From Psychrobacter immobilis (GTDB lineage Bacteria; Pseudomonadota; Gammaproteobacteria; Pseudomonadales; Moraxellaceae), in NCBI RefSeq assembly GCF_904846235.1, contig NZ_CAJGZN010000002.1:1-64000 (forward strand): a stretch of DNA of 64,000 nucleotides. The letters run 5' to 3'. Position numbers and translations under genes: made by a program. This document shows positions 1 through 64,000 of this stretch, one piece after another. The notes under the pieces are model-generated. The model searched no databases. It saw only the letters and a program-made list of their open reading frames with translations, and had not been told where the DNA came from. Position 1 is the stretch's first letter, and each line of letters starts with the position of its first letter.

Positions 1-54
1 CTTTAAACTGGGACTGTGACAGTCGGGGCAGCTGATATCTATTTGTGTCTTCAT
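1..54 (-). CDS. IS1-like transposase (InsA-type), N-terminal fragment cut by window edge
   Basis: Read on the minus strand, an ATG at 54 opens 18 codons that run off the left edge. The encoded start contains CPDC, the first half of a zinc ribbon preceded by a short beta-strand-like stretch, which is how InsA-type transposases of IS1-family elements begin. A good Shine-Dalgarno sequence (GAGG) lies 5 bases upstream. Only 18 residues are visible, so another small zinc-ribbon protein remains possible. Confidence 0.55.
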   Translation of the reverse strand, partial: MKTQIDISCPDCHSPSLK

Positions 55-90
55 AACCTCAAATATATCATCTTGCTTTGACTGTCACCC
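1..90 (-). mobile_element. end of an IS1-like insertion sequence
   Basis: The partial zinc-ribbon ORF starts 36 bases from a minus-strand sequence beginning GGTGACAGTC near position 89, which resembles the GGTGA start of IS1-family terminal repeats. The rest of the element lies outside the window, so neither the other terminal repeat nor a target duplication can be checked. The boundary near 90 is an inference. Confidence 0.4.
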
Positions 91-254
91 TCCTTTATTT
101 CTTCAGCATACTTTTTGATACACCACCAAAAAATTAAGTCCAAATCGGCTTATGTGGTTATAATAACTATTATAAAGTTTTGTTTAGCAACCCAGTTAAT
201 TTTTATAATCATACTTTTTGGTATTTTTACTCTATCTATTGACGATACAACACT

Positions 255-959
255 ATGTCTAGACGCTCAGCACCCTTTGTCGCCCCAGACTATATCGATG
301 ATCCTGCATCAAAAGATGGCAAAAAACACGCCAAAGTTTTGTTATCAACGCTGCAAGAAGACATTGCAAACTTTCGTAATGAACAGTTTCCACCTGATAT
401 TTTGCGACAAATCCGTGATATGCCTATTTATGAAGGCAACTTAGCCGAAGTCCAAACCTATCAACAACGTTGGCAAAATCTGCTTGAGCGTGCAAAGGAT
501 TTTTATCCAGCGGCCAATATGCCACCTGATTATCTACCGCTCCCTGCCAGCCTTGAAATACCGCAATTCATCTATCACGTTCAGCGTCTACACTTAACTA
601 AGACACGTGCTAAAGAATCCAAAAGCTTTGGGTCAGTAGGTGCTCTGACCGATAAGTGTGGTCAATATACGGATGATGAAATTGAGCGTATGACAGCAGT
701 GTTAGACAACGATGACGAAGCGCGACTGGTAGCGCATCGTGAATTTATCGATCTGCGTGCTTATGTTTTTTGTCGCGATAGTAAGGGCGAGATGCTAGAG
801 CCTGAGCGAGTACGCTTTTATCGTACCGGTCTTATTGTACATGCCCTGCCTGACTTTAAGATTGTTGATAGTCGCCAGACACCGCGTAAACGCCGCAACG
901 ATGCTTATAATAATCCGCTTGCAGACAATGGTGTGTGGAAAATTTATCGCAAAAAATAA
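255..959 (+). CDS. conserved-looking protein of unknown function (234 aa)
   Basis: I do not recognise this protein. It has no signal peptide and no membrane segment, and is hydrophilic with many charged residues. The N-terminal half is rich in helix-forming residues. The C-terminal third contains a stretch on its own cysteine-containing strand (YVFCRDSKGE) and ends in a basic tail (WKIYRKK). The ATG at 255 lacks a strong Shine-Dalgarno sequence. A competing frame opening at 115 overlaps it but encodes a low-complexity hydrophobic stretch and looks spurious. The gene stands alone between the IS1-like end and the antiporter gene. Length and steady codon use suggest a real gene. Confidence 0.7.
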   Translation: MSRRSAPFVAPDYIDDPASKDGKKHAKVLLSTLQEDIANFRNEQFPPDILRQIRDMPIYEGNLAEVQTYQQRWQNLLERAKDFYPAANMPPDYLPLPASLEIPQFIYHVQRLHLTKTRAKESKSFGSVGALTDKCGQYTDDEIERMTAVLDNDDEARLVAHREFIDLRAYVFCRDSKGEMLEPERVRFYRTGLIVHALPDFKIVDSRQTPRKRRNDAYNNPLADNGVWKIYRKK

Positions 960-1043
960 TAGATACTAACACGATACTGTTTTAGCCATACTGATTTTAG
1001 TCACATTGATTTTGTATTTTATTCAAATTTTTAAGGAGCCCAG

Positions 1044-2930
1044 ATGTTTGCTGCCGCCGCCGGCTCACCAAATCTCATGTTGCAAGCCACTATATTTTTG
1101 GGAGCAGCATTGCTCTTTGTCCCTCTCGGTAAACGCTTTGGTATTGCAACGGTTTTAGGCTACCTCATCACTGGACTCATATTGGGCCCAAGTGGCTTGG
1201 ATGTGGCAGGCGACGCTGAAAGTCTATTGCACTTTTCAGAGTTTGGTGTGGTCATGCTGCTGTTTATTATCGGGCTTGAACTCCAGCCTTCGCGTCTCTG
1301 GGCATTACGCCGCTCTATATTTGTGTTGGGTGGTTTGCAGGTCGGTTTGACTGGTACGCTACTGATGTGGTTATTACACCAGTTTTTCTCCTTACAACTA
1401 GATACCGCCTTTATCGTTGGTTTTGGTTTAGCCCTATCTTCTACCGCGTTTGTACTACAGATACTGACTGAAAAGCAGCAGCTTTCAAGCACCCATGGTC
1501 GAGAAGCCTTCACTATCTTACTATTCCAAGATATTGCGGTCATTCCATTATTAGCAATCATTCCCTTTTTATCAGGGGTGCGTGAACAAAGCTACGATTT
1601 GATTTATTTTGGTAAAGTATTTGCTGTCTTTGCCGGTCTGATTTTTGCCAGCCGTTACGTGGTTCGACCCTTCTTCAAATTTGTGGCTTCCAGTGGTGCG
1701 TCAGAACTACTAACAGCGGTCGCGCTATTTATCGTGATGGGCGTATCTATCTTGATGGGCCAAATTGGTCTATCAATGGCGTTGGGTGCATTTTTAACAG
1801 GTGTATTGCTCGCTGATTCTGAGTATCGTCATGAACTAGAGGCTAGTATCGAACCTTTTAAAGGGTTGCTATTAGGTCTGTTCTTTATGTCAGTCGGTAT
1901 GCTTACCGACGTCAAACTTATTTTGGCAGAACCCATCTTCATTATTGGCTGCGCACTCGCATTGATGTTCATCAAGTTTGCAGTGATTGCAGGTATTGCC
2001 AAAGTATCGGGCAATCGCTGGCCGACCAGTATCCGATTGGGTGTGACCCTAGCCCAAGGTGGTGAGTTTGCCTTCGTCCTATTCAGTGTTGCCACTGCTC
2101 AAAACGTCTTGCGCCCCGAGCTTGCTAATACTCTCAATCTTGTGGTTACCATCTCGATGGCGCTAACACCTCTGGCATTCTTGTTATTAGAAAAAGTGGG
2201 TGAGCCGTTATTTGCCAAGAGTAAACCGAGTCGCGAATACGATACCATTCCCGATCATGAGCATCAGGTCATTATTGCAGGCTTTGGCCGCGTCGGACAG
2301 ATTATTGGCCGTGTACTGCGCATGCATAATATCGAATTTACCGCTATCGAACGCTCTGCAAACCGAGTAGATTTTGTAAGAAAATTCGGTAACCAAGTCT
2401 ATTATGGCGACCCGAAAAACCCTGAGATTTTGCGAGCGGCAGGCATTCAAAAAGCGCGGGTTTTTATTCTTGCTATCGATGACTTAGAGCGCTCTATCAC
2501 TACCGCTCAATACTTACGCAAAAATTATCCTGAACTGATTGTATTAGCAAGAGCGCGCGATCGTCAGCACTATTATCGTTTACGTGAGGTTGGTGTGCGG
2601 CACATCTGGCGTGAGACTTATTTGTCATCTTTGGACATGTCACGCGAATCACTACAGCTATTAGGCATTTCACCAGAAAAAGCGCGAGAAACAGTAAAAA
2701 CATTCCGTGATTATGATGATGACTTGATCGAACGCCAACAAGCTATCTATGATGATGAAGCCAGCATGATTGAATCCGCGCAATCAGCAATGGCTGAGCT
2801 TGAAAGCTTGTTTGACGAAGATATTGGTAAAGCACGTAAAATGGATTTAACCGATTTTTATGAGGCGTTAAAGAGCCAAGCAACACCAGTTGAGGAAAAA
2901 GATGATACTGCAACGGATTCTAAGCATTAA
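1044..2930 (+). CDS. Kef-type monovalent cation:proton antiporter (CPA2) with TrkA-N domain
   Basis: This inner-membrane protein probably exchanges K+ (or Na+) for protons. Residues 10-385 form the many-helix CPA2 exchanger region, with GYLITGLILGPSGL near the start. Residues about 405-525 form a Rossmann-type TrkA-N (RCK) domain with the nucleotide-binding glycines GFGRVG. The last 100 residues are acidic and probably cytosolic. The length (628 aa) fits KefB/KefC-type proteins. A strong AAGGAG sits 7 bases before the ATG. No KefF/KefG-type ancillary oxidoreductase is adjacent, so glutathione-adduct gating cannot be claimed. The specific KefB or KefC assignment is left open. Confidence 0.92.
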   Translation: MFAAAAGSPNLMLQATIFLGAALLFVPLGKRFGIATVLGYLITGLILGPSGLDVAGDAESLLHFSEFGVVMLLFIIGLELQPSRLWALRRSIFVLGGLQVGLTGTLLMWLLHQFFSLQLDTAFIVGFGLALSSTAFVLQILTEKQQLSSTHGREAFTILLFQDIAVIPLLAIIPFLSGVREQSYDLIYFGKVFAVFAGLIFASRYVVRPFFKFVASSGASELLTAVALFIVMGVSILMGQIGLSMALGAFLTGVLLADSEYRHELEASIEPFKGLLLGLFFMSVGMLTDVKLILAEPIFIIGCALALMFIKFAVIAGIAKVSGNRWPTSIRLGVTLAQGGEFAFVLFSVATAQNVLRPELANTLNLVVTISMALTPLAFLLLEKVGEPLFAKSKPSREYDTIPDHEHQVIIAGFGRVGQIIGRVLRMHNIEFTAIERSANRVDFVRKFGNQVYYGDPKNPEILRAAGIQKARVFILAIDDLERSITTAQYLRKNYPELIVLARARDRQHYYRLREVGVRHIWRETYLSSLDMSRESLQLLGISPEKARETVKTFRDYDDDLIERQQAIYDDEASMIESAQSAMAELESLFDEDIGKARKMDLTDFYEALKSQATPVEEKDDTATDSKH

Positions 2931-2982
2931 CCCTAAGCAGTAGCTCTCAGCACTAGCAACACCTACAAGCACTCGTGAAATA

Positions 2983-3025
2983 CAGTCCCTAATCAGCTAT
3001 GCAGTTTTTAGGGGCTTGTTTTTTA
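2983..3025 (+). terminator. possible terminator after the antiporter gene
   Basis: CCCTAA and TTAGGG can pair across a 15-base loop and are followed by a T-rich tract on the plus strand. The stem is short, and it overlaps the stop codon of the convergent gene, so the call is weak. Confidence 0.35.
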
Positions 3026-3918
3026 TTCAGTGAGCTGGTGCAATCCCAATTATCACTGTCTGGTATATGATAAAAGACCAGCGTCTGCTCGTTTAAATAG
3101 CGTATCGGAAACGTCACGTTCTGAATCGTTCCTACTACCGCACAGTCGGTTTCTGTTACGCCAGCGGCCTGAGTATCGACATGCATGCGTATTTGCTGCT
3201 GCTCGGTACTAAGCGGCAGATTTACTGGGCACTGCCCTGTCTGCTGATAAATCAACGCCACTCGGTTTTGGGCATTCTTTGCAATATCATAAGCGTCAAA
3301 CAACACTTCGTTTGCTTTTGGCTTGGCAATAATCGGTAAGAACTGCACCTTAATCACCAATAGCGAAAACGCAAAGAAACCAAATCCTAATGCCAGTCCA
3401 AATAAGCTAACACCGCCTTCTCTTTGCAGATGCGCCTTCTGTGCTGCCTCATCTCGCGGATGATCATTTATCGCATCAGCGATCTCACGCCTTGCCATAC
3501 GGTAGTAATACGCATCAGTCCAGCGTGCCACCATAAACGACCAAAATAGCCAAATAACGGCAGCAATGCCGATACGTGTTGCCATCTGATAAGCATCTGG
3601 TACATAGGACATCGCTACAAATTCAAAGGCGACTAGCACCAGTGCCACATTAAGCTGAATAAAAGACCACCCTGCGACACTATAGACAATCGCATCCATA
3701 TAGCGCTTGCGATATAGCAGCCAAGGAAAGGTGATAAAAAACGCAGCCCAATGCCATTTTGGCGACAGATAACCTTGCTGATCAAACTGCTCAAAGCGTT
3801 TGAGATAATAACGCTGGGTACGATTGCCTATGAACCACTTGTCTAACTGCTTACGTTTAGCAGGTGTTAACGATTCTTGATAAAACGGTGGCGGTGAATC
3901 GGTCTCGATAAATAACAT
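2989..3918 (-). CDS. DUF2628-like membrane protein with a pilin-like C-terminal domain
   Basis: The N-terminal half (about 1-125) has the DUF2628 pattern: a cytosolic start, then WHWAAFFITFPWLLYRKRY followed by hydrophobic helices. More membrane segments follow to about residue 200. After a last membrane helix (about 170-195), the C-terminal 110 residues look like a type IV pilin head: a helix with YQQTGQCP, a strand-rich middle, and a final disulfide-type pair in DNWDC...NC. The combination suggests a membrane-anchored protein with an extracytoplasmic pilin-like domain. Known: DUF2628 has no assigned function. Inferred: the pilin-like fold, from the cysteine spacing and the helix start. It converges on the antiporter gene and diverges from trmB. 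Confidence 0.65.
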   Translation of the reverse strand: MLFIETDSPPPFYQESLTPAKRKQLDKWFIGNRTQRYYLKRFEQFDQQGYLSPKWHWAAFFITFPWLLYRKRYMDAIVYSVAGWSFIQLNVALVLVAFEFVAMSYVPDAYQMATRIGIAAVIWLFWSFMVARWTDAYYYRMARREIADAINDHPRDEAAQKAHLQREGGVSLFGLALGFGFFAFSLLVIKVQFLPIIAKPKANEVLFDAYDIAKNAQNRVALIYQQTGQCPVNLPLSTEQQQIRMHVDTQAAGVTETDCAVVGTIQNVTFPIRYLNEQTLVFYHIPDSDNWDCTSSLNKKQAPKNCIAD

Positions 3919-4119
3919 GGCAACACGCTCTACTTACTGATTCTTAGGAAAATCATTTGAAAGATACCATTATATGATAACGCCAAAACCCGTGTGTAAC
4001 ATAGAGAAACCACAGCACCGACCAGCAAATACGCGAAAATAGGATTGTCCGTTCACAGTTGTATGGATTTAACTTATAATAAGCAAACATCACCCACCTA
4101 ATTAAGCCTTACGAATCCT

Positions 4120-4959
4120 ATGAGTCAACATTCTGATATCAATGACAACGTCAATAGTACCGATACTACTGATGAGCAAACCCTTAATAGCACAAGCGAG
4201 CCTATCAATAACGATAACAGCACTAGCCAAGAGATAGAACCGACCTCTGACAAGCATATCCGCATCGTCAATACGTTTATGAAGCGCCGTACGCACATGA
4301 ACAAAAATGCCGAGCTTGCACTAACTGCTCCAGAATTTTCTGAGTATTTGGTCAATAACAGTTTTGGTGATGGCGATCTTACCGGTATTGACAACCTACG
4401 TACGTTATTCGCCGATAGCCCTAACGGTCCAGATGCGCCGCTTACGGTAGAGATTGGTTTTGGCTTGGGTGATTCATTTATTGAAATGGCGGCCGCTGAC
4501 CCTACTCGTAACTTTGTCGGTGTAGAAGTGCATGAGCCTGGTATTGGTAAATGTGCTTATATGGCTGGCACCCAAGATTTGAGCAACGTAAAAATCATCA
4601 ACGGTGATGCCATTCAATTGCTAAAGCAACTACCAGAAAACCATATCGACCGTATTCAGCTATACTTCCCTGACCCATGGCAAAAGAAGCGCCACTATAA
4701 GCGTCGTTTTGTCAGTCCTGAACGTATGACCATCGTCACGCGCAGCTTAAAACAAGGCGGCTGGTTCCATACAGCAACTGACTGGGAGCATTATGCATTT
4801 TGGATGGTTGAAGTATTGGATGGTTTCGCTGGACTGACCAACAAAGCAGGTACAGGTAATTTCACTGAGCGTCCTGACTTTCGTCCAATGACCAAGTTTG
4901 AGCGTCGTGGCCTCGACCGTGGGCATGGTGTGTGGGATTTGATCTATATCAAAGACTGA
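4120..4959 (+). CDS. trmB: tRNA (guanine-N7-)-methyltransferase
   Basis: TrmB transfers a methyl group from S-adenosylmethionine to N7 of guanosine-46 in the variable loop of tRNAs. The SAM-binding motif [10 protein letters not shown], the [10 protein letters not shown] strand, the family signature [15 protein letters not shown] and the downstream TDWEHYA are all present. The first 50 residues are a low-complexity Ser/Thr/Asn/Asp-rich extension absent from typical TrmB proteins of about 240 aa. Translation might instead start at the Met before KRRTHMNKN, but the extension is in frame and open. The gene is monocistronic, followed at once by a strong hairpin terminator. Confidence 0.96.
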
Positions 4960-4990
4960 TTGATACAGCTCTATTTTTAAGTGTTTTGAC

Positions 4991-5020
4991 AAAGCGGCTA
5001 TCTGATGTAGCCGCTTTTTT
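4991..5020 (+). terminator. intrinsic terminator of trmB
   Basis: AAAGCGGCTA and TAGCCGCTTT form a perfect 10-bp stem with a 7-base loop, followed by a T run. It lies 31 bases after the trmB stop codon. Confidence 0.9.
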
Positions 5021-6016
5021 GTGGCCTTTTATAGGCTGTAGAAAATATCTCTAAAAATACTAGACATTCTATGCATAACTATGTCTTCTGACATCTTAGG
5101 TGTATATCTTGAGTCATACTCCTGACTTTTAATGTCTATAGTATGATTATGCGTAAAAAAAGATAAATTTATAATTTGTGAAACATAGCGCTCATAGCGT
5201 TGTTTGTAGACAAAATAGTACCTGTAAAGTAGTTAGAAACAAAATATAGAATCCGTTCCTCATACTAATTATCTACGTAAACTTATGTATTATAAGGCTT
5301 TACAGAGTTCTCCCCATAAGCTGTGGATAACCCTGTGCATAAGTCACTACTTGACAACTTTATAGCTAAGCAACTTAAAGGATAAGGTAAAATCGTTCAT
5401 TTTTTGTACAATTTATAAAACATTTAAAATCAATTACTTATATTAAATTTACACACATAAAAAATTATTTTAAATAATTTCTAAAATAATTTAATTCTTC
5501 ATAATGTTTCACAATTAGCGAAAATAAGCCTTTTATTTGTTGTGGACAACTCCTAAATCTATTGACAAGCATAGTCATTATAAGGTTCAAAACAACGACG
5601 GCCTATCGCATCATTTCTATAGATTTTTAGCCGCATACCATACGACAGATAGTGTCGTCTAGCATCCCTCAACGCTCATTATAGTGCCTTGCTTTTGTTA
5701 TAATTACCTTATCAAATCAACAGCGTCAAGAAGTTGAGTCAAGTAATTAGCACGTCAAGGCTGACTAAAAACAACGATAACGACAGTGTATTACGGACTT
5801 ATTTTTACTTCTCGCGCTATTTAATTTTACTGTATAGTAGAACGATACCTTCGATACTACTACCTACACCAGTCACGTGACAACCTATTTTTCGATAAAA
5901 CAGCCAAACAATAATTGCCGACTTCATAACAGTCAGTATGCGTTTGCCAAAGGTTTCAACAGTACCAATATTTTATTTATAGCATCAACTTAACTACCGG
6001 AAACAAGGAATCCAAT
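5021..6016. other. 1-kb AT-rich non-coding spacer upstream of recA
   Basis: No convincing ORF is found on either strand between the trmB terminator and recA. The middle part (about 5395-5530) is extremely A+T-rich and is flanked by three same-orientation DnaA-box-like nonamers. A TATAAT hexamer lies at 5699-5704 but without a good -35 partner. The last 20 bases carry the recA ribosome binding site. I see no LexA-type SOS palindrome. The spacer is far longer than any other in the window. Confidence 0.7.
5322..5549 (-). promoter_or_regulatory. cluster of DnaA-box-like sites around an AT-rich tract
   Basis: Three nonamers share one orientation: TGTGGATAA at 5322-5330 (exact reverse complement of the consensus TTATCCACA), TGTGCATAA at 5334-5342 (fits TTATNCACA) and TGTGGACAA at 5541-5549 (one change from consensus). 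The first two are 3 bases apart. The roughly 140-base tract between the second and third sites is nearly all A and T. This resembles an origin or a DnaA-titration/regulatory locus, but dnaA/dnaN are not here, so the role is an inference. Confidence 0.45.
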
Positions 6017-7069
6017 ATGGACGACAATAAAGCCAAAGCCCTCAAAGCGGCATTAGGTCAAATCGAAAAGCAATTTGGTAAAAACACCATCATGCATCTA
6101 GGCGATGACTCGGCCATTATGGATGTCGACGTGGTCTCTACAGGCTCTCTAGGATTAGACATTGCGCTTGGCATTGGTGGTCTACCAAAAGGCCGTATCG
6201 TTGAAATTTACGGCCCAGAAAGCTCAGGTAAGACAACGATGACTCTGCAAGCTATTGCAGAATGTCAAAAGCAAGGCGGTACCTGTGCCTTTATCGATGC
6301 CGAGCATGCGCTTGACCCTGTCTATGCTCGCAAGCTTGGGGTAAATACTGATGACTTATTGCTCTCGCAGCCTGACAATGGCGAGCAAGCACTTGAAATC
6401 ACCGATATGTTGGTACGCTCAGGCGCGATCGACATGATCGTAATTGACTCAGTGGCTGCTTTGACGCCACGAGCTGAGATTGAAGGCGAAATGGGTGACT
6501 CGCACATGGGTCTGCAAGCACGTCTGATGAGCCAAGCCCTACGTAAAATCACTGGTAACGCTAAACGCTCTAACTGTATGGTGGTGTTTATTAACCAAAT
6601 CCGTATGAAAATTGGTGTTATGTTCGGTAGCCCCGAAACGACGACTGGTGGTAACGCGCTGAAATTCTACGCCTCTGTACGTATGGATATTCGACGTATT
6701 GGTGCGGTCAAAAATGGTGATGAAATCATCGGTAACCAGACCCGTGTCAAAGTCATTAAAAACAAAATGGCACCACCTTTCCGCCAAGCTGAGTTCGAAA
6801 TTACTTATGGTGAAGGTACGAATCACTTAGCCGAAGTCATTGACTTAGGTGTAGAGATTGGAGCGGTTGGTAAAGCAGGATCTTGGTATAGCTATGGCGA
6901 CGAAAAAATCGGTCAAGGTAAAGCCAACTCTGTGCTTTTCTTAAAAGAGAATCCTGCCATTGCTCAAGAAATCGAAGACAAAATTCGTGACGAAAAGCTT
7001 GGTACAAAGAAAAAGAGCAAAGCCGACGAAACTGAAGAAGCAGAACAGGCTTCTGAACCTGTACAATAA
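6017..7069 (+). CDS. recA: recombinase RecA
   Basis: RecA forms an ATP-dependent filament on single-stranded DNA and drives homologous pairing and recombinational repair. It is 350 aa, as usual. Walker A GPESSGKT is at residues 66-73. The Walker B strand [10 protein letters not shown], the L1/L2 DNA-binding loop regions (including the stretch with [14 protein letters not shown]) and the acidic C-terminal tail are visible. The ATG follows AAGGAA. recX follows after 40 bases on the same strand, so the two are probably cotranscribed. No LexA operator is evident upstream, consistent with Moraxellaceae lacking a canonical LexA (established knowledge, not tested here). Confidence 0.99.
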
Positions 7070-7109
7070 TGGTTTAACGATTAACCGTTGTCAGTTAATA
7101 TGATTCATT

Positions 7110-8201
7110 ATGAAAATTAAAACCTTAGCTGAAATTTTAGCTGAGTCGGGTGCCGACTCAGCTAGTTCTATTGATAGCAAACCAAAAAAACTGTCCAAAA
7201 ACTCTCATACGAAAGAGCCTAAAAAACGAGAGAAATCTAGTAAACGGACTACCCGTTCAAGTAAAGATGATTCAGTCAAGAATGACGCTACTATTGATAC
7301 AGCGTTCTTTGAAGACTCCTCTCCTAAGTCAAAAAAGAACTCTAAATCTAAAAAACGTAAGAAGCGTTTTCACCCAGCGGCCAATTTTACCGCTGAGCCT
7401 AGTGATACCCCTATATATCAACCACCTGAAGCGCAAACCATCAAAGAGATGCTGGCAGAAGTCAAACTCGACATTCATAATGACGAAATTAGTGATGGTT
7501 TGACCACTGGTACTAGTGATAGCACTGAGCCGCCATCCAAAAACTCAGAAAATGAAGCTGAGATTTTTGCTATTAATGATAGTGAAACAGACAGCCGAAA
7601 CGATAACATACCAGCCGCGCTCAAAGCCTATTTACGAACCCCTGAACAAAAACAAGCAGAAATCGATGCGATTAAAGCAGAAAGTCGATTGCGTTGGCTC
7701 GCATTTTATTATTTATCACGCCGCGAATACGGTAAAGCTGAGCTAAAGCTAAAGCTGATCGACAAAGAGCAAGACCCAGAGAAAATTGATGCCCTGCTCG
7801 ATGAGTTTGAAGAAAAAGGTTATCAAAGTGATTACCGCACTACCCTAATGCTGATACGCGAGAATATTCGTAAAGGCCGTGGACGTGGTCGGATCAAACA
7901 AGAATTCTATCGTAAGAAAATTGCTATGCCAGGTAACATCGATGAGCTAATCGATATGGCAAATACTGAGTCTGATGAATTTAGTGAGTTTGTAGATAAT
8001 GATGCAGACAACTTAGTAGACGGTGTAGATTGGCTAAAACTGGCGGTGATAGCTCGTACCAAAAAATACGGTAATGAGATACCAGTTGAGCAAAAAGAAA
8101 AAGCTAAGCAGCTACGTTTTTTACAGTATAGAGGGTTTAACACCGATATCTGCTTTGCTGCGCTCAACTATACATTAGAAACATTAGATGCACGCTTTTA
8201 G
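7110..8201 (+). CDS. recX: regulatory protein RecX with a long basic N-terminal extension
   Basis: RecX binds RecA filaments and limits RecA activity. The family domain occupies about residues 190-363, recognisable by LSRREYGKAELKLKL, the three-helix repeats with LDEFEEKGYQSD and RGRGRIKQEFYRKKI. The gene lies directly downstream of recA, its usual place. Typical RecX proteins are about 150-170 aa; here roughly 165 extra residues precede the domain, rich in Lys, Ser, Asp and Glu, including SKSKKRKKRFH, and predicted to be disordered. The ATG at 7110 has no clear Shine-Dalgarno sequence, so coupling to recA or a later start is possible, but the frame is open throughout. Confidence 0.9.
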   Translation: MKIKTLAEILAESGADSASSIDSKPKKLSKNSHTKEPKKREKSSKRTTRSSKDDSVKNDATIDTAFFEDSSPKSKKNSKSKKRKKRFHPAANFTAEPSDTPIYQPPEAQTIKEMLAEVKLDIHNDEISDGLTTGTSDSTEPPSKNSENEAEIFAINDSETDSRNDNIPAALKAYLRTPEQKQAEIDAIKAESRLRWLAFYYLSRREYGKAELKLKLIDKEQDPEKIDALLDEFEEKGYQSDYRTTLMLIRENIRKGRGRGRIKQEFYRKKIAMPGNIDELIDMANTESDEFSEFVDNDADNLVDGVDWLKLAVIARTKKYGNEIPVEQKEKAKQLRFLQYRGFNTDICFAALNYTLETLDARF

Positions 8202-8217
8202 CGAATGCTTTTTAAAT

Positions 8218-9675
8218 TTAGTAATAACCGAGTACTTTCCACCAAATGAGGCCAGCACCTATCCAAATGACTAAATTAACCACGCTCATAATCGCCCCAA
8301 TGGCCCACCACTCTTTTAACGTCACATAACCAGAGTTAAAAATTACAGGCGCAGTACCAGTCGCATAATGCGTAAGCGTCATCATGATATTACCCGCTGC
8401 GGCCAAGATTAGCGCATATAACATCGGCGGTGCCCCTAACGTCAGGCCAACTGCATAGAATGCTGCAAATAGTGCGGTAATATGAGCGGTGGTACTAGCA
8501 AAGAAATAATGTATGTATAAATAAACTAAGGTCAAAATAGTTGCTGCACCTACCAAACCTACCCCAGTTGTTCCAATGAGAGACTCAATATTGCCTGCGA
8601 ACCAGCTAATTAGACCAAGTTTGTTTAGATAAGCTGCCATCATAATCAGGGCACCAAACCAAACGATAGTATCCCATGCAGACTTCTCTTTGAGAATATC
8701 ATCCCAAGTCAGCACACCAGTCAATATCAGTGTCGTCAAGCCAACAAAGGCCGTGGTAGTAGCATCAACACTATATTGTTCACCCAAAATCAACGCAGGA
8801 ATATTCGCCCACAGTACTAACATAAGAGCAAATACACCGAACATTATTTTTTCGTGAATACTGATTTGACCCATCTCTGTCAAATTATCTTTTGCAAAGT
8901 TTTTGGCATCAGGCGTTGCTTTAACATCAGGAGGATAAATCATATAAATGATCAATGGCATGACGATTAAACAAAGCATCCCGGGTATAAACATGGCTAC
9001 TGCCCACGTTGTCCATGATAACTGAATATCACCACCTGTGGCTTTATTCACCAGCTCGACAACTAAAGGGTTAGGAGCCGTAGCAGTGATAAACATACCA
9101 GAAGTAATAGGATTAGCGTGGTAATTCACCATCGCTAAGTAACGCCCAATTTTGTTTTGAGTACCCTCTTCTGGTGTCGAATGAAAACTCTGCGCAATGG
9201 ATTTCATAATAGGATGAATAATACCGCCACCACGTGCCGTATTAGAAGGGGTAATAGGTGCGACCATTAGCTCAGCAGCGGCCAAGGAATAAGCCACGCC
9301 AATGGTTTTTTTACCAAAGATAGAAATGAAATAATAAGCAATACGTCGACCTAAACCTGTCTTTATCAATCCACGCGATATCATAACTGCAATACCAATG
9401 AGCCAAATCAGAGGGCTTGAATAGCTTGATAATGCATCGCTAATGGCTTGCTTCGGATTATCATTTGTGACACCGGTCAGTGCCACTAGAGTCACAGCAA
9501 TAATAGCAATGGCACCAATGGGCAGTACCTTACCTATGATAGCAACAATAGTCGCGATGAATAGTGCCAACATATGCCACGCTTCTGGTGTGACACCCGT
9601 CGGTACTGGGATAACAAACCAAATTAACAAACCGACTAAAATAGCAACAGCTGCTTGAACGGGCTTGAATGGCAT
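8218..9675 (-). CDS. DASS (SLC13-type) divalent anion:sodium symporter or exchanger
   Basis: This 485-residue inner-membrane protein has about 12 hydrophobic segments. It contains the family's re-entrant loop motif TATAPNP within the stretch starting NYHANPITSG, plus SSPLIWLIGIAVMISRG in the first half. Such proteins import dicarboxylates, tricarboxylates or other anions, or exchange them for succinate; the sequence alone does not identify the substrate. A clear AAGGAT precedes the ATG. It is separated by more than 300 bases from its upstream neighbour and converges on recX, so it is probably a single-gene unit. Confidence 0.9.
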   Translation of the reverse strand: MPFKPVQAAVAILVGLLIWFVIPVPTGVTPEAWHMLALFIATIVAIIGKVLPIGAIAIIAVTLVALTGVTNDNPKQAISDALSSYSSPLIWLIGIAVMISRGLIKTGLGRRIAYYFISIFGKKTIGVAYSLAAAELMVAPITPSNTARGGGIIHPIMKSIAQSFHSTPEEGTQNKIGRYLAMVNYHANPITSGMFITATAPNPLVVELVNKATGGDIQLSWTTWAVAMFIPGMLCLIVMPLIIYMIYPPDVKATPDAKNFAKDNLTEMGQISIHEKIMFGVFALMLVLWANIPALILGEQYSVDATTTAFVGLTTLILTGVLTWDDILKEKSAWDTIVWFGALIMMAAYLNKLGLISWFAGNIESLIGTTGVGLVGAATILTLVYLYIHYFFASTTAHITALFAAFYAVGLTLGAPPMLYALILAAAGNIMMTLTHYATGTAPVIFNSGYVTLKEWWAIGAIMSVVNLVIWIGAGLIWWKVLGYY

Positions 9676-9991
9676 AAGTAATAATCCTTATGAAATCATT
9701 AGGCGATTAAAAGATGGTACCTTTAATTCAATGCTTTTAAGACGATAAAGCTATAGCTACAACCTGAGTGCTTGTCTTAGCTATTTTATAGGACTTATAG
9801 AATCCTTACGTTATTGTTTACTATTTTTAACATATACATTTAGATTATAAGTTTAATAAATAATAAAAATTTGTTAGATACGATATTTACTTTTAATTAA
9901 TAAAAAAAATAGTCCATCTATTGATGGACCATTTTCTATTGTGTTTTCATTGATATGACTAATTCTGTAAATAGTGATTTTTTATAAAAAA
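9676..9991. other. AT-rich spacer holding the yidB terminator and the transporter promoter region
   Basis: The 316-base gap between the transporter start and the yidB stop is AT-rich with no ORF. It carries a hairpin terminator near 9911-9929 and, presumably, the promoter for the transporter gene. No operator palindrome stands out. Confidence 0.5.
9902..9931 (-). terminator. intrinsic terminator of the yidB-like gene
   Basis: On the minus strand GTCCATC and GATGGAC pair around a 4-base loop (9911-9928) and are followed by TATTTTTTTT. It lies about 60 bases after the yidB-like stop codon. Confidence 0.8.
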
Positions 9992-10705
9992 CTACTTAAA
10001 ATTACCAAGACGGCTAGATAGCTGGCTAATGATTTGATCTATCTCTTCATTGGCTTCAGACTCATTATCCAAATTACCATTAGGCGTTAGCTGATTCATT
10101 ACTTCAGGCAACAGCTCAGCAAGTCCCTGTCTTACCTCAGTTTCATTAGCACCAGTATGAGCGGCTACTTGCTGAATTTCGTTTTCATCAAACAAACGGT
10201 TAATTTCGTTTGGATCTAAATTATCATTTGCTTCGTTATTACTCATCCAAGAGCGTGCTTGACCTTCATAGCCCATACCAGTGATTTTCGACAATGCACC
10301 GCTCAAGCCGCCATTACGTTTGATCCAGCTAAGTACCATAGGCATCAATGCAGCGACGAGCATACCTTTACCACCAAACCCACTATTAGTTCGCTGACCA
10401 CCTAATACACTACCTAAAATATCACCTAGTCCGCCAGCACCTGAGCTCATACCGCCGCGCTGACTGCCGCCCGTGAGACCACCAATGATGTCGTCTAAGC
10501 CAAAACCATTATCTGCTTGACGGCTATTTTGTTGAGGGCTATAACCACCTGCCTGACTGCCACCGCCCAGCACACTACCTAAGATATCACCTAATCCGCC
10601 AGTCTGCCGTGTTTCAGTACGTTGGTTAACTGGATTGCGCTGAGCGTCGTCTGGATTCATTGCACTACGTGCCACTTGGCTCACTAAATTCCCTAATAAG
10701 CTCAT
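9992..10705 (-). CDS. YidB-like DUF937 protein, glycine-rich
   Basis: The protein (237 aa) has no signal peptide. The middle is Gly/Ser/Gln-rich with repeats of the type GGLGDILGSVLGG at about residues 33-45 and 90-102 and a looser copy between them. The part after about residue 115 matches the YidB/DUF937 pattern (KGMLVAALMPMVLSWI..GGLSG) and ends in an acidic helical segment. YidB family function is unknown. A GAGGAA Shine-Dalgarno precedes the ATG. The gene is flanked by its own terminator and a 240-base upstream gap, so it is probably monocistronic. Confidence 0.85.
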   Translation of the reverse strand: MSLLGNLVSQVARSAMNPDDAQRNPVNQRTETRQTGGLGDILGSVLGGGSQAGGYSPQQNSRQADNGFGLDDIIGGLTGGSQRGGMSSGAGGLGDILGSVLGGQRTNSGFGGKGMLVAALMPMVLSWIKRNGGLSGALSKITGMGYEGQARSWMSNNEANDNLDPNEINRLFDENEIQQVAAHTGANETEVRQGLAELLPEVMNQLTPNGNLDNESEANEEIDQIISQLSSRLGNFK

Positions 10706-10946
10706 TATCTATTCCTCTTTTTATCGTATTGTTTAGTACAAAAATACTGCTAAAATTTATGAAACATCATATCTGCCTACATGTTCTTTAATAACAGGAC
10801 AGCAGACTTATGAGTTTTATTTTCTATTTTTAATATAACAGATTTTAATATAACAAACCTCTTTGTCCTTTGAGATAGCTATTTTGTTATGACGTGTAGA
10901 GATTTCTCATCGTAAAAGGAGAAATATAAGACCAATAAATACTCAG

Positions 10947-11405
10947 CTATCTAATATTACCCTTACTGATATTGGTTAAAATATTTAATTGTCGCCATTG
11001 CTCAGAATTTACTTGATCGCGAAATATAGTGGTTGAAAACGTTCTTTGATAAGGCTCAACGATATTGAATTCGACACTCATCGCCCACTGATAGCGATTT
11101 ATATCGACCAACTCTGCTTGCCATAATTCATCGCCGCGGCCCGTTCGTATCAGTAATTGCCATTCTTTATCAATACGCTGACTGAGCGATGGCTGACTAA
11201 TATGTAATAGTATTGGTCTCGATATAATCAGATAACTTGCGACCGCTGCCGAGACTATTAAGATTAGTAAATACTGCCACAAAGTCAAAGATGCAAACCA
11301 TGCCAATATCATCATAACGCCAGTCAAGCCTACATATAGCAGCGCGCGTAAATAACTGGCAGGCTTGATAGCTGTATCAATACGTAGCGAGGTTACTAGC
11401 GTCAT
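10947..11405 (-). CDS. YgfX-like inner-membrane protein downstream of sdhE
   Basis: The 152-residue protein has two closely spaced transmembrane helices at about 20-60 and a C-terminal soluble domain rich in Trp and Gln (TRPILLHISQP..QRIDKEWQLLIR). Its layout and its position 52 bases after sdhE match YgfX (CptA), which in Enterobacterales is encoded next to sdhE/ygfY (cptB) and has been described both as a toxin-like inhibitor of the cytoskeleton and as an SdhE partner. Sequence identity is too low for a firm name. No clear Shine-Dalgarno precedes the ATG. Confidence 0.6.
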   Translation of the reverse strand: MTLVTSLRIDTAIKPASYLRALLYVGLTGVMMILAWFASLTLWQYLLILIVSAAVASYLIISRPILLHISQPSLSQRIDKEWQLLIRTGRGDELWQAELVDINRYQWAMSVEFNIVEPYQRTFSTTIFRDQVNSEQWRQLNILTNISKGNIR

Positions 11406-11457
11406 ATAAGCGTACCATGGGAAACGTTAGATATTGTACTGACCCGTTCCTTAAGAC

Positions 11458-11739
11458 CTAAACCAAGTCTTTGGTATGGCGCCATGTTTTTATCTTATTG
11501 ACCAATACCCAGATGTCGTCCTCTTCTGGACGATTTTGATTGGTAAAATAGTCTAGCAAGTCTGGGTCTTCATGAGTGAGCATTTCTGCAAATGTTGCTT
11601 GCTCAGTAGCATCTGCTGTCAGGTACAGCTCCTTGACGTAAGGATCAATATAAAAATCCAATTCTTTTAATCCGCGGCGAGCTTGATAGATAATACGGCG
11701 CTGTTCATTGGTTGGTTCTGGCTGAGTTGTACTTGTCAT
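11458..11739 (-). CDS. sdhE: FAD assembly factor SdhE
   Basis: SdhE helps attach FAD covalently to succinate dehydrogenase (and fumarate reductase) flavoproteins. At 93 aa it has the family length, and the hallmark RGxxE motif is present as RGLKE (residues 22-26), followed by ELDFYIDPYV and the TFAEMLTHEDPDLLDYF segment. It forms a two-gene unit with the downstream YgfX-like gene. An AAGAGT ribosome binding site lies before the ATG. Confidence 0.95.
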   Translation of the reverse strand: MTSTTQPEPTNEQRRIIYQARRGLKELDFYIDPYVKELYLTADATEQATFAEMLTHEDPDLLDYFTNQNRPEEDDIWVLVNKIKTWRHTKDLV

Positions 11740-11859
11740 AGATTTACTCTTATTAATTGAGATAGTTTTATTGGTTTAGATAGTTTAAAAATAGACGCTA
11801 AGCATAGCGTATAGAATATTTATAGTCTTAAAATCTCACTATGCATATATAAAGTGACA

Positions 11860-12771
11860 TTAACAACGATATGCTGACAGTTGACTCCATAAGGCCACTG
11901 CTTGCTGCATCATCGCCACATTATGCGTACGAATGATACTTGCTCCTTGTTGCACGGCTAACAGTCCAGCAGCGGTTCCTGCCGAATCACGCTCTACCGC
12001 TTGCGTCATACTTACGGATTGCACCCCACTTTTGGTCAATACTTCTGCCAAGAAACGCTTGCGAGAAATGCCAAACATCATCGGCAGCCCTAATGTCTGC
12101 AAGCTACTCAGCTGACTTAATAATGCGCAGTGATGCTCATAGTTCTTAGCAAAACCAAAACCTGGGTCGATAATGATATTGCTTTGTTTGACGCCGATGC
12201 TGACTACTTCGTTAATACGGTCGAGCAGCTCTGTACGCACTTCATCGATCACATTGTCATACTGTGCCAGATTATTCATTGTCGTTGGCTCACCGCGCAT
12301 ATGCATTAGCATAACAGGTATATCAAGCTTAGCCGCTAGCTCTGGCGCACCAGTACGTTTCAGTGCTCGTACATCGTTCCAAATGTCAGCACCTTCATCA
12401 AAAGCTGCCTGCATGACTTCAGGACTGCTAGTATCAATCGATAACCAAATGGCATCACCACAGTGCTGACGAATGGCTCGGACCACTGGTACAACTCGTT
12501 GTATCTCATCATCAGTCGCCACAGTTTGCGCATTTGGACGAGTAGACTCACCACCGATATCGATAATAGTAGCGCCTTCATTTATCATCTGCTGACAATG
12601 AGCGACGGCTTTATCTACTGCGTTAAACTGCCCACCATCTGAAAATGAATCTGGCGTTACGTTCAAGATGCCCATGATATGGGGCTGCGACAAATCTAAG
12701 GTTTTATCACGACTAGATATCTTGTAGTCAGGTAAGGCTTGGAATAATGACATAACCAACTTATCTCTCAT
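11860..12771 (-). CDS. folP: dihydropteroate synthase
   Basis: FolP condenses 6-hydroxymethyl-dihydropterin pyrophosphate with p-aminobenzoate in folate synthesis and is the sulfonamide target. Both signatures are present: IMGILNVTPDSFSDGG at about 33-48 and the GGESTRP loop, along with the IDPGFGFAKNYEHH strand. The length from the first ATG is 303 aa; a second ATG six codons in (12753) would give a more typical start. It lies downstream of ftsH as in many gammaproteobacteria, but a strong terminator separates them, so it probably has its own promoter. Confidence 0.97.
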   Translation of the reverse strand: MRDKLVMSLFQALPDYKISSRDKTLDLSQPHIMGILNVTPDSFSDGGQFNAVDKAVAHCQQMINEGATIIDIGGESTRPNAQTVATDDEIQRVVPVVRAIRQHCGDAIWLSIDTSSPEVMQAAFDEGADIWNDVRALKRTGAPELAAKLDIPVMLMHMRGEPTTMNNLAQYDNVIDEVRTELLDRINEVVSIGVKQSNIIIDPGFGFAKNYEHHCALLSQLSSLQTLGLPMMFGISRKRFLAEVLTKSGVQSVSMTQAVERDSAGTAAGLLAVQQGASIIRTHNVAMMQQAVALWSQLSAYRC

Positions 12772-12856
12772 AAGAACAATTTTAATTATTACTGTCTATG
12801 CTTATAATACCAGTAAATCTTATGGGGTTCTAAACCCTTCATAAAATGATGACAAT

Positions 12857-12886
12857 AAAAAAGCCCTTTATCATAAAGGGCTTTTT
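12857..12886 (-). terminator. intrinsic terminator of ftsH
   Basis: AAAGCCCTTTA and its complement form a near-perfect stem with a 2-3 base loop, flanked by A and T runs. It is located about 25 bases after the ftsH stop codon and upstream of folP. Confidence 0.9.
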
Positions 12887-12909
12887 GTAAAACATGAGTA
12901 CGCTAGCAT

Positions 12910-14805
12910 TTACATCGCTGGTAATGGTGGCGGTGTAGCACCCGTTGTTTTAACATCGTTTTTCGACAAGTTTACTTCGTTATGCTGGTAAACTCTTGGT
13001 GGACGCGGTTCTTCACCTGCTAGGATATCTTGCAGCTGGTCACGATCAATGGTTTCCCAGTTCATAAGCGCATCAACCATCGCATGCATTTTGTCTTGGT
13101 TGGCTTCAATCAATTCACGAGCAATATCATACTGCTCTTCTAGCATACGACGCACTTCTTCATCGACCTTCTGCTGCGTGGCTTCTGAAATCGTACGTCC
13201 ACCACCGCCGAAATATCCTTGTGAATTGTCGTCATCTTCGTACACCATGATACCAAGTGCATCAGACATACCGTACTTCGTGACCATCGCACGTGCCATT
13301 TTAGTAGCACGTTCAAAGTCGTTCGAAGCACCCGTTGACATTTGATTGATAAACACTTCTTCGGCGATACGACCACCGAATAAGATAGCAATATCACTTA
13401 GCATTTTTGACTTATACATACTGGTTTGGTCATGCTCAGGTAGCTGCCAAGTCACACCAAGGGCAAAACCACGTGGCATAATAGTGACCTTATGCACAGG
13501 ATCCGTACCTGGCAATAGCTCAGCTACCAACGCATGACCCGCTTCATGATACGCAGTTGCACGGCGCTCTTCTTCGCGGATTACCATGGATTTGCGTTCA
13601 GGACCCATATATAGCTTGTCTTTCGCATCTTCAAAGTCATTCATATCGACGCTGGTCTTGTTACGACGCGCGGCAAACAATGCAGCTTCGTTTACAAGGT
13701 TGGCAAGCTGTGCACCACTGAACCCAGGAGTACCACGAGCAAGAGAACTGGCATCTACACTGATTGTATTTGGTAATTTCTTCAAATGGACTTTTAGGAT
13801 TTGTTCACGGCCTTTGATATCCGGCAAGCCTACTTGCACCTGACGGTCAAAACGACCTGGACGCAATAATGCTTTATCAAGCACATCAGCACGGTTAGTT
13901 GCGGCAATAACGATAACGCCTTCATTGCCTTCAAAACCATCCATCTCAACCAATAATTGGTTCAATGTCTGCTCGCGCTCATCGTTACCGCCGCCCATAC
14001 CAGAGCCACGATGACGACCGACTGCATCAATCTCATCAATAAAGATGATACAAGGCGCGCTTTTCTTTGCTTGTTCAAACATGTCGCGTACACGTGATGC
14101 ACCAACACCGACGAACATTTCAACAAAATCAGAACCTGAAATTGAGAAGAACGGCACTTTAGCTTCACCAGCAATGGCTCTCGCTAGCAAGGTTTTACCT
14201 GTGCCTGGAGGACCTACCATCAAGATACCACGAGGAATCGTTGCACCCAGTTTGGTAAATTTGTCTGGATCACGTAAGAACTCAACCACTTCAACAACTT
14301 CTTCTTTGGCTTCTTCACAACCAGCCACATCTTCGAAGTTAACGTTGATTTGATCTTCAGTCAACATCTTCGCTTTTGATTTACCAAAACTCATTGGGCC
14401 GCCGCCTTTACCGCCCGCGCCGCCTTGCATGTTACGCATAAAGAATAAGAACAGACCAATAATCAATAGAATTGGGAAGCTGGCTATTAGTAGTTGCATT
14501 AGTACGCTTTGGCGCTTTGGTGCAGTTCCTTGAACTTCGACTTGGTTCTCACGTAGCATTGGCATGAGCTGGTCATCTGACACAGCTGGTCTAATGGTCT
14601 CAAAAGATGAACCATTTTTCTTTTCGCCGGTGATCTGTTCGCCGTCGATCTCGACACTGGCTACTTGGTTTTCTGACACTGCGGTCACAAACTCAGAGTA
14701 GTTAAGGTTATCCGGCTCAGAGGATTGATCAAAGCCGCTAAACACCAGCACCAAAACGCCGATTACCACCAGCCACAATAAGGTATTTTTTACCATGTCG
14801 CTCAC
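12910..14805 (-). CDS. ftsH: ATP-dependent zinc metalloprotease FtsH
   Basis: FtsH is a membrane-anchored AAA+ protease that degrades misfolded membrane proteins and regulatory substrates such as LpxC in E. coli; lpxC is encoded about 5 kb away here. Two membrane helices (5-23 and 103-123) flank a periplasmic domain. Walker A GPPGTGKT is at 198-205, and the zinc-binding HEAGH lies near residue 420. The 631-residue length is typical. The C-terminal tail ends in a proline-rich [10 protein letters not shown]. It is separated from rlmE by 400 bases, unlike the tight rlmE-ftsH pair of enterobacteria. Confidence 0.98.
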
Positions 14806-15206
14806 TAGTTATTCCCATCCCTTACTTATTGGTGTGTTTATTAAACACGTGACGTCTATAAACGTATTGCTCATTTTTAACGAATATCCCGATAATAAAA
14901 AACTGCTAAATTAAATTTATATGATTTATAGGTAGCCTAAAAATTGTTTTTATAAATAATCATTATGAGATAAACATAGATATACGATCACTGAGCTTGT
15001 AAAACGCTTATTATCAGACGACTTTGCCTAAAACGTATGCTAAAAACAAAGGTAATATACCATGATATGTGGTGCTAACCCGCATAATTCAAGCAGGTTT
15101 CACGATTATTCATTTAACAATTGACGCATCTTTTATATCGCGATAATAACACTTTATGGTGGTTTACCCTCACGCTTACAAGAGCAGCAACCTATTGATG
15201 TTAAAA
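14806..15206. other. ftsH upstream region
   Basis: This 401-base spacer between rlmE and ftsH has no ORF of note. Close to ftsH it holds a 15-base palindrome (14834-14848); the remainder is AT-rich and presumably carries the ftsH promoter. Confidence 0.5.
14834..14848. promoter_or_regulatory. 15-base palindrome 29 bases upstream of the ftsH start
   Basis: GTGTTTATTAAACAC is an odd-centre perfect palindrome with 7-base arms. Its position just before the ftsH ATG could make it an operator or an mRNA hairpin. No family-specific operator is recognised. Confidence 0.3.
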
Positions 15207-15839
15207 CTATTTAATCGCTATCCAAAACATCTCTTTTGAGCGTGGTCGTGACGCACCTGGCTTTATACTACGAATCTTACTAAAATCCTGCTGCATCTGC
15301 TTGCGTAATTCTTGTGTACCCTCACCTTGAAACACTTTCATAATAAGTGCGCCACCTTCTGGTAAGGTTGCGAGCGCGAAGTCTACTGCCAGCTCACATA
15401 AGTACATCATACGTGGCTGATCGATAGCGCTATTTCCCGCAGTATTGGGTGCCATGTCAGACAATACCACGTCGACTTGTCTATCACCCACTTCTGCCAT
15501 AATGGCATCAAACACTTCAGCTTCACGAAAATCGCCCTGAATAAAGGTCACATCAGGCAAGGTATCCATGGCCAAAATATCAGAGGCAATCAAGATACCA
15601 TCGTCACCTACCAATCGACCAGCGACTTGTGACCAGCTACCAGGCGCACTGCCCAAGTCCACGACCGTCATGCCTTTTTTGATTAGGTTGGTTTTTTCAT
15701 TAATCTCTAATAATTTATAAGCGGCACGGGCACGGTAGCCATCTTTTTGAGCTTTTTGCACATAATGATCGTCAATATGCTCTTTCATCCAAGCACTGCT
15801 GCTCTTTGATAGTTTTTTGTTTTCGATACGCGTGGCCAA
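15207..15839 (-). CDS. rlmE: 23S rRNA 2'-O-ribose U2552 methyltransferase RlmE
   Basis: RlmE (FtsJ/RrmJ) methylates U2552 in the A-loop of 23S rRNA at a late step of 50S assembly, using SAM. The SAM motif VVDLGSAPGSWSQVA and the VVLSDMAPNTAGN strand carrying the catalytic Asp are present; Lys residues of the K-D-K-E set lie near ARAAYKL and LIMKVFQGEG. The length of 210 aa is normal. The start is a TTG (15839) with AGGAGC upstream; no better ATG exists. It diverges from yhbY, and ftsH and folP follow downstream. Confidence 0.96.
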   Translation of the reverse strand: MATRIENKKLSKSSSAWMKEHIDDHYVQKAQKDGYRARAAYKLLEINEKTNLIKKGMTVVDLGSAPGSWSQVAGRLVGDDGILIASDILAMDTLPDVTFIQGDFREAEVFDAIMAEVGDRQVDVVLSDMAPNTAGNSAIDQPRMMYLCELAVDFALATLPEGGALIMKVFQGEGTQELRKQMQQDFSKIRSIKPGASRPRSKEMFWIAIK

Positions 15840-16173
15840 AATACCTGCTCCTATTGCTTTACTAAATCTAGCTGCTTTAATTGCTCTATCACTTACAAAC
15901 TGATATTAATCCGTTGCGGATTATTCTAAATACAGTGTTAATCAGATTTTTTATTCATGGTTGGTTGCAAACTGACCAAATTCTATTGGTTAAATAACTG
16001 TTTTATAAGGCAGTAGCGTTTATAATGTACCAAACATTCAGTTTAACATTTTCGTCACGTAAAATCGTGCAAAATCCTGCTGATCTCATGCAAGATGGTC
16101 ACAGATTATCTATAATGATCAATAACTGTTTTTGACAGTACCATTTTTATTTTTACCAACACTTAGGAATTCT
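15840..16173. other. divergent promoter region between rlmE and yhbY
   Basis: The 334-base spacer has no ORF other than short in-frame upstream extensions of yhbY. It should contain the promoters for both divergent genes. No distinctive operator is seen. Confidence 0.5.
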
Positions 16174-16485
16174 ATGCAACTCGATAACGCTACCATTAAA
16201 CGTCTAAAAGGCATCGGTCACGAGCTAAAGCCTATCGTTATGATCGGCAACAAGGGTATTACCCCAACCATCACTGAAGAAATCGATCGCGCGCTAACAG
16301 ATCATGAGCTTATCAAAGTAAAATTGCCTGCTGGCACGAAAGAAGAGCGTGACATCGTTGGCGCTGAACTTGCTAAAGCGGCTAATGCATCTTTGGTTCA
16401 CTCTATTGGTCGTATGGCATTATTACTACGCAAAAACCCAAATGCCAACCCAAAACTGTCTAACCTAGCACGTCACGCACAGTAA
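16174..16485 (+). CDS. yhbY: ribosome assembly RNA-binding protein YhbY
   Basis: YhbY is a CRM-domain protein that binds pre-50S particles. The 103-residue product has the family pattern: LKGIGHELKPIVMIGNKGIT with the GNKG loop, the ALTDHELIKVK helix and the LVHSIGRMALLLRKN strand. The ATG at 16174 is preceded by TAGGAAT; an upstream in-frame extension of 14 codons lacks a ribosome binding site. The location beside divergent rlmE is conserved in gammaproteobacteria. Confidence 0.95.
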   Translation: MQLDNATIKRLKGIGHELKPIVMIGNKGITPTITEEIDRALTDHELIKVKLPAGTKEERDIVGAELAKAANASLVHSIGRMALLLRKNPNANPKLSNLARHAQ

Positions 16486-16560
16486 TATGTCATGACCGAC
16501 TGGCATTAAGTGACTGGGTTTTATGTTCACTTATATCATAGCCAAACGATAATGAAATAC

Positions 16561-16596
16561 AAAGGCCGCGACGCACCTTGCTCGCGGCTTTTATGT
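16561..16596 (+). terminator. terminator of yhbY
   Basis: GCCGCG and CGCGGC pair across a 12-base loop, followed by TTTTATGTTTT. It lies about 75 bases after the yhbY stop. Confidence 0.65.
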
Positions 16597-16720
16597 TTTC
16601 CGATAGTCTCGGTTATACTTATCATATAGTATTAGTGTCCTTTAGTATTAGTGCTCTTAGCCAGTATGATTTCTCTTGTCACTATCACCTCTTTACTATT
16701 ACCGTCGAGATGTACCCATA

Positions 16721-17494
16721 ATGAACCAATCTTTTAACCTCTGTATAGCCACAGAGACGATAGCGAAAGACGCTCAGCAGTTAGGCGTGTCTATAGAAGA
16801 TCTTGAGAATATCTCTATCGGAGTAAGTGCAGAAATCATCCAGCAACCAGCTTTGCAACTGGTGCTGACCTATCAAGTGACTCTGCCTAGCCAAATTCTA
16901 GCCAATCAATTCAATTGGCCAACATGGCAACAAACTCAAGTAAATTTCACTGATTACCTATGGGAAGAAACCTGCCTTGAATGTTTTATTGCTGGCAGTG
17001 AGGTTGATGGTAGTAAGGTTAATAATGAAGATGTCGTAGCATCTGACCAGACCGAACCTCACAAGATACCACTTCAGCAAGCAACCGCTTATATAGAGAT
17101 CAATACTAGCCCTGATGGTCGTTACGCTCTTTATCAATTTAAGAGCTATCGTAATCCTTCGACACTACCGCCAGCACCGTTGTATGAAACCGACGGAACC
17201 ACATGCGCATCTATTAATTGGCGTAACTGTAAAGAGCTAGCAGATAGATCAGGGGAGAACCCGTTATCTAGAACTCCAATGGTAGCGCAGACACCTGCTC
17301 ATTATGAGCGTAGCTTTAGCCTACCTATAACGCAGCTACCGAATCAACAATACGCTATTGCAAACATGAGGATCGAACAAATACATCCTTGTGTCATCTT
17401 ATGGTTTGGCAAAACTGACTTATACTTTGCCTCGGGCCATGCCTCCCCGCCTGATTTTCACAATCGCGACTATTGGCCAAAATTTGAGCTTTGA
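16721..17494 (+). CDS. DOMON-like domain protein
   Basis: The 257-residue product carries a beta-sandwich resembling the DOMON-like/CBM9-type family: early strands with LQLVLTYQVTLPS, the DYLWEETCLECFI strand, YIEINTSPDGRYALYQFKSY and the closing signature YFASGHASPPDFHNRDYW. Such proteins are cytosolic and of unknown role. There is no signal peptide. The ATG at 16721 is preferred over an upstream TTG at 16676. Two inserts (about 80-110 and 165-195) lengthen it compared with typical members of about 200 aa. It converges on the CHAP gene. Confidence 0.75.
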   Translation: MNQSFNLCIATETIAKDAQQLGVSIEDLENISIGVSAEIIQQPALQLVLTYQVTLPSQILANQFNWPTWQQTQVNFTDYLWEETCLECFIAGSEVDGSKVNNEDVVASDQTEPHKIPLQQATAYIEINTSPDGRYALYQFKSYRNPSTLPPAPLYETDGTTCASINWRNCKELADRSGENPLSRTPMVAQTPAHYERSFSLPITQLPNQQYAIANMRIEQIHPCVILWFGKTDLYFASGHASPPDFHNRDYWPKFEL

Positions 17495-17561
17495 TTTGGT
17501 TATATGAGCTGAACTCATTTAAATACAGCTATTCTTAGATATAATTATTTAAAGCACAAAA

Positions 17562-17600
17562 AAAACCCAGTAATGTCATAAAGAGCATTACTGAGTTTGG
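17562..17600. terminator. bidirectional terminator between the DOMON-like and CHAP genes
   Basis: A stem of about 12 bp with one mismatch (AACCCAGTAATG against CATTACTGAGTT) and a 10-base loop is flanked by an A8 run. On the minus strand it ends in T8, serving the CHAP gene; it can also stop plus-strand transcription. Confidence 0.8.
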
Positions 17601-17649
17601 AGAAAACTTTAGTCTTATTTAACTGATGCTTACTTCATTTAACCGATGT

Positions 17650-18378
17650 TTATTTGTCAGCCATCGCAAGGTAGATACCACGATCTGATGCATCATCAAC
17701 ATACTGCGAATCACGCCATGTCGTATAGCTGTAGTTACCGCTATATGGGCTGATGCTGTTTTGACGGAAATCAGATACCCAATCATTGCCATCAAAAATC
17801 TGAATATGACCATGTGGACGGCTTGACGTGCGGTTATAGACAACGACATCACCAACTTGTGGTGCCATATCGTTACTGATTTTGGTAAAGCCAGCTTGGG
17901 CTAGCGTGCCCCGAGAGGCGTACTGATAAGCTGAAGGGTTAGGCGTAAATTCGTAACCTGCTGATTGTAATGCTTTACGTACATAGCGAGCACAGTAACC
18001 AGAGCTTCTAGATAGAGCGACGCGAGAGGCATTTGCTGCTGCAATAGCAGGAGCAGAATTGCGGTCAGGTACACGGCTTGCTTGCTGCTGACGCTGCTCG
18101 TAAGACAAACGACTGGTCAGTGAAGCTAGTTGATATTCTTTTTGCTTAGCATGAGCGCTTAGGTTGTCAATTGCTTGACTGATCTCATCGTTGCTATATA
18201 CATGGGCACCACTGCTAGTGCTATAGATGTTGCGACTAGAACCATAGTTCGCAGAAGTAGAAATATTTGTGATGGTATGACTCAAGGTATTATTTGGTTG
18301 AAAGGTTGTTTCGGCAGCACCACTCGTCTGTGCGATACCCATTCCCAATACTGACAAAATTAATAAAGCTTGTTTCAT
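17650..18378 (-). CDS. exported CHAP-domain putative peptidoglycan amidase/endopeptidase
   Basis: The ATG at 18378 gives 242 aa starting with a signal peptide (KQALLILSVLGMGIAQTSGA). A Ser/Gln-rich linker with a short helical segment (65-105) precedes a CHAP domain. It contains Cys129 in SGYCARYVRKAL, the DMAPQVGDVVVYNR strand and the catalytic-type His in SRPHGHIQIF (residues 189/191). CHAP enzymes cleave peptidoglycan amide bonds. A longer in-frame extension to 18459 would bury the signal peptide and is rejected. A single gene; its terminator is downstream. Confidence 0.85.
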   Translation of the reverse strand: MKQALLILSVLGMGIAQTSGAAETTFQPNNTLSHTITNISTSANYGSSRNIYSTSSGAHVYSNDEISQAIDNLSAHAKQKEYQLASLTSRLSYEQRQQQASRVPDRNSAPAIAAANASRVALSRSSGYCARYVRKALQSAGYEFTPNPSAYQYASRGTLAQAGFTKISNDMAPQVGDVVVYNRTSSRPHGHIQIFDGNDWVSDFRQNSISPYSGNYSYTTWRDSQYVDDASDRGIYLAMADK

Positions 18379-18627
18379 AAATTTACTACCTATTGTTAAT
18401 ACAAGTCTGCTCGTCATCCGTAACGAAGCATCAATTAATTTAGAGGATATAATCATCAAATAGACGTGATAAAATCCCTATTACAACGGTTCATTCTTTT
18501 CAAATAGTGACTAGTGCCAGTAGTACCTCCCACCTAGTCAACTATCTTATAAGCCATCTGCTATATATTGCTTTTGGCATGTCTGTTATGAGTATCGAGT
18601 TTGTCACCTATTAGATGAGTACTTACG

Positions 18628-19143
18628 ATGTCAAAAAAACAGCCTAATCGGCTTGCCCAGCTTATAGATCATCAAGCATTTGCTGGTAGCGCGCTACCTC
18701 AAACCCTTGCTAACAACATGCGACTATATATAGAAGCAACCAACGAGATAAAAGAGCTATTGGTAGACTGTCTACCTGAAGAAATACTCAATACCTGTTG
18801 GGTTGTAGGCTTAACACCTGAGCAGTTGATATTAAGTGTTAGCTCAATGACAGCAGCAAATCATATTCGCTATTTACATAGCTCGTATTTGCAAATACTA
18901 ACAGAGCAGTCAATTACATTTAAACAACTCAAGCAAATTCGCGTCGTTGTGGCTAAAAGCTCTGCCGATAATTATTCATCTAAACAATCATTAACATCAT
19001 CACTGCACTTGCCAAATTCTCGTAAAGCCAATGAAAATCAGGCGCTTAGCCAAAACACAAAACGGACTATATCACAGGCCGCAGAGCATGTCACCACTGA
19101 TGAGAATCTCAAAAAAGCCCTTTTGCGTTTGATTAATCATTAA
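18628..19143 (+). CDS. dciA: DciA-like replicative helicase loader (DUF721)
   Basis: The N-terminal 105 residues fit the DUF721/DciA fold: an amphipathic start, the LVDCLPEEILNTCWVVGLTPEQLILSV region and the AANHIRYLHSSYL helix. DciA proteins help load the DnaB helicase in bacteria that lack DnaC. The C-terminal 60 residues are polar and probably disordered, ending in a short helix, as known for several DciA proteins. Placement convergent to lpxC matches gammaproteobacterial gene order. Length 171 aa. Confidence 0.85.
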   Translation: MSKKQPNRLAQLIDHQAFAGSALPQTLANNMRLYIEATNEIKELLVDCLPEEILNTCWVVGLTPEQLILSVSSMTAANHIRYLHSSYLQILTEQSITFKQLKQIRVVVAKSSADNYSSKQSLTSSLHLPNSRKANENQALSQNTKRTISQAAEHVTTDENLKKALLRLINH

Positions 19144-19449
19144 AGATACCGACCGTTAAATGTAAAGTTATGTAAATAAGAGCAGATGATGGCATTGATA
19201 AAGATGGATTTTTGTAATGCATTGGACAAAAAAAATCCTTCATCGGTTACATCCAGATTATGGATATAACCGATGAAGGACTTAAAAATCATCTACATCT
19301 TTTGTATTATATGCCTTAACGGAAAATTCATATATTCATATATTCATATAGACAATATATTCAAAATATAGAATATTATATAAATGTAATTATGAGCCGT
19401 CTATGTAATATTGCGTAAATGTTTCGATACTTCCTGTATATTCCTGTAT
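19144..19449. other. convergent spacer between dciA and lpxC
   Basis: The 306 bases hold a long hairpin terminator (19236-19280) and a short tract of TATTCATA-type direct repeats at about 19328-19350. No ORF is seen. Confidence 0.5.
19236..19280. terminator. long bidirectional terminator between dciA and lpxC
   Basis: Arms of 20 bases (TCCTTCATCGGTTA then ATCCA, against their complements) pair with a single C/A mismatch around a 5-base loop. An A8 run on the left gives T8 on the minus strand after lpxC. On the plus strand the tail is weaker (TTAAAAATC). Confidence 0.85.
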
Positions 19450-20367
19450 TTATCCTTCAATAACCAAATCGTTGAGTGGTAAATACTCGATAGGACAGGT
19501 TACATTGTCATCAAAAGTTACAATTTCAAAGTTATCTTCATCAGACAGTATTTCACGTACCAATAAATTATTTAGAGCATGACCAGACTTATAGGCGTTA
19601 AAACGACCTAAAATTGGGTAGCCAATCAGATGCAAATCTCCCAAAGCATCTAAAATTTTATGACGGACAAACTCATCGTTAAAACGTAAGCCTTCTGCAT
19701 TAAGTATGTTGGCATCATCGATAACGATGGCGTTTTCCATACTGCCACCTAATGCTAGGTTATTTTGACGTAGCGCTTCTATATCACGTAAAAATCCAAA
19801 AGTACGCGCAGTGCTTAATTGTTCGATGAAGTTCTGTGTAGAGAACTGCAACTGTGCATGCTGAAAGTTCTTATCAAACGCAGGATGATCAAAATCAATT
19901 TCGAAATTTAATTCGTACCCTTCATAAGGACGTAGCTCTGCCCATTTATCTTCTAGCTTCACTCGTACTGGACGTATAATTTTAATAAATTTCTTGGCCG
20001 CTTCTTGCTCACAAAATCCTGCATCAAGTAAGAGCGCAACAAAAGGCGCAGCACTACCATCCATGATTGGTATCTCTGAAGCAGAGACACGAATCAATAG
20101 GTTATCCACGCCTAGACCAGCGATGGCACTAAGCAGATGCTCAACGGTGCCCACGCGCGTACCACCAAACACTAAATTCGATGACATCATCGTGTCTTGT
20201 ACTAAAAACGCACTCGCTGGAATTGGTTGACTACCTTCTATATCAGAGCGCTCGAAAACAATACCAGTGTCAATCGGCTGTGGATGAAACTCCAAGTCAA
20301 CAGGCTGACCACTATGTAGACCAGTACCCGTAACGGCTATTGCTGTTTTTATGGTTCTTTGGTTCAT
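19450..20367 (-). CDS. lpxC: UDP-3-O-acyl-N-acetylglucosamine deacetylase
   Basis: LpxC catalyses the committed step of lipid A synthesis using Zn2+. From the ATG at 20367 (GAGAAG upstream) the protein has the standard 305 residues. Visible landmarks are the start TIKTAIAVTGTGLHSGQ, the zinc His in VEHLLSAIAGLG, SARTFGF and HKILDALGDLHL with the second His/Asp set. It lies downstream of ftsZ, the conserved position at the end of the division cluster. A 15-codon upstream extension is rejected. Confidence 0.98.
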   Translation of the reverse strand: MNQRTIKTAIAVTGTGLHSGQPVDLEFHPQPIDTGIVFERSDIEGSQPIPASAFLVQDTMMSSNLVFGGTRVGTVEHLLSAIAGLGVDNLLIRVSASEIPIMDGSAAPFVALLLDAGFCEQEAAKKFIKIIRPVRVKLEDKWAELRPYEGYELNFEIDFDHPAFDKNFQHAQLQFSTQNFIEQLSTARTFGFLRDIEALRQNNLALGGSMENAIVIDDANILNAEGLRFNDEFVRHKILDALGDLHLIGYPILGRFNAYKSGHALNNLLVREILSDEDNFEIVTFDDNVTCPIEYLPLNDLVIEG

Positions 20368-20643
20368 GGTTGTCTTCTCACATATTTTGTTACAATTGAC
20401 ATAGTGTACCATTACCGACCCCTTATTCGCTATATATAAAAAGCGCTAATTTTCTTATCTCCTTGATTGATAACACTTATCGTCAATATCCTATTGCTGA
20501 TTTTTACTTTATATGGTCTATCTAATACTATAAAAAAGTGAGATTCACATACGTTTCGACAATCATATACATATAGATTACATAGAAAACTGTCATGAAT
20601 TTTCTTATAGAAAACGTTTCATTTTTCCTTAAACATAAAAAAA

Positions 20644-20668
20644 CCAGCGTCAAAACGCTGGCCTTTTC
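20644..20668 (-). terminator. terminator of ftsZ
   Basis: CCAGCGT and ACGCTGG form a 7-bp stem with a 4-base loop, followed on the minus strand by T7. It lies 30 bases after the ftsZ stop, so lpxC is probably transcribed from its own promoter. Confidence 0.85.
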
Positions 20669-20691
20669 TTATTCACAGTAAATTAGAAGTA

Positions 20692-21897
20692 CTATTTATT
20701 CTGTTGACGCTTTAAATAGTCTTGGATACTGTTTGTTTTAGTCTTAGGCTGCTCTTGAGGTGCGCTTGCGCTAGGACGTGCAACGGTATCTTGATACTGC
20801 TGAGCTTGTGACTGCTTCTGACTGTTTAAAGCGCTGGTATGCACGTTAGGATCGATAGGTTGCGTGCTATTAACAGAAGGTACTGGCTGCTCTACTACTT
20901 CTGGCTCTTGACCTGCATTTTCATCTAACGTTAAGCCAGTTGCGATGACGGTTACATGTAAGTCGTCACCCATTTTTTCATCAATCACAGAACCGTAGAA
21001 AATATGAGCGTCATCAATATCAGTAATTTCTTCGACTATTGCACTGATTTTGCTCATTTCATCTAGTGACAATGACTCTGAAGAAATAACGTTAACCAGT
21101 AGGCCTTTTGCATTTTCTAAACGCAAATCATCAAGTAGTGGTGATCTGATGGCTTTTTCAGTCGCTTGACGCGCACGATCATCACCGCTGGCACGACCAA
21201 TACCCATCATCGCATGACCTTTCGCAGTCATTGCCGTACGGATATCGTTAAAGTCAATGTTGATCATACCTTCGCTAGCGATGGTTTCCGCAATACCTTG
21301 AACGGCATGCAGCAATACATCATCCGCTTTTTTGAAAGCATCTTGCATAGAGATGTTGCCGTATACACTCATCAATTTATCATTTGGAATCGTGATAATT
21401 GAGTCAACAAAATTAGTCAGCTGCTCAATACCTGCTTTAGCAGCTTTGATACGCTTACCACCTTCGAATTTGAATGGCGTGGTCACAACAGCAACTGTCA
21501 GCACTTCCATTTCTTTCGCAATACGAGCAACAACTGGCGCTGCGCCTGTACCAGTACCGCCGCCCATACCAGCAGTGATGAATACCATATCTGAGTGCTC
21601 AAGCAATGCACGAATCGCTTCTTCTTCGCTCTCTGCTGCTTCACGACCCACTTCTGGATTTGCGCCTGCCCCTAGACCACGGTTCGTTTTTGCACCCAGT
21701 TGCAGTTTATGCGGTGCAGTAAGACGATCTAGCGCTTGTTTATCTGTATTGGCACAAACGAACGTTACACCTCTGATGCCTTGCTGTACCATATGTTCAA
21801 CTGCATTACCGCCGCCGCCACCAACACCGAATACAGTGAAGCTTGCTTGGCCATTGTTTTGAAGCTGATTATCATCTGGCATGGTGTATTTTGACAT
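20692..21897 (-). CDS. ftsZ: cell division protein FtsZ
   Basis: FtsZ is the tubulin-like GTPase that forms the division ring. The tubulin signature GGGTGTG is at residues 112-118, and the T3/T7-type loops are intact. A Gln/Pro-rich linker (about 325-385) leads to the conserved C-terminal peptide SIQDYLKRQ that binds FtsA. The correct start is ATG 21897 (401 aa) with GGAGA upstream; the 45-codon extension to 22032 is unlikely. The gene is preceded by a 266-base spacer after ftsA, probably with a promoter. Confidence 0.98.
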   Translation of the reverse strand: MSKYTMPDDNQLQNNGQASFTVFGVGGGGGNAVEHMVQQGIRGVTFVCANTDKQALDRLTAPHKLQLGAKTNRGLGAGANPEVGREAAESEEEAIRALLEHSDMVFITAGMGGGTGTGAAPVVARIAKEMEVLTVAVVTTPFKFEGGKRIKAAKAGIEQLTNFVDSIITIPNDKLMSVYGNISMQDAFKKADDVLLHAVQGIAETIASEGMINIDFNDIRTAMTAKGHAMMGIGRASGDDRARQATEKAIRSPLLDDLRLENAKGLLVNVISSESLSLDEMSKISAIVEEITDIDDAHIFYGSVIDEKMGDDLHVTVIATGLTLDENAGQEPEVVEQPVPSVNSTQPIDPNVHTSALNSQKQSQAQQYQDTVARPSASAPQEQPKTKTNSIQDYLKRQQNK

Positions 21898-22163
21898 AAA
21901 AAAGATTCTCCAGTTGCAGATAGCGTGTAAGTCGATACATAGTAACGCACTCATGTGGCGCGCTATCGACATACTATATATAAATGTATTTAAATAAAAC
22001 AGGGTATGGCTAAAATCGATCAGTATAGACAATAATATGTCATTATTACTTAATACTTTATTTTTAAAACTAATTTATTCGCAATATTACTTTATTTTCT
22101 TGCTTAACTAACTTAGAGACATTCCATAATGTATGGATGCTCTAGATATGAGGTTAAACGAAT

Positions 22164-23456
22164 CTATAGTATTTTCTTTAAAACATTTGCAAACCGTTGA
22201 CCCGCACTCCGAAATACACCTGATACTCGATTGTTTTGAATCGCTTCAGGTTCGCTTTTTTCGCTACGGCGGAATTGCTCACTTTGACTATATAGCAATG
22301 TGCCAAAAGCCGTCTGATAAGCACGGTCATTCACTTGACTATTTAGTAGCTTAAATGATTCATCATTATCAAAATGATTATAAGCACTGATAGCAGGATG
22401 AGTATTGGTCAGTACAACAGGCATTTTTAGTAGCTTTTTGGCAAAGGGTATCATACCTTTAATCGTACTACCGCCGCCAGTCAACACAATCCCTTTATCG
22501 ATATAGCCTATCAAACCTGCTTCGTGTAATTGACGCGCTACTTCAGTAAATATCTGAACGTAACGAGCTTCAATAATACGTGCCAAGTTATAGATACCAA
22601 TATTGATTTCGTCGCCCGATCCTTGAGGCTTGAATAAAAAGAAGGCGCTTGGATCGACACTATTAACATCAGCTGTACCATGAGACTTCTTCAGCTTTTC
22701 AGCTTCAATCATGGAAATACCAAAATCAGCTGAAATATCCATTGTCACTTCATGACTGCCTGTTGCTATACAGTGTGTAAAAATCAACTTATTCTCTTTA
22801 TACACACAAATGCTGGTCGTACTAGCACCGATATCTACTAAGCAAACGCCTTGCTGGCGTTCCTCAGTCATCAAACTATACTCAGCACTGGTCACTGCAT
22901 CAAAAACAATATGATCAATGCCGACGTCACAACTTTGCAATAGTTTTTGGATATTCTGACGGCTGGCAACAGGCATCATCATCATGTGGTACATCACGGT
23001 GATATTGTGTGCCATCATTTCGATGACATCATCCACCATAAAGTCTTGCTCATCGACATAAATACCTTGCTGACAGCAATGCATCAAATAATAGTCAGAT
23101 GATAAATCACGCGACTTTGCATTGGCCAATGCTTGTACCATGTCTTTGGCACGTACAACTTCATCTTCTACTTTGACCTCTCCAGCACTGTTTTTGCTAG
23201 ATAGCTCAGGGGTCGCAAGCGTTAACCAAACACTATGTACACGGCAGTTAGCGGTGTCTTCTGCTTCTTGGATAGCTTGTTTGATAGCACCTTGCAGACG
23301 TTCACGATGCTTTATTTGACCTTGATAAAAATCGCTGTTTTTAACTTGTCCTACGCCCAAAATACGAATGTCTTTTGCAGAGACAACATTGCCTATGACG
23401 ACATATACTGCCGTGGCACTTAGATGGACAACAACCAGATTTTCATTATTTTTCAT
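22164..23456 (-). CDS. ftsA: cell division protein FtsA
   Basis: FtsA is an actin-like ATPase that tethers FtsZ to the membrane. The actin-type phosphate loops (LVDIGASTTSICVY and VLTGGGSTIKGM) and the 1C domain between them are present. The C-terminus ends in the amphipathic membrane-targeting helix (FRSAGQRFANVLKKIL). The length is 430 aa from ATG 23456; a TTG four codons upstream is an alternative. It is 165 bases downstream of ftsQ. Confidence 0.97.
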   Translation of the reverse strand: MKNNENLVVVHLSATAVYVVIGNVVSAKDIRILGVGQVKNSDFYQGQIKHRERLQGAIKQAIQEAEDTANCRVHSVWLTLATPELSSKNSAGEVKVEDEVVRAKDMVQALANAKSRDLSSDYYLMHCCQQGIYVDEQDFMVDDVIEMMAHNITVMYHMMMMPVASRQNIQKLLQSCDVGIDHIVFDAVTSAEYSLMTEERQQGVCLVDIGASTTSICVYKENKLIFTHCIATGSHEVTMDISADFGISMIEAEKLKKSHGTADVNSVDPSAFFLFKPQGSGDEINIGIYNLARIIEARYVQIFTEVARQLHEAGLIGYIDKGIVLTGGGSTIKGMIPFAKKLLKMPVVLTNTHPAISAYNHFDNDESFKLLNSQVNDRAYQTAFGTLLYSQSEQFRRSEKSEPEAIQNNRVSGVFRSAGQRFANVLKKIL

Positions 23457-23620
23457 GGTACCAGACAAATTATCGCTAAATAGAAGAACAAGTGATGCTC
23501 TTCTATTAAATCATTAAAAAAAGCGTTACTAATACGCTATGATGTTGTACATATTCTCTTCAAACTAAATAAACCGTATTAGCTCACATCGGTTATGCAT
23601 AGATGTAGTGCTTACTTAGG

Positions 23621-24409
23621 CTATTCTGATTCAGCACTCTGTGTCACGTTCCAAGCGATGGTAAAGCCATTTTTGTATCGTAAATCTACAGACTGCATTT
23701 CATCTCGACGCGTACTTAACTGATTGCCAAGCAGTTGGCTTAAATTCAGTAGTTTTTGTGCTGTATTTTCATTGTCTACAATCACACGTAGCCCATTGTC
23801 AAAGCGGATTAGCCAAGTCATTCTCGGTGAAAGAATGATATCTTCGACCTGCATGCCAAGCGGCGCATACCAATCATTAACTTGCTGCATTTGTTGCATA
23901 ATAACTGGTGCTTGAGACATTTCACCCTGTAAGGTGGCAAAACGTTCTTGTGTTAAATCTCTACTATCCGCAGGAACAAATACCGCCCCTTTTGCATCGA
24001 CCAAACGTTCCGTACCAAAATTAGCAACTGCTTGCTTAGGTAATGCATTGACGACAATACCACGTTGCCAATCACGAGAGATACTCACTTGGTCTACCCA
24101 AGCTAAACCCATCGTAATGTCGCGCAATGCTTGCAAATCAGAAGTAAAAAAGCTACTTACTTGTTGTTGTTCCATCACATCTTGTAATGAGTGATACTGA
24201 GCAGCAGACAAACCTTGATTACTGACATAAATATTTGCTGGCGGTGCATCACGTAACGCTTTGCCGCCCATCATTAATATTAGCACTAGCAAACCTAAGA
24301 CCAGTACCATAAATAGATACTTTACCGTTGCCGGTATTTGGATTTTAGATTTTGGGCGACCGGCTTTATCACTCATCAAGTCAGTTACCTCGTTGACAGT
24401 TTGAGCCAT
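23621..24409 (-). CDS. ftsQ: cell division protein FtsQ
   Basis: FtsQ is a single-pass inner-membrane protein of the divisome. After a 30-residue cytoplasmic stretch (basic KAGRPKSKIQIPATVK) comes one membrane helix (about 30-48). The POTRA domain starts at IYVSNQGLSAAQYHSL and a beta domain follows, with WLIRFDNGLRVIVDNENT. The length of 262 aa is normal. An AAAGGT site precedes the ATG. A 377-base gap separates it from ddl, unlike the overlapping ddl-ftsQ of E. coli. Confidence 0.95.
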   Translation of the reverse strand: MAQTVNEVTDLMSDKAGRPKSKIQIPATVKYLFMVLVLGLLVLILMMGGKALRDAPPANIYVSNQGLSAAQYHSLQDVMEQQQVSSFFTSDLQALRDITMGLAWVDQVSISRDWQRGIVVNALPKQAVANFGTERLVDAKGAVFVPADSRDLTQERFATLQGEMSQAPVIMQQMQQVNDWYAPLGMQVEDIILSPRMTWLIRFDNGLRVIVDNENTAQKLLNLSQLLGNQLSTRRDEMQSVDLRYKNGFTIAWNVTQSAESE

Positions 24410-24786
24410 AACGACCTTTGTCCCTATATTTGCATAAAACTGATCATGCTATTTATTGATATAAATCTGCGTATTTTTGGCAGAAGCTTATTAAGTCGAT
24501 ATATTATCAAATTTTTTTAAAAATATAGCTTATATACAGCGATTACGTTGATTTAAACGTAACATTTTTCTTAAATTATGAATAAGTTATCAGCTGTATT
24601 CACAAAACAACATAAATATCACCGAAATAGACCTATTCTTACAATATTAACGTATTTTATGGTTAAACAATAGCCAAACACCAACTAGCAGCAGCGAATT
24701 TACACAAGTTTACACGAAGCTGTGGTATAGCAGCTCTAGTGACACAAAGAGTCATCACTATCTGCTCAATTTAGTTGATTTGACAG
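24410..24786. other. spacer between ddl and ftsQ
   Basis: The 377 bases contain no ORF. The spacer is AT-rich and presumably contains a promoter for ftsQ-ftsA. No hairpin terminator for ddl is obvious. Confidence 0.4.
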
Positions 24787-25779
24787 TTATAGCGTTTGTG
24801 CCAAAATATGCCAACATAGCGCGTCAAAATCTAGTCCGCGAGCTTTAGCTGCCATCGGCACCAAACTGTGACTGGTCATACCTGGTACAGTATTGATTTC
24901 AAGCAACCAAAAATTGCCTGCTTCGTCTTGCATCGCATCGATACGCCCCCAGCCTTTTGCATCTACTGCACGAAATGCCGCAAGGCTTAAATCTTGCAAG
25001 TGCTTTTCATCAGCAGCGCTCAATCCACAAGGGATGTAATAACTGGTATCGTTACGATTATACTTGGCTTCAAAATCATAGAAGTTAGTAATGTCGGCAG
25101 GCTCAAGGCGAATAACTGGATAGGCTTCGTCATCGATAATAACAATCGTAAATTCGCGACCTGTAATCCAGCGCTCAGCCATTACCGCATCACCACATTC
25201 CACTGCAGTTGCATAAGCGGCAGGCAGCTCATCAAGATGATTAACCTTAGTCATGCCAATGCTTGAACCTTCATGAACTGGTTTAATGATAAGTGGCAAA
25301 CCTAGCATGTTAACCACTTGCTGCCAGTCAGTATCAGCCGTCAATAATGAAAATGGTGCAGTTGAAAGGCCGCAACCTTGCCACAGTTGTTTGGTACGTA
25401 CTTTGTCCATGCCTAGTGCAGAAGCTAGAATCCCTGAACCAGTTTGCGGTATATCAAACCACTGTAATACGCCTTGCAGCAAACCATCTTCGCCGCCACG
25501 ACCATGCAACACATTAAACACGCGGTCATATTTGCGTAGCTCAGTAATGTCTTGATGCTTTGGATCAAAGTGAGTGGCATCAACGCCTTGGTTTTGGAGC
25601 GCTTGTAATACTGCCGCACCACTGTCCAAAGATACGCTGCGCTCATTGCTACTGCCACCATAAATAACGGCTACTTTGCCAAATTGACTGGCATCTTTTG
25701 CATGAGTCGTCGTGTCTACAGATGTATCGTTGATAGCTGCATTTTGAGTGCTATTATTGTCTTTATTGTCAGTTGTCAT
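24787..25779 (-). CDS. ddl: D-alanine--D-alanine ligase
   Basis: Ddl makes D-Ala-D-Ala for peptidoglycan precursors using ATP. The ATP-grasp landmarks are present: VIYGGSSNERSVSLDSG, VFNVLHGRGGEDG, PLIIKPVHEGSSIGM, and the metal-binding LLEINTVPGMTSHSLVP. The length is 330 aa with a 27-residue polar N-terminal extension before the first strand. An AGGGA site precedes the ATG. It follows murC after 23 bases, so murG-murC-ddl probably form one transcript. Confidence 0.97.
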   Translation of the reverse strand: MTTDNKDNNSTQNAAINDTSVDTTTHAKDASQFGKVAVIYGGSSNERSVSLDSGAAVLQALQNQGVDATHFDPKHQDITELRKYDRVFNVLHGRGGEDGLLQGVLQWFDIPQTGSGILASALGMDKVRTKQLWQGCGLSTAPFSLLTADTDWQQVVNMLGLPLIIKPVHEGSSIGMTKVNHLDELPAAYATAVECGDAVMAERWITGREFTIVIIDDEAYPVIRLEPADITNFYDFEAKYNRNDTSYYIPCGLSAADEKHLQDLSLAAFRAVDAKGWGRIDAMQDEAGNFWLLEINTVPGMTSHSLVPMAAKARGLDFDALCWHILAQTL

Positions 25780-25802
25780 GAGGATCGTCCCTAAATTTTA
25801 GC

Positions 25803-27242
25803 TTACTTAATATAAAGGTTATTGGCAGCCAAATCGATAGCAATTTGCCCAACATTACCAGCGCCTTGGGTAATCAGCATATCGTTAGCTTTTAATAAAC
25901 GCTGCATAACAGGAGCTAAATTGTCTTTATCAATAATAGTCGGTTCAACTTCACCGCGCAAACGGATACTGCGCGCTAGTGACTTGGTATCAGCGCCCGT
26001 AATCGGACTCTCACCTGCTGAATAAACATCTAATAATAATAGCTCATCAACACTCGATAGCACTTCTACAAAATCGTCATAGCAATCACGGGTACGGCTA
26101 TAACGATGCGGCTGAAATAGCATCACTAAACGACGATCAGGGAAGCTTTGACGAGCGGCTTTGATGGTCGCATCAACTTCTTTTGGATGATGACCATAAT
26201 CATCAATTAATAAGACATTGCCATCATCGATATCGACAGAGGCATGCTGCTCAAAACGACGGCCCACGCCTTCAAATTTCTGCAGAGCACGCTCAATCGC
26301 TGCATCATCAACGCCTTCGTCGGTCGCCATCGTGATGGCAGCAAGCGCGTTATAGACGTTATGTGTACCAGGAATGTTTAACGTTAGACGTAATGGCTCA
26401 CGATCACGGCGCAGTACGGTAAAGTGAGTTTTAGTTCCTTCTGTCACTAAGTCTACAGCTTGTACATCATTGAACGGCTCAAGACCAAAGGTCAATACTG
26501 GACGACCGATATCATCAATCATTGCATACAGTTCAGGGTCATCACCGCAAACCACTGCTAAACCGTAAAACGGCATGTTTTGTAGAAACTGGATATAAGC
26601 AGCTTTTAATTTATCAAAGCTGTTTTCGTAGGTTTCCATATGGTCTTGATCGATGTTGGTCACAATCGCCGCCATCGGATGCAATGACAAGAATGATGCA
26701 TCAGACTCATCAGCCTCTGCTACCAAGAAACGGCTGCTACCCAATGCTGCATTTTTTCCTGACGCATTTAACTTACCGCCGATAACATAGGTAGGATCTA
26801 GCTGTCCTTCTGCCATCATCGTGGTTAGCAAACTGGTCGTCGTTGTTTTGCCATGTGCGCCAGCAACTGCGATACCATGACGATAGCGCATTAATTCACC
26901 AAGCATATCGGCGCGGCGTACCACCGGCAGCCGAGCTTCAAGCGCTGCTTTTACCTCAGGGTTGCTACGATCAATCGCTGATGAGACAACGATAACATCA
27001 GCATTGGCAATGTTTTTGGAGTCATGGCCGATAGATATTTCAATGCCAATCTGCTGTAAACGCTTAGTTACCAAGCTTTCTGCGATGTCGGAACCACTGA
27101 CCTGATAGCCTTGATTGTTCATCACCTCAGCGATACCACACATGCCTGAGCCACCAATACCGATAAAATGCAAATGCTGAATGCGGCGCATTTCTGGTAT
27201 TTCAATCAAACGCTTAGGTAGAGCTTTCGCAGAGGTAGGCAT
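25803..27242 (-). CDS. murC: UDP-N-acetylmuramate--L-alanine ligase
   Basis: MurC adds L-Ala to UDP-MurNAc in the cytosol. The first glycine-rich motif [15 protein letters not shown], the ATP P-loop GAHGKTTTT, the middle domain and the [12 protein letters not shown] strand of the C-terminal domain are all present. The length is 479 aa. An AGAGAG ribosome binding site lies before the ATG. It lies between murG (66-base gap) and ddl (23-base gap). Confidence 0.98.
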
Positions 27243-27308
27243 AAGGATCTCTCTTTATTAAAGGTCAATAAAACTTGGTAAATTCAAATAAGGGGGATAG
27301 ATGACAGA

Positions 27309-28394
27309 CTATAGTGCTTGCCAAATGATGTCAGCAACTTGCTTGCTCGCACTACGGTTGGCCAATGCGTGGCCTTTTTTTGCCATCGCTAAGCACTTCT
27401 CTCGATTGAGTACGCCAAGCTCGTCACTTAGACTCTTGGCAGTTAGCTCTGACTGCGGTAATAGAATTGCCGCATCATGCGAGGTCAACGTGCGTGCATT
27501 AGCCGTCTGATGGTCATCCACTGCATGCGGTAGCGGTACAAAAATAGCGGCGATGCCGACGTTTTGAATTTCCGTCACGGTCAATGCACCTGCGCGGCAA
27601 ACGATGATATCTGCCCAGTTGTAAGCTGCAGCCATGTCATTGATAAAGGGCTGTACAGTAAACTGATGGTTGTTTAGGTCTTGTGCGCTATAAGCCGCTT
27701 GCGTGGCTGCTTCATTGTTGCGCCCACACTGATGCAGGACTTCAAATGGCTGATCTAGTAATGCTAATGCTTTTGGTACTGTATCATTTAATACCTGAGC
27801 ACCAAGTGAACCCCCGACTACCAACAGTTTAAGCGGTGAACTGTCATTTACATCGTAGCGTATGGTTGGCTCTGCGACACCAGTAATGGCGTTACGCACA
27901 GGATTGCCCACTGTCTCAAGCTTGGCATCTTGCTGACTATTAGCAAAGGTATTCTCGAACGCTTGTAATGTCTTAGTCGACAGCTTAGATAAGTAGCGGT
28001 TGCTCATGCCAGCGATGGCATTTTGCTCATGGATAATCAAAGGCGTATTAGTCATACGCGCAGCGATACCGCCAGGTGCAGTGACATAACCACCGAACCC
28101 AACGACCACGTCAATCTGATTACTACGAATCACTTTTACTGCTGCCATCGTCGCTGATAGCAGAGTTATTGGTAGCTTCAATAATCGACCAACGCCTTTG
28201 CCACGAAGTCCTTGCATATTAATAGCATGAAAAGGATAACCTGTCGGCTCAACCAACCCATTTTCCATACCGTTTGGCGTTCCTAACCAATGAATCACTG
28301 CACCGCGCTGGGTCAGCTCGTCGCTCACTGCAAGCGCTGGAAAAACATGCCCGCCCGTACCAGCTGCCATCATCAATATATGCGGTGTTTTCAT
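27309..28394 (-). CDS. murG: UDP-N-acetylglucosamine--N-acetylmuramyl-(pentapeptide) pyrophosphoryl-undecaprenol N-acetylglucosamine transferase
   Basis: MurG transfers GlcNAc from UDP-GlcNAc to lipid I to make lipid II on the cytosolic face of the inner membrane. The glycosyltransferase-B landmarks GTGGHVFPALAV, VVGFGGYVTAPGG, IIHEQNAIAG and the C-terminal LLVVGGSLGAQVLN and CRAGALTVTEI are present. The length is 361 aa. It is the first visible gene of the murG-murC-ddl unit; ftsW, murD and mraY are not upstream, so the division cluster is split in this genome. Confidence 0.98.
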   Translation of the reverse strand: MKTPHILMMAAGTGGHVFPALAVSDELTQRGAVIHWLGTPNGMENGLVEPTGYPFHAINMQGLRGKGVGRLLKLPITLLSATMAAVKVIRSNQIDVVVGFGGYVTAPGGIAARMTNTPLIIHEQNAIAGMSNRYLSKLSTKTLQAFENTFANSQQDAKLETVGNPVRNAITGVAEPTIRYDVNDSSPLKLLVVGGSLGAQVLNDTVPKALALLDQPFEVLHQCGRNNEAATQAAYSAQDLNNHQFTVQPFINDMAAAYNWADIIVCRAGALTVTEIQNVGIAAIFVPLPHAVDDHQTANARTLTSHDAAILLPQSELTAKSLSDELGVLNREKCLAMAKKGHALANRSASKQVADIIWQAL

Positions 28395-28549
28395 GAACGC
28401 CTGCCTATCTTTACTTTATTTATATGAAGGGTTTATCTCACTGCGGCGGTAACAATTATGAAAAATAATGACCTAGCCAAAGCCCGCATAGTATAGAGGA
28501 AATCATTGTCTTATATACAGTACTTTATGCAGCAAAAATAACAAAAATC

Positions 28550-28575
28550 CAAGCCATGATCGGTCATAGCTTGGC
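28550..28575 (-). terminator. terminator of gshB
   Basis: CCAAGC-ATGA and TCAT-GCTTGG pair around a 4-base loop with one mismatch. On the minus strand the hairpin is followed by ATTTTTGTTATTTTTG. It lies about 115 bases after the gshB stop, in an otherwise empty spacer between gshB and murG. Confidence 0.7.
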
Positions 28576-28690
28576 GTCGTGTAATGCTAATAAACGGTAA
28601 GGAAAATTAATGACTAACAATACCTCAAAATACGGGTTTTACGTAGTCAGAATACTCCTTAACTCAAAACTTTCCTGAACATAGCGAAAG

Positions 28691-29662
28691 CTACGCAGTA
28701 AATTTATTCTCAATAGCAATAATAAAGTCGGTCGCGATATCTGTACCGCATTGGTCATCAATCTCACGTACGCATGTTGGGCTAGTAACGTTAATCTCAG
28801 TGATGCGCCCACCGATCAAGTCTAGACCAACGAACATTAGGCCTTTTTCTTTGACAATTGGCGCTACAACTTCTGCTACTTGGCGTTCGATATCAGTCAA
28901 TGGCATAGCAACGCCACTACCACCAGCTGCTAGATTACCACGGGTCTCGCCTTTGGTTGGAATACGAGCCAAACTATAATCTACCACGACTCCATCGACG
29001 ATTAATACGCGCTTATCACCTTCTTTGATTTCTGGCAAATAACGCTGCGCCATGATGGGCAAAGTCTCAAGCTCAGTCAGTATCTCTAACGTCACTCCAA
29101 TATTTGGACTATCAGCAGTCAAACGGAAGATGCCAGTGCCGCCCATACCATCTAATGGCTTGACGATGACATCCTGCTGTTCAGCGATGAACTTACGAAT
29201 GTGTGCTTGTTTGCTAGTCACAATCGTTGGGCTCATATAATCGCTAAACCACGTCGCAAATAGCTTCTCATTACAGTCGCGAATCGCCTGTGGGTCATTG
29301 ACCACGAGTACGCCTGCTGCTTTGGCATGGTCGAGCATATAAGTGGCATAGATAAAGCGCATATCAAACGGCGGATCTTTACGCATCAAAATCACGTCAT
29401 AGTCGCCGACTGGCCCTGTGCTTTTATCACCCAATGTATAGAAATCTGCAGGATCACGCTTTACTGTAAGCGGCTGCGTATCAACCATCAACTGACCACG
29501 GTCCAACCACAGGTCATGAATCTGACAATAACCGAGCTGATGGCCACGGTCTTGAGCGGCCCACATCATAGCGAGACTGGTGTCTTTTTTATAATTGACT
29601 CGCTCGATAGGATCCATAATAACGAGTATTTTTAGCGATTTTTCTTGTTTTTGTTGGCTCAT
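28691..29662 (-). CDS. gshB: glutathione synthetase
   Basis: GshB joins gamma-glutamylcysteine to glycine with ATP. The N-terminal MDPIERVNYKKDTSLAMMWAAQ, the RKDPPFDMRFIYAT segment and the ATP-grasp motifs VKPLDGMGGTGIFR and FVGLDLIGGRITEINVTSPT identify the prokaryotic GshB family. The ATG at 29662 gives 323 aa; an upstream GTG four codons earlier is possible. It lies 65 bases after pyrE. Glutathione may also be relevant to the Kef-type antiporter at 1-3 kb, though no link is shown. Confidence 0.98.
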   Translation of the reverse strand: MSQQKQEKSLKILVIMDPIERVNYKKDTSLAMMWAAQDRGHQLGYCQIHDLWLDRGQLMVDTQPLTVKRDPADFYTLGDKSTGPVGDYDVILMRKDPPFDMRFIYATYMLDHAKAAGVLVVNDPQAIRDCNEKLFATWFSDYMSPTIVTSKQAHIRKFIAEQQDVIVKPLDGMGGTGIFRLTADSPNIGVTLEILTELETLPIMAQRYLPEIKEGDKRVLIVDGVVVDYSLARIPTKGETRGNLAAGGSGVAMPLTDIERQVAEVVAPIVKEKGLMFVGLDLIGGRITEINVTSPTCVREIDDQCGTDIATDFIIAIENKFTA

Positions 29663-29727
29663 GATAAGACTCACTTACGTTATATTATTAATATGAAATA
29701 AACTTATTAAACAACATCAGTGCCCAA

Positions 29728-30444
29728 CTATACGCCGTACTGCTCACGATAGTGTTGCATTTTGGCTAACTGGGTCGCGTCTTTATGCTGGCCGTTTTGT
29801 GCACCATTGTCATCGGCTAAATAACTGATCAAATCATCGATATCGACCAATGCACGTACGGGCACTTCTAGTGTCGCGGCAAGCTCTTGAATAGCAGAGT
29901 GCTCTGCTTGACCTTTTTCTTTACGATCAAGTGCGACGAGAATACCAGCAACGCTTGCGCCTGCTTGCTCTAAAATCTCGACCACTTCGCGCATGGCTGT
30001 ACCCGCTGTGATGACATCGTCAAGCACCCAAACGGCCTTGCCACTTACGTCAGCACCGACCAAATTGCCGCCTTCGCCGTGAGTTTTGGCTTCTTTACGG
30101 TTATAGCCCCATTTGGCATTAATGCCATGATGTAGCCATAACGCTTGCGCTGTCGCTGCGACAAAAGGAATACCTTTATAAGCCGCACCAAAGATGACCA
30201 GCTCTTGCGCATCAGCACCATCATTTGCTGCACTCATTTGTTCAGCCAAGGCATCTGCATAACCACGTGCTAGTAACGACAACATCTCACCAGTCGCAAG
30301 CAAGCCTGCATTAAAAAAGTATGGACTGATACGACCAGACTTTAGGACAAACTCACCAAACTTAAGCACTTGGTTGTCTAGAGCCAGTTGAATAAATTGA
30401 TGAGATGAAAATGTAGGGTCTTGAGGGCGTGTTACATGAGACAT
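29728..30444 (-). CDS. pyrE: orotate phosphoribosyltransferase
   Basis: PyrE converts orotate and PRPP to orotidine 5'-phosphate in pyrimidine synthesis. The substrate region FGEFVLKSGRISPYFFN, the GAAYKGIPF strand and the PRPP-binding VWVLDDVITAGTAM are intact. The ATG at 30444, with AGGAAT upstream, yields 238 aa; an extension of 25 codons upstream is less likely because it overlaps the preceding gene. An insert near GAQNGQHKDATQ lengthens the C-terminus slightly. Confidence 0.97.
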   Translation of the reverse strand: MSHVTRPQDPTFSSHQFIQLALDNQVLKFGEFVLKSGRISPYFFNAGLLATGEMLSLLARGYADALAEQMSAANDGADAQELVIFGAAYKGIPFVAATAQALWLHHGINAKWGYNRKEAKTHGEGGNLVGADVSGKAVWVLDDVITAGTAMREVVEILEQAGASVAGILVALDRKEKGQAEHSAIQELAATLEVPVRALVDIDDLISYLADDNGAQNGQHKDATQLAKMQHYREQYGV

Positions 30445-30506
30445 TATGACATTCCTATCAGCAAAAAGAGGGGACAAAAAATTTGCATTATTGTACGCAT
30501 TATTGA

Positions 30507-31544
30507 TCAGCTTGACCAACCATTGATCGCATAATCCTGCATATTGGCATAGCGAGTCAACAAACCACTACGCGACGAGATATTAAAATAGCTCTGTCCA
30601 TCTGCTCGGACCTGTATCTCCCAGCCCAAATGATAAGCGGCAACAATAATATGACCAGCAAATAGTCGAATCTGACGATATGCGTGGCGCTGCGACGGCT
30701 CACAAACGATTTGACTGAGCAAGTAGCTACGCACATACTGGCATATTTCTGCGGCGCTATAGCTATGATTGATACTCTTACGGGTACTACACTGCTTTAG
30801 CGCATGGACAGCCACGCTACATGCCATAATATCCGTGGCCAAACTACCCTCGCCTGTTTCAAACTGCTGCGGCTGTAGTATCACTTGCCAATCATCGGCA
30901 TACAGACTGTTGAGTAGCTCATCAGGATTATAGCGTTTGGTCAATGCGCGCATAGATAATAATGCAGAATTTTGAGCCTTGCTGTCATTGTTTGAATCGT
31001 TGTTTGAATCGTTATCTGATTCAGTCACTGTAGAGTTATCAATAGGCAAAAACCCATAACGGTTCAGTTTTGGATAAGCGCGAATCGCCTGTTGAATATC
31101 CGACATATCTAATAATGTCATATCTGATAATGTCGATATTAGTGGCTGCTCACTATGATTCTGATAAAAGCTATCCGGCAACTCAATAAGCTGTGCCGCA
31201 TTCAGCAATGATAAATGCTCAGCCAGCGCTTCTGAAGCAATCAGCGACCACTTTGACAAACTGTCTGCATTGGGCTGATAGAACCGAGTCGAATTACCAT
31301 AAAGCCTGCGCAATTGACCATTTAGGCGACGAGCGGGCTCAGGAATATCACTTAATGGTCTGGCAGGGTCAAGAGGAGATTGTTTGGGATCAAAGTTAGG
31401 ATGTACGATCGCAGGTTGCTGCGAATCAGCTAGCATAGACGATTGACCAGCCTTTTTTTGGACGTGACCTTCTGCCAGCTGCCCGCCTTCTGTTGCCAGA
31501 TTAGCATGAGACAAACGGTCATCAGAAGTAGAAGGCTGGGACAT
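30507..31544 (-). CDS. unrecognised 345-residue protein encoded upstream of pyrE
   Basis: I do not recognise this protein. It is hydrophilic, with no signal peptide or membrane segment. The first 80 residues are polar and Gln/Ser-rich with a proline-rich stretch (DPARPLSDIPEPARRL). The middle has an Asn/Asp/Ser low-complexity repeat near residue 178. The C-terminal 130 residues are more ordered, with an AAEICQYVRSYLLSQIV helix and FAGHIIVAAYHLGWEIQVRADG. A GGAGAT ribosome binding site supports the start. It is on the same strand as pyrE (62-base gap) and the epimerase-like gene (80-base gap). Confidence 0.75.
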   Translation of the reverse strand: MSQPSTSDDRLSHANLATEGGQLAEGHVQKKAGQSSMLADSQQPAIVHPNFDPKQSPLDPARPLSDIPEPARRLNGQLRRLYGNSTRFYQPNADSLSKWSLIASEALAEHLSLLNAAQLIELPDSFYQNHSEQPLISTLSDMTLLDMSDIQQAIRAYPKLNRYGFLPIDNSTVTESDNDSNNDSNNDSKAQNSALLSMRALTKRYNPDELLNSLYADDWQVILQPQQFETGEGSLATDIMACSVAVHALKQCSTRKSINHSYSAAEICQYVRSYLLSQIVCEPSQRHAYRQIRLFAGHIIVAAYHLGWEIQVRADGQSYFNISSRSGLLTRYANMQDYAINGWSS

Positions 31545-31624
31545 GAAATCTCCATAAACTATAAAATAAATAAGAACGATTATACCAAGGACTATTTTAC
31601 TCTTTAGGGCTCAGCTCTAAAGGC

Positions 31625-32464
31625 TTACTCTTGATAATTCAAAATATCTCGGTAGCCTGTCTGCCAATCAGCATAATCAAGCCAAGCTAACGGAATGTTG
31701 CTGTGCAAGCGTTTTCCTGTCACTGACATTTTTGTATTATCAATAGTAGGAGGTGTCTCACCAACCTGCTCACTAAGCCAAACCCCTAGCTCAAACGTAG
31801 TAACAGGTCGATAGTCCGTCGCTAGATAGACAGGCTTTGGTGCTTTTATCGTCAAAACTTTGGCGATGATATTGACCAAGTCGCGATCCATAATACGGTT
31901 GCTCCAATGCTCCGCTGGCACTGGTTCTTTATTTTGCTCACGAGCCTTACGTAGTCGCATTAAGCGCTCGCGACCGTAGATACCACTGGGGCGAATAATA
32001 ATGGCTTTATCACCAAAGCCTTGTTGCAGCGCTTGTTCTGCTTGCAATATGAATTTCGAGGCTTCACGCGCAGGCGTAACAGGTGCAGTATGCTCATCAA
32101 TCCATTCGCCATTATCCTGACCATAGACACCAGTAGAAGAAATAAATACCACACGTTCAAGTTTAATAAGCTGTGGAGCAAGCGTTGCTAAATGCTGACT
32201 AATCGCTAGATAACTGTCGTGATAACCGCTGGTCGAATACTCATCAGGGGTGACGATAATCGCAATATGAGTAAATGCTTGTAGCTGCTCAGCCGTCAAA
32301 GTCAACGCATTAGCCTGCAAAAAATCTGCACTATCTACCAAATCATAGTATTCGCGCTCACTACGAGCTAGCCCAGTCACACAATAGCCATCTTGGGCGA
32401 GTTTATTGGTCACTGGTAGGCCAATATCACCTTGCCCGATAATTAGTAAATTTTGCGTACTCAT
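31625..32464 (-). CDS. NAD(P)-dependent epimerase/dehydratase-like protein (extended SDR)
   Basis: The 279-residue protein begins with a Rossmann nucleotide-binding motif (LLIIGQGDIGLPV). It continues with the SDR-type strand VVFISSTGVYGQ, where the active-site Tyr region is YGQD, then IIIRPSGIYGRERLM. The pattern resembles YeeZ-type proteins of the extended SDR family, whose substrate is unknown. The GxGxxG glycine spacing is present. It is cytosolic. It sits between the 345-residue unknown and the large DUF4105 protein on the same strand. Confidence 0.8.
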   Translation of the reverse strand: MSTQNLLIIGQGDIGLPVTNKLAQDGYCVTGLARSEREYYDLVDSADFLQANALTLTAEQLQAFTHIAIIVTPDEYSTSGYHDSYLAISQHLATLAPQLIKLERVVFISSTGVYGQDNGEWIDEHTAPVTPAREASKFILQAEQALQQGFGDKAIIIRPSGIYGRERLMRLRKAREQNKEPVPAEHWSNRIMDRDLVNIIAKVLTIKAPKPVYLATDYRPVTTFELGVWLSEQVGETPPTIDNTKMSVTGKRLHSNIPLAWLDYADWQTGYRDILNYQE

Positions 32465-32548
32465 AAAGCATGTTTCCCTTTATACAACTTCCTTTATACA
32501 ACGATTACAGCACTTAGAAGCCATTTTGTTTAAATTAATACCTAATTC

Positions 32549-32596
32549 AGTGTCTAATCCAATGTCTAAACCAATGTCTAAACCACTGCCTAAAAA
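32549..32596. repeat. four 12-bp tandem repeats
   Basis: Units of the form CAATGTCTAAAC occur four times in a row with a few changes in the outer copies. They fill the spacer after the DUF4105 gene, whose stop codon lies in the last unit. Confidence 0.7.
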
Positions 32597-34737
32597 TACC
32601 GTCTGTACGATAGCTGTATATCATCATTGGCATCGATACGTTCTTGCCATTCGTAATTGGCATTGATACGTAGTGCTTGTCTTTTATCAATGTCGTATTG
32701 CAGCCCTAAGCTTGAGATTGGTTGCCAATAATGACCACGGACGTTGGTTTCATCGTTGTTGCCATGATACCAATATGGCAATTGCAATTCAGCTTGCGCG
32801 CGTAACTGATTGTTAATCTGATAACGGCAGCCTGCATTGATACCTGCGCCTAGACGAAAGCCTTTATTGATACCTCGTCCTACTTGCCCTGTACCTGCCA
32901 AAAACGTATAGCACAGTTGCGGCGGCATCTCACCAGTACCTGAAGCTGGTGTACCAAATGCCCATGACCAACCTTTCTCGTAACCTACGCTACCGACCAA
33001 ATGATCCGTACCTGCCTCTTGCGATCCATCGTTTACTCGCGTCGCCTCGATACTAGCGCCCCAAGTATTGCCTTTTTTGGCTGCATTGACAGGGTTAAAA
33101 GAACGGCCACGAATCAAAGTGACATTTTGCAAAACCACACTATCTGGCTGATTGGGCTTATTATCATCTGTGTCATACAGTCGTAATGTCGCAGCCAGCC
33201 CTTCTAAGTTAAAAAACTGTGGATACCCTGAGGCGTGGTCAAGCGTATCATGAAACCCCGCTCGAAACCCAATATCCATATAGTCATCGTCGCCACGCTG
33301 CCCTATACCTATCGTACCCAACTGTAGCGGATGCCTGTCTATCGGATTATTATCCGATACGTCGATTTGACGCTTGAGTAGTGTTTGCCCATCAGCTGAC
33401 ATGCTCGATACAGGGTTAAGCTGCGCAGACTTGATCTCATTCACGGTTTGTTTGGCACTATTATGATAGCCCAACTGCGCGCGCTGTTGTTTTTTATCAT
33501 TGAGCTGATTTTGACGTAAGGTATTATCAGCAGGCGTATAAGTGGTACTTGCCAGCAACTGCTCATTATTTAATAGTTGAATCACATCAGAAGGCACGAC
33601 TGCATAAGACAGTTGGCTCAGTAGGTTTTGCTGCGGACGGACCACATCAATAAGACGCAGAATCTCAGAAGCACAATTGTCCGTGGTGAAGTAATACGGC
33701 ATTTTTAACGCTTTGGTTTCCCAAACGTGGCGCATAATCTGCTGCACTTCCGCGGGCGTCAGACTCAACTGATATGTCCACGTATCACGTTCATCATCTT
33801 GCAGGTATTTCGCTAGCATCTCTGGATATGGGTCAATTTCGATAGCGCTGTTGTAGCTACCAATCATTGACTTAGTAGCATAGACTGGAAAACTGTCGTT
33901 TGGATCCCCGTCTACCGTATAGTTCAGCGCATAAGCCTTATCAATTTGGTTTGGATTGGCGATACTCGCTTTTGAGTCAATGCGTAGTAATGTATGAGCA
34001 AATGCAGAGAGCGGATTGTCCAAGTACTCCTGCGCAAACATAATAGACAGCTGCTCAGGCGCTAATGTCGACATCCACTCATCCAATTCTGGACAATCAG
34101 TAGATAGACTTGCAGCATCGATCGCTAGCACCTCTGCTAACCACGCCACTCGCGCTGGAAAACGGCATAAGACAGAATTATTATTGGCATCAGTTTTGGC
34201 TTGGTCGTTATCAGTCGCTGATGATGACACCAACTCTTGTGCAAGTGCCACAAGCATCGCATCTAACTCTGCACCTGAATCTTGTTGACCATTCTGACTT
34301 AAAAAAAAGCTCGGATCATCAACCAAACTCTCGGTTTTCTTTTTACCCAATACACTGTTTTTATCATCGTAAAAATACAACAAGCGTCGCCATGTTGTAT
34401 GCTGTGCCAACTTGTCTGTTTTTACTTGCTGACGCCATGTTGATAGTAGCTGCTCTGTCGCTAAACTTGATTCAGATAAAGTACTATTTTTAATATTAGA
34501 TTCAGCATTACTGATATTACCCGACTCAAATAATGCATCTGAATGAGAATAAGTAGGTGCTGTGCTAGATGCGTCAGGTGACAATACATCTGATTCTAGG
34601 ACGGACAGCGGCGTTGGTAAAAATGCCTGTGTTTGAGCCGAGAGTAACAGCCCTGCTATAGCCAATGGCAGACGTGCTCGCAGGTCAATGGTCATTAGCG
34701 TACAATCGATAGGTATGGACGTCAGTTTTATAGACAT
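32590..34737 (-). CDS. Lnb-type DUF4105 periplasmic/outer-membrane protein
   Basis: An N-terminal signal peptide (RARLPLAIAGLLLSAQTQA) is followed by a polar segment and then the DUF4105 (Lnb N-terminal periplasmic) domain, recognisable by TWRRLLYFYDD, CRFPARVAWLAE and FAQEYLDNPLSAFAHTLLRI. The Cys in FTTDNCASEILRLID is a family feature. The C-terminal 270 residues alternate hydrophobic residues and end in YRRYF, suggesting a beta-barrel that would place the protein in the outer membrane. The function is unknown; related proteins carry a papain-like fold. Two ATGs (34737, 34695) are possible starts. Length 715 aa. Confidence 0.8.
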   Translation of the reverse strand: MSIKLTSIPIDCTLMTIDLRARLPLAIAGLLLSAQTQAFLPTPLSVLESDVLSPDASSTAPTYSHSDALFESGNISNAESNIKNSTLSESSLATEQLLSTWRQQVKTDKLAQHTTWRRLLYFYDDKNSVLGKKKTESLVDDPSFFLSQNGQQDSGAELDAMLVALAQELVSSSATDNDQAKTDANNNSVLCRFPARVAWLAEVLAIDAASLSTDCPELDEWMSTLAPEQLSIMFAQEYLDNPLSAFAHTLLRIDSKASIANPNQIDKAYALNYTVDGDPNDSFPVYATKSMIGSYNSAIEIDPYPEMLAKYLQDDERDTWTYQLSLTPAEVQQIMRHVWETKALKMPYYFTTDNCASEILRLIDVVRPQQNLLSQLSYAVVPSDVIQLLNNEQLLASTTYTPADNTLRQNQLNDKKQQRAQLGYHNSAKQTVNEIKSAQLNPVSSMSADGQTLLKRQIDVSDNNPIDRHPLQLGTIGIGQRGDDDYMDIGFRAGFHDTLDHASGYPQFFNLEGLAATLRLYDTDDNKPNQPDSVVLQNVTLIRGRSFNPVNAAKKGNTWGASIEATRVNDGSQEAGTDHLVGSVGYEKGWSWAFGTPASGTGEMPPQLCYTFLAGTGQVGRGINKGFRLGAGINAGCRYQINNQLRAQAELQLPYWYHGNNDETNVRGHYWQPISSLGLQYDIDKRQALRINANYEWQERIDANDDIQLSYRRYF

Positions 34738-34888
34738 GAGGTAAAATCTCGCACGTTATTATTCATACGCTATCAGCGTTATTAAAGTTGCTGGGTCAAA
34801 AAGTCGAACACATAGCCCGCTATCGTTTAGCTATTTAGATAGATTGTCTATCGCACCATTATCAATACTAGTATAAAAAGAGAGCATT

Positions 34889-35518
34889 ATGCCCGTATTA
34901 TCACCAAACTCATCATCTACGTCGCCAATGACTATCAAAGATGGTCTACTATCGGCAGCCACTTGGCTGGCCTCACCCAATTACAATGTAAGGCCAAAAG
35001 GTTTAAGTATTGACGCCATCGTCGTACACAATATCAGCCTACCACCGAATGAATTTGGCGCCTGCGACGCTAATGGCAGACATTATGTGAAAGCATTATT
35101 TACCAATCAATTAGACTGGGATGCTCATCCTTATTTTCAAACAATCAAAGGTGCAGAAGTATCAGCGCACTTGTTTATCGAACGTGATGGCGCTATCACC
35201 CAGTTCGTCAATTTCAACGAAAGGGCGTGGCATGCTGGGCGGTCTAGCTACTTGGGTCGACATGAATGTAATGATTATAGCATTGGCATCGAGCTTGAAG
35301 GGTCGGATTTTGTGTCCTTCACCTCTGCTCAATATGAGCAGCTAGCCGAAGTAATTGCCGCCATCTATAAGGCCCATCCCAAAACACGTCGCCACTTGAC
35401 TGGCCACAGTGATATCGCGCCTGGGCGTAAAACTGACCCTGGTGATTTTTTTGAATGGGCAAGGTTGCGCCAGTTAGTCGCTGATGCAACGAAAAACGAT
35501 GTACCATCGCATAAATGA
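34889..35518 (+). CDS. ampD: 1,6-anhydro-N-acetylmuramyl-L-alanine amidase AmpD
   Basis: AmpD is a cytosolic zinc amidase that removes the peptide from anhydro-muropeptides in cell wall recycling, and influences beta-lactamase induction in some species. The zinc ligands are expected at His47 (VVHNIS), His173 (TGHSDIAPGRKTDPG) and Asp183. The WHAGRSSYLGRHECNDYSIGIELEG segment is diagnostic. The 209-residue length includes a 30-residue N-terminal extension compared with E. coli (187 aa). AGAGAG precedes the ATG. murJ follows on the same strand after about 110 bases. Confidence 0.95.
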   Translation: MPVLSPNSSSTSPMTIKDGLLSAATWLASPNYNVRPKGLSIDAIVVHNISLPPNEFGACDANGRHYVKALFTNQLDWDAHPYFQTIKGAEVSAHLFIERDGAITQFVNFNERAWHAGRSSYLGRHECNDYSIGIELEGSDFVSFTSAQYEQLAEVIAAIYKAHPKTRRHLTGHSDIAPGRKTDPGDFFEWARLRQLVADATKNDVPSHK

Positions 35519-35630
35519 TTTCCACACTCAATCCATTTATCTCAATGGTGAAAGTGATATAATTCGTCAGTTTTTCATCCATATCACATCAGCACATAAC
35601 TCAATATACAACTTAGCAAGATAGGTTCTC

Positions 35631-37181
35631 ATGGCAAAAAGTCGGTTATTTCGTTCAACCATGGTGGTCAGCAGTATGACCATGTTATCGCGTATTTTAG
35701 GTTTGGTACGTGATGTTGTATTGCTAGGGGTTTTTGGTGCAGGTGGTTTGATGGATGCCTTTTTGGTTGCTTTCAAAATCCCAAACTTCTTACGACGACT
35801 GTTTGCAGAAGGTGCGTTTAGCCAAGCTTTCGTGCCGGTACTCTCCGAATATAAAGAAAAGTACAGCTTACAACAAGTGCAGATTTTGGTCAGTCGCACC
35901 TCGGGCGCATTGTTGCTAGTGTTATCGATGCTTACGGTGGTGGTCATCTTAATCGCACCTTGGGTGGTGACGTTGTTTGCCCCTGGGTTTGCCGATCAAC
36001 CCAACAAGTTTGCCATCACTGCTGAATTACTGCGTCTTACCTTTCCGTATTTGCTATTCATCTCTATGACAGCCTTTGCGAGTGGTATTCTGCAAAGCTA
36101 CGGTCGTTTTGCCGCACCCGCCTTTGCGCCAGTGCTGTTGAATCTGTGTATGATTGGTGGGGCGCTGATTTTTGCGCCAATGTTTGATACACCCATCATG
36201 GCGCTTGGCTATGCCGTTGCTATCGCAGGCTTGCTACAGTTTTTGATTCAACTGCCGCAACTCTGGCAACAAAAGCTGCTTGTCGCACCAAAGATTGATT
36301 TTCAGCACGAAGGTGTTCGTCGGATTTTAAAGTTGATGTTACCTGCTATCTTTGGTGTTTCTGTTACTCAGATTAATTTACTATTAAACACCATCTTTGC
36401 CTCGTTAATGATTGGCGGTTCAGTCTCTTGGCTCTATGCAGCTGAACGTATGAGCGAGCTTCCATTGGGTCTGATTGGCGTGGCGATTGGTACCGTCATA
36501 TTGCCAAGTCTGTCGAAAAGCGAAGCTCAAAAAGACGACGTCAGTTTTAAAAAGACCATCGACTGGGCAGCACGCCTTATCATCTTGGTCGGTGTGCCTG
36601 CCTCGGCTGCCTTATTTGTACTGGCAGATGTATTGATGCAAGCACTATTTTTACGCGGTGAGTTTACCTTACGTGATGCCCAAATGAGTTCACTGGCCTT
36701 ACGTAGTATGGCAGGTGGTATCTTAGGATTTATGCTCATTAAGATTTTTGCCCCTGCATTTTTTGCGCGTCAAGACACCAGAACCCCTGTAAAAATCGGC
36801 ATCATTTCTGTCATCGCTAATATGATTTTTAGTGTTATTTTTATCGGGATATTTTATTTCTTAGAGATACCGTTACATGGTGGCCTAGCTTTGGCTACGA
36901 CTGGTGCTGCTTTTGTAAACGCAGGCTTGCTATATTACTTCTTGCACAAGCGTGATATTTTCCGTTTCGGTCCGCATTGGAAAAAGCTGTTTACGCAGTT
37001 TGCTATCTCGACTGGCTCTATGATTGGCGTGCTTTATTTTATGCTGCCTTACTTTCCTACCGATGAAGCTCAGTGGCAACGTATCGTCGCGCTGATTATT
37101 ATGTGTGCCGTCGGAGCGCTGGTTTACGGTGTGGTATTGCTAGCGACAGGGTTCCGTCCGCGTCAGCTAAAGCACGGTTAG
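35631..37181 (+). CDS. murJ: lipid II flippase MurJ
   Basis: MurJ moves lipid II across the inner membrane. The 516-residue protein has about 14 hydrophobic segments. It starts with the conserved SMTMLSRILGLVRDVVLLGVFGAG and FKIPNFLRRLFAEGAFSQAFVPV, including the essential Arg/Asp cavity residues. GLIGVAIGTVILPSLS in the middle is also characteristic. The start follows AGATAGG. Placed with ampD, murC, murG and ddl, it adds to the envelope focus of this region. Confidence 0.97.
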   Translation: MAKSRLFRSTMVVSSMTMLSRILGLVRDVVLLGVFGAGGLMDAFLVAFKIPNFLRRLFAEGAFSQAFVPVLSEYKEKYSLQQVQILVSRTSGALLLVLSMLTVVVILIAPWVVTLFAPGFADQPNKFAITAELLRLTFPYLLFISMTAFASGILQSYGRFAAPAFAPVLLNLCMIGGALIFAPMFDTPIMALGYAVAIAGLLQFLIQLPQLWQQKLLVAPKIDFQHEGVRRILKLMLPAIFGVSVTQINLLLNTIFASLMIGGSVSWLYAAERMSELPLGLIGVAIGTVILPSLSKSEAQKDDVSFKKTIDWAARLIILVGVPASAALFVLADVLMQALFLRGEFTLRDAQMSSLALRSMAGGILGFMLIKIFAPAFFARQDTRTPVKIGIISVIANMIFSVIFIGIFYFLEIPLHGGLALATTGAAFVNAGLLYYFLHKRDIFRFGPHWKKLFTQFAISTGSMIGVLYFMLPYFPTDEAQWQRIVALIIMCAVGALVYGVVLLATGFRPRQLKHG

Positions 37182-37310
37182 GACAAAATATAAGCAAACT
37201 TATGGCAGGCTTACGAAACCAAAACAAGCCTGTTATGAGAAATGACAATGCGCGCTGCTGATAATTGTCATAATAGATCACTAATGAATAAATGACATTT
37301 GAGGTTTGAT

Positions 37311-37934
37311 ATGACAACGAAACAGCCAATCTTCCAGCGCTTACCAATTCTGCTAGCAACTGGTGTACTAAGCACTGGATTACTTATTAGCGGCTGTAGC
37401 AATAATGAGTCGGCTGAAACTGCTACCGATAATGAGGATGTAGCAGCGACCGTTGATACCTCAGAAGACGTCACATTAGACAATGATACGACTGACCAAG
37501 CAGAGATTGCTGAAAGTGGTAGCGAAACAGGCGAAATTACAGATGGCCCTGAAGATAAGACAGCGATTGATAGTGACAATATTAATCCAGTTACTGATGC
37601 GGCCAAACAAAAAAGCCTAGTGACCAATCCGACTCAAGCCGGTACGGCAGAAGACACGGTCAAGCAAGCCTTAAACAGCTTATATTACGGTGACGTGAAG
37701 GATGCAGCGTCATATTACCAAGTTGATATGGCAAACTTCGAAGAAGAGCTTGCCAATACCCAGTCTGCGTTTCAGCAAACGGTGGATGGCGTTACGATTA
37801 CTGATACCAAATATAATGATGACAAAACTCGTGCCACCATCACTGGCGAGCTGATGCTAAAAGGACAGAGCGAACCTGCACCACTGACCTACCAGCTACA
37901 GAAGATAGAAGGTCAATGGAAGATTTTGGGTTAG
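37311..37934 (+). CDS. putative lipoprotein with a DUF4878-like C-terminal domain
   Basis: The signal peptide ends in a lipobox (LLISGC), placing the acylated cysteine at residue 29. A long acidic, Thr/Asp/Glu-rich linker follows (30-110). The C-terminal 95 residues fit a DUF4878-type NTF2-like fold: TVKQALNSLYYGDVKDAASYY at the start and LQKIEGQWKILG at the very end. GAGG lies 7 bases before the ATG; the TTG four codons upstream is rejected. No function is known. It converges with the acetyltransferase gene with only 11 bases between. Confidence 0.8.
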   Translation: MTTKQPIFQRLPILLATGVLSTGLLISGCSNNESAETATDNEDVAATVDTSEDVTLDNDTTDQAEIAESGSETGEITDGPEDKTAIDSDNINPVTDAAKQKSLVTNPTQAGTAEDTVKQALNSLYYGDVKDAASYYQVDMANFEEELANTQSAFQQTVDGVTITDTKYNDDKTRATITGELMLKGQSEPAPLTYQLQKIEGQWKILG

Positions 37935-37945
37935 AGCATCTTAAG

Positions 37946-38566
37946 TTAAATTGTTTCAGACGCTTTATCTGAGATATCATCTGATGTCACTGATTTACCA
38001 AGCATCACAACATCAGCGATAAACCCTTCCATATCGCAAACTTCTGGCATATAGCCCCATTGTTCAAAGCCAAGCTTACGAAATAATCCTAAGCTTGGAT
38101 GGTTATGAGCAAAGACAAGGGCGATAATATTTCGAATACCTAGGCTTGGTGCTTGCGTCAACATCCAACGGGTCAGCAAACTGCCTAACCCTTTGCCTTG
38201 ATAATCTTGATTTAGATAAATGCTAATCTCGGTACTGATATGATAGGCAGTACGTGCGTACAAATCACTAAAGCTGCCCCATGCGACTATCGGTGCCTTT
38301 GTTTGATCTATATTATTTGATGGTAAGGCCTTGACCACATATATCGGTCTGGTTGCACTATCTAAATGCTCTTCAAACCAAGCGGCACGCTCTTCTAGCG
38401 TAACCAATGCAAGATTGGCTGTTGCTTGTTTGCCCGGTATGCTTTGATTATAAATGGCTAAGACTTCTGCTAAATCTTCTTTATTTGCACGCTGCACAAC
38501 GAACTGATCGGTGAGCTGATATGTCGATAGTTCGGTTGGTATAGTATTTAAGGCAGCAGCAGACAT
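37946..38566 (-). CDS. GNAT-family N-acetyltransferase (phosphinothricin acetyltransferase-like)
   Basis: The 206-residue protein has the GNAT fold: FVVQRANKEDLAEVLAIYNQS at the N-terminus, the STEISIYLNQDYQGKGLGSLLTRWML acetyl-CoA-binding segment (QGKGLG), and NHPSLGLFRKLGFEQWG. The pattern fits the PAT/MnaT subgroup, which acetylates amino acid-type substrates such as methionine sulfoximine or phosphinothricin. GGAGAT precedes the ATG. The substrate is not deducible. Confidence 0.87.
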   Translation of the reverse strand: MSAAALNTIPTELSTYQLTDQFVVQRANKEDLAEVLAIYNQSIPGKQATANLALVTLEERAAWFEEHLDSATRPIYVVKALPSNNIDQTKAPIVAWGSFSDLYARTAYHISTEISIYLNQDYQGKGLGSLLTRWMLTQAPSLGIRNIIALVFAHNHPSLGLFRKLGFEQWGYMPEVCDMEGFIADVVMLGKSVTSDDISDKASETI

Positions 38567-38781
38567 AAGATCTCCATCGTTGTCGGGATTGTTGTTAGGA
38601 TTACTATTAGCATCATTGGCAATAAAGAATAGCTACCCTACGTGCCATACTTGCATTACAGGTAGACTATAGGATGTTAGTGTGGCTATTTTACTTTATA
38701 ATGGCTGGTTTTAGACACATCAATTTTAAGCATAGATGTGTTTTTTCGTTTTTTATTTGGTCTCATCATAGCTGAAAACTT

Positions 38782-39849
38782 ATGAAAACCTATTTTCTTG
38801 AGCAACTGATTTCGTCGCCACACACTTCATCTACGGACACTGTCCCAGTAGAGTTGGCATCTTGCGTGCTCACTATCGGCAATTTCGACGGTGTGCACCT
38901 TGGTCACCAAGCAATGCTAGCCCAAGTTCGTGAGATTGCACATACCCAAAATTTGAGTGCAGCGGTTATGATCTTTGAGCCGCAGCCACGCGAGTTTTTT
39001 GCACCTGCTAAAGCGCCTGCGCGTCTGACCAATCTGGCAGAAAAACAAGCACTGCTAGCAGAATATGGTGTTGAAACATTGATCGTAGCAGGTTTTGATA
39101 CAGAATTTCGCTCGCTATCAGCACAAGCATTTGCCGATATATTAGCCAAGCGTTTGAACGTCAAAGCATTGGTGCTGGGTGACGACTTCCGCTTCGGCCA
39201 TGATCGTACTGGTGACAGTCAGTTTTTGCGTGGTTACGGTTTGGATGTGACCAACCTGCATACGGTCACTGATAGTAATACTGATAGCGACAGTATTGAT
39301 ACTATCGATAACGACGCTGCCCGTATTAGCTCTACTCGGGTTCGTGACTTACTATTAGCAGGTGAACTTCAGGCGGCCAACAGGTTGCTTGGTCGTGACT
39401 ATGCAATCACAGGAGGGGTTGTGCGCGGCGACCAGATAGGTCGTACGATAGACTTCCCTACCGCAAATATCGATTTGCAACGTATAAAGCCTGCCCTGCA
39501 TGGTATTTTTGCAGTCGATGTGGTGAGCTTAGATGACAATGGTAATGTGATCGCTGATGGTTTGACCGCGCTTGCCACCGATGGTCATACAGGTGTTGCC
39601 GGCTTGCGTCCGCATAGTTTGTTCGGCACGGCTAATATTGGCAAAAGACCTTCTGTTGATAAAGGTGATGACTGGCGACTAGAAGTCCATTTTCCGCAGT
39701 TGCAAGCTGACTTATACGGATTGAACTTACACGTACGTTTCCTGCACTTTTTGCATGGTGAGCGTCGTTATGATGGATTAGAAGCATTAAAAGCGGGTAT
39801 TTATCGAGACGTTGCTGACTTACTCGAATGGCGCGAAAAGCAAGTTTAA
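38782..39849 (+). CDS. ribF: bifunctional riboflavin kinase/FAD synthetase
   Basis: RibF phosphorylates riboflavin to FMN and adenylates FMN to FAD. The N-terminal nucleotidyltransferase domain carries GNFDGVHLGH (33-42) and the ISSTRVRDLLLAGEL motif, with an acidic insert before it (TDSNTDSDSIDTIDND). The C-terminal flavokinase domain has GRTIDFPTANIDL, ALHGIFAV and LEVHFPQL. The length is 355 aa, slightly longer than E. coli (313). It is followed by a terminator. FAD made here is the cofactor inserted with SdhE. Confidence 0.97.
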   Translation: MKTYFLEQLISSPHTSSTDTVPVELASCVLTIGNFDGVHLGHQAMLAQVREIAHTQNLSAAVMIFEPQPREFFAPAKAPARLTNLAEKQALLAEYGVETLIVAGFDTEFRSLSAQAFADILAKRLNVKALVLGDDFRFGHDRTGDSQFLRGYGLDVTNLHTVTDSNTDSDSIDTIDNDAARISSTRVRDLLLAGELQAANRLLGRDYAITGGVVRGDQIGRTIDFPTANIDLQRIKPALHGIFAVDVVSLDDNGNVIADGLTALATDGHTGVAGLRPHSLFGTANIGKRPSVDKGDDWRLEVHFPQLQADLYGLNLHVRFLHFLHGERRYDGLEALKAGIYRDVADLLEWREKQV

Positions 39850-39878
39850 AATTTAGTGTTACTTCAGATATAAAAAAA

Positions 39879-39909
39879 CCCGCGATATTGATACTATCGC
39901 GGGTTTTTT
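39879..39909. terminator. bidirectional terminator between ribF and the DUF2789 gene
   Basis: CCCGCGATA and TATCGCGGG form a perfect 9-bp stem with a 7-base loop, flanked by A7 and T6 runs. It serves ribF on the plus strand and the DUF2789 gene on the minus strand. Confidence 0.92.
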
Positions 39910-39927
39910 AAATATGTCTATAAATAT

Positions 39928-40167
39928 TTATGCATCAGGATGCAAACGGACATTTAACTCGTCGATGGTTTCTACCCATGCTGCATCTTTTTGCCATTCT
40001 TCTTGTAAGAACATGCGCTGATTATCCGTCCAAATGCTAGCCTCTATCAGTTTTTCTTCGCTAGCTAGTTGGTTTGCTGCGATAAAATTATCAATTGCTT
40101 CATCAGAGCTGTCTAGACCTAACTGAGCAAATAACTCATTCATACTGTATTCTGGTTCACCCAACAT
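39928..40167 (-). CDS. DUF2789 family protein
   Basis: The 79-residue acidic protein has the DUF2789 pattern: MNELFAQLGLDSSDEAIDNFIAAN, then LIEASIWTDNQRMFLQEEW and AAWVETIDELNVRL. The family is common in gamma- and betaproteobacteria and its function is unknown. AAGGAG lies upstream of the ATG. It appears cytosolic and monocistronic between two terminators. Confidence 0.85.
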   Translation of the reverse strand: MLGEPEYSMNELFAQLGLDSSDEAIDNFIAANQLASEEKLIEASIWTDNQRMFLQEEWQKDAAWVETIDELNVRLHPDA

Positions 40168-40380
40168 AACTTTCTCCTTAAATGATACGAATAGGATCGT
40201 ACTTATTGTTTAATGTACTTATTATTCAAATTGACACATTCATTGTAGCAAGCTTTATTTTAATAGCTGTTAATCAACGTTTATCTAACGTTATCAATTG
40301 TATTAACGGTAAATCGCTTTTACCAGTTTAAGACAGTAAGCTATATTGCTCTCATTTGCCTGTTTCTTATAGACATAAAA

Positions 40381-40410
40381 AAAGCCCTCACATTTAAGAG
40401 GGCTTTTTTG
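40381..40410 (-). terminator. terminator of mdh
   Basis: GCCCTC and GAGGGC pair around an 8-base loop and are flanked by A and T runs. It lies about 55 bases after the mdh stop. Confidence 0.85.
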
Positions 40411-40462
40411 TACTACTTATCTTTACTACTTAAATCATAGCTTACTGGATAGCAGCTTAGAT

Positions 40463-41452
40463 TTACGGTAGTAAATGTGCTACTGCATCACGCTCTTCAC
40501 TAAGCTCTTGCTCAGTGGCAGCCATTTTCTCTTTAGAGAAATCTGATGATACATCAACGCCGTCTACGATAGACCAGTCGCCGTTAGTGCATGTGCATGG
40601 GAATGAGTAGATCAAACCTTCAGCAATACCGTATTCGCCGTTTGAGTAAACGCCCATAGATACCCAATCGTTCTCATCAGTACCTAGTGCCCACGTACGC
40701 ATGTGTGCGATAGCAGCGTTGGCAGCAGAAGCGGCAGATGATGCACCGCGAGCTTTAATGATCGCAGCACCGCGCTGTTGTACTTCTGGGATATAAGTCG
40801 CTTCGTACCATTCGCGATCAACTAAATCTAGCGCAGGCTTGCCGTTTACCGTACAAGCAGTTAGATCTGGATACTGAGTTGACGAATGGTTGCCCCAGAT
40901 GATCATTTTTTTCACGTCATTAACCGTGCTGTCAGTCTTGCCAGCCAACTGTGCCATAGCACGGTTATGGTCTAGACGAGTCATTGCAGTGAAGTTGCGT
41001 GGATCAAGATCTGGTGCATTGCGCTGAGCGATAAGTGCGTTCGTGTTGGCAGGGTTACCGACTACCAATACTTTTACATCACGGCTAGCGACTTCGTTCA
41101 ATGCTTTACCTTGTGCTGAGAAGATCGCAGCATTGGCTTCTAGCAAATCTTTACGCTCCATACCTGGGCCACGAGGACGTGCACCAACCAGTAAAGCATA
41201 ATCGATATCTTTGAATGCGACATTAGCATCGTCAGTTTGGACGATACCAGCCAACAATGGGAATGCACAGTCTTCTAGTTCCATGACCACACCCTTTAGG
41301 GCGTCAAGAGCTGGCGTAATTTCAAGTAATTGCAAAATAACTGGCTGATCTTTACCTAGCATCTCGCCAGATGCAATACGAAATAGCATCGCGTAGCTGA
41401 TATTACCAGCGGCACCAGTGACGGCAACACGTAAAGGCTGTTTCATTGACAT
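40463..41452 (-). CDS. mdh: malate dehydrogenase (NAD)
   Basis: Mdh interconverts malate and oxaloacetate in the TCA cycle. The N-terminal nucleotide-binding start [43 protein letters not shown], the RLDHNRA substrate motif and the catalytic His in [11 protein letters not shown] are present. The 329-residue length matches the cytosolic-type MDH found in Moraxellaceae and betaproteobacteria. AGGGAG precedes the ATG. Monocistronic, with its own terminator. Confidence 0.97.
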
Positions 41453-41822
41453 TGAATACTCCCTAATTAATTATTAGATAATTCTAATGAACGATTATCA
41501 TTTTAGATATCGACTTGTTTGCCGCATAGCAGCATGTATAAACCGAGAGCTAGTGTAGCACTTCATCGCAGTGACCGTCTAGATACAGTCATAGACCCGT
41601 CAGGGATTATATTGTTACATTTTATACGAGAGGAGGTCTATAGATGCGAAGCACTTACAGATAAAGCGCTAGAGGGTTTTATCACATGATAATTAAAGCA
41701 CAGCTTTACTGTGCTTTACGTAGATATAATGGTCAAAATAGGCACTTTGCACTATTAAATTCGATTAAGTGAAATGAAAAATGGTATCAAAAAAGAGGTT
41801 TAAGCAGATAACTAAGTAAAGG
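41453..41822. other. mdh upstream region
   Basis: The 370 bases have no ORF. The spacer contains a perfect short hairpin (41694-41718) with no T run and presumably the mdh promoter. Confidence 0.45.
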
Positions 41823-42503
41823 CTATCGCCCACCTGAAATGATAAATTTACTGCCACAGCTGTCTACAACGTCATGACAAGTCCCAAAATCACTACCTTC
41901 ATAACACACATGTATATCAGTAAGTATCGATTGGCGACGGCTGCCTTCTTGACAGATAAGATCTACACTATTTGAAGACATACCACTATTGAGCCGCGTC
42001 ATTTGGCTGATGAATCGAGATTTGGAAACGGTATAACTGTTGCCAGTATTTAGCTCATTCGGTAAGTTTAAACCACCTGCATAGTTAGTAATCTGGCGAA
42101 AGTAACTGCTGGCGCTAAGTGGGCTACAGACTCCGTAACGTTGCCACGTTTGGCTACGTACCGTTGTGTCAGGCATAATGCGGTTGACGACTTTTAGTTG
42201 TAACGGTGTAAGGCGTGGCTCACTACCACGACCGCAGCGTTCGCCATATCCCATATCCAGACCAGATACGGTCAATGAATACCCTTCTAGACATTGGCGC
42301 ATACGTGCTCGCGTTGGCTGCATATCACATAATGCTGGCGTCATCTCAATCATTAATACGCGCTGACCAGTTTTCACCGTATTAGCGGCTTGGACTGGCA
42401 ACATTACGATACCCTGTATAAGTAACAAAGCGCCGAAGCTCATCGTTGCTTTGATACTACCTACGCTATGTTTGCTAGCCAAATCTGCACGCAATTGCAC
42501 CAT
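41823..42503 (-). CDS. secreted RNase T2-like protein lacking the catalytic histidines
   Basis: The product aligns in outline with bacterial RNase I (T2 family): EGYSLTVSGL where active enzymes have LTVHGLWP, then PLQLKVVNRIMPD, then WQRYGVC where active enzymes have HEWxKHGTC, and a Cys-rich C-terminus with ICQEG..ILTDIHVCY and SCGSKFII. In both active-site motifs the catalytic His is replaced (Ser and Tyr). A signal sequence (FGALLLIQGIVMLPVQA) indicates export, and several cysteines could form disulfides. The start is uncertain: ATG 42503 (226 aa, AAGG upstream) is preferred, 42632 is the longest frame. Confidence 0.65.
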   Translation of the reverse strand: MVQLRADLASKHSVGSIKATMSFGALLLIQGIVMLPVQAANTVKTGQRVLMIEMTPALCDMQPTRARMRQCLEGYSLTVSGLDMGYGERCGRGSEPRLTPLQLKVVNRIMPDTTVRSQTWQRYGVCSPLSASSYFRQITNYAGGLNLPNELNTGNSYTVSKSRFISQMTRLNSGMSSNSVDLICQEGSRRQSILTDIHVCYEGSDFGTCHDVVDSCGSKFIISGGR

Positions 42504-42940
42504 AGAATTAGCGACCTTATTGCTCAGGTCTGTATCCGTCTTTGTATTTGCCTTCGATAAAGAGCATATCCGATTAGATAACGAATATTTGGTTTTTGGC
42601 GACGTAGACAGACTAAAATATTTTTTGATCATAGGACTGAAGGCAGTTAGTTAGCAATGATAAGACATAGGCTATAACTTAAATCATTAGACGCGATACA
42701 TAAAACACGCATTGACCTAAGAACAAGACTGAAAAATAGGGTTTCCCATTAAGGCAATGGTAACAAAACGTTTTTTTTAATCTATAGCAAAAACGTAAAC
42801 GTTGACGACATCGTCAGGAATCTCGATAAATGTTTATAAAGTACTGAAGGATAAAAAATATGAAATTTATTTTCGCTAGATGAGTGCTGCTTGAGCAAAT
42901 CAGAGTTGATCAATTGACAAAGCAAATCAGTAGATAAAAA
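42504..42940. other. upstream region of the RNase T2-like gene
   Basis: From 42504 to 42632 the frame of the downstream gene stays open, so part may be coding if the longer start is used. The remainder to the transglycosylase terminator holds no ORF or clear signal. Confidence 0.4.
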
Positions 42941-42972
42941 TAAACCACTAACAATAAATCATTAGTGGTTTA
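42941..42972 (-). terminator. terminator of the lytic transglycosylase gene
   Basis: TAAACCACTAA and TTAGTGGTTTA form a perfect 11-bp stem with a 10-base loop; the minus-strand side is followed by TTTTTATC. It lies 20 bases after the stop codon. Confidence 0.85.
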
Positions 42973-42991
42973 TCAAATGCAAGTTCAGTGA

Positions 42992-45124
42992 TTAAAAGCC
43001 AGCTGGCACCGTACCCATACGCTGAGTAATCGGCTGACCACGACCCAATAGACTGCTGTAGATAGTGGCGTTTTCCATCACGTGTTTGACATAATTACGT
43101 GTCTCAGGAAATGCAATCGACTCTACATACTGATCTGCGGCGAGCGAACCATAAACTGGCTGCCAGCGTTTGGCGTTATTAGGACCAGCGTTATAGCCTG
43201 CGGTTGCCAATACTGGCTGATAATTGAGCTTGCCCAAGATATCACCCATGTACCATGTACCATAGCGAATATTGGTATCACCGCTGTTAGCACGGCTCGC
43301 ACTATACGTCTCGCCTAGATTACGAGCGATATATTTTGCGGTATCAGGCATAACTTGCATCAGTCCACTCGCGCCTACGTTTGAGCGCGCAGAGGATACA
43401 AAACGGCTTTCTTGACGCATAATACCGTACGCCCACGCTGGATCAATACCTGCTGACTCACTATAACGTACGACTGCACTTTGATGCGGCATCGGATGCG
43501 AGAGTGCTAAGCTATCCACCCTATCAGTATTATCAACCGCATAAATCGCTCGATCGAGCCAGCCCATATCATAGGCTTGACGAGCAGCGGCAATAATTAA
43601 ATTGTCATCACGATTATCACGAGCTTGCTTCACCGCCCAGTTCCACTCGCGATTGGCATAAGCACGACTAGCCTCAGAGTTATACAACGCAAACGCACGA
43701 GCAAAGTTAGCATCTTGCATGACGCGCGCGCGGTCAGCAGTACTGACATTAGGCAAATTACTACCGCCTAAACGGCTAGCATCAAAACGCTGCCCTATTT
43801 TGTCTTTTGCCATCAGGCCATAGTAGTCATTACTTTTTGCTAAGTTCTGATACATTTTTTTGGACGTATTACGCTTGCTACTATCGCTTGACTGCTCATA
43901 CGCACGAGCTAGCCAATACTGCCACTGGGCTTCTTTTTGCGTTTCGCCGTCCATTTTTGAGATAGCTTCTACCACATCATCCCAACGACCGAAGCGAATC
44001 GCTGCCATAGCATAATCTTCAGCTTCTTCAAAATTAAAGTCATTATCTAAACTGTTGCGGAACCAATCCACTGCTTCAGCGTTAAACCCATCGTCAGTGT
44101 TGTGGTTCATACGCTGTACGCCAAGCGTACGATAAGCATAGCGTCGGGTTTCATCATTCAACAATCTGACCGCGCGCTGATTGTCTTGTTTGATATCAAA
44201 ATCTAACTGTAACGCCGCCTCACGATAAGACTTGTCAGCCATACGGCCAATTGCGTACATATATAGGTATTGATTGGTTTGGCTTGCAGGCTCACGACCA
44301 AAACGGCTAAAGAAAGAAGATGGGTTTAGCTGAATTTCACTGAGCGCCGAATAAGCAATTGGCGTACCAAGGCGTGATGACAATGCCATAATATCGCCTG
44401 TCTTGCCTTTACGTAACATACGTTTCAGACGAGCTGCACGATCTTGATTACTAATTAGCGCGTTGTTGTTCATCTCCATCGCTAGCTGATCGCACAATGC
44501 TGGTTGCTTTTTGGTGGTTAGCCATACATCAGATTTGGCTGCCATGGCACGCATAGTATCACCGCCATTATTAAACCCAAGCGCAACGGCACAGCGCTCA
44601 CTGGCATCGGCATTGGTAATTAAATTCGCGACTTGACGTACTGATGCATAATCATTTGACCCCGCTTTGGTCTCCGCAAAATCCGCAACCAATTTCTCAG
44701 CCATGACCGTATCTGGATACTGACGCACAAACTGCGAGACGGCCGCTGAACTCTGTGAATTGAGATCTAGATTCATACGCCAATAGGTCGGGTACATCGC
44801 AAACAAGCCGCCACTCATGACTTGCTCATAGTTATAGAGCGCACTTACATCACCGCGATCTGCGGCGATAGCGGCTGCCATAAATGAGTCAATACTACTG
44901 TCTTGCTGATAATCTTGTTGATAGTTACTTTCTTGTTGATAGCTTTCCTCATCGCCCCAGGTCAACTCGGCACAAGCGACTTGTGACACACCAAGTGCAC
45001 TGACCGCTGTTGCCACGCTCAACGCGCTCAACCGTAGCGTACCTACTGTGATTCGCTTTGACGCGTGTTTTTGACTGATAGACTCTTCATCCTTGATGCT
45101 ATGCGCAACACGCAACTTTGTCAT
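42992..45124 (-). CDS. Slt-type soluble lytic murein transglycosylase
   Basis: The protein (710 aa from ATG 45124, AGAGAG upstream) has a signal peptide ending near SQVACAE. A long alpha-superhelical region of TPR-like helices follows, as in Slt70 (ring U/L domains). The C-terminal SLT catalytic domain has the catalytic Glu in GIMRQESRF, then SNVGASGLMQVMPDTAKY and TAGYNAGPNNAKRW. Such periplasmic enzymes cleave glycan strands to 1,6-anhydro products, the substrates of AmpD after uptake. A longer in-frame start at 45196 is rejected. It is divergent from miaB. Confidence 0.93.
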   Translation of the reverse strand: MTKLRVAHSIKDEESISQKHASKRITVGTLRLSALSVATAVSALGVSQVACAELTWGDEESYQQESNYQQDYQQDSSIDSFMAAAIAADRGDVSALYNYEQVMSGGLFAMYPTYWRMNLDLNSQSSAAVSQFVRQYPDTVMAEKLVADFAETKAGSNDYASVRQVANLITNADASERCAVALGFNNGGDTMRAMAAKSDVWLTTKKQPALCDQLAMEMNNNALISNQDRAARLKRMLRKGKTGDIMALSSRLGTPIAYSALSEIQLNPSSFFSRFGREPASQTNQYLYMYAIGRMADKSYREAALQLDFDIKQDNQRAVRLLNDETRRYAYRTLGVQRMNHNTDDGFNAEAVDWFRNSLDNDFNFEEAEDYAMAAIRFGRWDDVVEAISKMDGETQKEAQWQYWLARAYEQSSDSSKRNTSKKMYQNLAKSNDYYGLMAKDKIGQRFDASRLGGSNLPNVSTADRARVMQDANFARAFALYNSEASRAYANREWNWAVKQARDNRDDNLIIAAARQAYDMGWLDRAIYAVDNTDRVDSLALSHPMPHQSAVVRYSESAGIDPAWAYGIMRQESRFVSSARSNVGASGLMQVMPDTAKYIARNLGETYSASRANSGDTNIRYGTWYMGDILGKLNYQPVLATAGYNAGPNNAKRWQPVYGSLAADQYVESIAFPETRNYVKHVMENATIYSSLLGRGQPITQRMGTVPAGF

Positions 45125-45471
45125 ACTGACTCTCTTTATGATATCTCTACAAATATGTGAATAACGGTTCGCTAAGTACCGCCAAGGGTATAGCAATCAT
45201 CATACTATACTCATTGTGCTTTCAACTATCTCCTTTACCTTTTGTTAATAAATAGGACAGCACGGTGTAACATAGAAGTGATAATGAGCCGCAGTTTTTA
45301 TGAATAGGAATATGAACGACAGTAAATAATTGATACTGCTATGAATTATTTATCATATTGATACCCCATCGCTCGTGCTAATTTTTCACATTGGCACAGG
45401 GTTGTGATAAAATACGCCACCTGTTAATCGGCTACTCCGCTATATTTTTGGTCAATCATGGACTTATCCTT

Positions 45472-46965
45472 ATGAGTGTTACTGTATTCAATCCCCGCAT
45501 CGATGACGATGCTGTTGCTGAGACGACTGTCACCGCACGTGCTGTCACTGCACTCAAAGAAGCAAGTTCAGCCCAAGCGCCCGTCGAAAAAGCAGCGACA
45601 AAAAAGGTCTTTGTCACGACTCAAGGCTGTCAGATGAATGTCTATGACTCTGGCAAAATGCTAGACGTGCTAGGCGACTCACATGGTATGGAAGTGACTC
45701 ATGATATCGATGAGGCCGACGTACTACTGATGAACACCTGCTCTATCCGCGAAAAAGCGCAAGAAAAAGTCTTTTCAGAATTGGGCCGCTGGCGCAAACT
45801 AAAAGAAAAACGCCCTGACCTTGTCATTGGCGTTGGTGGTTGTGTGGCTTCACAAGAAGGCGATAACATTCAGAAGCGTGCGCCTTACGTCGATATGGTA
45901 TTTGGCCCACAAACTTTGCATCGCCTGCCAGAACTGTATGATCAATCAAATGAGCAACGTGAAATCGTACCTAAAAACCGTATCGGTACGATTGATGTGT
46001 CATTCCCTAGCATCGAGAAGTTTGATTTCTTACCAGAGCCAAGAGTAGAAGGCTACAAAGCGTTTGTCTCTATAATGGAAGGCTGTTCAAAGTATTGCTC
46101 ATTCTGCGTTGTTCCTTATACCCGCGGTGAAGAATTGTCACGTCCACTCGATGACGTATTGGCTGAGATTGATAGCTTAGCAGCGCAAGGCGTGCGTGAA
46201 ATCAACCTCTTGGGTCAAAACGTCAACGGCTATCGCGGTGAAAAAGATGATGGCAGTATTTGCCGTTTTGCCGAGCTATTGCATTATGTCTCGCATGTCG
46301 ATGGTGTCGAGCGTATTCGCTATACGACCAGCCATCCGCTTGAATTCACTGATGACATCATTGATGCGTATGCACAATTGCCAGAGCTGGTATCACACTT
46401 ACATCTACCGGTTCAAAGTGGCTCAAACGCTATCTTGGCAGCGATGAAGCGCAATCACACCATTGATGTTTATATCAATCAGATTAATAAGCTTAAAGCC
46501 ATTCGTCCTGATATTCACTTGTCGAGTGACTTTATCATTGGCTTCCCTGGTGAGACGGATCAAGATTTCCAAGATACGTTGAACTTGGCAAAAGAATTGA
46601 ACTTCGATCACTCTTACAGCTTTATCTACTCTAAGCGCCCAGGCACGCCAGCGGCTGAGTTGCCAGATGATGTGAGTTTCAAAACTAAAAAAGAGCGCTT
46701 GGCAGAATTTCAAAAAGTCATCATTGATTCAACACTTGCCAAAACCCATGAGATGGTCGGTACCACGACACGTGTTTTGGTAGAACAAGTTGCCAATCGT
46801 CACCCTGACTGCCTAATCGGTACAGCGGATAATACGCGTACGGTCATGTTCCCTTATGACGAAGACAAAATGGCTGAGTTACTTGGTAAACTCGTGAGCG
46901 TACGTGTCAACGATTTTGTCAGTCCGCATATGGTGAAAGGCGAGCTAATCGAAGTATTGGCATAG
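45472..46965 (+). CDS. miaB: tRNA-2-methylthio-N6-dimethylallyladenosine synthase
   Basis: MiaB is a radical-SAM methylthiotransferase that modifies A37 next to the anticodon. Cluster-binding cysteines of the N-terminal domain are Cys53 (QGCQMN), Cys90 (NTCSIREKA) and Cys124 (GGCVA). The radical-SAM motif CSKYCSFC gives Cys205/209/212. A TRAM domain ends the protein ([18 protein letters not shown]). The ATG at 45472 gives 497 aa with a 45-residue extension before the first domain. A further upstream frame is rejected. Confidence 0.97.
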
Positions 46966-47009
46966 TGGTTAAGGTAACAATGGTTAAGTTATAAGTTTGA
47001 GTAAAAATA

Positions 47010-47047
47010 AAAAAAGCCGTTCACTATAATAACGAACGGCTTTTTTA
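47010..47047. terminator. bidirectional terminator between miaB and a small gene
   Basis: GCCGTTC and GAACGGC form a stem with an 11-base loop, with A7 and T6 runs on each side. It serves miaB and the convergent 81-residue gene. Confidence 0.9.
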
Positions 47048-47067
47048 TGCGTGAATATTAATCATCA

Positions 47068-47313
47068 TTACTCTGATAACCAATCTGTCTTCCGTAGCTG
47101 CTGCTTAGTCTCACGGCGGCGTTTTTTGCGCACGATATCGATATCCTCCTTTTCATGAATACCACCTTTTCTTAACAGTGGATCCAGTGCCAAATAATTA
47201 CGCGGCTTTACTGTACCTAGCGAGTGTTGACTTGAGTTATTATCAGCATCGTTTTGACTTTCTAACTGTCGTTCAATCTGTTTGGCCTTTTTTAAGGTTT
47301 GTTTTAAGCTCAT
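47068..47313 (-). CDS. small basic protein of unknown function (81 aa)
   Basis: The predicted protein is rich in Lys, Arg, Gln and Asp and contains a LALDPLLRKGGIHEKE core and a strongly basic RKKRRRETKQQLRK tail. It has no signal peptide. The DPLLRKG segment loosely recalls the DPLFR core of ArfA-type ribosome rescue factors, but the similarity is too short to claim. It has a weak AGGT site before the ATG and a terminator after its stop, so it is probably real. Confidence 0.55.
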   Translation of the reverse strand: MSLKQTLKKAKQIERQLESQNDADNNSSQHSLGTVKPRNYLALDPLLRKGGIHEKEDIDIVRKKRRRETKQQLRKTDWLSE

Positions 47314-47334
47314 ATTTTTACCTATATTTTAATC

Positions 47335-47441
47335 TATAGTCGATTCAATTTAAAAGTAGTACAAGGCAACCGAGTGTAGATGTACATTTGATACTTCAAG
47401 CGAGGTTAACGCTGTAATACTTTTATAGTGGAATGACTATA
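47335..47441. mobile_element. 107-bp IS630-type miniature inverted-repeat element (MITE-like)
   Basis: Both ends begin TATAGTC on their own strand, and the two terminal sequences match at about two-thirds of their first 30 positions, sharing AAAAGTA and TACA near positions 18-29. The same layout (TATAGTC, then AAAAG, then TACAA) is seen in the ends of the IS630-type element at 49594-50502. The interior has no ORF. A TA target, usual for IS630 relatives, is present at both ends. It is probably a non-autonomous relative. Confidence 0.6.
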
Positions 47442-47463
47442 TCTAAATCTATTTTATATATTC

Positions 47464-47566
47464 GAGTGACCCCATAGTGAGACCACAATTAGGAAATCGA
47501 GCGCAAATAGTACACTTAGTACATTTAGCTCGATTGACACCGTCGTGACTCGCTATGGTTTTACTC
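47464..47566. repeat. 103-bp imperfect palindrome 3' of rtcB
   Basis: The symmetry centre is at 47515. Inner arms AATCGAGC and GCTCGATT match perfectly; outer arms contain GAGT, CCATAG and GAG with their complements at matching distances and several mismatches. The palindrome ends 1 base from the rtcB stop codon. It might terminate or stabilise the rtcB transcript or be a repeat element. Confidence 0.55.
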
Positions 47567-47567
47567 A

Positions 47568-48782
47568 TTAGCCTTTAATACACATGACCTGCTTCAGCGT
47601 ATGCACCACTTCGACCAAATCTGTTTGATTGGCCATCACTTCATCGATGTTTTTATAAGCGCCTGGTATCTCATCGATGACGCCTTTGTCTTTGCGACAT
47701 TCGACACCATCCGTCTGCGCTTTTAGCTCATCGATAGTGAACGCTCGCATGGCTTTGCCTCGGCTCATCTGTCGCCCTGCCCCATGCGAACACGAGCAAA
47801 ACGATTCAGCTTCGCCCAGACCACGTACGATAAAGGACTTTGCGCCCATAGAGCCTGGGATAATCCCAAGCTCACCTGCATAAGCACTGATTGCACCTTT
47901 ACGCGTCACATAGACTTGCTCACCAAAATGCACCTCTTCATTGACATAATTATGATGACAATTGATGGCTTCTTTGGTCAGCTGAAATCGTGGCAACCCC
48001 GCTTGTGGCGACTGCAAGGACTTAATCACCAAACGCATCATCTCACGGCGATTCTCTAGCGCGTAATCCTGCGCCCAGCCTACTGCTTCGACATAATTGG
48101 CAAAGCTATCAGACCCTTCGGCAAAGTAAGACAAATCTCGATCTGGCACATGACCAAAGCGCGATTGACGTTCTTTTTTGGCAAGGCTGATGAAATAGCG
48201 ACCGATACAATTACCGATGCCGCGGCTGCCAGAATGCAGCATGACCCAGACATCTTTGTTTTCATCCAAGCACAACTCAATAAAGTGATTACCACCGCCC
48301 AATGTACCCAACTGCTTTGCCCAAGTACGCTCAAAACCTTTAAGCATTTTAAGTAAACCTGGATGCTTATCAGTAATCGGTTTTAGGCGTTTGCCTAGTG
48401 GATCAAGCGTTGAGTTTTTGGCTTGGATTTGTTTGTGCATGTTGAAGCCGACTGGCACTTGTTGTTCAACGATCGATCGTAACGACCGTAAGCTATCAGG
48501 CAGATCGCTCGCCGTTAGGGACAAACGTACTGCGTTCATACCGCAGCCAATGTCTACCCCAACTGCGGCAGGAATGATGGCTGACTTGGTCGGAATCACG
48601 CTACCGACTGTCGCGCCTTTGCCAACGTGCACATCGGGCATCACTGCAATGTGTGAATGCACAAACTCTAGCTGGGCTAAATTGCGTAACTGCTGCATCG
48701 CACCTTGCTCAACATCCGAGGTATAAATTTTGACTGGTACGCCGTGTTTTCGATTTTTGTTTAATACTAATTGAATGCTCAT
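47568..48782 (-). CDS. rtcB: RNA-splicing ligase RtcB
   Basis: RtcB joins RNA 2',3'-cyclic phosphate or 3'-phosphate ends to 5'-OH ends using GTP and Mn2+. The metal/GMP site motifs DIGCGMNAVRL, QLGTLGGGNHFIE, MLHSGSRGIGN and the guanylylated His motif in CSHGAGRQMSR are all present. The length is 404 aa, typical of the E. coli-like branch. No rtcA cyclase or rtcR sigma-54 regulator lies next to it. The ATG has only a weak GGAAA upstream. Confidence 0.96.
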   Translation of the reverse strand: MSIQLVLNKNRKHGVPVKIYTSDVEQGAMQQLRNLAQLEFVHSHIAVMPDVHVGKGATVGSVIPTKSAIIPAAVGVDIGCGMNAVRLSLTASDLPDSLRSLRSIVEQQVPVGFNMHKQIQAKNSTLDPLGKRLKPITDKHPGLLKMLKGFERTWAKQLGTLGGGNHFIELCLDENKDVWVMLHSGSRGIGNCIGRYFISLAKKERQSRFGHVPDRDLSYFAEGSDSFANYVEAVGWAQDYALENRREMMRLVIKSLQSPQAGLPRFQLTKEAINCHHNYVNEEVHFGEQVYVTRKGAISAYAGELGIIPGSMGAKSFIVRGLGEAESFCSCSHGAGRQMSRGKAMRAFTIDELKAQTDGVECRKDKGVIDEIPGAYKNIDEVMANQTDLVEVVHTLKQVMCIKG

Positions 48783-49568
48783 AATTTATTATTTCCATTT
48801 TATTATTTTATAACCATGCATTTTTTATAATTACCATTTTTTATAATTTTTAGACATTACTTATCTATCTCAATTAAACGAAACGTTTAATAAGAAATGA
48901 AATTATAAAATTTAGGCAATAAAAAACCGTATTCTTATTAATTAAAAAATCAATAAAAATTCATGGTTAATTTATTATGGACATTTTAAAGAAAGATAAT
49001 ATAGATCAGAACCGTCGGCCACAGCGTAAATATTATATGCATAGAAAAGCTTTAGCTGAATCATAGCCTGAGTCGCTTTATTAGCAATAGCGGTAAAGAA
49101 AAATGTTAGGTAAACAGATAACAGCAAGCGCAATATGGCTTAGCACAATCGCAGAGCAAATTTGGCACAGTAGACTTAGAAAAGAGATAGCGCAAGTAGA
49201 TACAGAAAGCTATTCGTTGATATCGATAGATGGGATATCACTCAATAGCTTATATAAAAACTTAGCCAAACCTTTTCGAAGGTGTCATTGCTGTCATGTG
49301 GTTTACACATTCAATCTTTAAAAACGTCTTGGTAGTTATATAGGACACGATGATTCCTCCATAGGTTGTGGCTAACGTCAGAGCGACAATAACAGATTAA
49401 TTGAAACGATTTATCGCTTATAAAAGATAAACGATATAAATCAATGAGCCAATAATAACGATTTAAAAATTAAAGTCAATAATTAATTTGGCCTGTATAG
49501 AAAATAATTTAATAAACGTGTGTTTAATTGATCACTTTAATTTTAAATCTTATCGGTAGTTTTTAAGC
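48783..49568. other. AT-rich spacer between rtcB and the IS630-type element
   Basis: Nearly 800 bases hold no convincing gene. A 72-codon plus-strand frame at 49103-49321 is short, unlike known proteins and lacks a good ribosome binding site. Composition is very A+T-rich near rtcB. The region may be decayed DNA around the insertion. Confidence 0.5.
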
Positions 49569-49618
49569 TATAGTCAATCCAAAATAAAAGAAGTATAGTC
49601 AATCCAAAATAAAAGAAG
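49569..49618. repeat. 25-bp tandem duplication of the IS630-type left end
   Basis: Two identical 25-base copies beginning TATAGTCAATCC abut at 49593/49594. The inner copy is the left inverted repeat of the element; the outer copy is a solo end outside it. Confidence 0.85.
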
Positions 49619-50138
49619 TACAACCCATATTATGAAATAGTTTAGGTAGATTATTCTCCATCCAACCTTGTCGTAGAAACTTAGCTTGTGCCCATTTCTT
49701 TTCAATAGGATTTAAGTCAGGACTATAGGATGGTAGAAATAAAAGCCTGTGACCATGCCTATTCAGAAGACTTTTCACTCGTTTATGAAAGCTGGCATTA
49801 TCCATGACGATTACGCATTTAGTTTTAAGGCTTGGAATGAGCGTGTATTTGCACCAGTCATAGAATATATCGCCATTGATGTTTTTCTCAAAGTAATCAA
49901 GCGCAAAAAGCATCTTTTCATACAGAGCACCGATGACATTGGTACGTTTTTTAGCTTGCCAATTATAGCTATCAATACAAGGTTTACCTATCGGTGCATA
50001 GCCATAAGGACGAATAGTTTCAGCCTCAAAGCCACTCTCATCCATATAGACAACGGGATAGCCTTGCTGCTTAAAATGATCAAGCTTATTCTTATATACC
50101 GCTCTTTTTATTGGACACGCTTTTGGATGTGCTAAGGT
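49599..50138 (-). CDS. IS630-type transposase, DDE domain part (orfB frame)
   Basis: The frame gives the catalytic half: the first Asp in VVYMDESGFE, NVIGALYEKMLFALD, the second Asp in CVIVMDNASFHK and the Glu in LPSYSPDLNPIEKKWAQAK. An ATG-initiated product of 148 aa starts at 50045, but the frame reads open to the A8 run at 50140-50147 and aligns with the continuation expected after the helix-turn-helix part (KTLAHPKACPIKRAVY). The stop codon lies inside the left inverted repeat. Confidence 0.85.
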   Translation of the reverse strand, partial: TLAHPKACPIKRAVYKNKLDHFKQQGYPVVYMDESGFEAETIRPYGYAPIGKPCIDSYNWQAKKRTNVIGALYEKMLFALDYFEKNINGDIFYDWCKYTLIPSLKTKCVIVMDNASFHKRVKSLLNRHGHRLLFLPSYSPDLNPIEKKWAQAKFLRQGWMENNLPKLFHNMGCTSFILD

Positions 50139-50439
50139 CTTTTTTTTGGCTAATATTTAATCTTTTTAAGGCATAGCCAATACCTGATTTACTACAGTTT
50201 AAACGACGAGCTCGCTCATACAGGTAGTCATCTGGGTATTGATTAACGTCTTGTAGAAGGGCTTCATTGGGTATACTGCTTGGCGTTTTGACTCTGGTCG
50301 TTTGGATGCTTGGGTCTATAAGCCAGCGCTGTAGTGTACTCTTGCTGATATTATAAAAAATACAGGCCTGACGGATGCTCATGTCTTTTTGCTCAATGTT
50401 TTTGATAACTTGTGCTCGAAAATCTGCTGAGTAGGTCAT
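50092..50439 (-). CDS. IS630-type transposase, helix-turn-helix part (orfA)
   Basis: The 115-residue frame begins TYSADFRAQVIKNI and contains the first helix-turn-helix (MSIRQACIFYNISKSTLQRWL) and a second winged-helix-like segment (DDYLYERARRLNCSKSGIGYALKRL). Past the A8 run the frame continues with unrelated residues to a stop. A full-length transposase would require a +1 (or -2) shift at the run into orfB. Either programmed slippage or inactivation explains this. Confidence 0.85.
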   Translation of the reverse strand: MTYSADFRAQVIKNIEQKDMSIRQACIFYNISKSTLQRWLIDPSIQTTRVKTPSSIPNEALLQDVNQYPDDYLYERARRLNCSKSGIGYALKRLNISQKKDLSTSKSVSNKKSGI

Positions 50440-50497
50440 CTTTTATATTTCTCTTTGCTTGGTTTAAAAGCATTGTACCTTTTATATTTTGGACTGA

Positions 50498-51223
50498 CTA
50501 TATAAAACTATTTAACACTTCAGCCAATAAAGCGGCAGCAATGATTATAAATATCACCCCGCAACCACGATTGAGCCAGGCTAAGCGATTACCTACATCG
50601 AGCCAGCTTGCCAGCTTTTTGCCACCTAGCGTATATACGATTTGCCAAATCGTTTCGCTCAAAAACAAGCCGATGGTCAATAGGACATATTGTGGCCATA
50701 GTGGCGCGCTAAAATTGATAAATTTAGGGAAAAAGGCCGCGAAGAACAAAATAGCTTTCGGATTAGATAATGACACCCAAACACCAGTACGAAACAAGGT
50801 CATGTTGCTCGGCGCTATTTTAGTAGCAGCACTAGAGAGCGAACGCGGCTGTGGTGTACTGGGTACGCCGTCAGTGGCAGCATAGTCTGCTGCTACCTCG
50901 GCACTCAACTCTTTAGCATCACTCATCAAGCTACTGTCACCAGCATCGCGCCAAGAGCTGATACCCAAATAGATTAAGTATGCCGCACCCACGGCTTTGA
51001 TAATAGTCAGTAGCCACGGTGACTGGCGACTGATTACGTCTAATCCAAGCAGTGTCGATAGCAGTAATACAAACAAGCCAAGGCTCAGACCTGCCAGCGT
51101 CCATAAAGTTCGTTTGACGCCATAGTTCATGCCATACTGAAATGCCAGCAGCATATTAGGACCAGGGGTCGCTGAAATAAAAAACGTACTTGCGAAAAAT
51201 ACTGCAAACAGATGCCAAGACAT
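50498..51223 (-). CDS. LysE/RhtB-family amino acid exporter, 3' end formed by the IS
   Basis: The protein (241 aa from ATG 51223, with AGAGGTGG upstream) has the LysE/RhtB start FISATPGPNMLLAFQYGMNYG and about five or six membrane helices. An unusual 45-residue hydrophilic insert (residues about 85-130) lengthens the central loop. These inner-membrane proteins export amino acids or homoserine lactones. The stop codon TAG falls in the right inverted repeat of the IS630-type element, so the last residue or two are IS-derived; the loss looks minimal since the final helix is complete. Confidence 0.87.
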   Translation of the reverse strand: MSWHLFAVFFASTFFISATPGPNMLLAFQYGMNYGVKRTLWTLAGLSLGLFVLLLSTLLGLDVISRQSPWLLTIIKAVGAAYLIYLGISSWRDAGDSSLMSDAKELSAEVAADYAATDGVPSTPQPRSLSSAATKIAPSNMTLFRTGVWVSLSNPKAILFFAAFFPKFINFSAPLWPQYVLLTIGLFLSETIWQIVYTLGGKKLASWLDVGNRLAWLNRGCGVIFIIIAAALLAEVLNSFI

Positions 51224-51399
51224 CAACCCACCTCTACTTTGTCATGTGTAAATGGTTCTAATACGAAAGGCTATACGACTTAAATACGCGACTAAAAAAT
51301 AAACACCGCCATTCAGACGGTGTCACTTATACCTATATATCAAAAAAGTCTCGCAGAAATTACTAAAGTAACGACACGCATTCTTCTGAAGAATTACGA

Positions 51400-52692
51400 T
51401 TACATGGACGGCTGAGTCGTACAGCTATCTAACAATTTCTTTAAAAACGCATCACAGCGTTCAATTTCACTAAGCTCCACATACTCATCCGCTTTGTGCG
51501 CCTGCTCAATACTACCAGGGCCACAGATAATCGTTGGGATACCTGCATTGGTAAACTGACCGCCTTCAGTCGCGTAAGCCACTTTATGACGTTCATCATC
51601 TCCTGTAAGCGCAGCGATCAATGATTGCAACTCAGCACTATCGTCATCTGTCATTGCTGGGACGCTTTCTTCTTGCATCAGCTCAATGCCAGTCTCTGGC
51701 GCACGCGCTTGCATTTGCGCATTTAGTTCAGCGATTTTTACCTGAATGGGCGCTAGTATATCGTCTTGCGTCATGTGCGGCAGGTTGCGATAATCAAAAG
51801 TAAACTCGCATAGGTTGGGCACGATATTGGTCGCTGTACCACCGTGTATGGTACCTACTGACAATGTCGAATAAGGCACTGTAAATGATGCATCCCCGTC
51901 TTCTAAAGTGTCATCACGAGCGCTCAGCTCTTCAGCAAGCGTATCTACATAGCCGACCAATCTGCTAGCGTAGCTAATAGCATTGACACCTTGTGCAATC
52001 AATGAAGAATGCGCCGACTTGCCATGTACACGGCAACGATAAACCGCGATGCCTTTGTGTGCAACCACCATAGCCATATTGGTCGGCTCACCTACGATAC
52101 AATAATCAGGCGTGATACCGCGTGCTTTTAGGTCTGCCAAAATCAATGGCGCACCCAAGCAGCCAACCTCTTCATCGAACGACAATGCCAAATGCAACGG
52201 ACGACGTAGCTGACCGCTATTCGATAACTGCACGGCTTGTGGCAATACCGTGAGCGCACAAGCGATAAAGCCCTTCATATCACACGCACCGCGTCCGTAT
52301 AGCTTATCACCACGTATCGTCGCGGTAAACGGCTCTGAAGACCACGCTTGTCCATCAACTGGCACAACGTCGGTATGACCTGATAAGACCAGACCGTTAT
52401 TCACGATATCAGCATTCTCACCAGCTGGTACAGTCACAAACAAATTGGCTTTGGTCTCAGCTTCATTAAAGGTCAAATCTACCGTCAAACCTAACTGCTC
52501 ACAATAAGACTTTACATCGTTAATCAAAGCCAAATTAGAGTGACGACTAACCGTATCAAAGGCGATGAGACGTGTTAGCCAATCGAGGCTTTGAGTAGGA
52601 TGTTCGACACTTTTCAGCTGGACATCGCTGCTACTATCAACATTATCGCTATTACTGACATTGTCGCTATTACTACTATTATTTTGGATCAT
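51400..52692 (-). CDS. argE: acetylornithine deacetylase
   Basis: ArgE releases ornithine from N-acetylornithine in arginine synthesis; it is a cytosolic M20-family zinc enzyme. The metal ligands are in SGHTDVVPV (His), RGACDMKGF (Asp) and SFDEEVGCLGAP (Glu), and the dimerisation-domain Asn/His region VHGKSAHSS is present. The 430-residue length includes a 25-residue low-complexity Asn/Ser/Asp N-terminus. Monocistronic, between the exporter and ygfB genes. Confidence 0.93.
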   Translation of the reverse strand: MIQNNSSNSDNVSNSDNVDSSSDVQLKSVEHPTQSLDWLTRLIAFDTVSRHSNLALINDVKSYCEQLGLTVDLTFNEAETKANLFVTVPAGENADIVNNGLVLSGHTDVVPVDGQAWSSEPFTATIRGDKLYGRGACDMKGFIACALTVLPQAVQLSNSGQLRRPLHLALSFDEEVGCLGAPLILADLKARGITPDYCIVGEPTNMAMVVAHKGIAVYRCRVHGKSAHSSLIAQGVNAISYASRLVGYVDTLAEELSARDDTLEDGDASFTVPYSTLSVGTIHGGTATNIVPNLCEFTFDYRNLPHMTQDDILAPIQVKIAELNAQMQARAPETGIELMQEESVPAMTDDDSAELQSLIAALTGDDERHKVAYATEGGQFTNAGIPTIICGPGSIEQAHKADEYVELSEIERCDAFLKKLLDSCTTQPSM

Positions 52693-52740
52693 AAAATATC
52701 CTTACTACAATTTTCAGAACTATGATGTGTCAGAGCTGCC

Positions 52741-53394
52741 TTACGATGGATTGTTATGATTCATCACATCAACCACTGGCGGCATTGGTTTTGGTAACTT
52801 ACCTTCTGCCTGTAGCTCTTTGGTTGTTTTGGCATCGATAGACAAACCCGCGATGAGCGCGATATCTTTGACAGCCTTACGCTTACGCGTAGCAAAGCTT
52901 ACTGGTACCATACGAGCAAATTCATAGATATAAAGATAAGACTCTTCGCCACCTTCAAAATCTTCATCATCTTCGAGACGAATTGCGCCGATCTTAGCCA
53001 AATCCGATAGCATCTCGTTTTCTTCACTGGTCAAACCACAATCAGTAATACCAAAACCGGTCATAAAACCGTTTGCCCACTGTTTCAACGCCATCACGCG
53101 CTCGTATAAATCATGTTCATCATCTGGGATGAGCGGCATATACGCGTAAGCATCATCTTTGTCTTTTAGCTGAAACACGATGTCTTCCGCTTCTTCTGTC
53201 AGCAAGGTCAATGCAGGCTCTGGTAATGGGGCAAAGCTGAGCTCTTCAAACACCTTAGCCCAAGTTGCTTCGTCGGGTGCATTACAAGCCGTCATAAGCC
53301 CTGTCATCATGCCATGCACTTCGCTGATAGACACGTCAGTCCAGTCATCAAACGCAGTCAGCCAAGTATTCCAGCCAGAGATATTATCATTCAT
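52741..53394 (-). CDS. YgfB/UPF0149 family protein
   Basis: The 217-residue acidic protein has the UPF0149 pattern: VSISEVHGMMTGLMTACNAP near the N-terminus, the MALKQWANGFMTGFGI segment with a conserved Trp, and EESYLYIYEFARMVPVSFA. In Pseudomonas aeruginosa YgfB affects ampDh3 expression (established knowledge), but no such role is shown here. It is divergent from the coiled-coil/zapA pair, the usual order. Confidence 0.9.
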   Translation of the reverse strand: MNDNISGWNTWLTAFDDWTDVSISEVHGMMTGLMTACNAPDEATWAKVFEELSFAPLPEPALTLLTEEAEDIVFQLKDKDDAYAYMPLIPDDEHDLYERVMALKQWANGFMTGFGITDCGLTSEENEMLSDLAKIGAIRLEDDEDFEGGEESYLYIYEFARMVPVSFATRKRKAVKDIALIAGLSIDAKTTKELQAEGKLPKPMPPVVDVMNHNNPS

Positions 53395-53606
53395 AATAGA
53401 TGTCCTAGTAATTGATTACTGCTCATAAAATAAAAATAGTCGCGATAAAATGTCATAGACAAATCATCGATAAATAAAAGTGAAAAGACAAAGCCTGATG
53501 CTTGTAATTACTTTGTTGATATAGATATTATGCGGTCACCTATGGCATTATTAAATGCAGCGAACAAAATTCATTCACGCTTACTTGTTAAGGATAAAAA
53601 CTGACT

Positions 53607-54047
53607 ATGTATGATCAACTTAGAATATTAGAAAAAATGGTACTCGACATCAAAAAACAGTATCAGCTTGTCAGTGCTGAACTTAGCAGCTTAAAACAAC
53701 ACCCTGTTACTGATTCAAAAGAATTTGCCGCACTAAAAACCAAACTAGATAACAGTCATAACGAACGTGACGGTGCCAAAAAACAACTGAACGATCTAGA
53801 CAAGCGTTATCAGAGTCTTGCAGAAGCGCACCATATGATCGGTGAAGAACAAGACAAATTGCAAAAACAGATCAGCCAATTACAACAACAAAACAGCGAG
53901 CTGCAACAACACAATAATGAGCTAAAACAGCAGTATAGCGATATCAAACAACAAAACAGTGAACTACAAAAGAAGAACCAATTGGCAGCCGAGCGTACGC
54001 AAGTCGTATTACAGCGCCTAACTCGTATCGATCAAGCAGAAGGCTAA
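53607..54047 (+). CDS. coiled-coil protein of the ygfB-zapA locus (ZapB/TIGR02449-like position)
   Basis: The 146-residue protein is almost entirely alpha-helical. Residues about 85-130 show repeats such as QLQQQNSEL, QQHNNEL, KQQYSDI and KQQNSEL in register, typical of a long coiled coil. It lies between ygfB and zapA, the place of the small TIGR02449-type protein in Pseudomonas, which suggests a division-related role. That is inference from context. AAGGA precedes the ATG. Confidence 0.75.
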   Translation: MYDQLRILEKMVLDIKKQYQLVSAELSSLKQHPVTDSKEFAALKTKLDNSHNERDGAKKQLNDLDKRYQSLAEAHHMIGEEQDKLQKQISQLQQQNSELQQHNNELKQQYSDIKQQNSELQKKNQLAAERTQVVLQRLTRIDQAEG

Positions 54048-54155
54048 CGTTTTCTTGTAGCAGATAGCAAAGACGTACTACTTATTCAACTGCCAAATGC
54101 TATTTGTAAAATCTGATATCACTCATTTCACTGACCAGACATTGTAGGATTTATC

Positions 54156-54599
54156 ATGACCGATGACCAAAGCAAATCGATAGAAAAACAACCAAAAAAT
54201 ACTCAAGCGCCAAGTGCGCCAGTACCAGCGCAAAAAACGACACCAGCATCAAATATATCAAGCGCCATGGCACAATCTAATACCAAAACACCTAAAGCGC
54301 CAGAACCACAAATCAAAAAAGTTGATATCGCGATTGCTGGGGTTACTTATCCAATCTTTTGTCCAGTACATGAGCAAGAAGAGCTACTGTCAGCGGTTTC
54401 ATATATCAACAACTATGCGCTCGATCTAAAAAGAGATGCGCCAAGCCTAAGTCAAGAAAGCATACTGGTACTGTGCTGCTTAAACCTATATGAAAAAATC
54501 CATGCCAATCAAAGAAATGACGAAGATCGTTTGCAGAAAGACAAACAGTCTGAGGCATTGCTCAATAAAATCATGAAAGACGCTCATTCTATTCTGTAG
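54156..54599 (+). CDS. zapA: cell division protein ZapA
   Basis: ZapA binds FtsZ and promotes Z-ring bundling. The conserved core is KKVDIAIAGVTYPIFCPVHEQEELLSAVSYIN, followed by SILVLCCLNLYEKI and the C-terminal coiled coil. The core begins near residue 52, so a Pro/Gln/Ser-rich N-terminal extension of about 50 residues precedes a typical 100-residue ZapA. AGGA precedes the ATG. No 6S RNA is recognised between it and the terminator. Confidence 0.9.
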   Translation: MTDDQSKSIEKQPKNTQAPSAPVPAQKTTPASNISSAMAQSNTKTPKAPEPQIKKVDIAIAGVTYPIFCPVHEQEELLSAVSYINNYALDLKRDAPSLSQESILVLCCLNLYEKIHANQRNDEDRLQKDKQSEALLNKIMKDAHSIL

Positions 54600-54624
54600 A
54601 TGCATCGTACTGTATTAAACATAT

Positions 54625-54658
54625 AAGCGCCTAGCCAATGAAGTTAGGCGCTTTTTTA
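54625..54658 (+). terminator. terminator of zapA
   Basis: AAGCGCCTA and TAGGCGCTT form a 9-bp stem with an 11-base loop, followed by a T run. It lies 26 bases after the zapA stop and may also act on the convergent small gene. Confidence 0.88.
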
Positions 54659-54677
54659 TGGTCAATCATTTATCTAT

Positions 54678-54968
54678 TTATGCATAAGGCGTGTAGGTCT
54701 TGCCTGCGTGAAAGTCTGCCTGATGCTCATAATTGCAAAAGAATAACTCCTGGTTCGCTTCAACATTGCCATCGGTAGCTGTACTTGGTTTGGTTTCGAG
54801 TACGCCGCGATATTCAGCCAAGCTGTTGCCACAGAAATTACACTGACGCGGAGTGGTCACATCCCCTTCTTTTGGCATCATGCTTTTAGGTGCACGCGGG
54901 TACATAAACTTATAAAAAGCCCACATTGAAGCCCAAATAATAAGGATGACGATAATAACAGCAAACAC
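54678..54968 (-). CDS. small membrane-anchored protein with a zinc-ribbon-like cysteine set
   Basis: The start is a GTG at 54968 with AAGGAG 9 bases upstream; no ATG is better placed. One N-terminal transmembrane helix (residues 2-20) leads to a soluble part with CNFC near residue 43 and FFC near residue 77, spaced like zinc ligands along with nearby His residues. I do not recognise the family. It converges on zapA. Confidence 0.6.
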   Translation of the reverse strand: MFAVIIVILIIWASMWAFYKFMYPRAPKSMMPKEGDVTTPRQCNFCGNSLAEYRGVLETKPSTATDGNVEANQELFFCNYEHQADFHAGKTYTPYA

Positions 54969-55167
54969 GGCAGTGCTCCTTCGATGACGGGTAAACGTGA
55001 GAAATAATGAAATCTACTAAATAAGATTATTTAAGACGTTTTGATAGCATAAATTTTACCGTCAATACTAGCGATAATACAATGCCTTTACCGTTTAATT
55101 GCTTATTGCGCTAACGGACTTATATCCAGCGGATAACTGTATGAGTAAACCAGTCAACTGCATAACA

Positions 55168-55199
55168 AAAAACCTGGCCATGATAAGCCAGGTTTTTTA
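55168..55199 (-). terminator. terminator of glyQ-glyS
   Basis: CCTGGC and GCCAGG form the core of a hairpin with an 8-base loop, flanked by A6 and T6 runs, 70 bases after the glyS stop. Confidence 0.88.
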
Positions 55200-55262
55200 T
55201 CAAAAGTAACCGTCAAGTTAAAGCAATAATCAGGTTAAAGTAACAATCAGCTTTTAGCAGAG

Positions 55263-57356
55263 TTACAGCTGTAGCTCGCTAATATCAGCTACCGTCAAGA
55301 ACAAGGCGCGAACCTGTTTTAGCAATGCCAAACGATTGTTTTTAAGCGCAGCATCTTCACTGTTGACCATCACATTGTCAAAGAACTGGGTCAACGGCTC
55401 ATCTAAGCTAGCCAGCGTTTGCAATACTTGCGTATAGTCCGCTTGCTCAAGCAATGGTTGTACCATTGTCTGTGCTTGCTGCACATTTGCATATAGGTTT
55501 TGCTCAGCAGATTCAGACAGTAGTGCTTCATCGACTGTATCAGCTACGCTCACTTCTGACTTGGCCAATATATTAGCAACACGTTTGTTTGAGTCAGCCA
55601 ACATCGACGCTTGTGATAGCTCGCTAAATGCTTGCACTGCACGGATACGCTGATCAAAATCAAGCGGCATATGCGGGTTAATCGCTTGCACTGCTTGAAT
55701 CGTATCGACACTAACGCCCTGCTCCGTATACATCGCACGGTAGCGCGAGTTTAGGAATGCCATGACTTGGGTAAAAGCATCACCCATTTTGGCAATTTTG
55801 CTACCTTCAGCATCACTATAGCCTTTAATCGCTTGCTCAACGAGCGCTACCAGATTAATCGGCAACTGCTTTTCGATCAAAATACGCAAGATACCAATAG
55901 CAGAACGACGTAAGCTAAACGGATCCTTTGAACCCGTTGGCGCTTGGTCAATCGCAAAAATACCAACCAATGTGTCCAAACGATCCGCTAAGGCTAAGCA
56001 AATGCCAATCGGTGTCTGTGGTAGCACATCGCCACTGAATTTCGGCAGATACTGCTCTTCTAAACTGGCGGCGACCGCTTCTGGCTCATCGTTTAGACGC
56101 GCATAATACGTACCTGCGATACCTTGTAATTCAGGGTACTCGCCGACGAGCGAGCTGGCTAAATCTGCTTTAGACAAAATGCCTGCACGTACGGTTTCAT
56201 CAACATTGATATCGTGGCCTTGCTGCTGCATCAATGTAGCGATAAACGCAGCAAGCTTAGCAATACGCTCAGATTTCTCCCAAATCGTCCCCAGCTTGTC
56301 TTGGAATACGCGATTTTTTAGGCTCTCTGTGAGCGCAAACAATGGCTGCTTTTGATCTTGCAAGAAGAAAAACTCTGCATCAGCCAAACGTGGACGTACA
56401 ACTTTTTCATTACCTTCGATAATCTGGTTAGGATCTTTTGATTCAATATTGGTAATAAAAATGAAATACGGCTGCAATTTGCCAGTCTTATCCGTCAAGC
56501 AAAAATACTTTTGATCCGCTTGCATGGTCGAGATAAGCGCTTCTTGCGGTACTTGTAAAAAGCGTGCTTCAAAGCTTGCTCGTAGCGCAATTGGAAAATC
56601 GACCAATGCGGTGACTTCATCCAACAAATCTTGCGGTACGATGGCATCAGAATTGACTTCGTCTGCCAAAGCTTTGACTTGGTTTTTGATCAACATTTGA
56701 CGCTTATCAAAATCTGCTACCACTTTTAGATCACTTAGTAATTCTTCATAATCATTGGCATGAGCAATATTATGGTAGTCAGGGCTGTGGAAGCGATGAC
56801 CACGCGTTTGCGTACCAGTCTGATGACCTTGGATAGTGGCATCAATGACAGTATCATCCTGCATCAATACTGCCCACTGTACTGGACGCACAAACTCATC
56901 ACGACTAGCGCCTGAGCGCATACGCTTAGCAATCGGCAGATTATCTAGCGCGGTTTGGAAAATAGCAGGCAGTAGCTCAGTGGTCGCTTGGCCACGGATA
57001 GTCTGCTCAAAACCGACATAGTCACCTTTGTCGGTTTTGATGGTCGTTAGCTCGCTAGCTTCAATACCCAAACCTTTGGCAAAACCCATGGCCGCACGTG
57101 TTGGATTGCTCTCTGCATCGAACGCTGCTTTAATCGCAGGTCCGCGTTTTTGCTCAGTGCGATCAGGCTGCTTATCGCTAATACCTTGAATCTGAATTGC
57201 CAAGCGGCGCGGAGCAGCAAAGGCTTTGATGCTATCAAAGGTAATATCTGCTGCTGTTAATTGCTCAGTGACACTGGCTTGTAGCGCATCACGTAATGGT
57301 TTTAGGCTTTTTGGAGGTAGCTCTTCACACCCCAGTTCAAATAGAATAGTACTCAT
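55263..57356 (-). CDS. glyS: glycyl-tRNA synthetase beta subunit
   Basis: GlyS is the tRNA-binding beta subunit of the alpha2beta2 glycyl-tRNA synthetase. The N-terminal ILFELGCEELPPKSLKPL, GFAKGLGIEASEL, MRSGASRDEFVRPVQW and the HD-like FSLRRSAIGILRIL segment are characteristic. The 697-residue length matches the family. AGGAGC precedes the ATG. It follows glyQ after 9 bases; the two form one operon. Confidence 0.98.
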   Translation of the reverse strand: MSTILFELGCEELPPKSLKPLRDALQASVTEQLTAADITFDSIKAFAAPRRLAIQIQGISDKQPDRTEQKRGPAIKAAFDAESNPTRAAMGFAKGLGIEASELTTIKTDKGDYVGFEQTIRGQATTELLPAIFQTALDNLPIAKRMRSGASRDEFVRPVQWAVLMQDDTVIDATIQGHQTGTQTRGHRFHSPDYHNIAHANDYEELLSDLKVVADFDKRQMLIKNQVKALADEVNSDAIVPQDLLDEVTALVDFPIALRASFEARFLQVPQEALISTMQADQKYFCLTDKTGKLQPYFIFITNIESKDPNQIIEGNEKVVRPRLADAEFFFLQDQKQPLFALTESLKNRVFQDKLGTIWEKSERIAKLAAFIATLMQQQGHDINVDETVRAGILSKADLASSLVGEYPELQGIAGTYYARLNDEPEAVAASLEEQYLPKFSGDVLPQTPIGICLALADRLDTLVGIFAIDQAPTGSKDPFSLRRSAIGILRILIEKQLPINLVALVEQAIKGYSDAEGSKIAKMGDAFTQVMAFLNSRYRAMYTEQGVSVDTIQAVQAINPHMPLDFDQRIRAVQAFSELSQASMLADSNKRVANILAKSEVSVADTVDEALLSESAEQNLYANVQQAQTMVQPLLEQADYTQVLQTLASLDEPLTQFFDNVMVNSEDAALKNNRLALLKQVRALFLTVADISELQL

Positions 57357-57365
57357 GGGATGCTC

Positions 57366-58433
57366 CTATTTATCGTTAGTAGATTGGTTAGTGTCAGTAG
57401 TTTCTTTTGTTATGCCGTCTGCTGCTAAGGTGTCTGCTGCCACGTCTTCTTTTGGCAAATATTTATCAAGCGCAGCTTGGCGATGTTCTTCATCAGCCAA
57501 TGGGAAGCCCAATTTGGCACGAGCTTCGACATAACCAAAAGCAACCTTACGAGCAAGTGTACGCACACGTAGGATAAAACGCTGACGCTCAGTCACTGAA
57601 ATAGCGCCGCGTGCATCAAGCAAGTTAAAGGCGTGAGATGCTTTTAATACCATCTCATAAGCTGGCAATGGCAATCCTGCATCGACCAATTTGTCGGCTT
57701 GTTGCTCATAAAAGTCAAACATCTCGCCCATCATCGGCACATCAGCGTGCTCAAAGTTATAGGTAGACTGCTCGACTTCATTTTGATGAAAAACATCGCC
57801 ATACGTGACACGGCCAAATTCACCGTCTGCCCAGACCAAATCATAAACGCTGTCGACGCCCTGTACATACATGGCCAAACGCTCAAGTCCGTAAGTGATT
57901 TCGCCAGTGACTGGGAAACATTCAATACCGCCGACTTGCTGGAAGTACGTGAATTGCGTGACTTCCATACCGTTTAGCCAAATCTCCCAACCAAGTCCCC
58001 ACGCACCAAGCGTTGGCGATTCCCAGTTGTCTTCTACAAAGCGCACGTCATGCACCAATGGATCAATACCAATGGCTCGTAGTGAGTCCAAATACAGCTC
58101 TTGAATGTTCGGTGGGTTCGGCTTTAATACAACTTGGAACTGATAATAATGCTGCAGGCGGTTCGGGTTATCACCATAGCGCCCGTCAGTAGGACGACGT
58201 GATGGCTGTACATAAGCCGCATTCCAGCGCTCAGGACCTAACGAGCGCAAAAACGTCGCGGTATGAAAAGTACCTGCACCGACTTCCATGTCGTAAGGCT
58301 GCAATACAACGCAGCCTTTATCGGCCCAATAATTTTGCAAAGTTAAGATTAAATCTTGAAAAGTCATCGGTTGAGAGTCTTTATCTTGTGTCATCGGAGT
58401 TATCGCTTGGGATGTCATAGTTTCGGTTTTCAT
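57366..58433 (-). CDS. glyQ: glycyl-tRNA synthetase alpha subunit
   Basis: GlyQ is the catalytic alpha subunit (class II). The signatures [58 protein letters not shown] and the [12 protein letters not shown]-like [11 protein letters not shown] stretch are present. The 355-residue length exceeds E. coli GlyQ (303 aa) because of a 17-residue N-terminal and a 35-residue polar C-terminal extension. It is the first gene of the glyQ-glyS operon. Confidence 0.97.
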
Positions 58434-58647
58434 AGTAAAGCCACTGTGAAATGAGTATTATTAAATAAATCTCTGATAGCGCTCGCGCGACCTATTCGGC
58501 AACGACTCTATCTGCCTGCTCACCTTACTAAAAATTGACTATTTTATCCATATTTACATCAACTAAATTTGCATAGTGGGCACAAAACCTCGGTTGTATA
58601 GCGTATTTTTAGGCAAATCATCATGGAAGTCGCACTAATACAATAAA

Positions 58648-58679
58648 TAAAAAAATACCCAAATGCGCTAGCATTCGGG
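58648..58679 (-). terminator. terminator of the PspC-like gene
   Basis: CCCAAATGC and GCATTCGGG pair with one mismatch around a 4-base loop. On the minus strand the hairpin is followed by TATTTTTTTATTT. Confidence 0.75.
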
Positions 58680-58704
58680 CAGGAGGAAAATTGTATCTTG
58701 GGCA

Positions 58705-58732
58705 TCCTGATTGATCAGGCTTTTTATTTTTT
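58705..58732 (+). terminator. plus-strand hairpin with T-rich tail and no upstream gene
   Basis: CCTGA and TCAGG pair with a 4-base loop and are followed by CTTTTTATTTTTT on the plus strand. No annotated plus-strand gene precedes it, so it could end a small RNA or a leader transcript. Confidence 0.5.
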
Positions 58733-58827
58733 GGAGGTCTACTGTTTTTAGCAACTAGGTCTAACTTAAACTTGACTCTTTAACTGGTTCAGAAAAGCTA
58801 ATTTTAAAAATAACTATTAGGCTCTTA

Positions 58828-59040
58828 TTACTGATAAGACTGACTATTGGCTTTTGGCATAATTATCCATAGGATGATATAAATTAAAATGCCCGGTACA
58901 GCTGCGCTCAACGATGAAATGATTACAAATAATACTCTCACCCATGTTGGCGACCAACCAGCATATTCTGCAATGCCACCCATCACACCTGCTATCATGC
59001 GATTGTTTGGTGAGCGATGTAATTTTGCTAACTTAGCCAA
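58828..59040 (-). CDS. PspC-domain protein (70 aa)
   Basis: The short protein matches the PspC domain: NNRMIAGVMGGIAEYAGWSPTWVRVLFVI followed by one membrane helix with the GILIYIILWIIMP end. PspC-type proteins sit in the inner membrane and can take part in envelope stress responses. The start is a TTG at 59040 with AGAGAGG 8 bases upstream. No pspA or pspB is nearby. Confidence 0.85.
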   Translation of the reverse strand: MAKLAKLHRSPNNRMIAGVMGGIAEYAGWSPTWVRVLFVIISSLSAAVPGILIYIILWIIMPKANSQSYQ

Positions 59041-59787
59041 ATCAAATACCTCTCTTTTTTCTATTCTTGTTTATTTTTTTATTCTATATTTTTGATTGTC
59101 TTACGTATTTAGCTAAAACATTATCTTGCTTTGTTAACTTACGAATCAGTATATCAATAATTCAGGATTTATCTGTTGAAGGTATAGCAGTACTTTGTGA
59201 GTTTATGCTACTCAAGCTTACCCTAATCTGTCATAGCACCATGCAAGTCCCTGATTTTAAATATTTATTTCAAAATGTTTCAAAATCATCTTTGTTGCTA
59301 TAACCTTGCAATCTAGCTTCACGTATCTCGTTATTTTTAATTTAATCAAAGAGATAAGCTCGCTTTATAACGCTAAAATCAAGTGAAACTTTTGATAGTC
59401 TGAATAATTTTTTAGCTAACCAACTTTACTCGATTAAAAGAACCCTCGATTAAAAAACCTGCGATTCCTTGTACGTGCGATATACCTTATTTTTACAATA
59501 ACCCACCTGCAAATCATCCAAAAGCTTTATACCATGCTGATAAGCAACTTAAGTTTTCAGATATTCTATAATGAAAGTTATAACACTGCTCAACTATTAG
59601 ATAAGAATACCTTTACGAAGAATAGTAGAAGTAAAGAACGTGGTTGGTATTACGATTCTTAATAGATTTCTGCTTTAGATCTTGATAGATGTCTAATTTG
59701 GCTCGTTTAACTTAGACAGCATTAGTCGCATTTTTTGGAATAGACATAGAACGCTGAGATTAAAATAAAAAAATAATAAGGATAACT
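59041..59787. other. 747-base spacer upstream of the nadR-like gene
   Basis: No convincing gene is seen. A 78-codon plus-strand frame (59067-59303) is hydrophobic, without a ribosome binding site or family resemblance. The sequence is AT-rich throughout. The last bases carry the AAGGA site of the next gene. No NAD-responsive riboswitch or repressor site is recognised. Confidence 0.5.
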
Positions 59788-60846
59788 ATGTACGATACTG
59801 GATTAATGATTGGACATTTTGAGCCCCTGCACTTAGGGCAGATGCGCAGCATATTGGATGCAGCAGGACAAGCCAAAACCTTACATATCGTTATTATGGC
59901 GCATCCATCGCCGCATCCAGATTTTGCTATTACCTTGCAAGACAAAGCACGTTGGCTACAGATGGCCTGTGCCGACTTGGCATTTATTCATATTCATACT
60001 ACTCATGAGATAGAGCTACCGCTGCACGAACATCTGTATAGCACTAGCGATGATGTCAGTATTGATGTCGCTGCCAGTAATGCCAAATTGCAACGTTTGA
60101 TGGACGCACTATCACTATCAGCAGAGACTGTATTGTTTATGGCGGACAACCATCCGCTCACTCACAATGACATACAAAAGCAGCTGCTTTTGCCAGTCGT
60201 TACTACGCCGCTACAGCCTAAGTTTGACTCTTATGCGATTGCGCGTGATCCAGTCGCCCATTGGTCAGCACTTCATCCGCAAGCCCGCGTTGACTATACC
60301 AAGACTGTCGCTATCGTCGGCGGTGAAAGCTCAGGTAAAACAACGCTGGTACATAAGCTTGCCAATTATTATGGTGCTAGCTTTGCCCTAGAAATGGGAC
60401 GCCTATATGTCGGTACGGATTTGGGTGGTAGCGAGGTCGGATTACAGTACAGTGATTATGGCCCTATTTGTCTTGATCATGCTGAGGCAATCCGAGAAGC
60501 TAAAGCGAATGCAACGGCCCCTATTACCATCGTTGATACTGACTTTGTCACTACGCAAGCATTTTGTGAAGAGTACGAGGGTCGCACGCATCCTTTCGTG
60601 GCTGCTTGTATTGATGAGTTTCGCTTAGACCACACCATCATGCTAGATAACAATACGCCATGGGTTGATGATGGTATGCGCTCTTTAGGAACGCCTGAGG
60701 CACGCGGACGCTTTGAGCAGCGTTTGATAGATATTTTTGCGCGTCACGATATTGCGCCGCATATGATCGATCAGCCCGACTATGATGCTCGCTATCAGCA
60801 GGCATTGTTATTGATTGATCAATACATCTATGGCAAAAAATCATAA
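59788..60846 (+). CDS. NadR-like nicotinamide riboside kinase with altered NMN adenylyltransferase domain
   Basis: The C-terminal half (from about 170) is a well-conserved ribosylnicotinamide kinase domain: TVAIVGGESSGKT with Walker A at 178-185, then IVDTDFVTTQAFCEEYEG and LDNNTPWVDDGMRSLG. The N-terminal half is nucleotidyltransferase-like, but HxGH reads HLGQ (His15, Gln18) and the later SxTxxR region reads SYAIAR with the Thr replaced by Ala. The helix-turn-helix of E. coli NadR is missing. The role is probably nicotinamide riboside phosphorylation; adenylyltransferase activity is doubtful. AAGGA precedes the ATG. pnuC follows. Confidence 0.87.
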   Translation: MYDTGLMIGHFEPLHLGQMRSILDAAGQAKTLHIVIMAHPSPHPDFAITLQDKARWLQMACADLAFIHIHTTHEIELPLHEHLYSTSDDVSIDVAASNAKLQRLMDALSLSAETVLFMADNHPLTHNDIQKQLLLPVVTTPLQPKFDSYAIARDPVAHWSALHPQARVDYTKTVAIVGGESSGKTTLVHKLANYYGASFALEMGRLYVGTDLGGSEVGLQYSDYGPICLDHAEAIREAKANATAPITIVDTDFVTTQAFCEEYEGRTHPFVAACIDEFRLDHTIMLDNNTPWVDDGMRSLGTPEARGRFEQRLIDIFARHDIAPHMIDQPDYDARYQQALLLIDQYIYGKKS

Positions 60847-60879
60847 ACTGTACTGAGCATATTTATAATAATTTATTCA

Positions 60880-60915
60880 CTAGCACACGTTATTTAACTA
60901 GCACACTTTATTTAA
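60880..60915. repeat. two 18-bp tandem repeats between the nadR-like gene and pnuC
   Basis: Two adjacent copies beginning CTAGCACAC and ending TTATTTAA differ at a single base. They lie in the 126-base gap between the two salvage genes. No function is apparent. Confidence 0.8.
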
Positions 60916-60972
60916 CTAATACATGACAGTTAGCACTATATTGATATCAGTATTTACTTTAGGGGAAAAGCG

Positions 60973-61704
60973 ATGCGTATTCAGCTATTGGACAACATCA
61001 CCGGAAAATGGGCGATGCAATGGATTATCATTTGGTTTATTTGCGGTGTCATTGCCTTATCTGCGGGTTTTTGGCTCACGACAGACCATACCACGCTTGA
61101 TTGGTTTTATTTAGCAGTCTCGTTCATTGGTTTGGTCTGCGTAGTCTCGCTATCATTCCGCAAAAACGTCATGGGCAATGGCTTTGGTATGGGGGCAACG
61201 GCAGGCGAAGTCATCGTACAGGCAACGTCTGGCGCAGTAGGTTTGATGCTTGCTCCACTATTTAACTTTTTTACCCATGTTTACGGTATCTTTTATTGGT
61301 CGAAGCATACTGACCCTGATGGCGACATGATACCCAAGTCAGCGAGTAAAGCTGTCTGGTTAATCACTGCTGCATTCATTATCATTGGTCTTGCCCTTTT
61401 TCCTACGGTAAATGACTTATTAGCAAGCTATGGTTATGCGGTCGTACAGGATGATAGTAGTCTGTTTTTGGGATTTATCTCTTTCTTTTGGATTAATGTG
61501 ATTGCCTTTGTGCTTTCTATTACCGCTCAAGCAGCTATGATTCTGCGTTATTCATTTAATTGGTGGTTATGGATTATCGTCAACTTCGTCTGGCTCATTG
61601 TGAATCTGATGTCTGGTAACTATATCTTTGCTATTCAGACTATGGTGTATCAAGTAAACGCCTTTATCGGCCTTTATGAATGGCATCGCAGCGAGCAAGG
61701 ATAA
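60973..61704 (+). CDS. pnuC: nicotinamide riboside transporter PnuC
   Basis: PnuC proteins carry nicotinamide riboside across the inner membrane; phosphorylation by NadR traps it. The 243-residue protein has about seven hydrophobic helices and ends in the family-typical motif WIIVNFVWLIVNLMSGNYIFAIQTMVYQ, with Asn/Trp residues that line the substrate site. AGGGGA precedes the ATG. It follows the nadR-like gene on the same strand, a known functional pairing. Confidence 0.92.
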   Translation: MRIQLLDNITGKWAMQWIIIWFICGVIALSAGFWLTTDHTTLDWFYLAVSFIGLVCVVSLSFRKNVMGNGFGMGATAGEVIVQATSGAVGLMLAPLFNFFTHVYGIFYWSKHTDPDGDMIPKSASKAVWLITAAFIIIGLALFPTVNDLLASYGYAVVQDDSSLFLGFISFFWINVIAFVLSITAQAAMILRYSFNWWLWIIVNFVWLIVNLMSGNYIFAIQTMVYQVNAFIGLYEWHRSEQG

Positions 61705-61926
61705 TGTGTTTCTTGTAGAAAAGAACCCTTGGGAGTTTGAATAAAATCTTGCTGATATAGTATCAATAGTACGAGTGAACTTGACTGTGCCGTCTATCAG
61801 ATAACATGGTAGACAGGCGCAATTAGTGCTACAACTGATATTAACAATCATATTCATACTGAGATCAGTAGCGAGTCCATTAGCTAGTATCAGTTACTTA
61901 TCTTATTTACTAACAGGGAGGTTAGT

Positions 61927-62361
<435 letters not shown>

Positions 62362-62458
62362 TCGTTAATCTCTGCGTAATTTCTGCAGGAATTTAGCTTA
62401 GCTGTAGGCTATTCGATAAAATCTACAATTCTCACCCTCAACAAAAGAATGTCGCCAA

Positions 62459-62499
62459 TAAAAAAACGCCACCCAGATATTACTGAGTGGCGCTTTTTT
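62459..62499. terminator. bidirectional terminator between the DUF962 and nitroreductase genes
   Basis: CGCCACCCAG and CTGAGTGGCG pair with one mismatch around a 6-base loop, flanked by an A run and a T7 run. Confidence 0.88.
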
Positions 62500-62574
62500 T
62501 ACGTAAGCTTTTAGGAATATTGATATTTTGGGACTATTAAGCTTTTGGGGTTATATAGAATAGACTACTCTATC

Positions 62575-63186
62575 TTACGCACCAAACACTTTCATACGCT
62601 CTTCGACTGGCTTAAATGCTTTTTCTCCCGCTGGCTGCTCAATCGTTCCAAATACCAATTGTGCATTTAGCGTCCAGTCTTTGTCGATATCCCAAGCGCT
62701 GGCTACTTTTTGATCGATTACTGGATTGTAGTGCTGTAAGTTTGCGCCAACATCGATACTGGCTAGTGCCGTCCAGATAACATACTGATGCATGGCGCTG
62801 GTTTGACTTGCCCAGATTGGGAAGTTGTCAGCATATAGTGGCGCTGCTTCTTGCATGCCTCTAACGACTGCTTGATCTTCAAAAAACAGCACCGTACCAG
62901 CTCCGTTACGGAAACCATTGACACGCTCTTTAGTCGATTTGAACTTCTCTTCGTCACCAACGATTTCGCGTAATGTATCTTCGGTCATATCCCACAACTT
63001 GCGATGGTCATCGCCGAACAATACAACGATACGCGTTGATTGCGAGTTAAACGACGATGGCGTGTGCAAAATAGCATGCTCAACTATTTTCACGATTTCG
63101 TCGTTAGCTACTGGCAGTTGGTTGCTTAGCGCATAGATAGAACGACGTTTCTCTGCAAGCTGCTGTAGTGTTGTTAAATCTGACAT
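62575..63186 (-). CDS. nitroreductase family protein (Frm2/Hbn1-like)
   Basis: The 203-residue protein has the FMN-binding nitroreductase fold: KRRSIYALSNQLPVANDEIV, then HTPSSFNSQSTRIVVLFGDDHRKLWDM, and the dimer-interface stretch LASIDVGANLQHYNPV. It matches the Frm2/YodC-type subgroup of about 200 aa implicated in lipid signalling and redox stress in yeast and bacteria. The physiological substrate is unknown. GGAGA lies before the ATG. Confidence 0.92.
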   Translation of the reverse strand: MSDLTTLQQLAEKRRSIYALSNQLPVANDEIVKIVEHAILHTPSSFNSQSTRIVVLFGDDHRKLWDMTEDTLREIVGDEEKFKSTKERVNGFRNGAGTVLFFEDQAVVRGMQEAAPLYADNFPIWASQTSAMHQYVIWTALASIDVGANLQHYNPVIDQKVASAWDIDKDWTLNAQLVFGTIEQPAGEKAFKPVEERMKVFGA

Positions 63187-63291
63187 AGTGTTTCTCCATG
63201 TTGTTAGTAAAATAGTTATTAATAAAAATAATTTTTAGCGTTAATGGTTATTGATATAAATGCTTTAATTGATAAAGAGCTTTGTTCTTGA

Positions 63292-64000
63292 CTACATAAA
63301 TAGCGGTACTTCCATCACTAGCACACGGCTAGCTACTGTTGCGTCCATCATAAAGCTCTGAATATCCCAAATGCAAAGGCCGTCACGAATAGACAGGACT
63401 TGGCCATCTATCACGACTTCACCACTGATGACAAATACGTAGACACCGTTGTTAGAGTCATTTAACTGATAAGTTTGCGATATACCTTCGTCAAAACCAC
63501 CCATGCTAAACCAAGCATCTTGATGAATCCAAACACCTGCATCATCGGCATTAGGTGACAGCACTTGGCTAAGCTCGTTAGGTCGCATGATATCGCCCAT
63601 ATGTACCTGCTGATAACGCGGTGCGACATCCATTTTGTTTGGTATCACCCAAATCTGCAAAAACCTCACAGCCTCTGCATCGTCACCATTCATTTCACTA
63701 TGGGTAATGCCTGTACCCGCTGACATCACTTGAATCTCACCAGTTTCTATGACGCCCTCGTTGCCGATACTATCGCCATGAGCGAGCTTGCCGGATAGAG
63801 GAATACTGATAATCTCCATGTTACGGTGCGAGTGTTTGCCAAACCCTTGACCGCCAATGACAAAATCATCATTAATAACGCGTAAGGCACCAAACCCCAC
63901 ACGCTCAGGATTATGATAATTGGCAAAGCTAAAGGTATGCCTGCTTTTAAGCCAGCCATGATTGGCATCGCCACGTGAGTCTGCTGCATGATAGATTGTT
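63292..64000 (-). CDS. pirin family protein, 5' end outside the window
   Basis: The frame stays open past the visible GTG at 63900 to the right edge and encodes the conserved pirin start (RGDANHGWLKSRHTFSFANY), so the gene begins outside the window. Following it are GFGALRVINDD, GQGFGKHSHRNMEIISIPLSG and EIQVMSAGTGITHSE, which contain the metal-binding His/Glu set (His-x-His, His and Glu of the cupin). Pirins are cupin proteins; some act as quercetinases. The C-terminal cupin is also present. It is on the same strand as the nitroreductase. Confidence 0.92.
   Translation of the reverse strand, partial: TIYHAADSRGDANHGWLKSRHTFSFANYHNPERVGFGALRVINDDFVIGGQGFGKHSHRNMEIISIPLSGKLAHGDSIGNEGVIETGEIQVMSAGTGITHSEMNGDDAEAVRFLQIWVIPNKMDVAPRYQQVHMGDIMRPNELSQVLSPNADDAGVWIHQDAWFSMGGFDEGISQTYQLNDSNNGVYVFVISGEVVIDGQVLSIRDGLCIWDIQSFMMDATVASRVLVMEVPLFM

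Follow-up and report, generated by a model that had tools for sequence, protein, structure and literature searches.

An RnaA-like relative of RNase T2 with both catalytic histidines replaced in Psychrobacter immobilis

The rnaA locus and its reading frame

The 64,000-nucleotide stretch of Psychrobacter immobilis DNA analysed here (the window) carries a gene for an RNase T2-like protein which lies between the genes of a lytic transglycosylase and a malate dehydrogenase (Table 1). We take these two neighbours to be slt and mdh from their sequences. The hairpin found between slt and the RNase T2-like gene is weak evidence for a terminator, since the scan averages 0.9 such sites in shuffled sequence. 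An Rfam scan of the whole 64-kb window at gathering scores gave no matches.

Table 1. Features of the rnaA locus, in window coordinates
Feature	Position	Strand	Basis
slt (presumed), soluble lytic transglycosylase, directly upstream of rnaA	42992..45196	(-)	sequence; published rnaA neighbour
terminator-like hairpin, long and A+T-rich, 16 pairs (3 G-C) then T run, just 3' of slt	42939..42974	(-)	scan
rnaA orthologue, RNase T2-like pseudoenzyme with leader, 269 aa	41823..42632, stop codon included	(-)	ORF, translation, Pfam, profile
hydrophobic segment of a presumed signal peptide (roughly residues 64-82); closes with VQA ahead of the mature protein	42387..42443	(-)	by eye
ex-CAS-I motif LTVSGLDMG (residues 120-128); Ser123 replaces catalytic His	42249..42275	(-)	translation, alignment
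ex-CAS-II motif WQRYGVC (residues 163-169); Tyr166 replaces catalytic His	42126..42146	(-)	translation, alignment
mdh (presumed), malate dehydrogenase, directly downstream of rnaA	40463..41452	(-)	sequence

An initial annotation of this DNA had given the gene the extent 41823-42503. The stop end of this extent is right; its start, 42503, is an internal ATG, and the frame remains open up to 42632. A protein begun at 42632 opens with MIKKY in 17 of 20 aligned rows (the window copy being counted twice), the other three having different leaders; the real start is therefore perhaps 42632 instead of 42503, and the longer form is plausible from this alignment. The motifs LTVSGLDMG, MPD (residues 153-155), WQRYGVC and CGSKFIISGG, the last of them close to the C-terminal end, stand in the translation where that annotation had placed them. 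Eight cysteines follow the leader (residues 102, 114, 133, 169, 227, 243, 252 and 259), and a ninth, Cys23, is located within it. With a leader that resembles a signal peptide, the RnaA-like protein is presumably exported and located in the periplasm. Among 14 close sequences, dN/dS amounts to 0.31 for residues 1-43, 0.19 for residues 44-88 and 0.02 for the remainder. Purifying selection on the mature part is strong: dN/dS is 0.021 for 14 close sequences, and 0.051 when the window is compared with 56 loci.

Descent from RNase T2 and the two active-site motifs

The order of the motifs had suggested a relative of bacterial RNase I, a homology that profile searches by way of intermediate sequences bear out. 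With the window protein taken alone, the Pfam model Ribonuclease_T2 (PF00445) covers residues 155-249 with an E value of 1.4e-4 and 22.5 bits, below its curated cut-off of 26, and a search of the window's own genome with this model gave no match at E 0.001. Neither a phmmer search of the PDB with the window protein, which gave no matches, nor a search of the PDB with a profile built from Psychrobacter sequences alone found an RNase T2 chain, and the homology thus rests on intermediate sequences. When the PDB is searched with a profile of 31 Moraxellaceae relatives, E. coli RNase I is matched at 1.1e-13; all 11 matches belong to the RNase T2 family. Orthologues from the same locus pass the Pfam cut-off in Psychrobacter genome G088 (29.4 bits) and in several genomes of the genus labelled g63, which we take for Acinetobacter because it has many species, frames of 220 aa and the gene order described below. 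A Pfam match over the cut-off was found in 36 of 299 genomes of the family, a count that includes genera with catalytic copies. The descent of the window protein from RNase T2 is well supported by these sequence comparisons. When 244 genomes of the order were searched, 13 had a match, six of them from the window's genus. The other seven all have the KHG of CAS-II; their CAS-I reads HGLWP in five and AHGFWPQ in one, and in the remaining one it was not found by pattern search.

Structure prediction points weakly in the same direction. Two AlphaFold2 models made from Psychrobacter-only alignments reached mean pLDDT values of 54.3 and 43.9, and only the better one was used for fold searches. With this weak model, the first 11 rows returned by Foldseek are members of the RNase T2 family, the best at an E value of 0.012 and none below 0.001. 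A second fold comparison of the same model placed the family in its first 18 rows with Z scores of 4.8-6.7, the next row having 4.7; scores below 8 may reflect just a common arrangement. RNase T2 structures are thus ranked first, if weakly, with a poor model and no E value below 0.001, and an unrelated fold did not emerge. An RNase T2 fold is indicated by the predicted model.

Both catalytic histidines of the family, those of CAS-I and CAS-II, are missing from the window protein, which has Ser123 and Tyr166 in their places, and on this point the initial annotation was correct. The replacements are widely shared. In 57 aligned rows (56 distinct, with the window copy present twice), residue 123 is Ser in 56 and Ala in one, and residue 166 is Tyr in 52, His in four and Phe in one. 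Among 76 distinct Psychrobacter sequences, the CAS-I histidine is absent from 76 and the CAS-II histidine from 71, with the latter present in the other five, so the loss is no recent mutation. According to PMC10249906, orthologues in Acinetobacter and Psychrobacter are completely without the catalytic histidines; with counts of 0 of 76 and 5 of 76 for Psychrobacter, this is true of CAS-I in every row of the present set and of CAS-II in most. For the 128 distinct rows that come from the slt locus, a CAS-I histidine is found in none and a CAS-II histidine in five, every one of these from Psychrobacter, and the alternative of a simple mutation in the window copy did not emerge. The five sequences with the CAS-II and without the CAS-I histidine are L048, L049, L053, L084 and L087, all at the slt locus. 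At residue 166 the His codon is CAT, and the Tyr codons are TAT and TAC; the V, Q and R entries in the codon table come from one out-of-register locus, probably that with a one-residue deletion. Across genera, the histidine of CAS-I is replaced by S, T, N, Q, A, V or E, and the CAS-II position is occupied by Y, I, V, N, S, H or F. Close to the ex-CAS-II motif, Trp163, Gly167 and Cys169 are kept in every genus compared.

Distribution in the Moraxellaceae

The family profile has a match in 294 of 348 Moraxellaceae genomes and in 11 of 16 genera, counts that include His-bearing relatives and the doubtful g51. In the window's genus, a protein search finds rnaA in 81 of 90 members; 56 loci were found, and identity to the window protein is 92-97% for the closest full-length matches. 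The residue table holds 141 distinct rows. Two matches were dropped, one in g51 (E 2.4e-4, three internal stops) and one of 34 residues in G209, because their loci gave no matching open frame of 60 aa. The weak family-profile match in g51, with its three internal stop codons (L196, G146:C84:8572-8817), is either a fragment or chance.

The position of the gene is well kept. In A. baumannii, slt is located directly upstream of rnaA (PMC10249906). In the present set both genes were found at 120 loci, some of them from the same genomes, and at 119 of these the two are adjacent and share a strand. Both slt and mdh are neighbours in 46 of 46 loci of g63, 20 of 21 of g1 (the remaining one having mdh only), four of four of g57, three of three of g55 and the one locus of g56. 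There are also loci with a single neighbour, namely four in g59 with slt only and one in g64 with mdh only. Neither gene was seen around the copies of g53, g60 and g61, nor around L107, the second gene of g59, within stretches that measure at most about 3.6 kb.

A tree was built from 57 of the 141 rows with the motif columns excluded, using 15 of the 76 rows of g1, 16 of the 39 of g63 and all 26 others; seven of the g1 rows were picked by hand, and the remaining g1 and g63 rows were random. In this unrooted tree, 44 slt-locus rows from seven genera are on the same side of one branch with support of 99/94. Relatives located elsewhere than the slt locus have at least one catalytic histidine in 13 of 13 cases: both in all seven g61 rows and in L107, which forms a very long branch, CAS-I only in four of four g53 rows, and CAS-II only in the one row of g60. 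The simplest reading of the alignment and the tree would be one loss of the catalytic pair before the slt-locus genera split, with the CAS-II histidine regained in a few Psychrobacter lineages. It is worth mentioning one g59 genome (G154) in which about 22 kb separate two relatives of RNase T2. The first, L107 (C1:2342115-2342690), has both histidines, and the other, L190 (C1:2364866-2365444), is beside slt and has neither.

The gene is also absent in places. Ten Psychrobacter and three g55 genomes are listed as lacking rnaA in the profile search, and mdh was found in all 13. In 12 of these 13, no trace of rnaA is present between slt and mdh, the two matches being about 200-530 bp apart; in G014 (83% complete), neither slt nor rnaA was found in the 1.5 kb upstream of mdh. 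Thus, rnaA is cleanly missing from 12 genomes that keep slt beside mdh.

A possible role in BfmRS signalling, and known relatives

The window gene is, with near certainty, the Psychrobacter orthologue of Acinetobacter rnaA. This is supported by its position at slt, by the eight cysteines, and by the 99/94 branch that it shares with g63, taken as Acinetobacter, apart from the His-bearing relatives. The published work on the A. baumannii gene is informative here. In one study, RnaA was described as probably a pseudoenzyme; when it was deleted, capsule rose by some 50% and BfmR~P roughly threefold, effects that need BfmRS, and its overexpression reduced capsule only if BfmS works (PMC10249906). 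Loss of dsbA acted in the same direction as the rnaA deletion, and the authors proposed that RnaA has been co-opted to sense defects in disulfides or damage by oxidation (PMC10249906). In an earlier study, RNase activity was not detected for the purified A1S_3026 protein (data not shown there), and a transposon mutant of the gene was poor in surface colonisation and motility (PMC3904860). Together with the missing His pair, the undetected activity of this orthologue agrees with the initial view of the window protein as a non-catalytic relative. A1S_3026 was also listed among surface-motility genes and given a predicted secretion signal (PMC7997844); no obvious secretory motif was noted in PMC3904860.

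The observation that started this analysis is therefore real and was read correctly, but it is already known. Between them, two papers (PMC10249906, PMC3904860) already report the loss of the histidines, the undetected activity, a regulatory role and the existence of orthologues in Psychrobacter, so the find is not new. Four points are added here: the range of seven genera, their placement on one branch, the separation of this branch from copies that bear histidines, and the genomes from which the gene is cleanly missing. Among the matches listed from the open-licence literature, there was no paper on these four points and no RnaA paper later than PMC10249906.

We propose that the gene encodes a disulfide-rich, presumably periplasmic relative of RNase T2 for which the two-histidine chemistry of the family would be impossible. 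Its eight conserved cysteines would presumably be oxidised by DsbA. By analogy with A. baumannii, the amount of RnaA, or its folded and oxidised state, would keep the sensor kinase BfmS quiet, and the loss or misfolding of RnaA would activate BfmRS and thereby alter the envelope. We consider it likely that this explanation as a whole, a non-catalytic RnaA orthologue that acts as a signal protein for BfmS/BfmRS, is the right one. The BfmRS role in Psychrobacter taken by itself, with both the link and its direction borrowed from the published A. baumannii work, may be right or wrong with about equal chance. The initial annotation had suggested that the protein was kept for another role, such as RNA or ligand binding or inhibition; the first part of this suggestion stands, and among the roles, envelope signalling through BfmRS appears better supported than the ones it named.

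The partners that this role calls for can be found in the window's genome. Its BfmR orthologue matches the BfmR structure 5hm6 at E 5.2e-67 and is adjacent to a BfmS-like kinase, and there are four DsbA-family genes. By eye, two very similar pairs of response regulator and kinase were seen on separate contigs (L167, G000:C5; L169, G000:C13). The BfmS sensor domain is nearly universal in the Moraxellaceae: 341 of 348 genomes have a match, as do 15 of 16 genera. It is matched in all ten of the listed rnaA-less Psychrobacter genomes, so BfmS persists without RnaA; and with a match so widespread, the presence of BfmS is uninformative for the link to RnaA. Two genomes of the window's genus, G074 (rated 99% complete) and G331 (77% complete), have rnaA and no BfmS sensor match, for which an assembly gap is a possible cause. 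The sensor domain was also compared with the kinase part by the ratio of their distances to g63. The ratio is 1.05-1.11 in ten Psychrobacter rows without rnaA and 0.87-0.99 in 11 rows with it, but the raised values probably represent one event, since the ten form one group. In g55 the ratios are 0.93, 0.96 and 1.08 without rnaA and 0.93-0.96 with it; they range from 0.93 to 1.36 in g58, which is without rnaA, and are 1.11 and 1.16 in g57, which has it. Within groups, the ratios go the opposite way, at 1.86 without and 2.11 with rnaA (10 rows, the window left out).

Other readings of the same facts have to be weighed against BfmRS signalling. The groove of the old active site may bind RNA or a nucleotide and make the protein a periplasmic sensor or sequesterer of such molecules, for which the constancy of Trp163, Gly167 and Cys169 beside the old motif in all compared genera could be taken as a sign. 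However, the residues at both His positions vary between and within genera and are therefore unlike a kept ligand site, and we regard this reading as unlikely. It is highly improbable that the protein is still a ribonuclease by means of other catalytic residues or a cofactor: the CAS-I histidine appears in 0 of 128 slt-locus rows, and activity of the A. baumannii protein was not detected, in data not shown, although assay limits or a cofactor were not formally excluded by the authors (PMC3904860), and five of 76 Psychrobacter sequences do have the CAS-II histidine.

The conserved slt-rnaA order across several genera invites another thought, namely that the protein works with the lytic transglycosylase Slt as a helper for the envelope or cell wall, the effect on BfmRS being one of indirect envelope stress. 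Deletion of slt in A. baumannii does have an effect in the same direction, a modest hypersusceptibility to phage, but a polar effect on rnaA is possible according to the authors (PMC10249906). Moreover, slt is found beside mdh without rnaA at 12 loci, and a terminator-like hairpin, of weak statistics, is located between slt and rnaA. A role as a helper of Slt seems improbable to us on balance. As for gene decay that would end in loss, the ten listed Psychrobacter genomes without rnaA could be cited in its favour, but it is ruled out by the dN/dS of 0.02-0.05 in the mature part, with the gene present in 81 of 90 members of the genus, and the chance we leave it is negligible.

With BfmRS signalling as the preferred reading, a broader history can be sketched tentatively, and with less than even confidence. 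The pseudoenzyme would have a single origin that predates the split of at least seven Moraxellaceae genera; settled next to slt and mdh, it would have been retained because it serves BfmRS as a dedicated input from the periplasm. Active RNase T2 genes would sit elsewhere, and the Psychrobacter lineage without rnaA would run BfmS on other input. If the single origin is true, the pseudoenzyme is no peculiarity of Acinetobacter. In A. baumannii, BfmRS regulates capsule, virulence and resistance; its signals are described as poorly defined in PMC10249906, and RnaA offers a lead. While the histidine loss in itself was already known, Psychrobacter provides material for asking what signal BfmS receives: orthologues, natural absences of rnaA, and the few sequences with a CAS-II histidine.

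The closest known system is RnaA of A. baumannii (A1S_3026, ACX60_RS02390), which is described in the literature as an RNase T2 relative without the catalytic histidines, with eight cysteines and with slt upstream, just as is the case for the window protein. As measured against the loci of g63, a genus taken as Acinetobacter, the matched parts are 33-41% identical. The two differ at the CAS-II position, which is Ile or Val in 38 of 39 g63 rows and Tyr in most Psychrobacter rows, and the Psychrobacter frame extends further at the N-terminus than the 220-aa frames of g63. In the parts of the literature used, RnaA function was tested in A. baumannii only, and the role in Psychrobacter is drawn from there. 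The E. coli RNase I shares with the window protein the RNase T2 family, eight cysteines (PMC10249906) and, presumably, a periplasmic location, in addition to the profile match at 1.1e-13; unlike the window protein, which has neither histidine, it is catalytic. Both the profile and the fold comparison also match CalsepRRP, an RNase-related protein of the plant Calystegia sepium (PDB 1jy5) that belongs among the relatives of RNase T2. It is enzymatically inactive and has an unrelated role.
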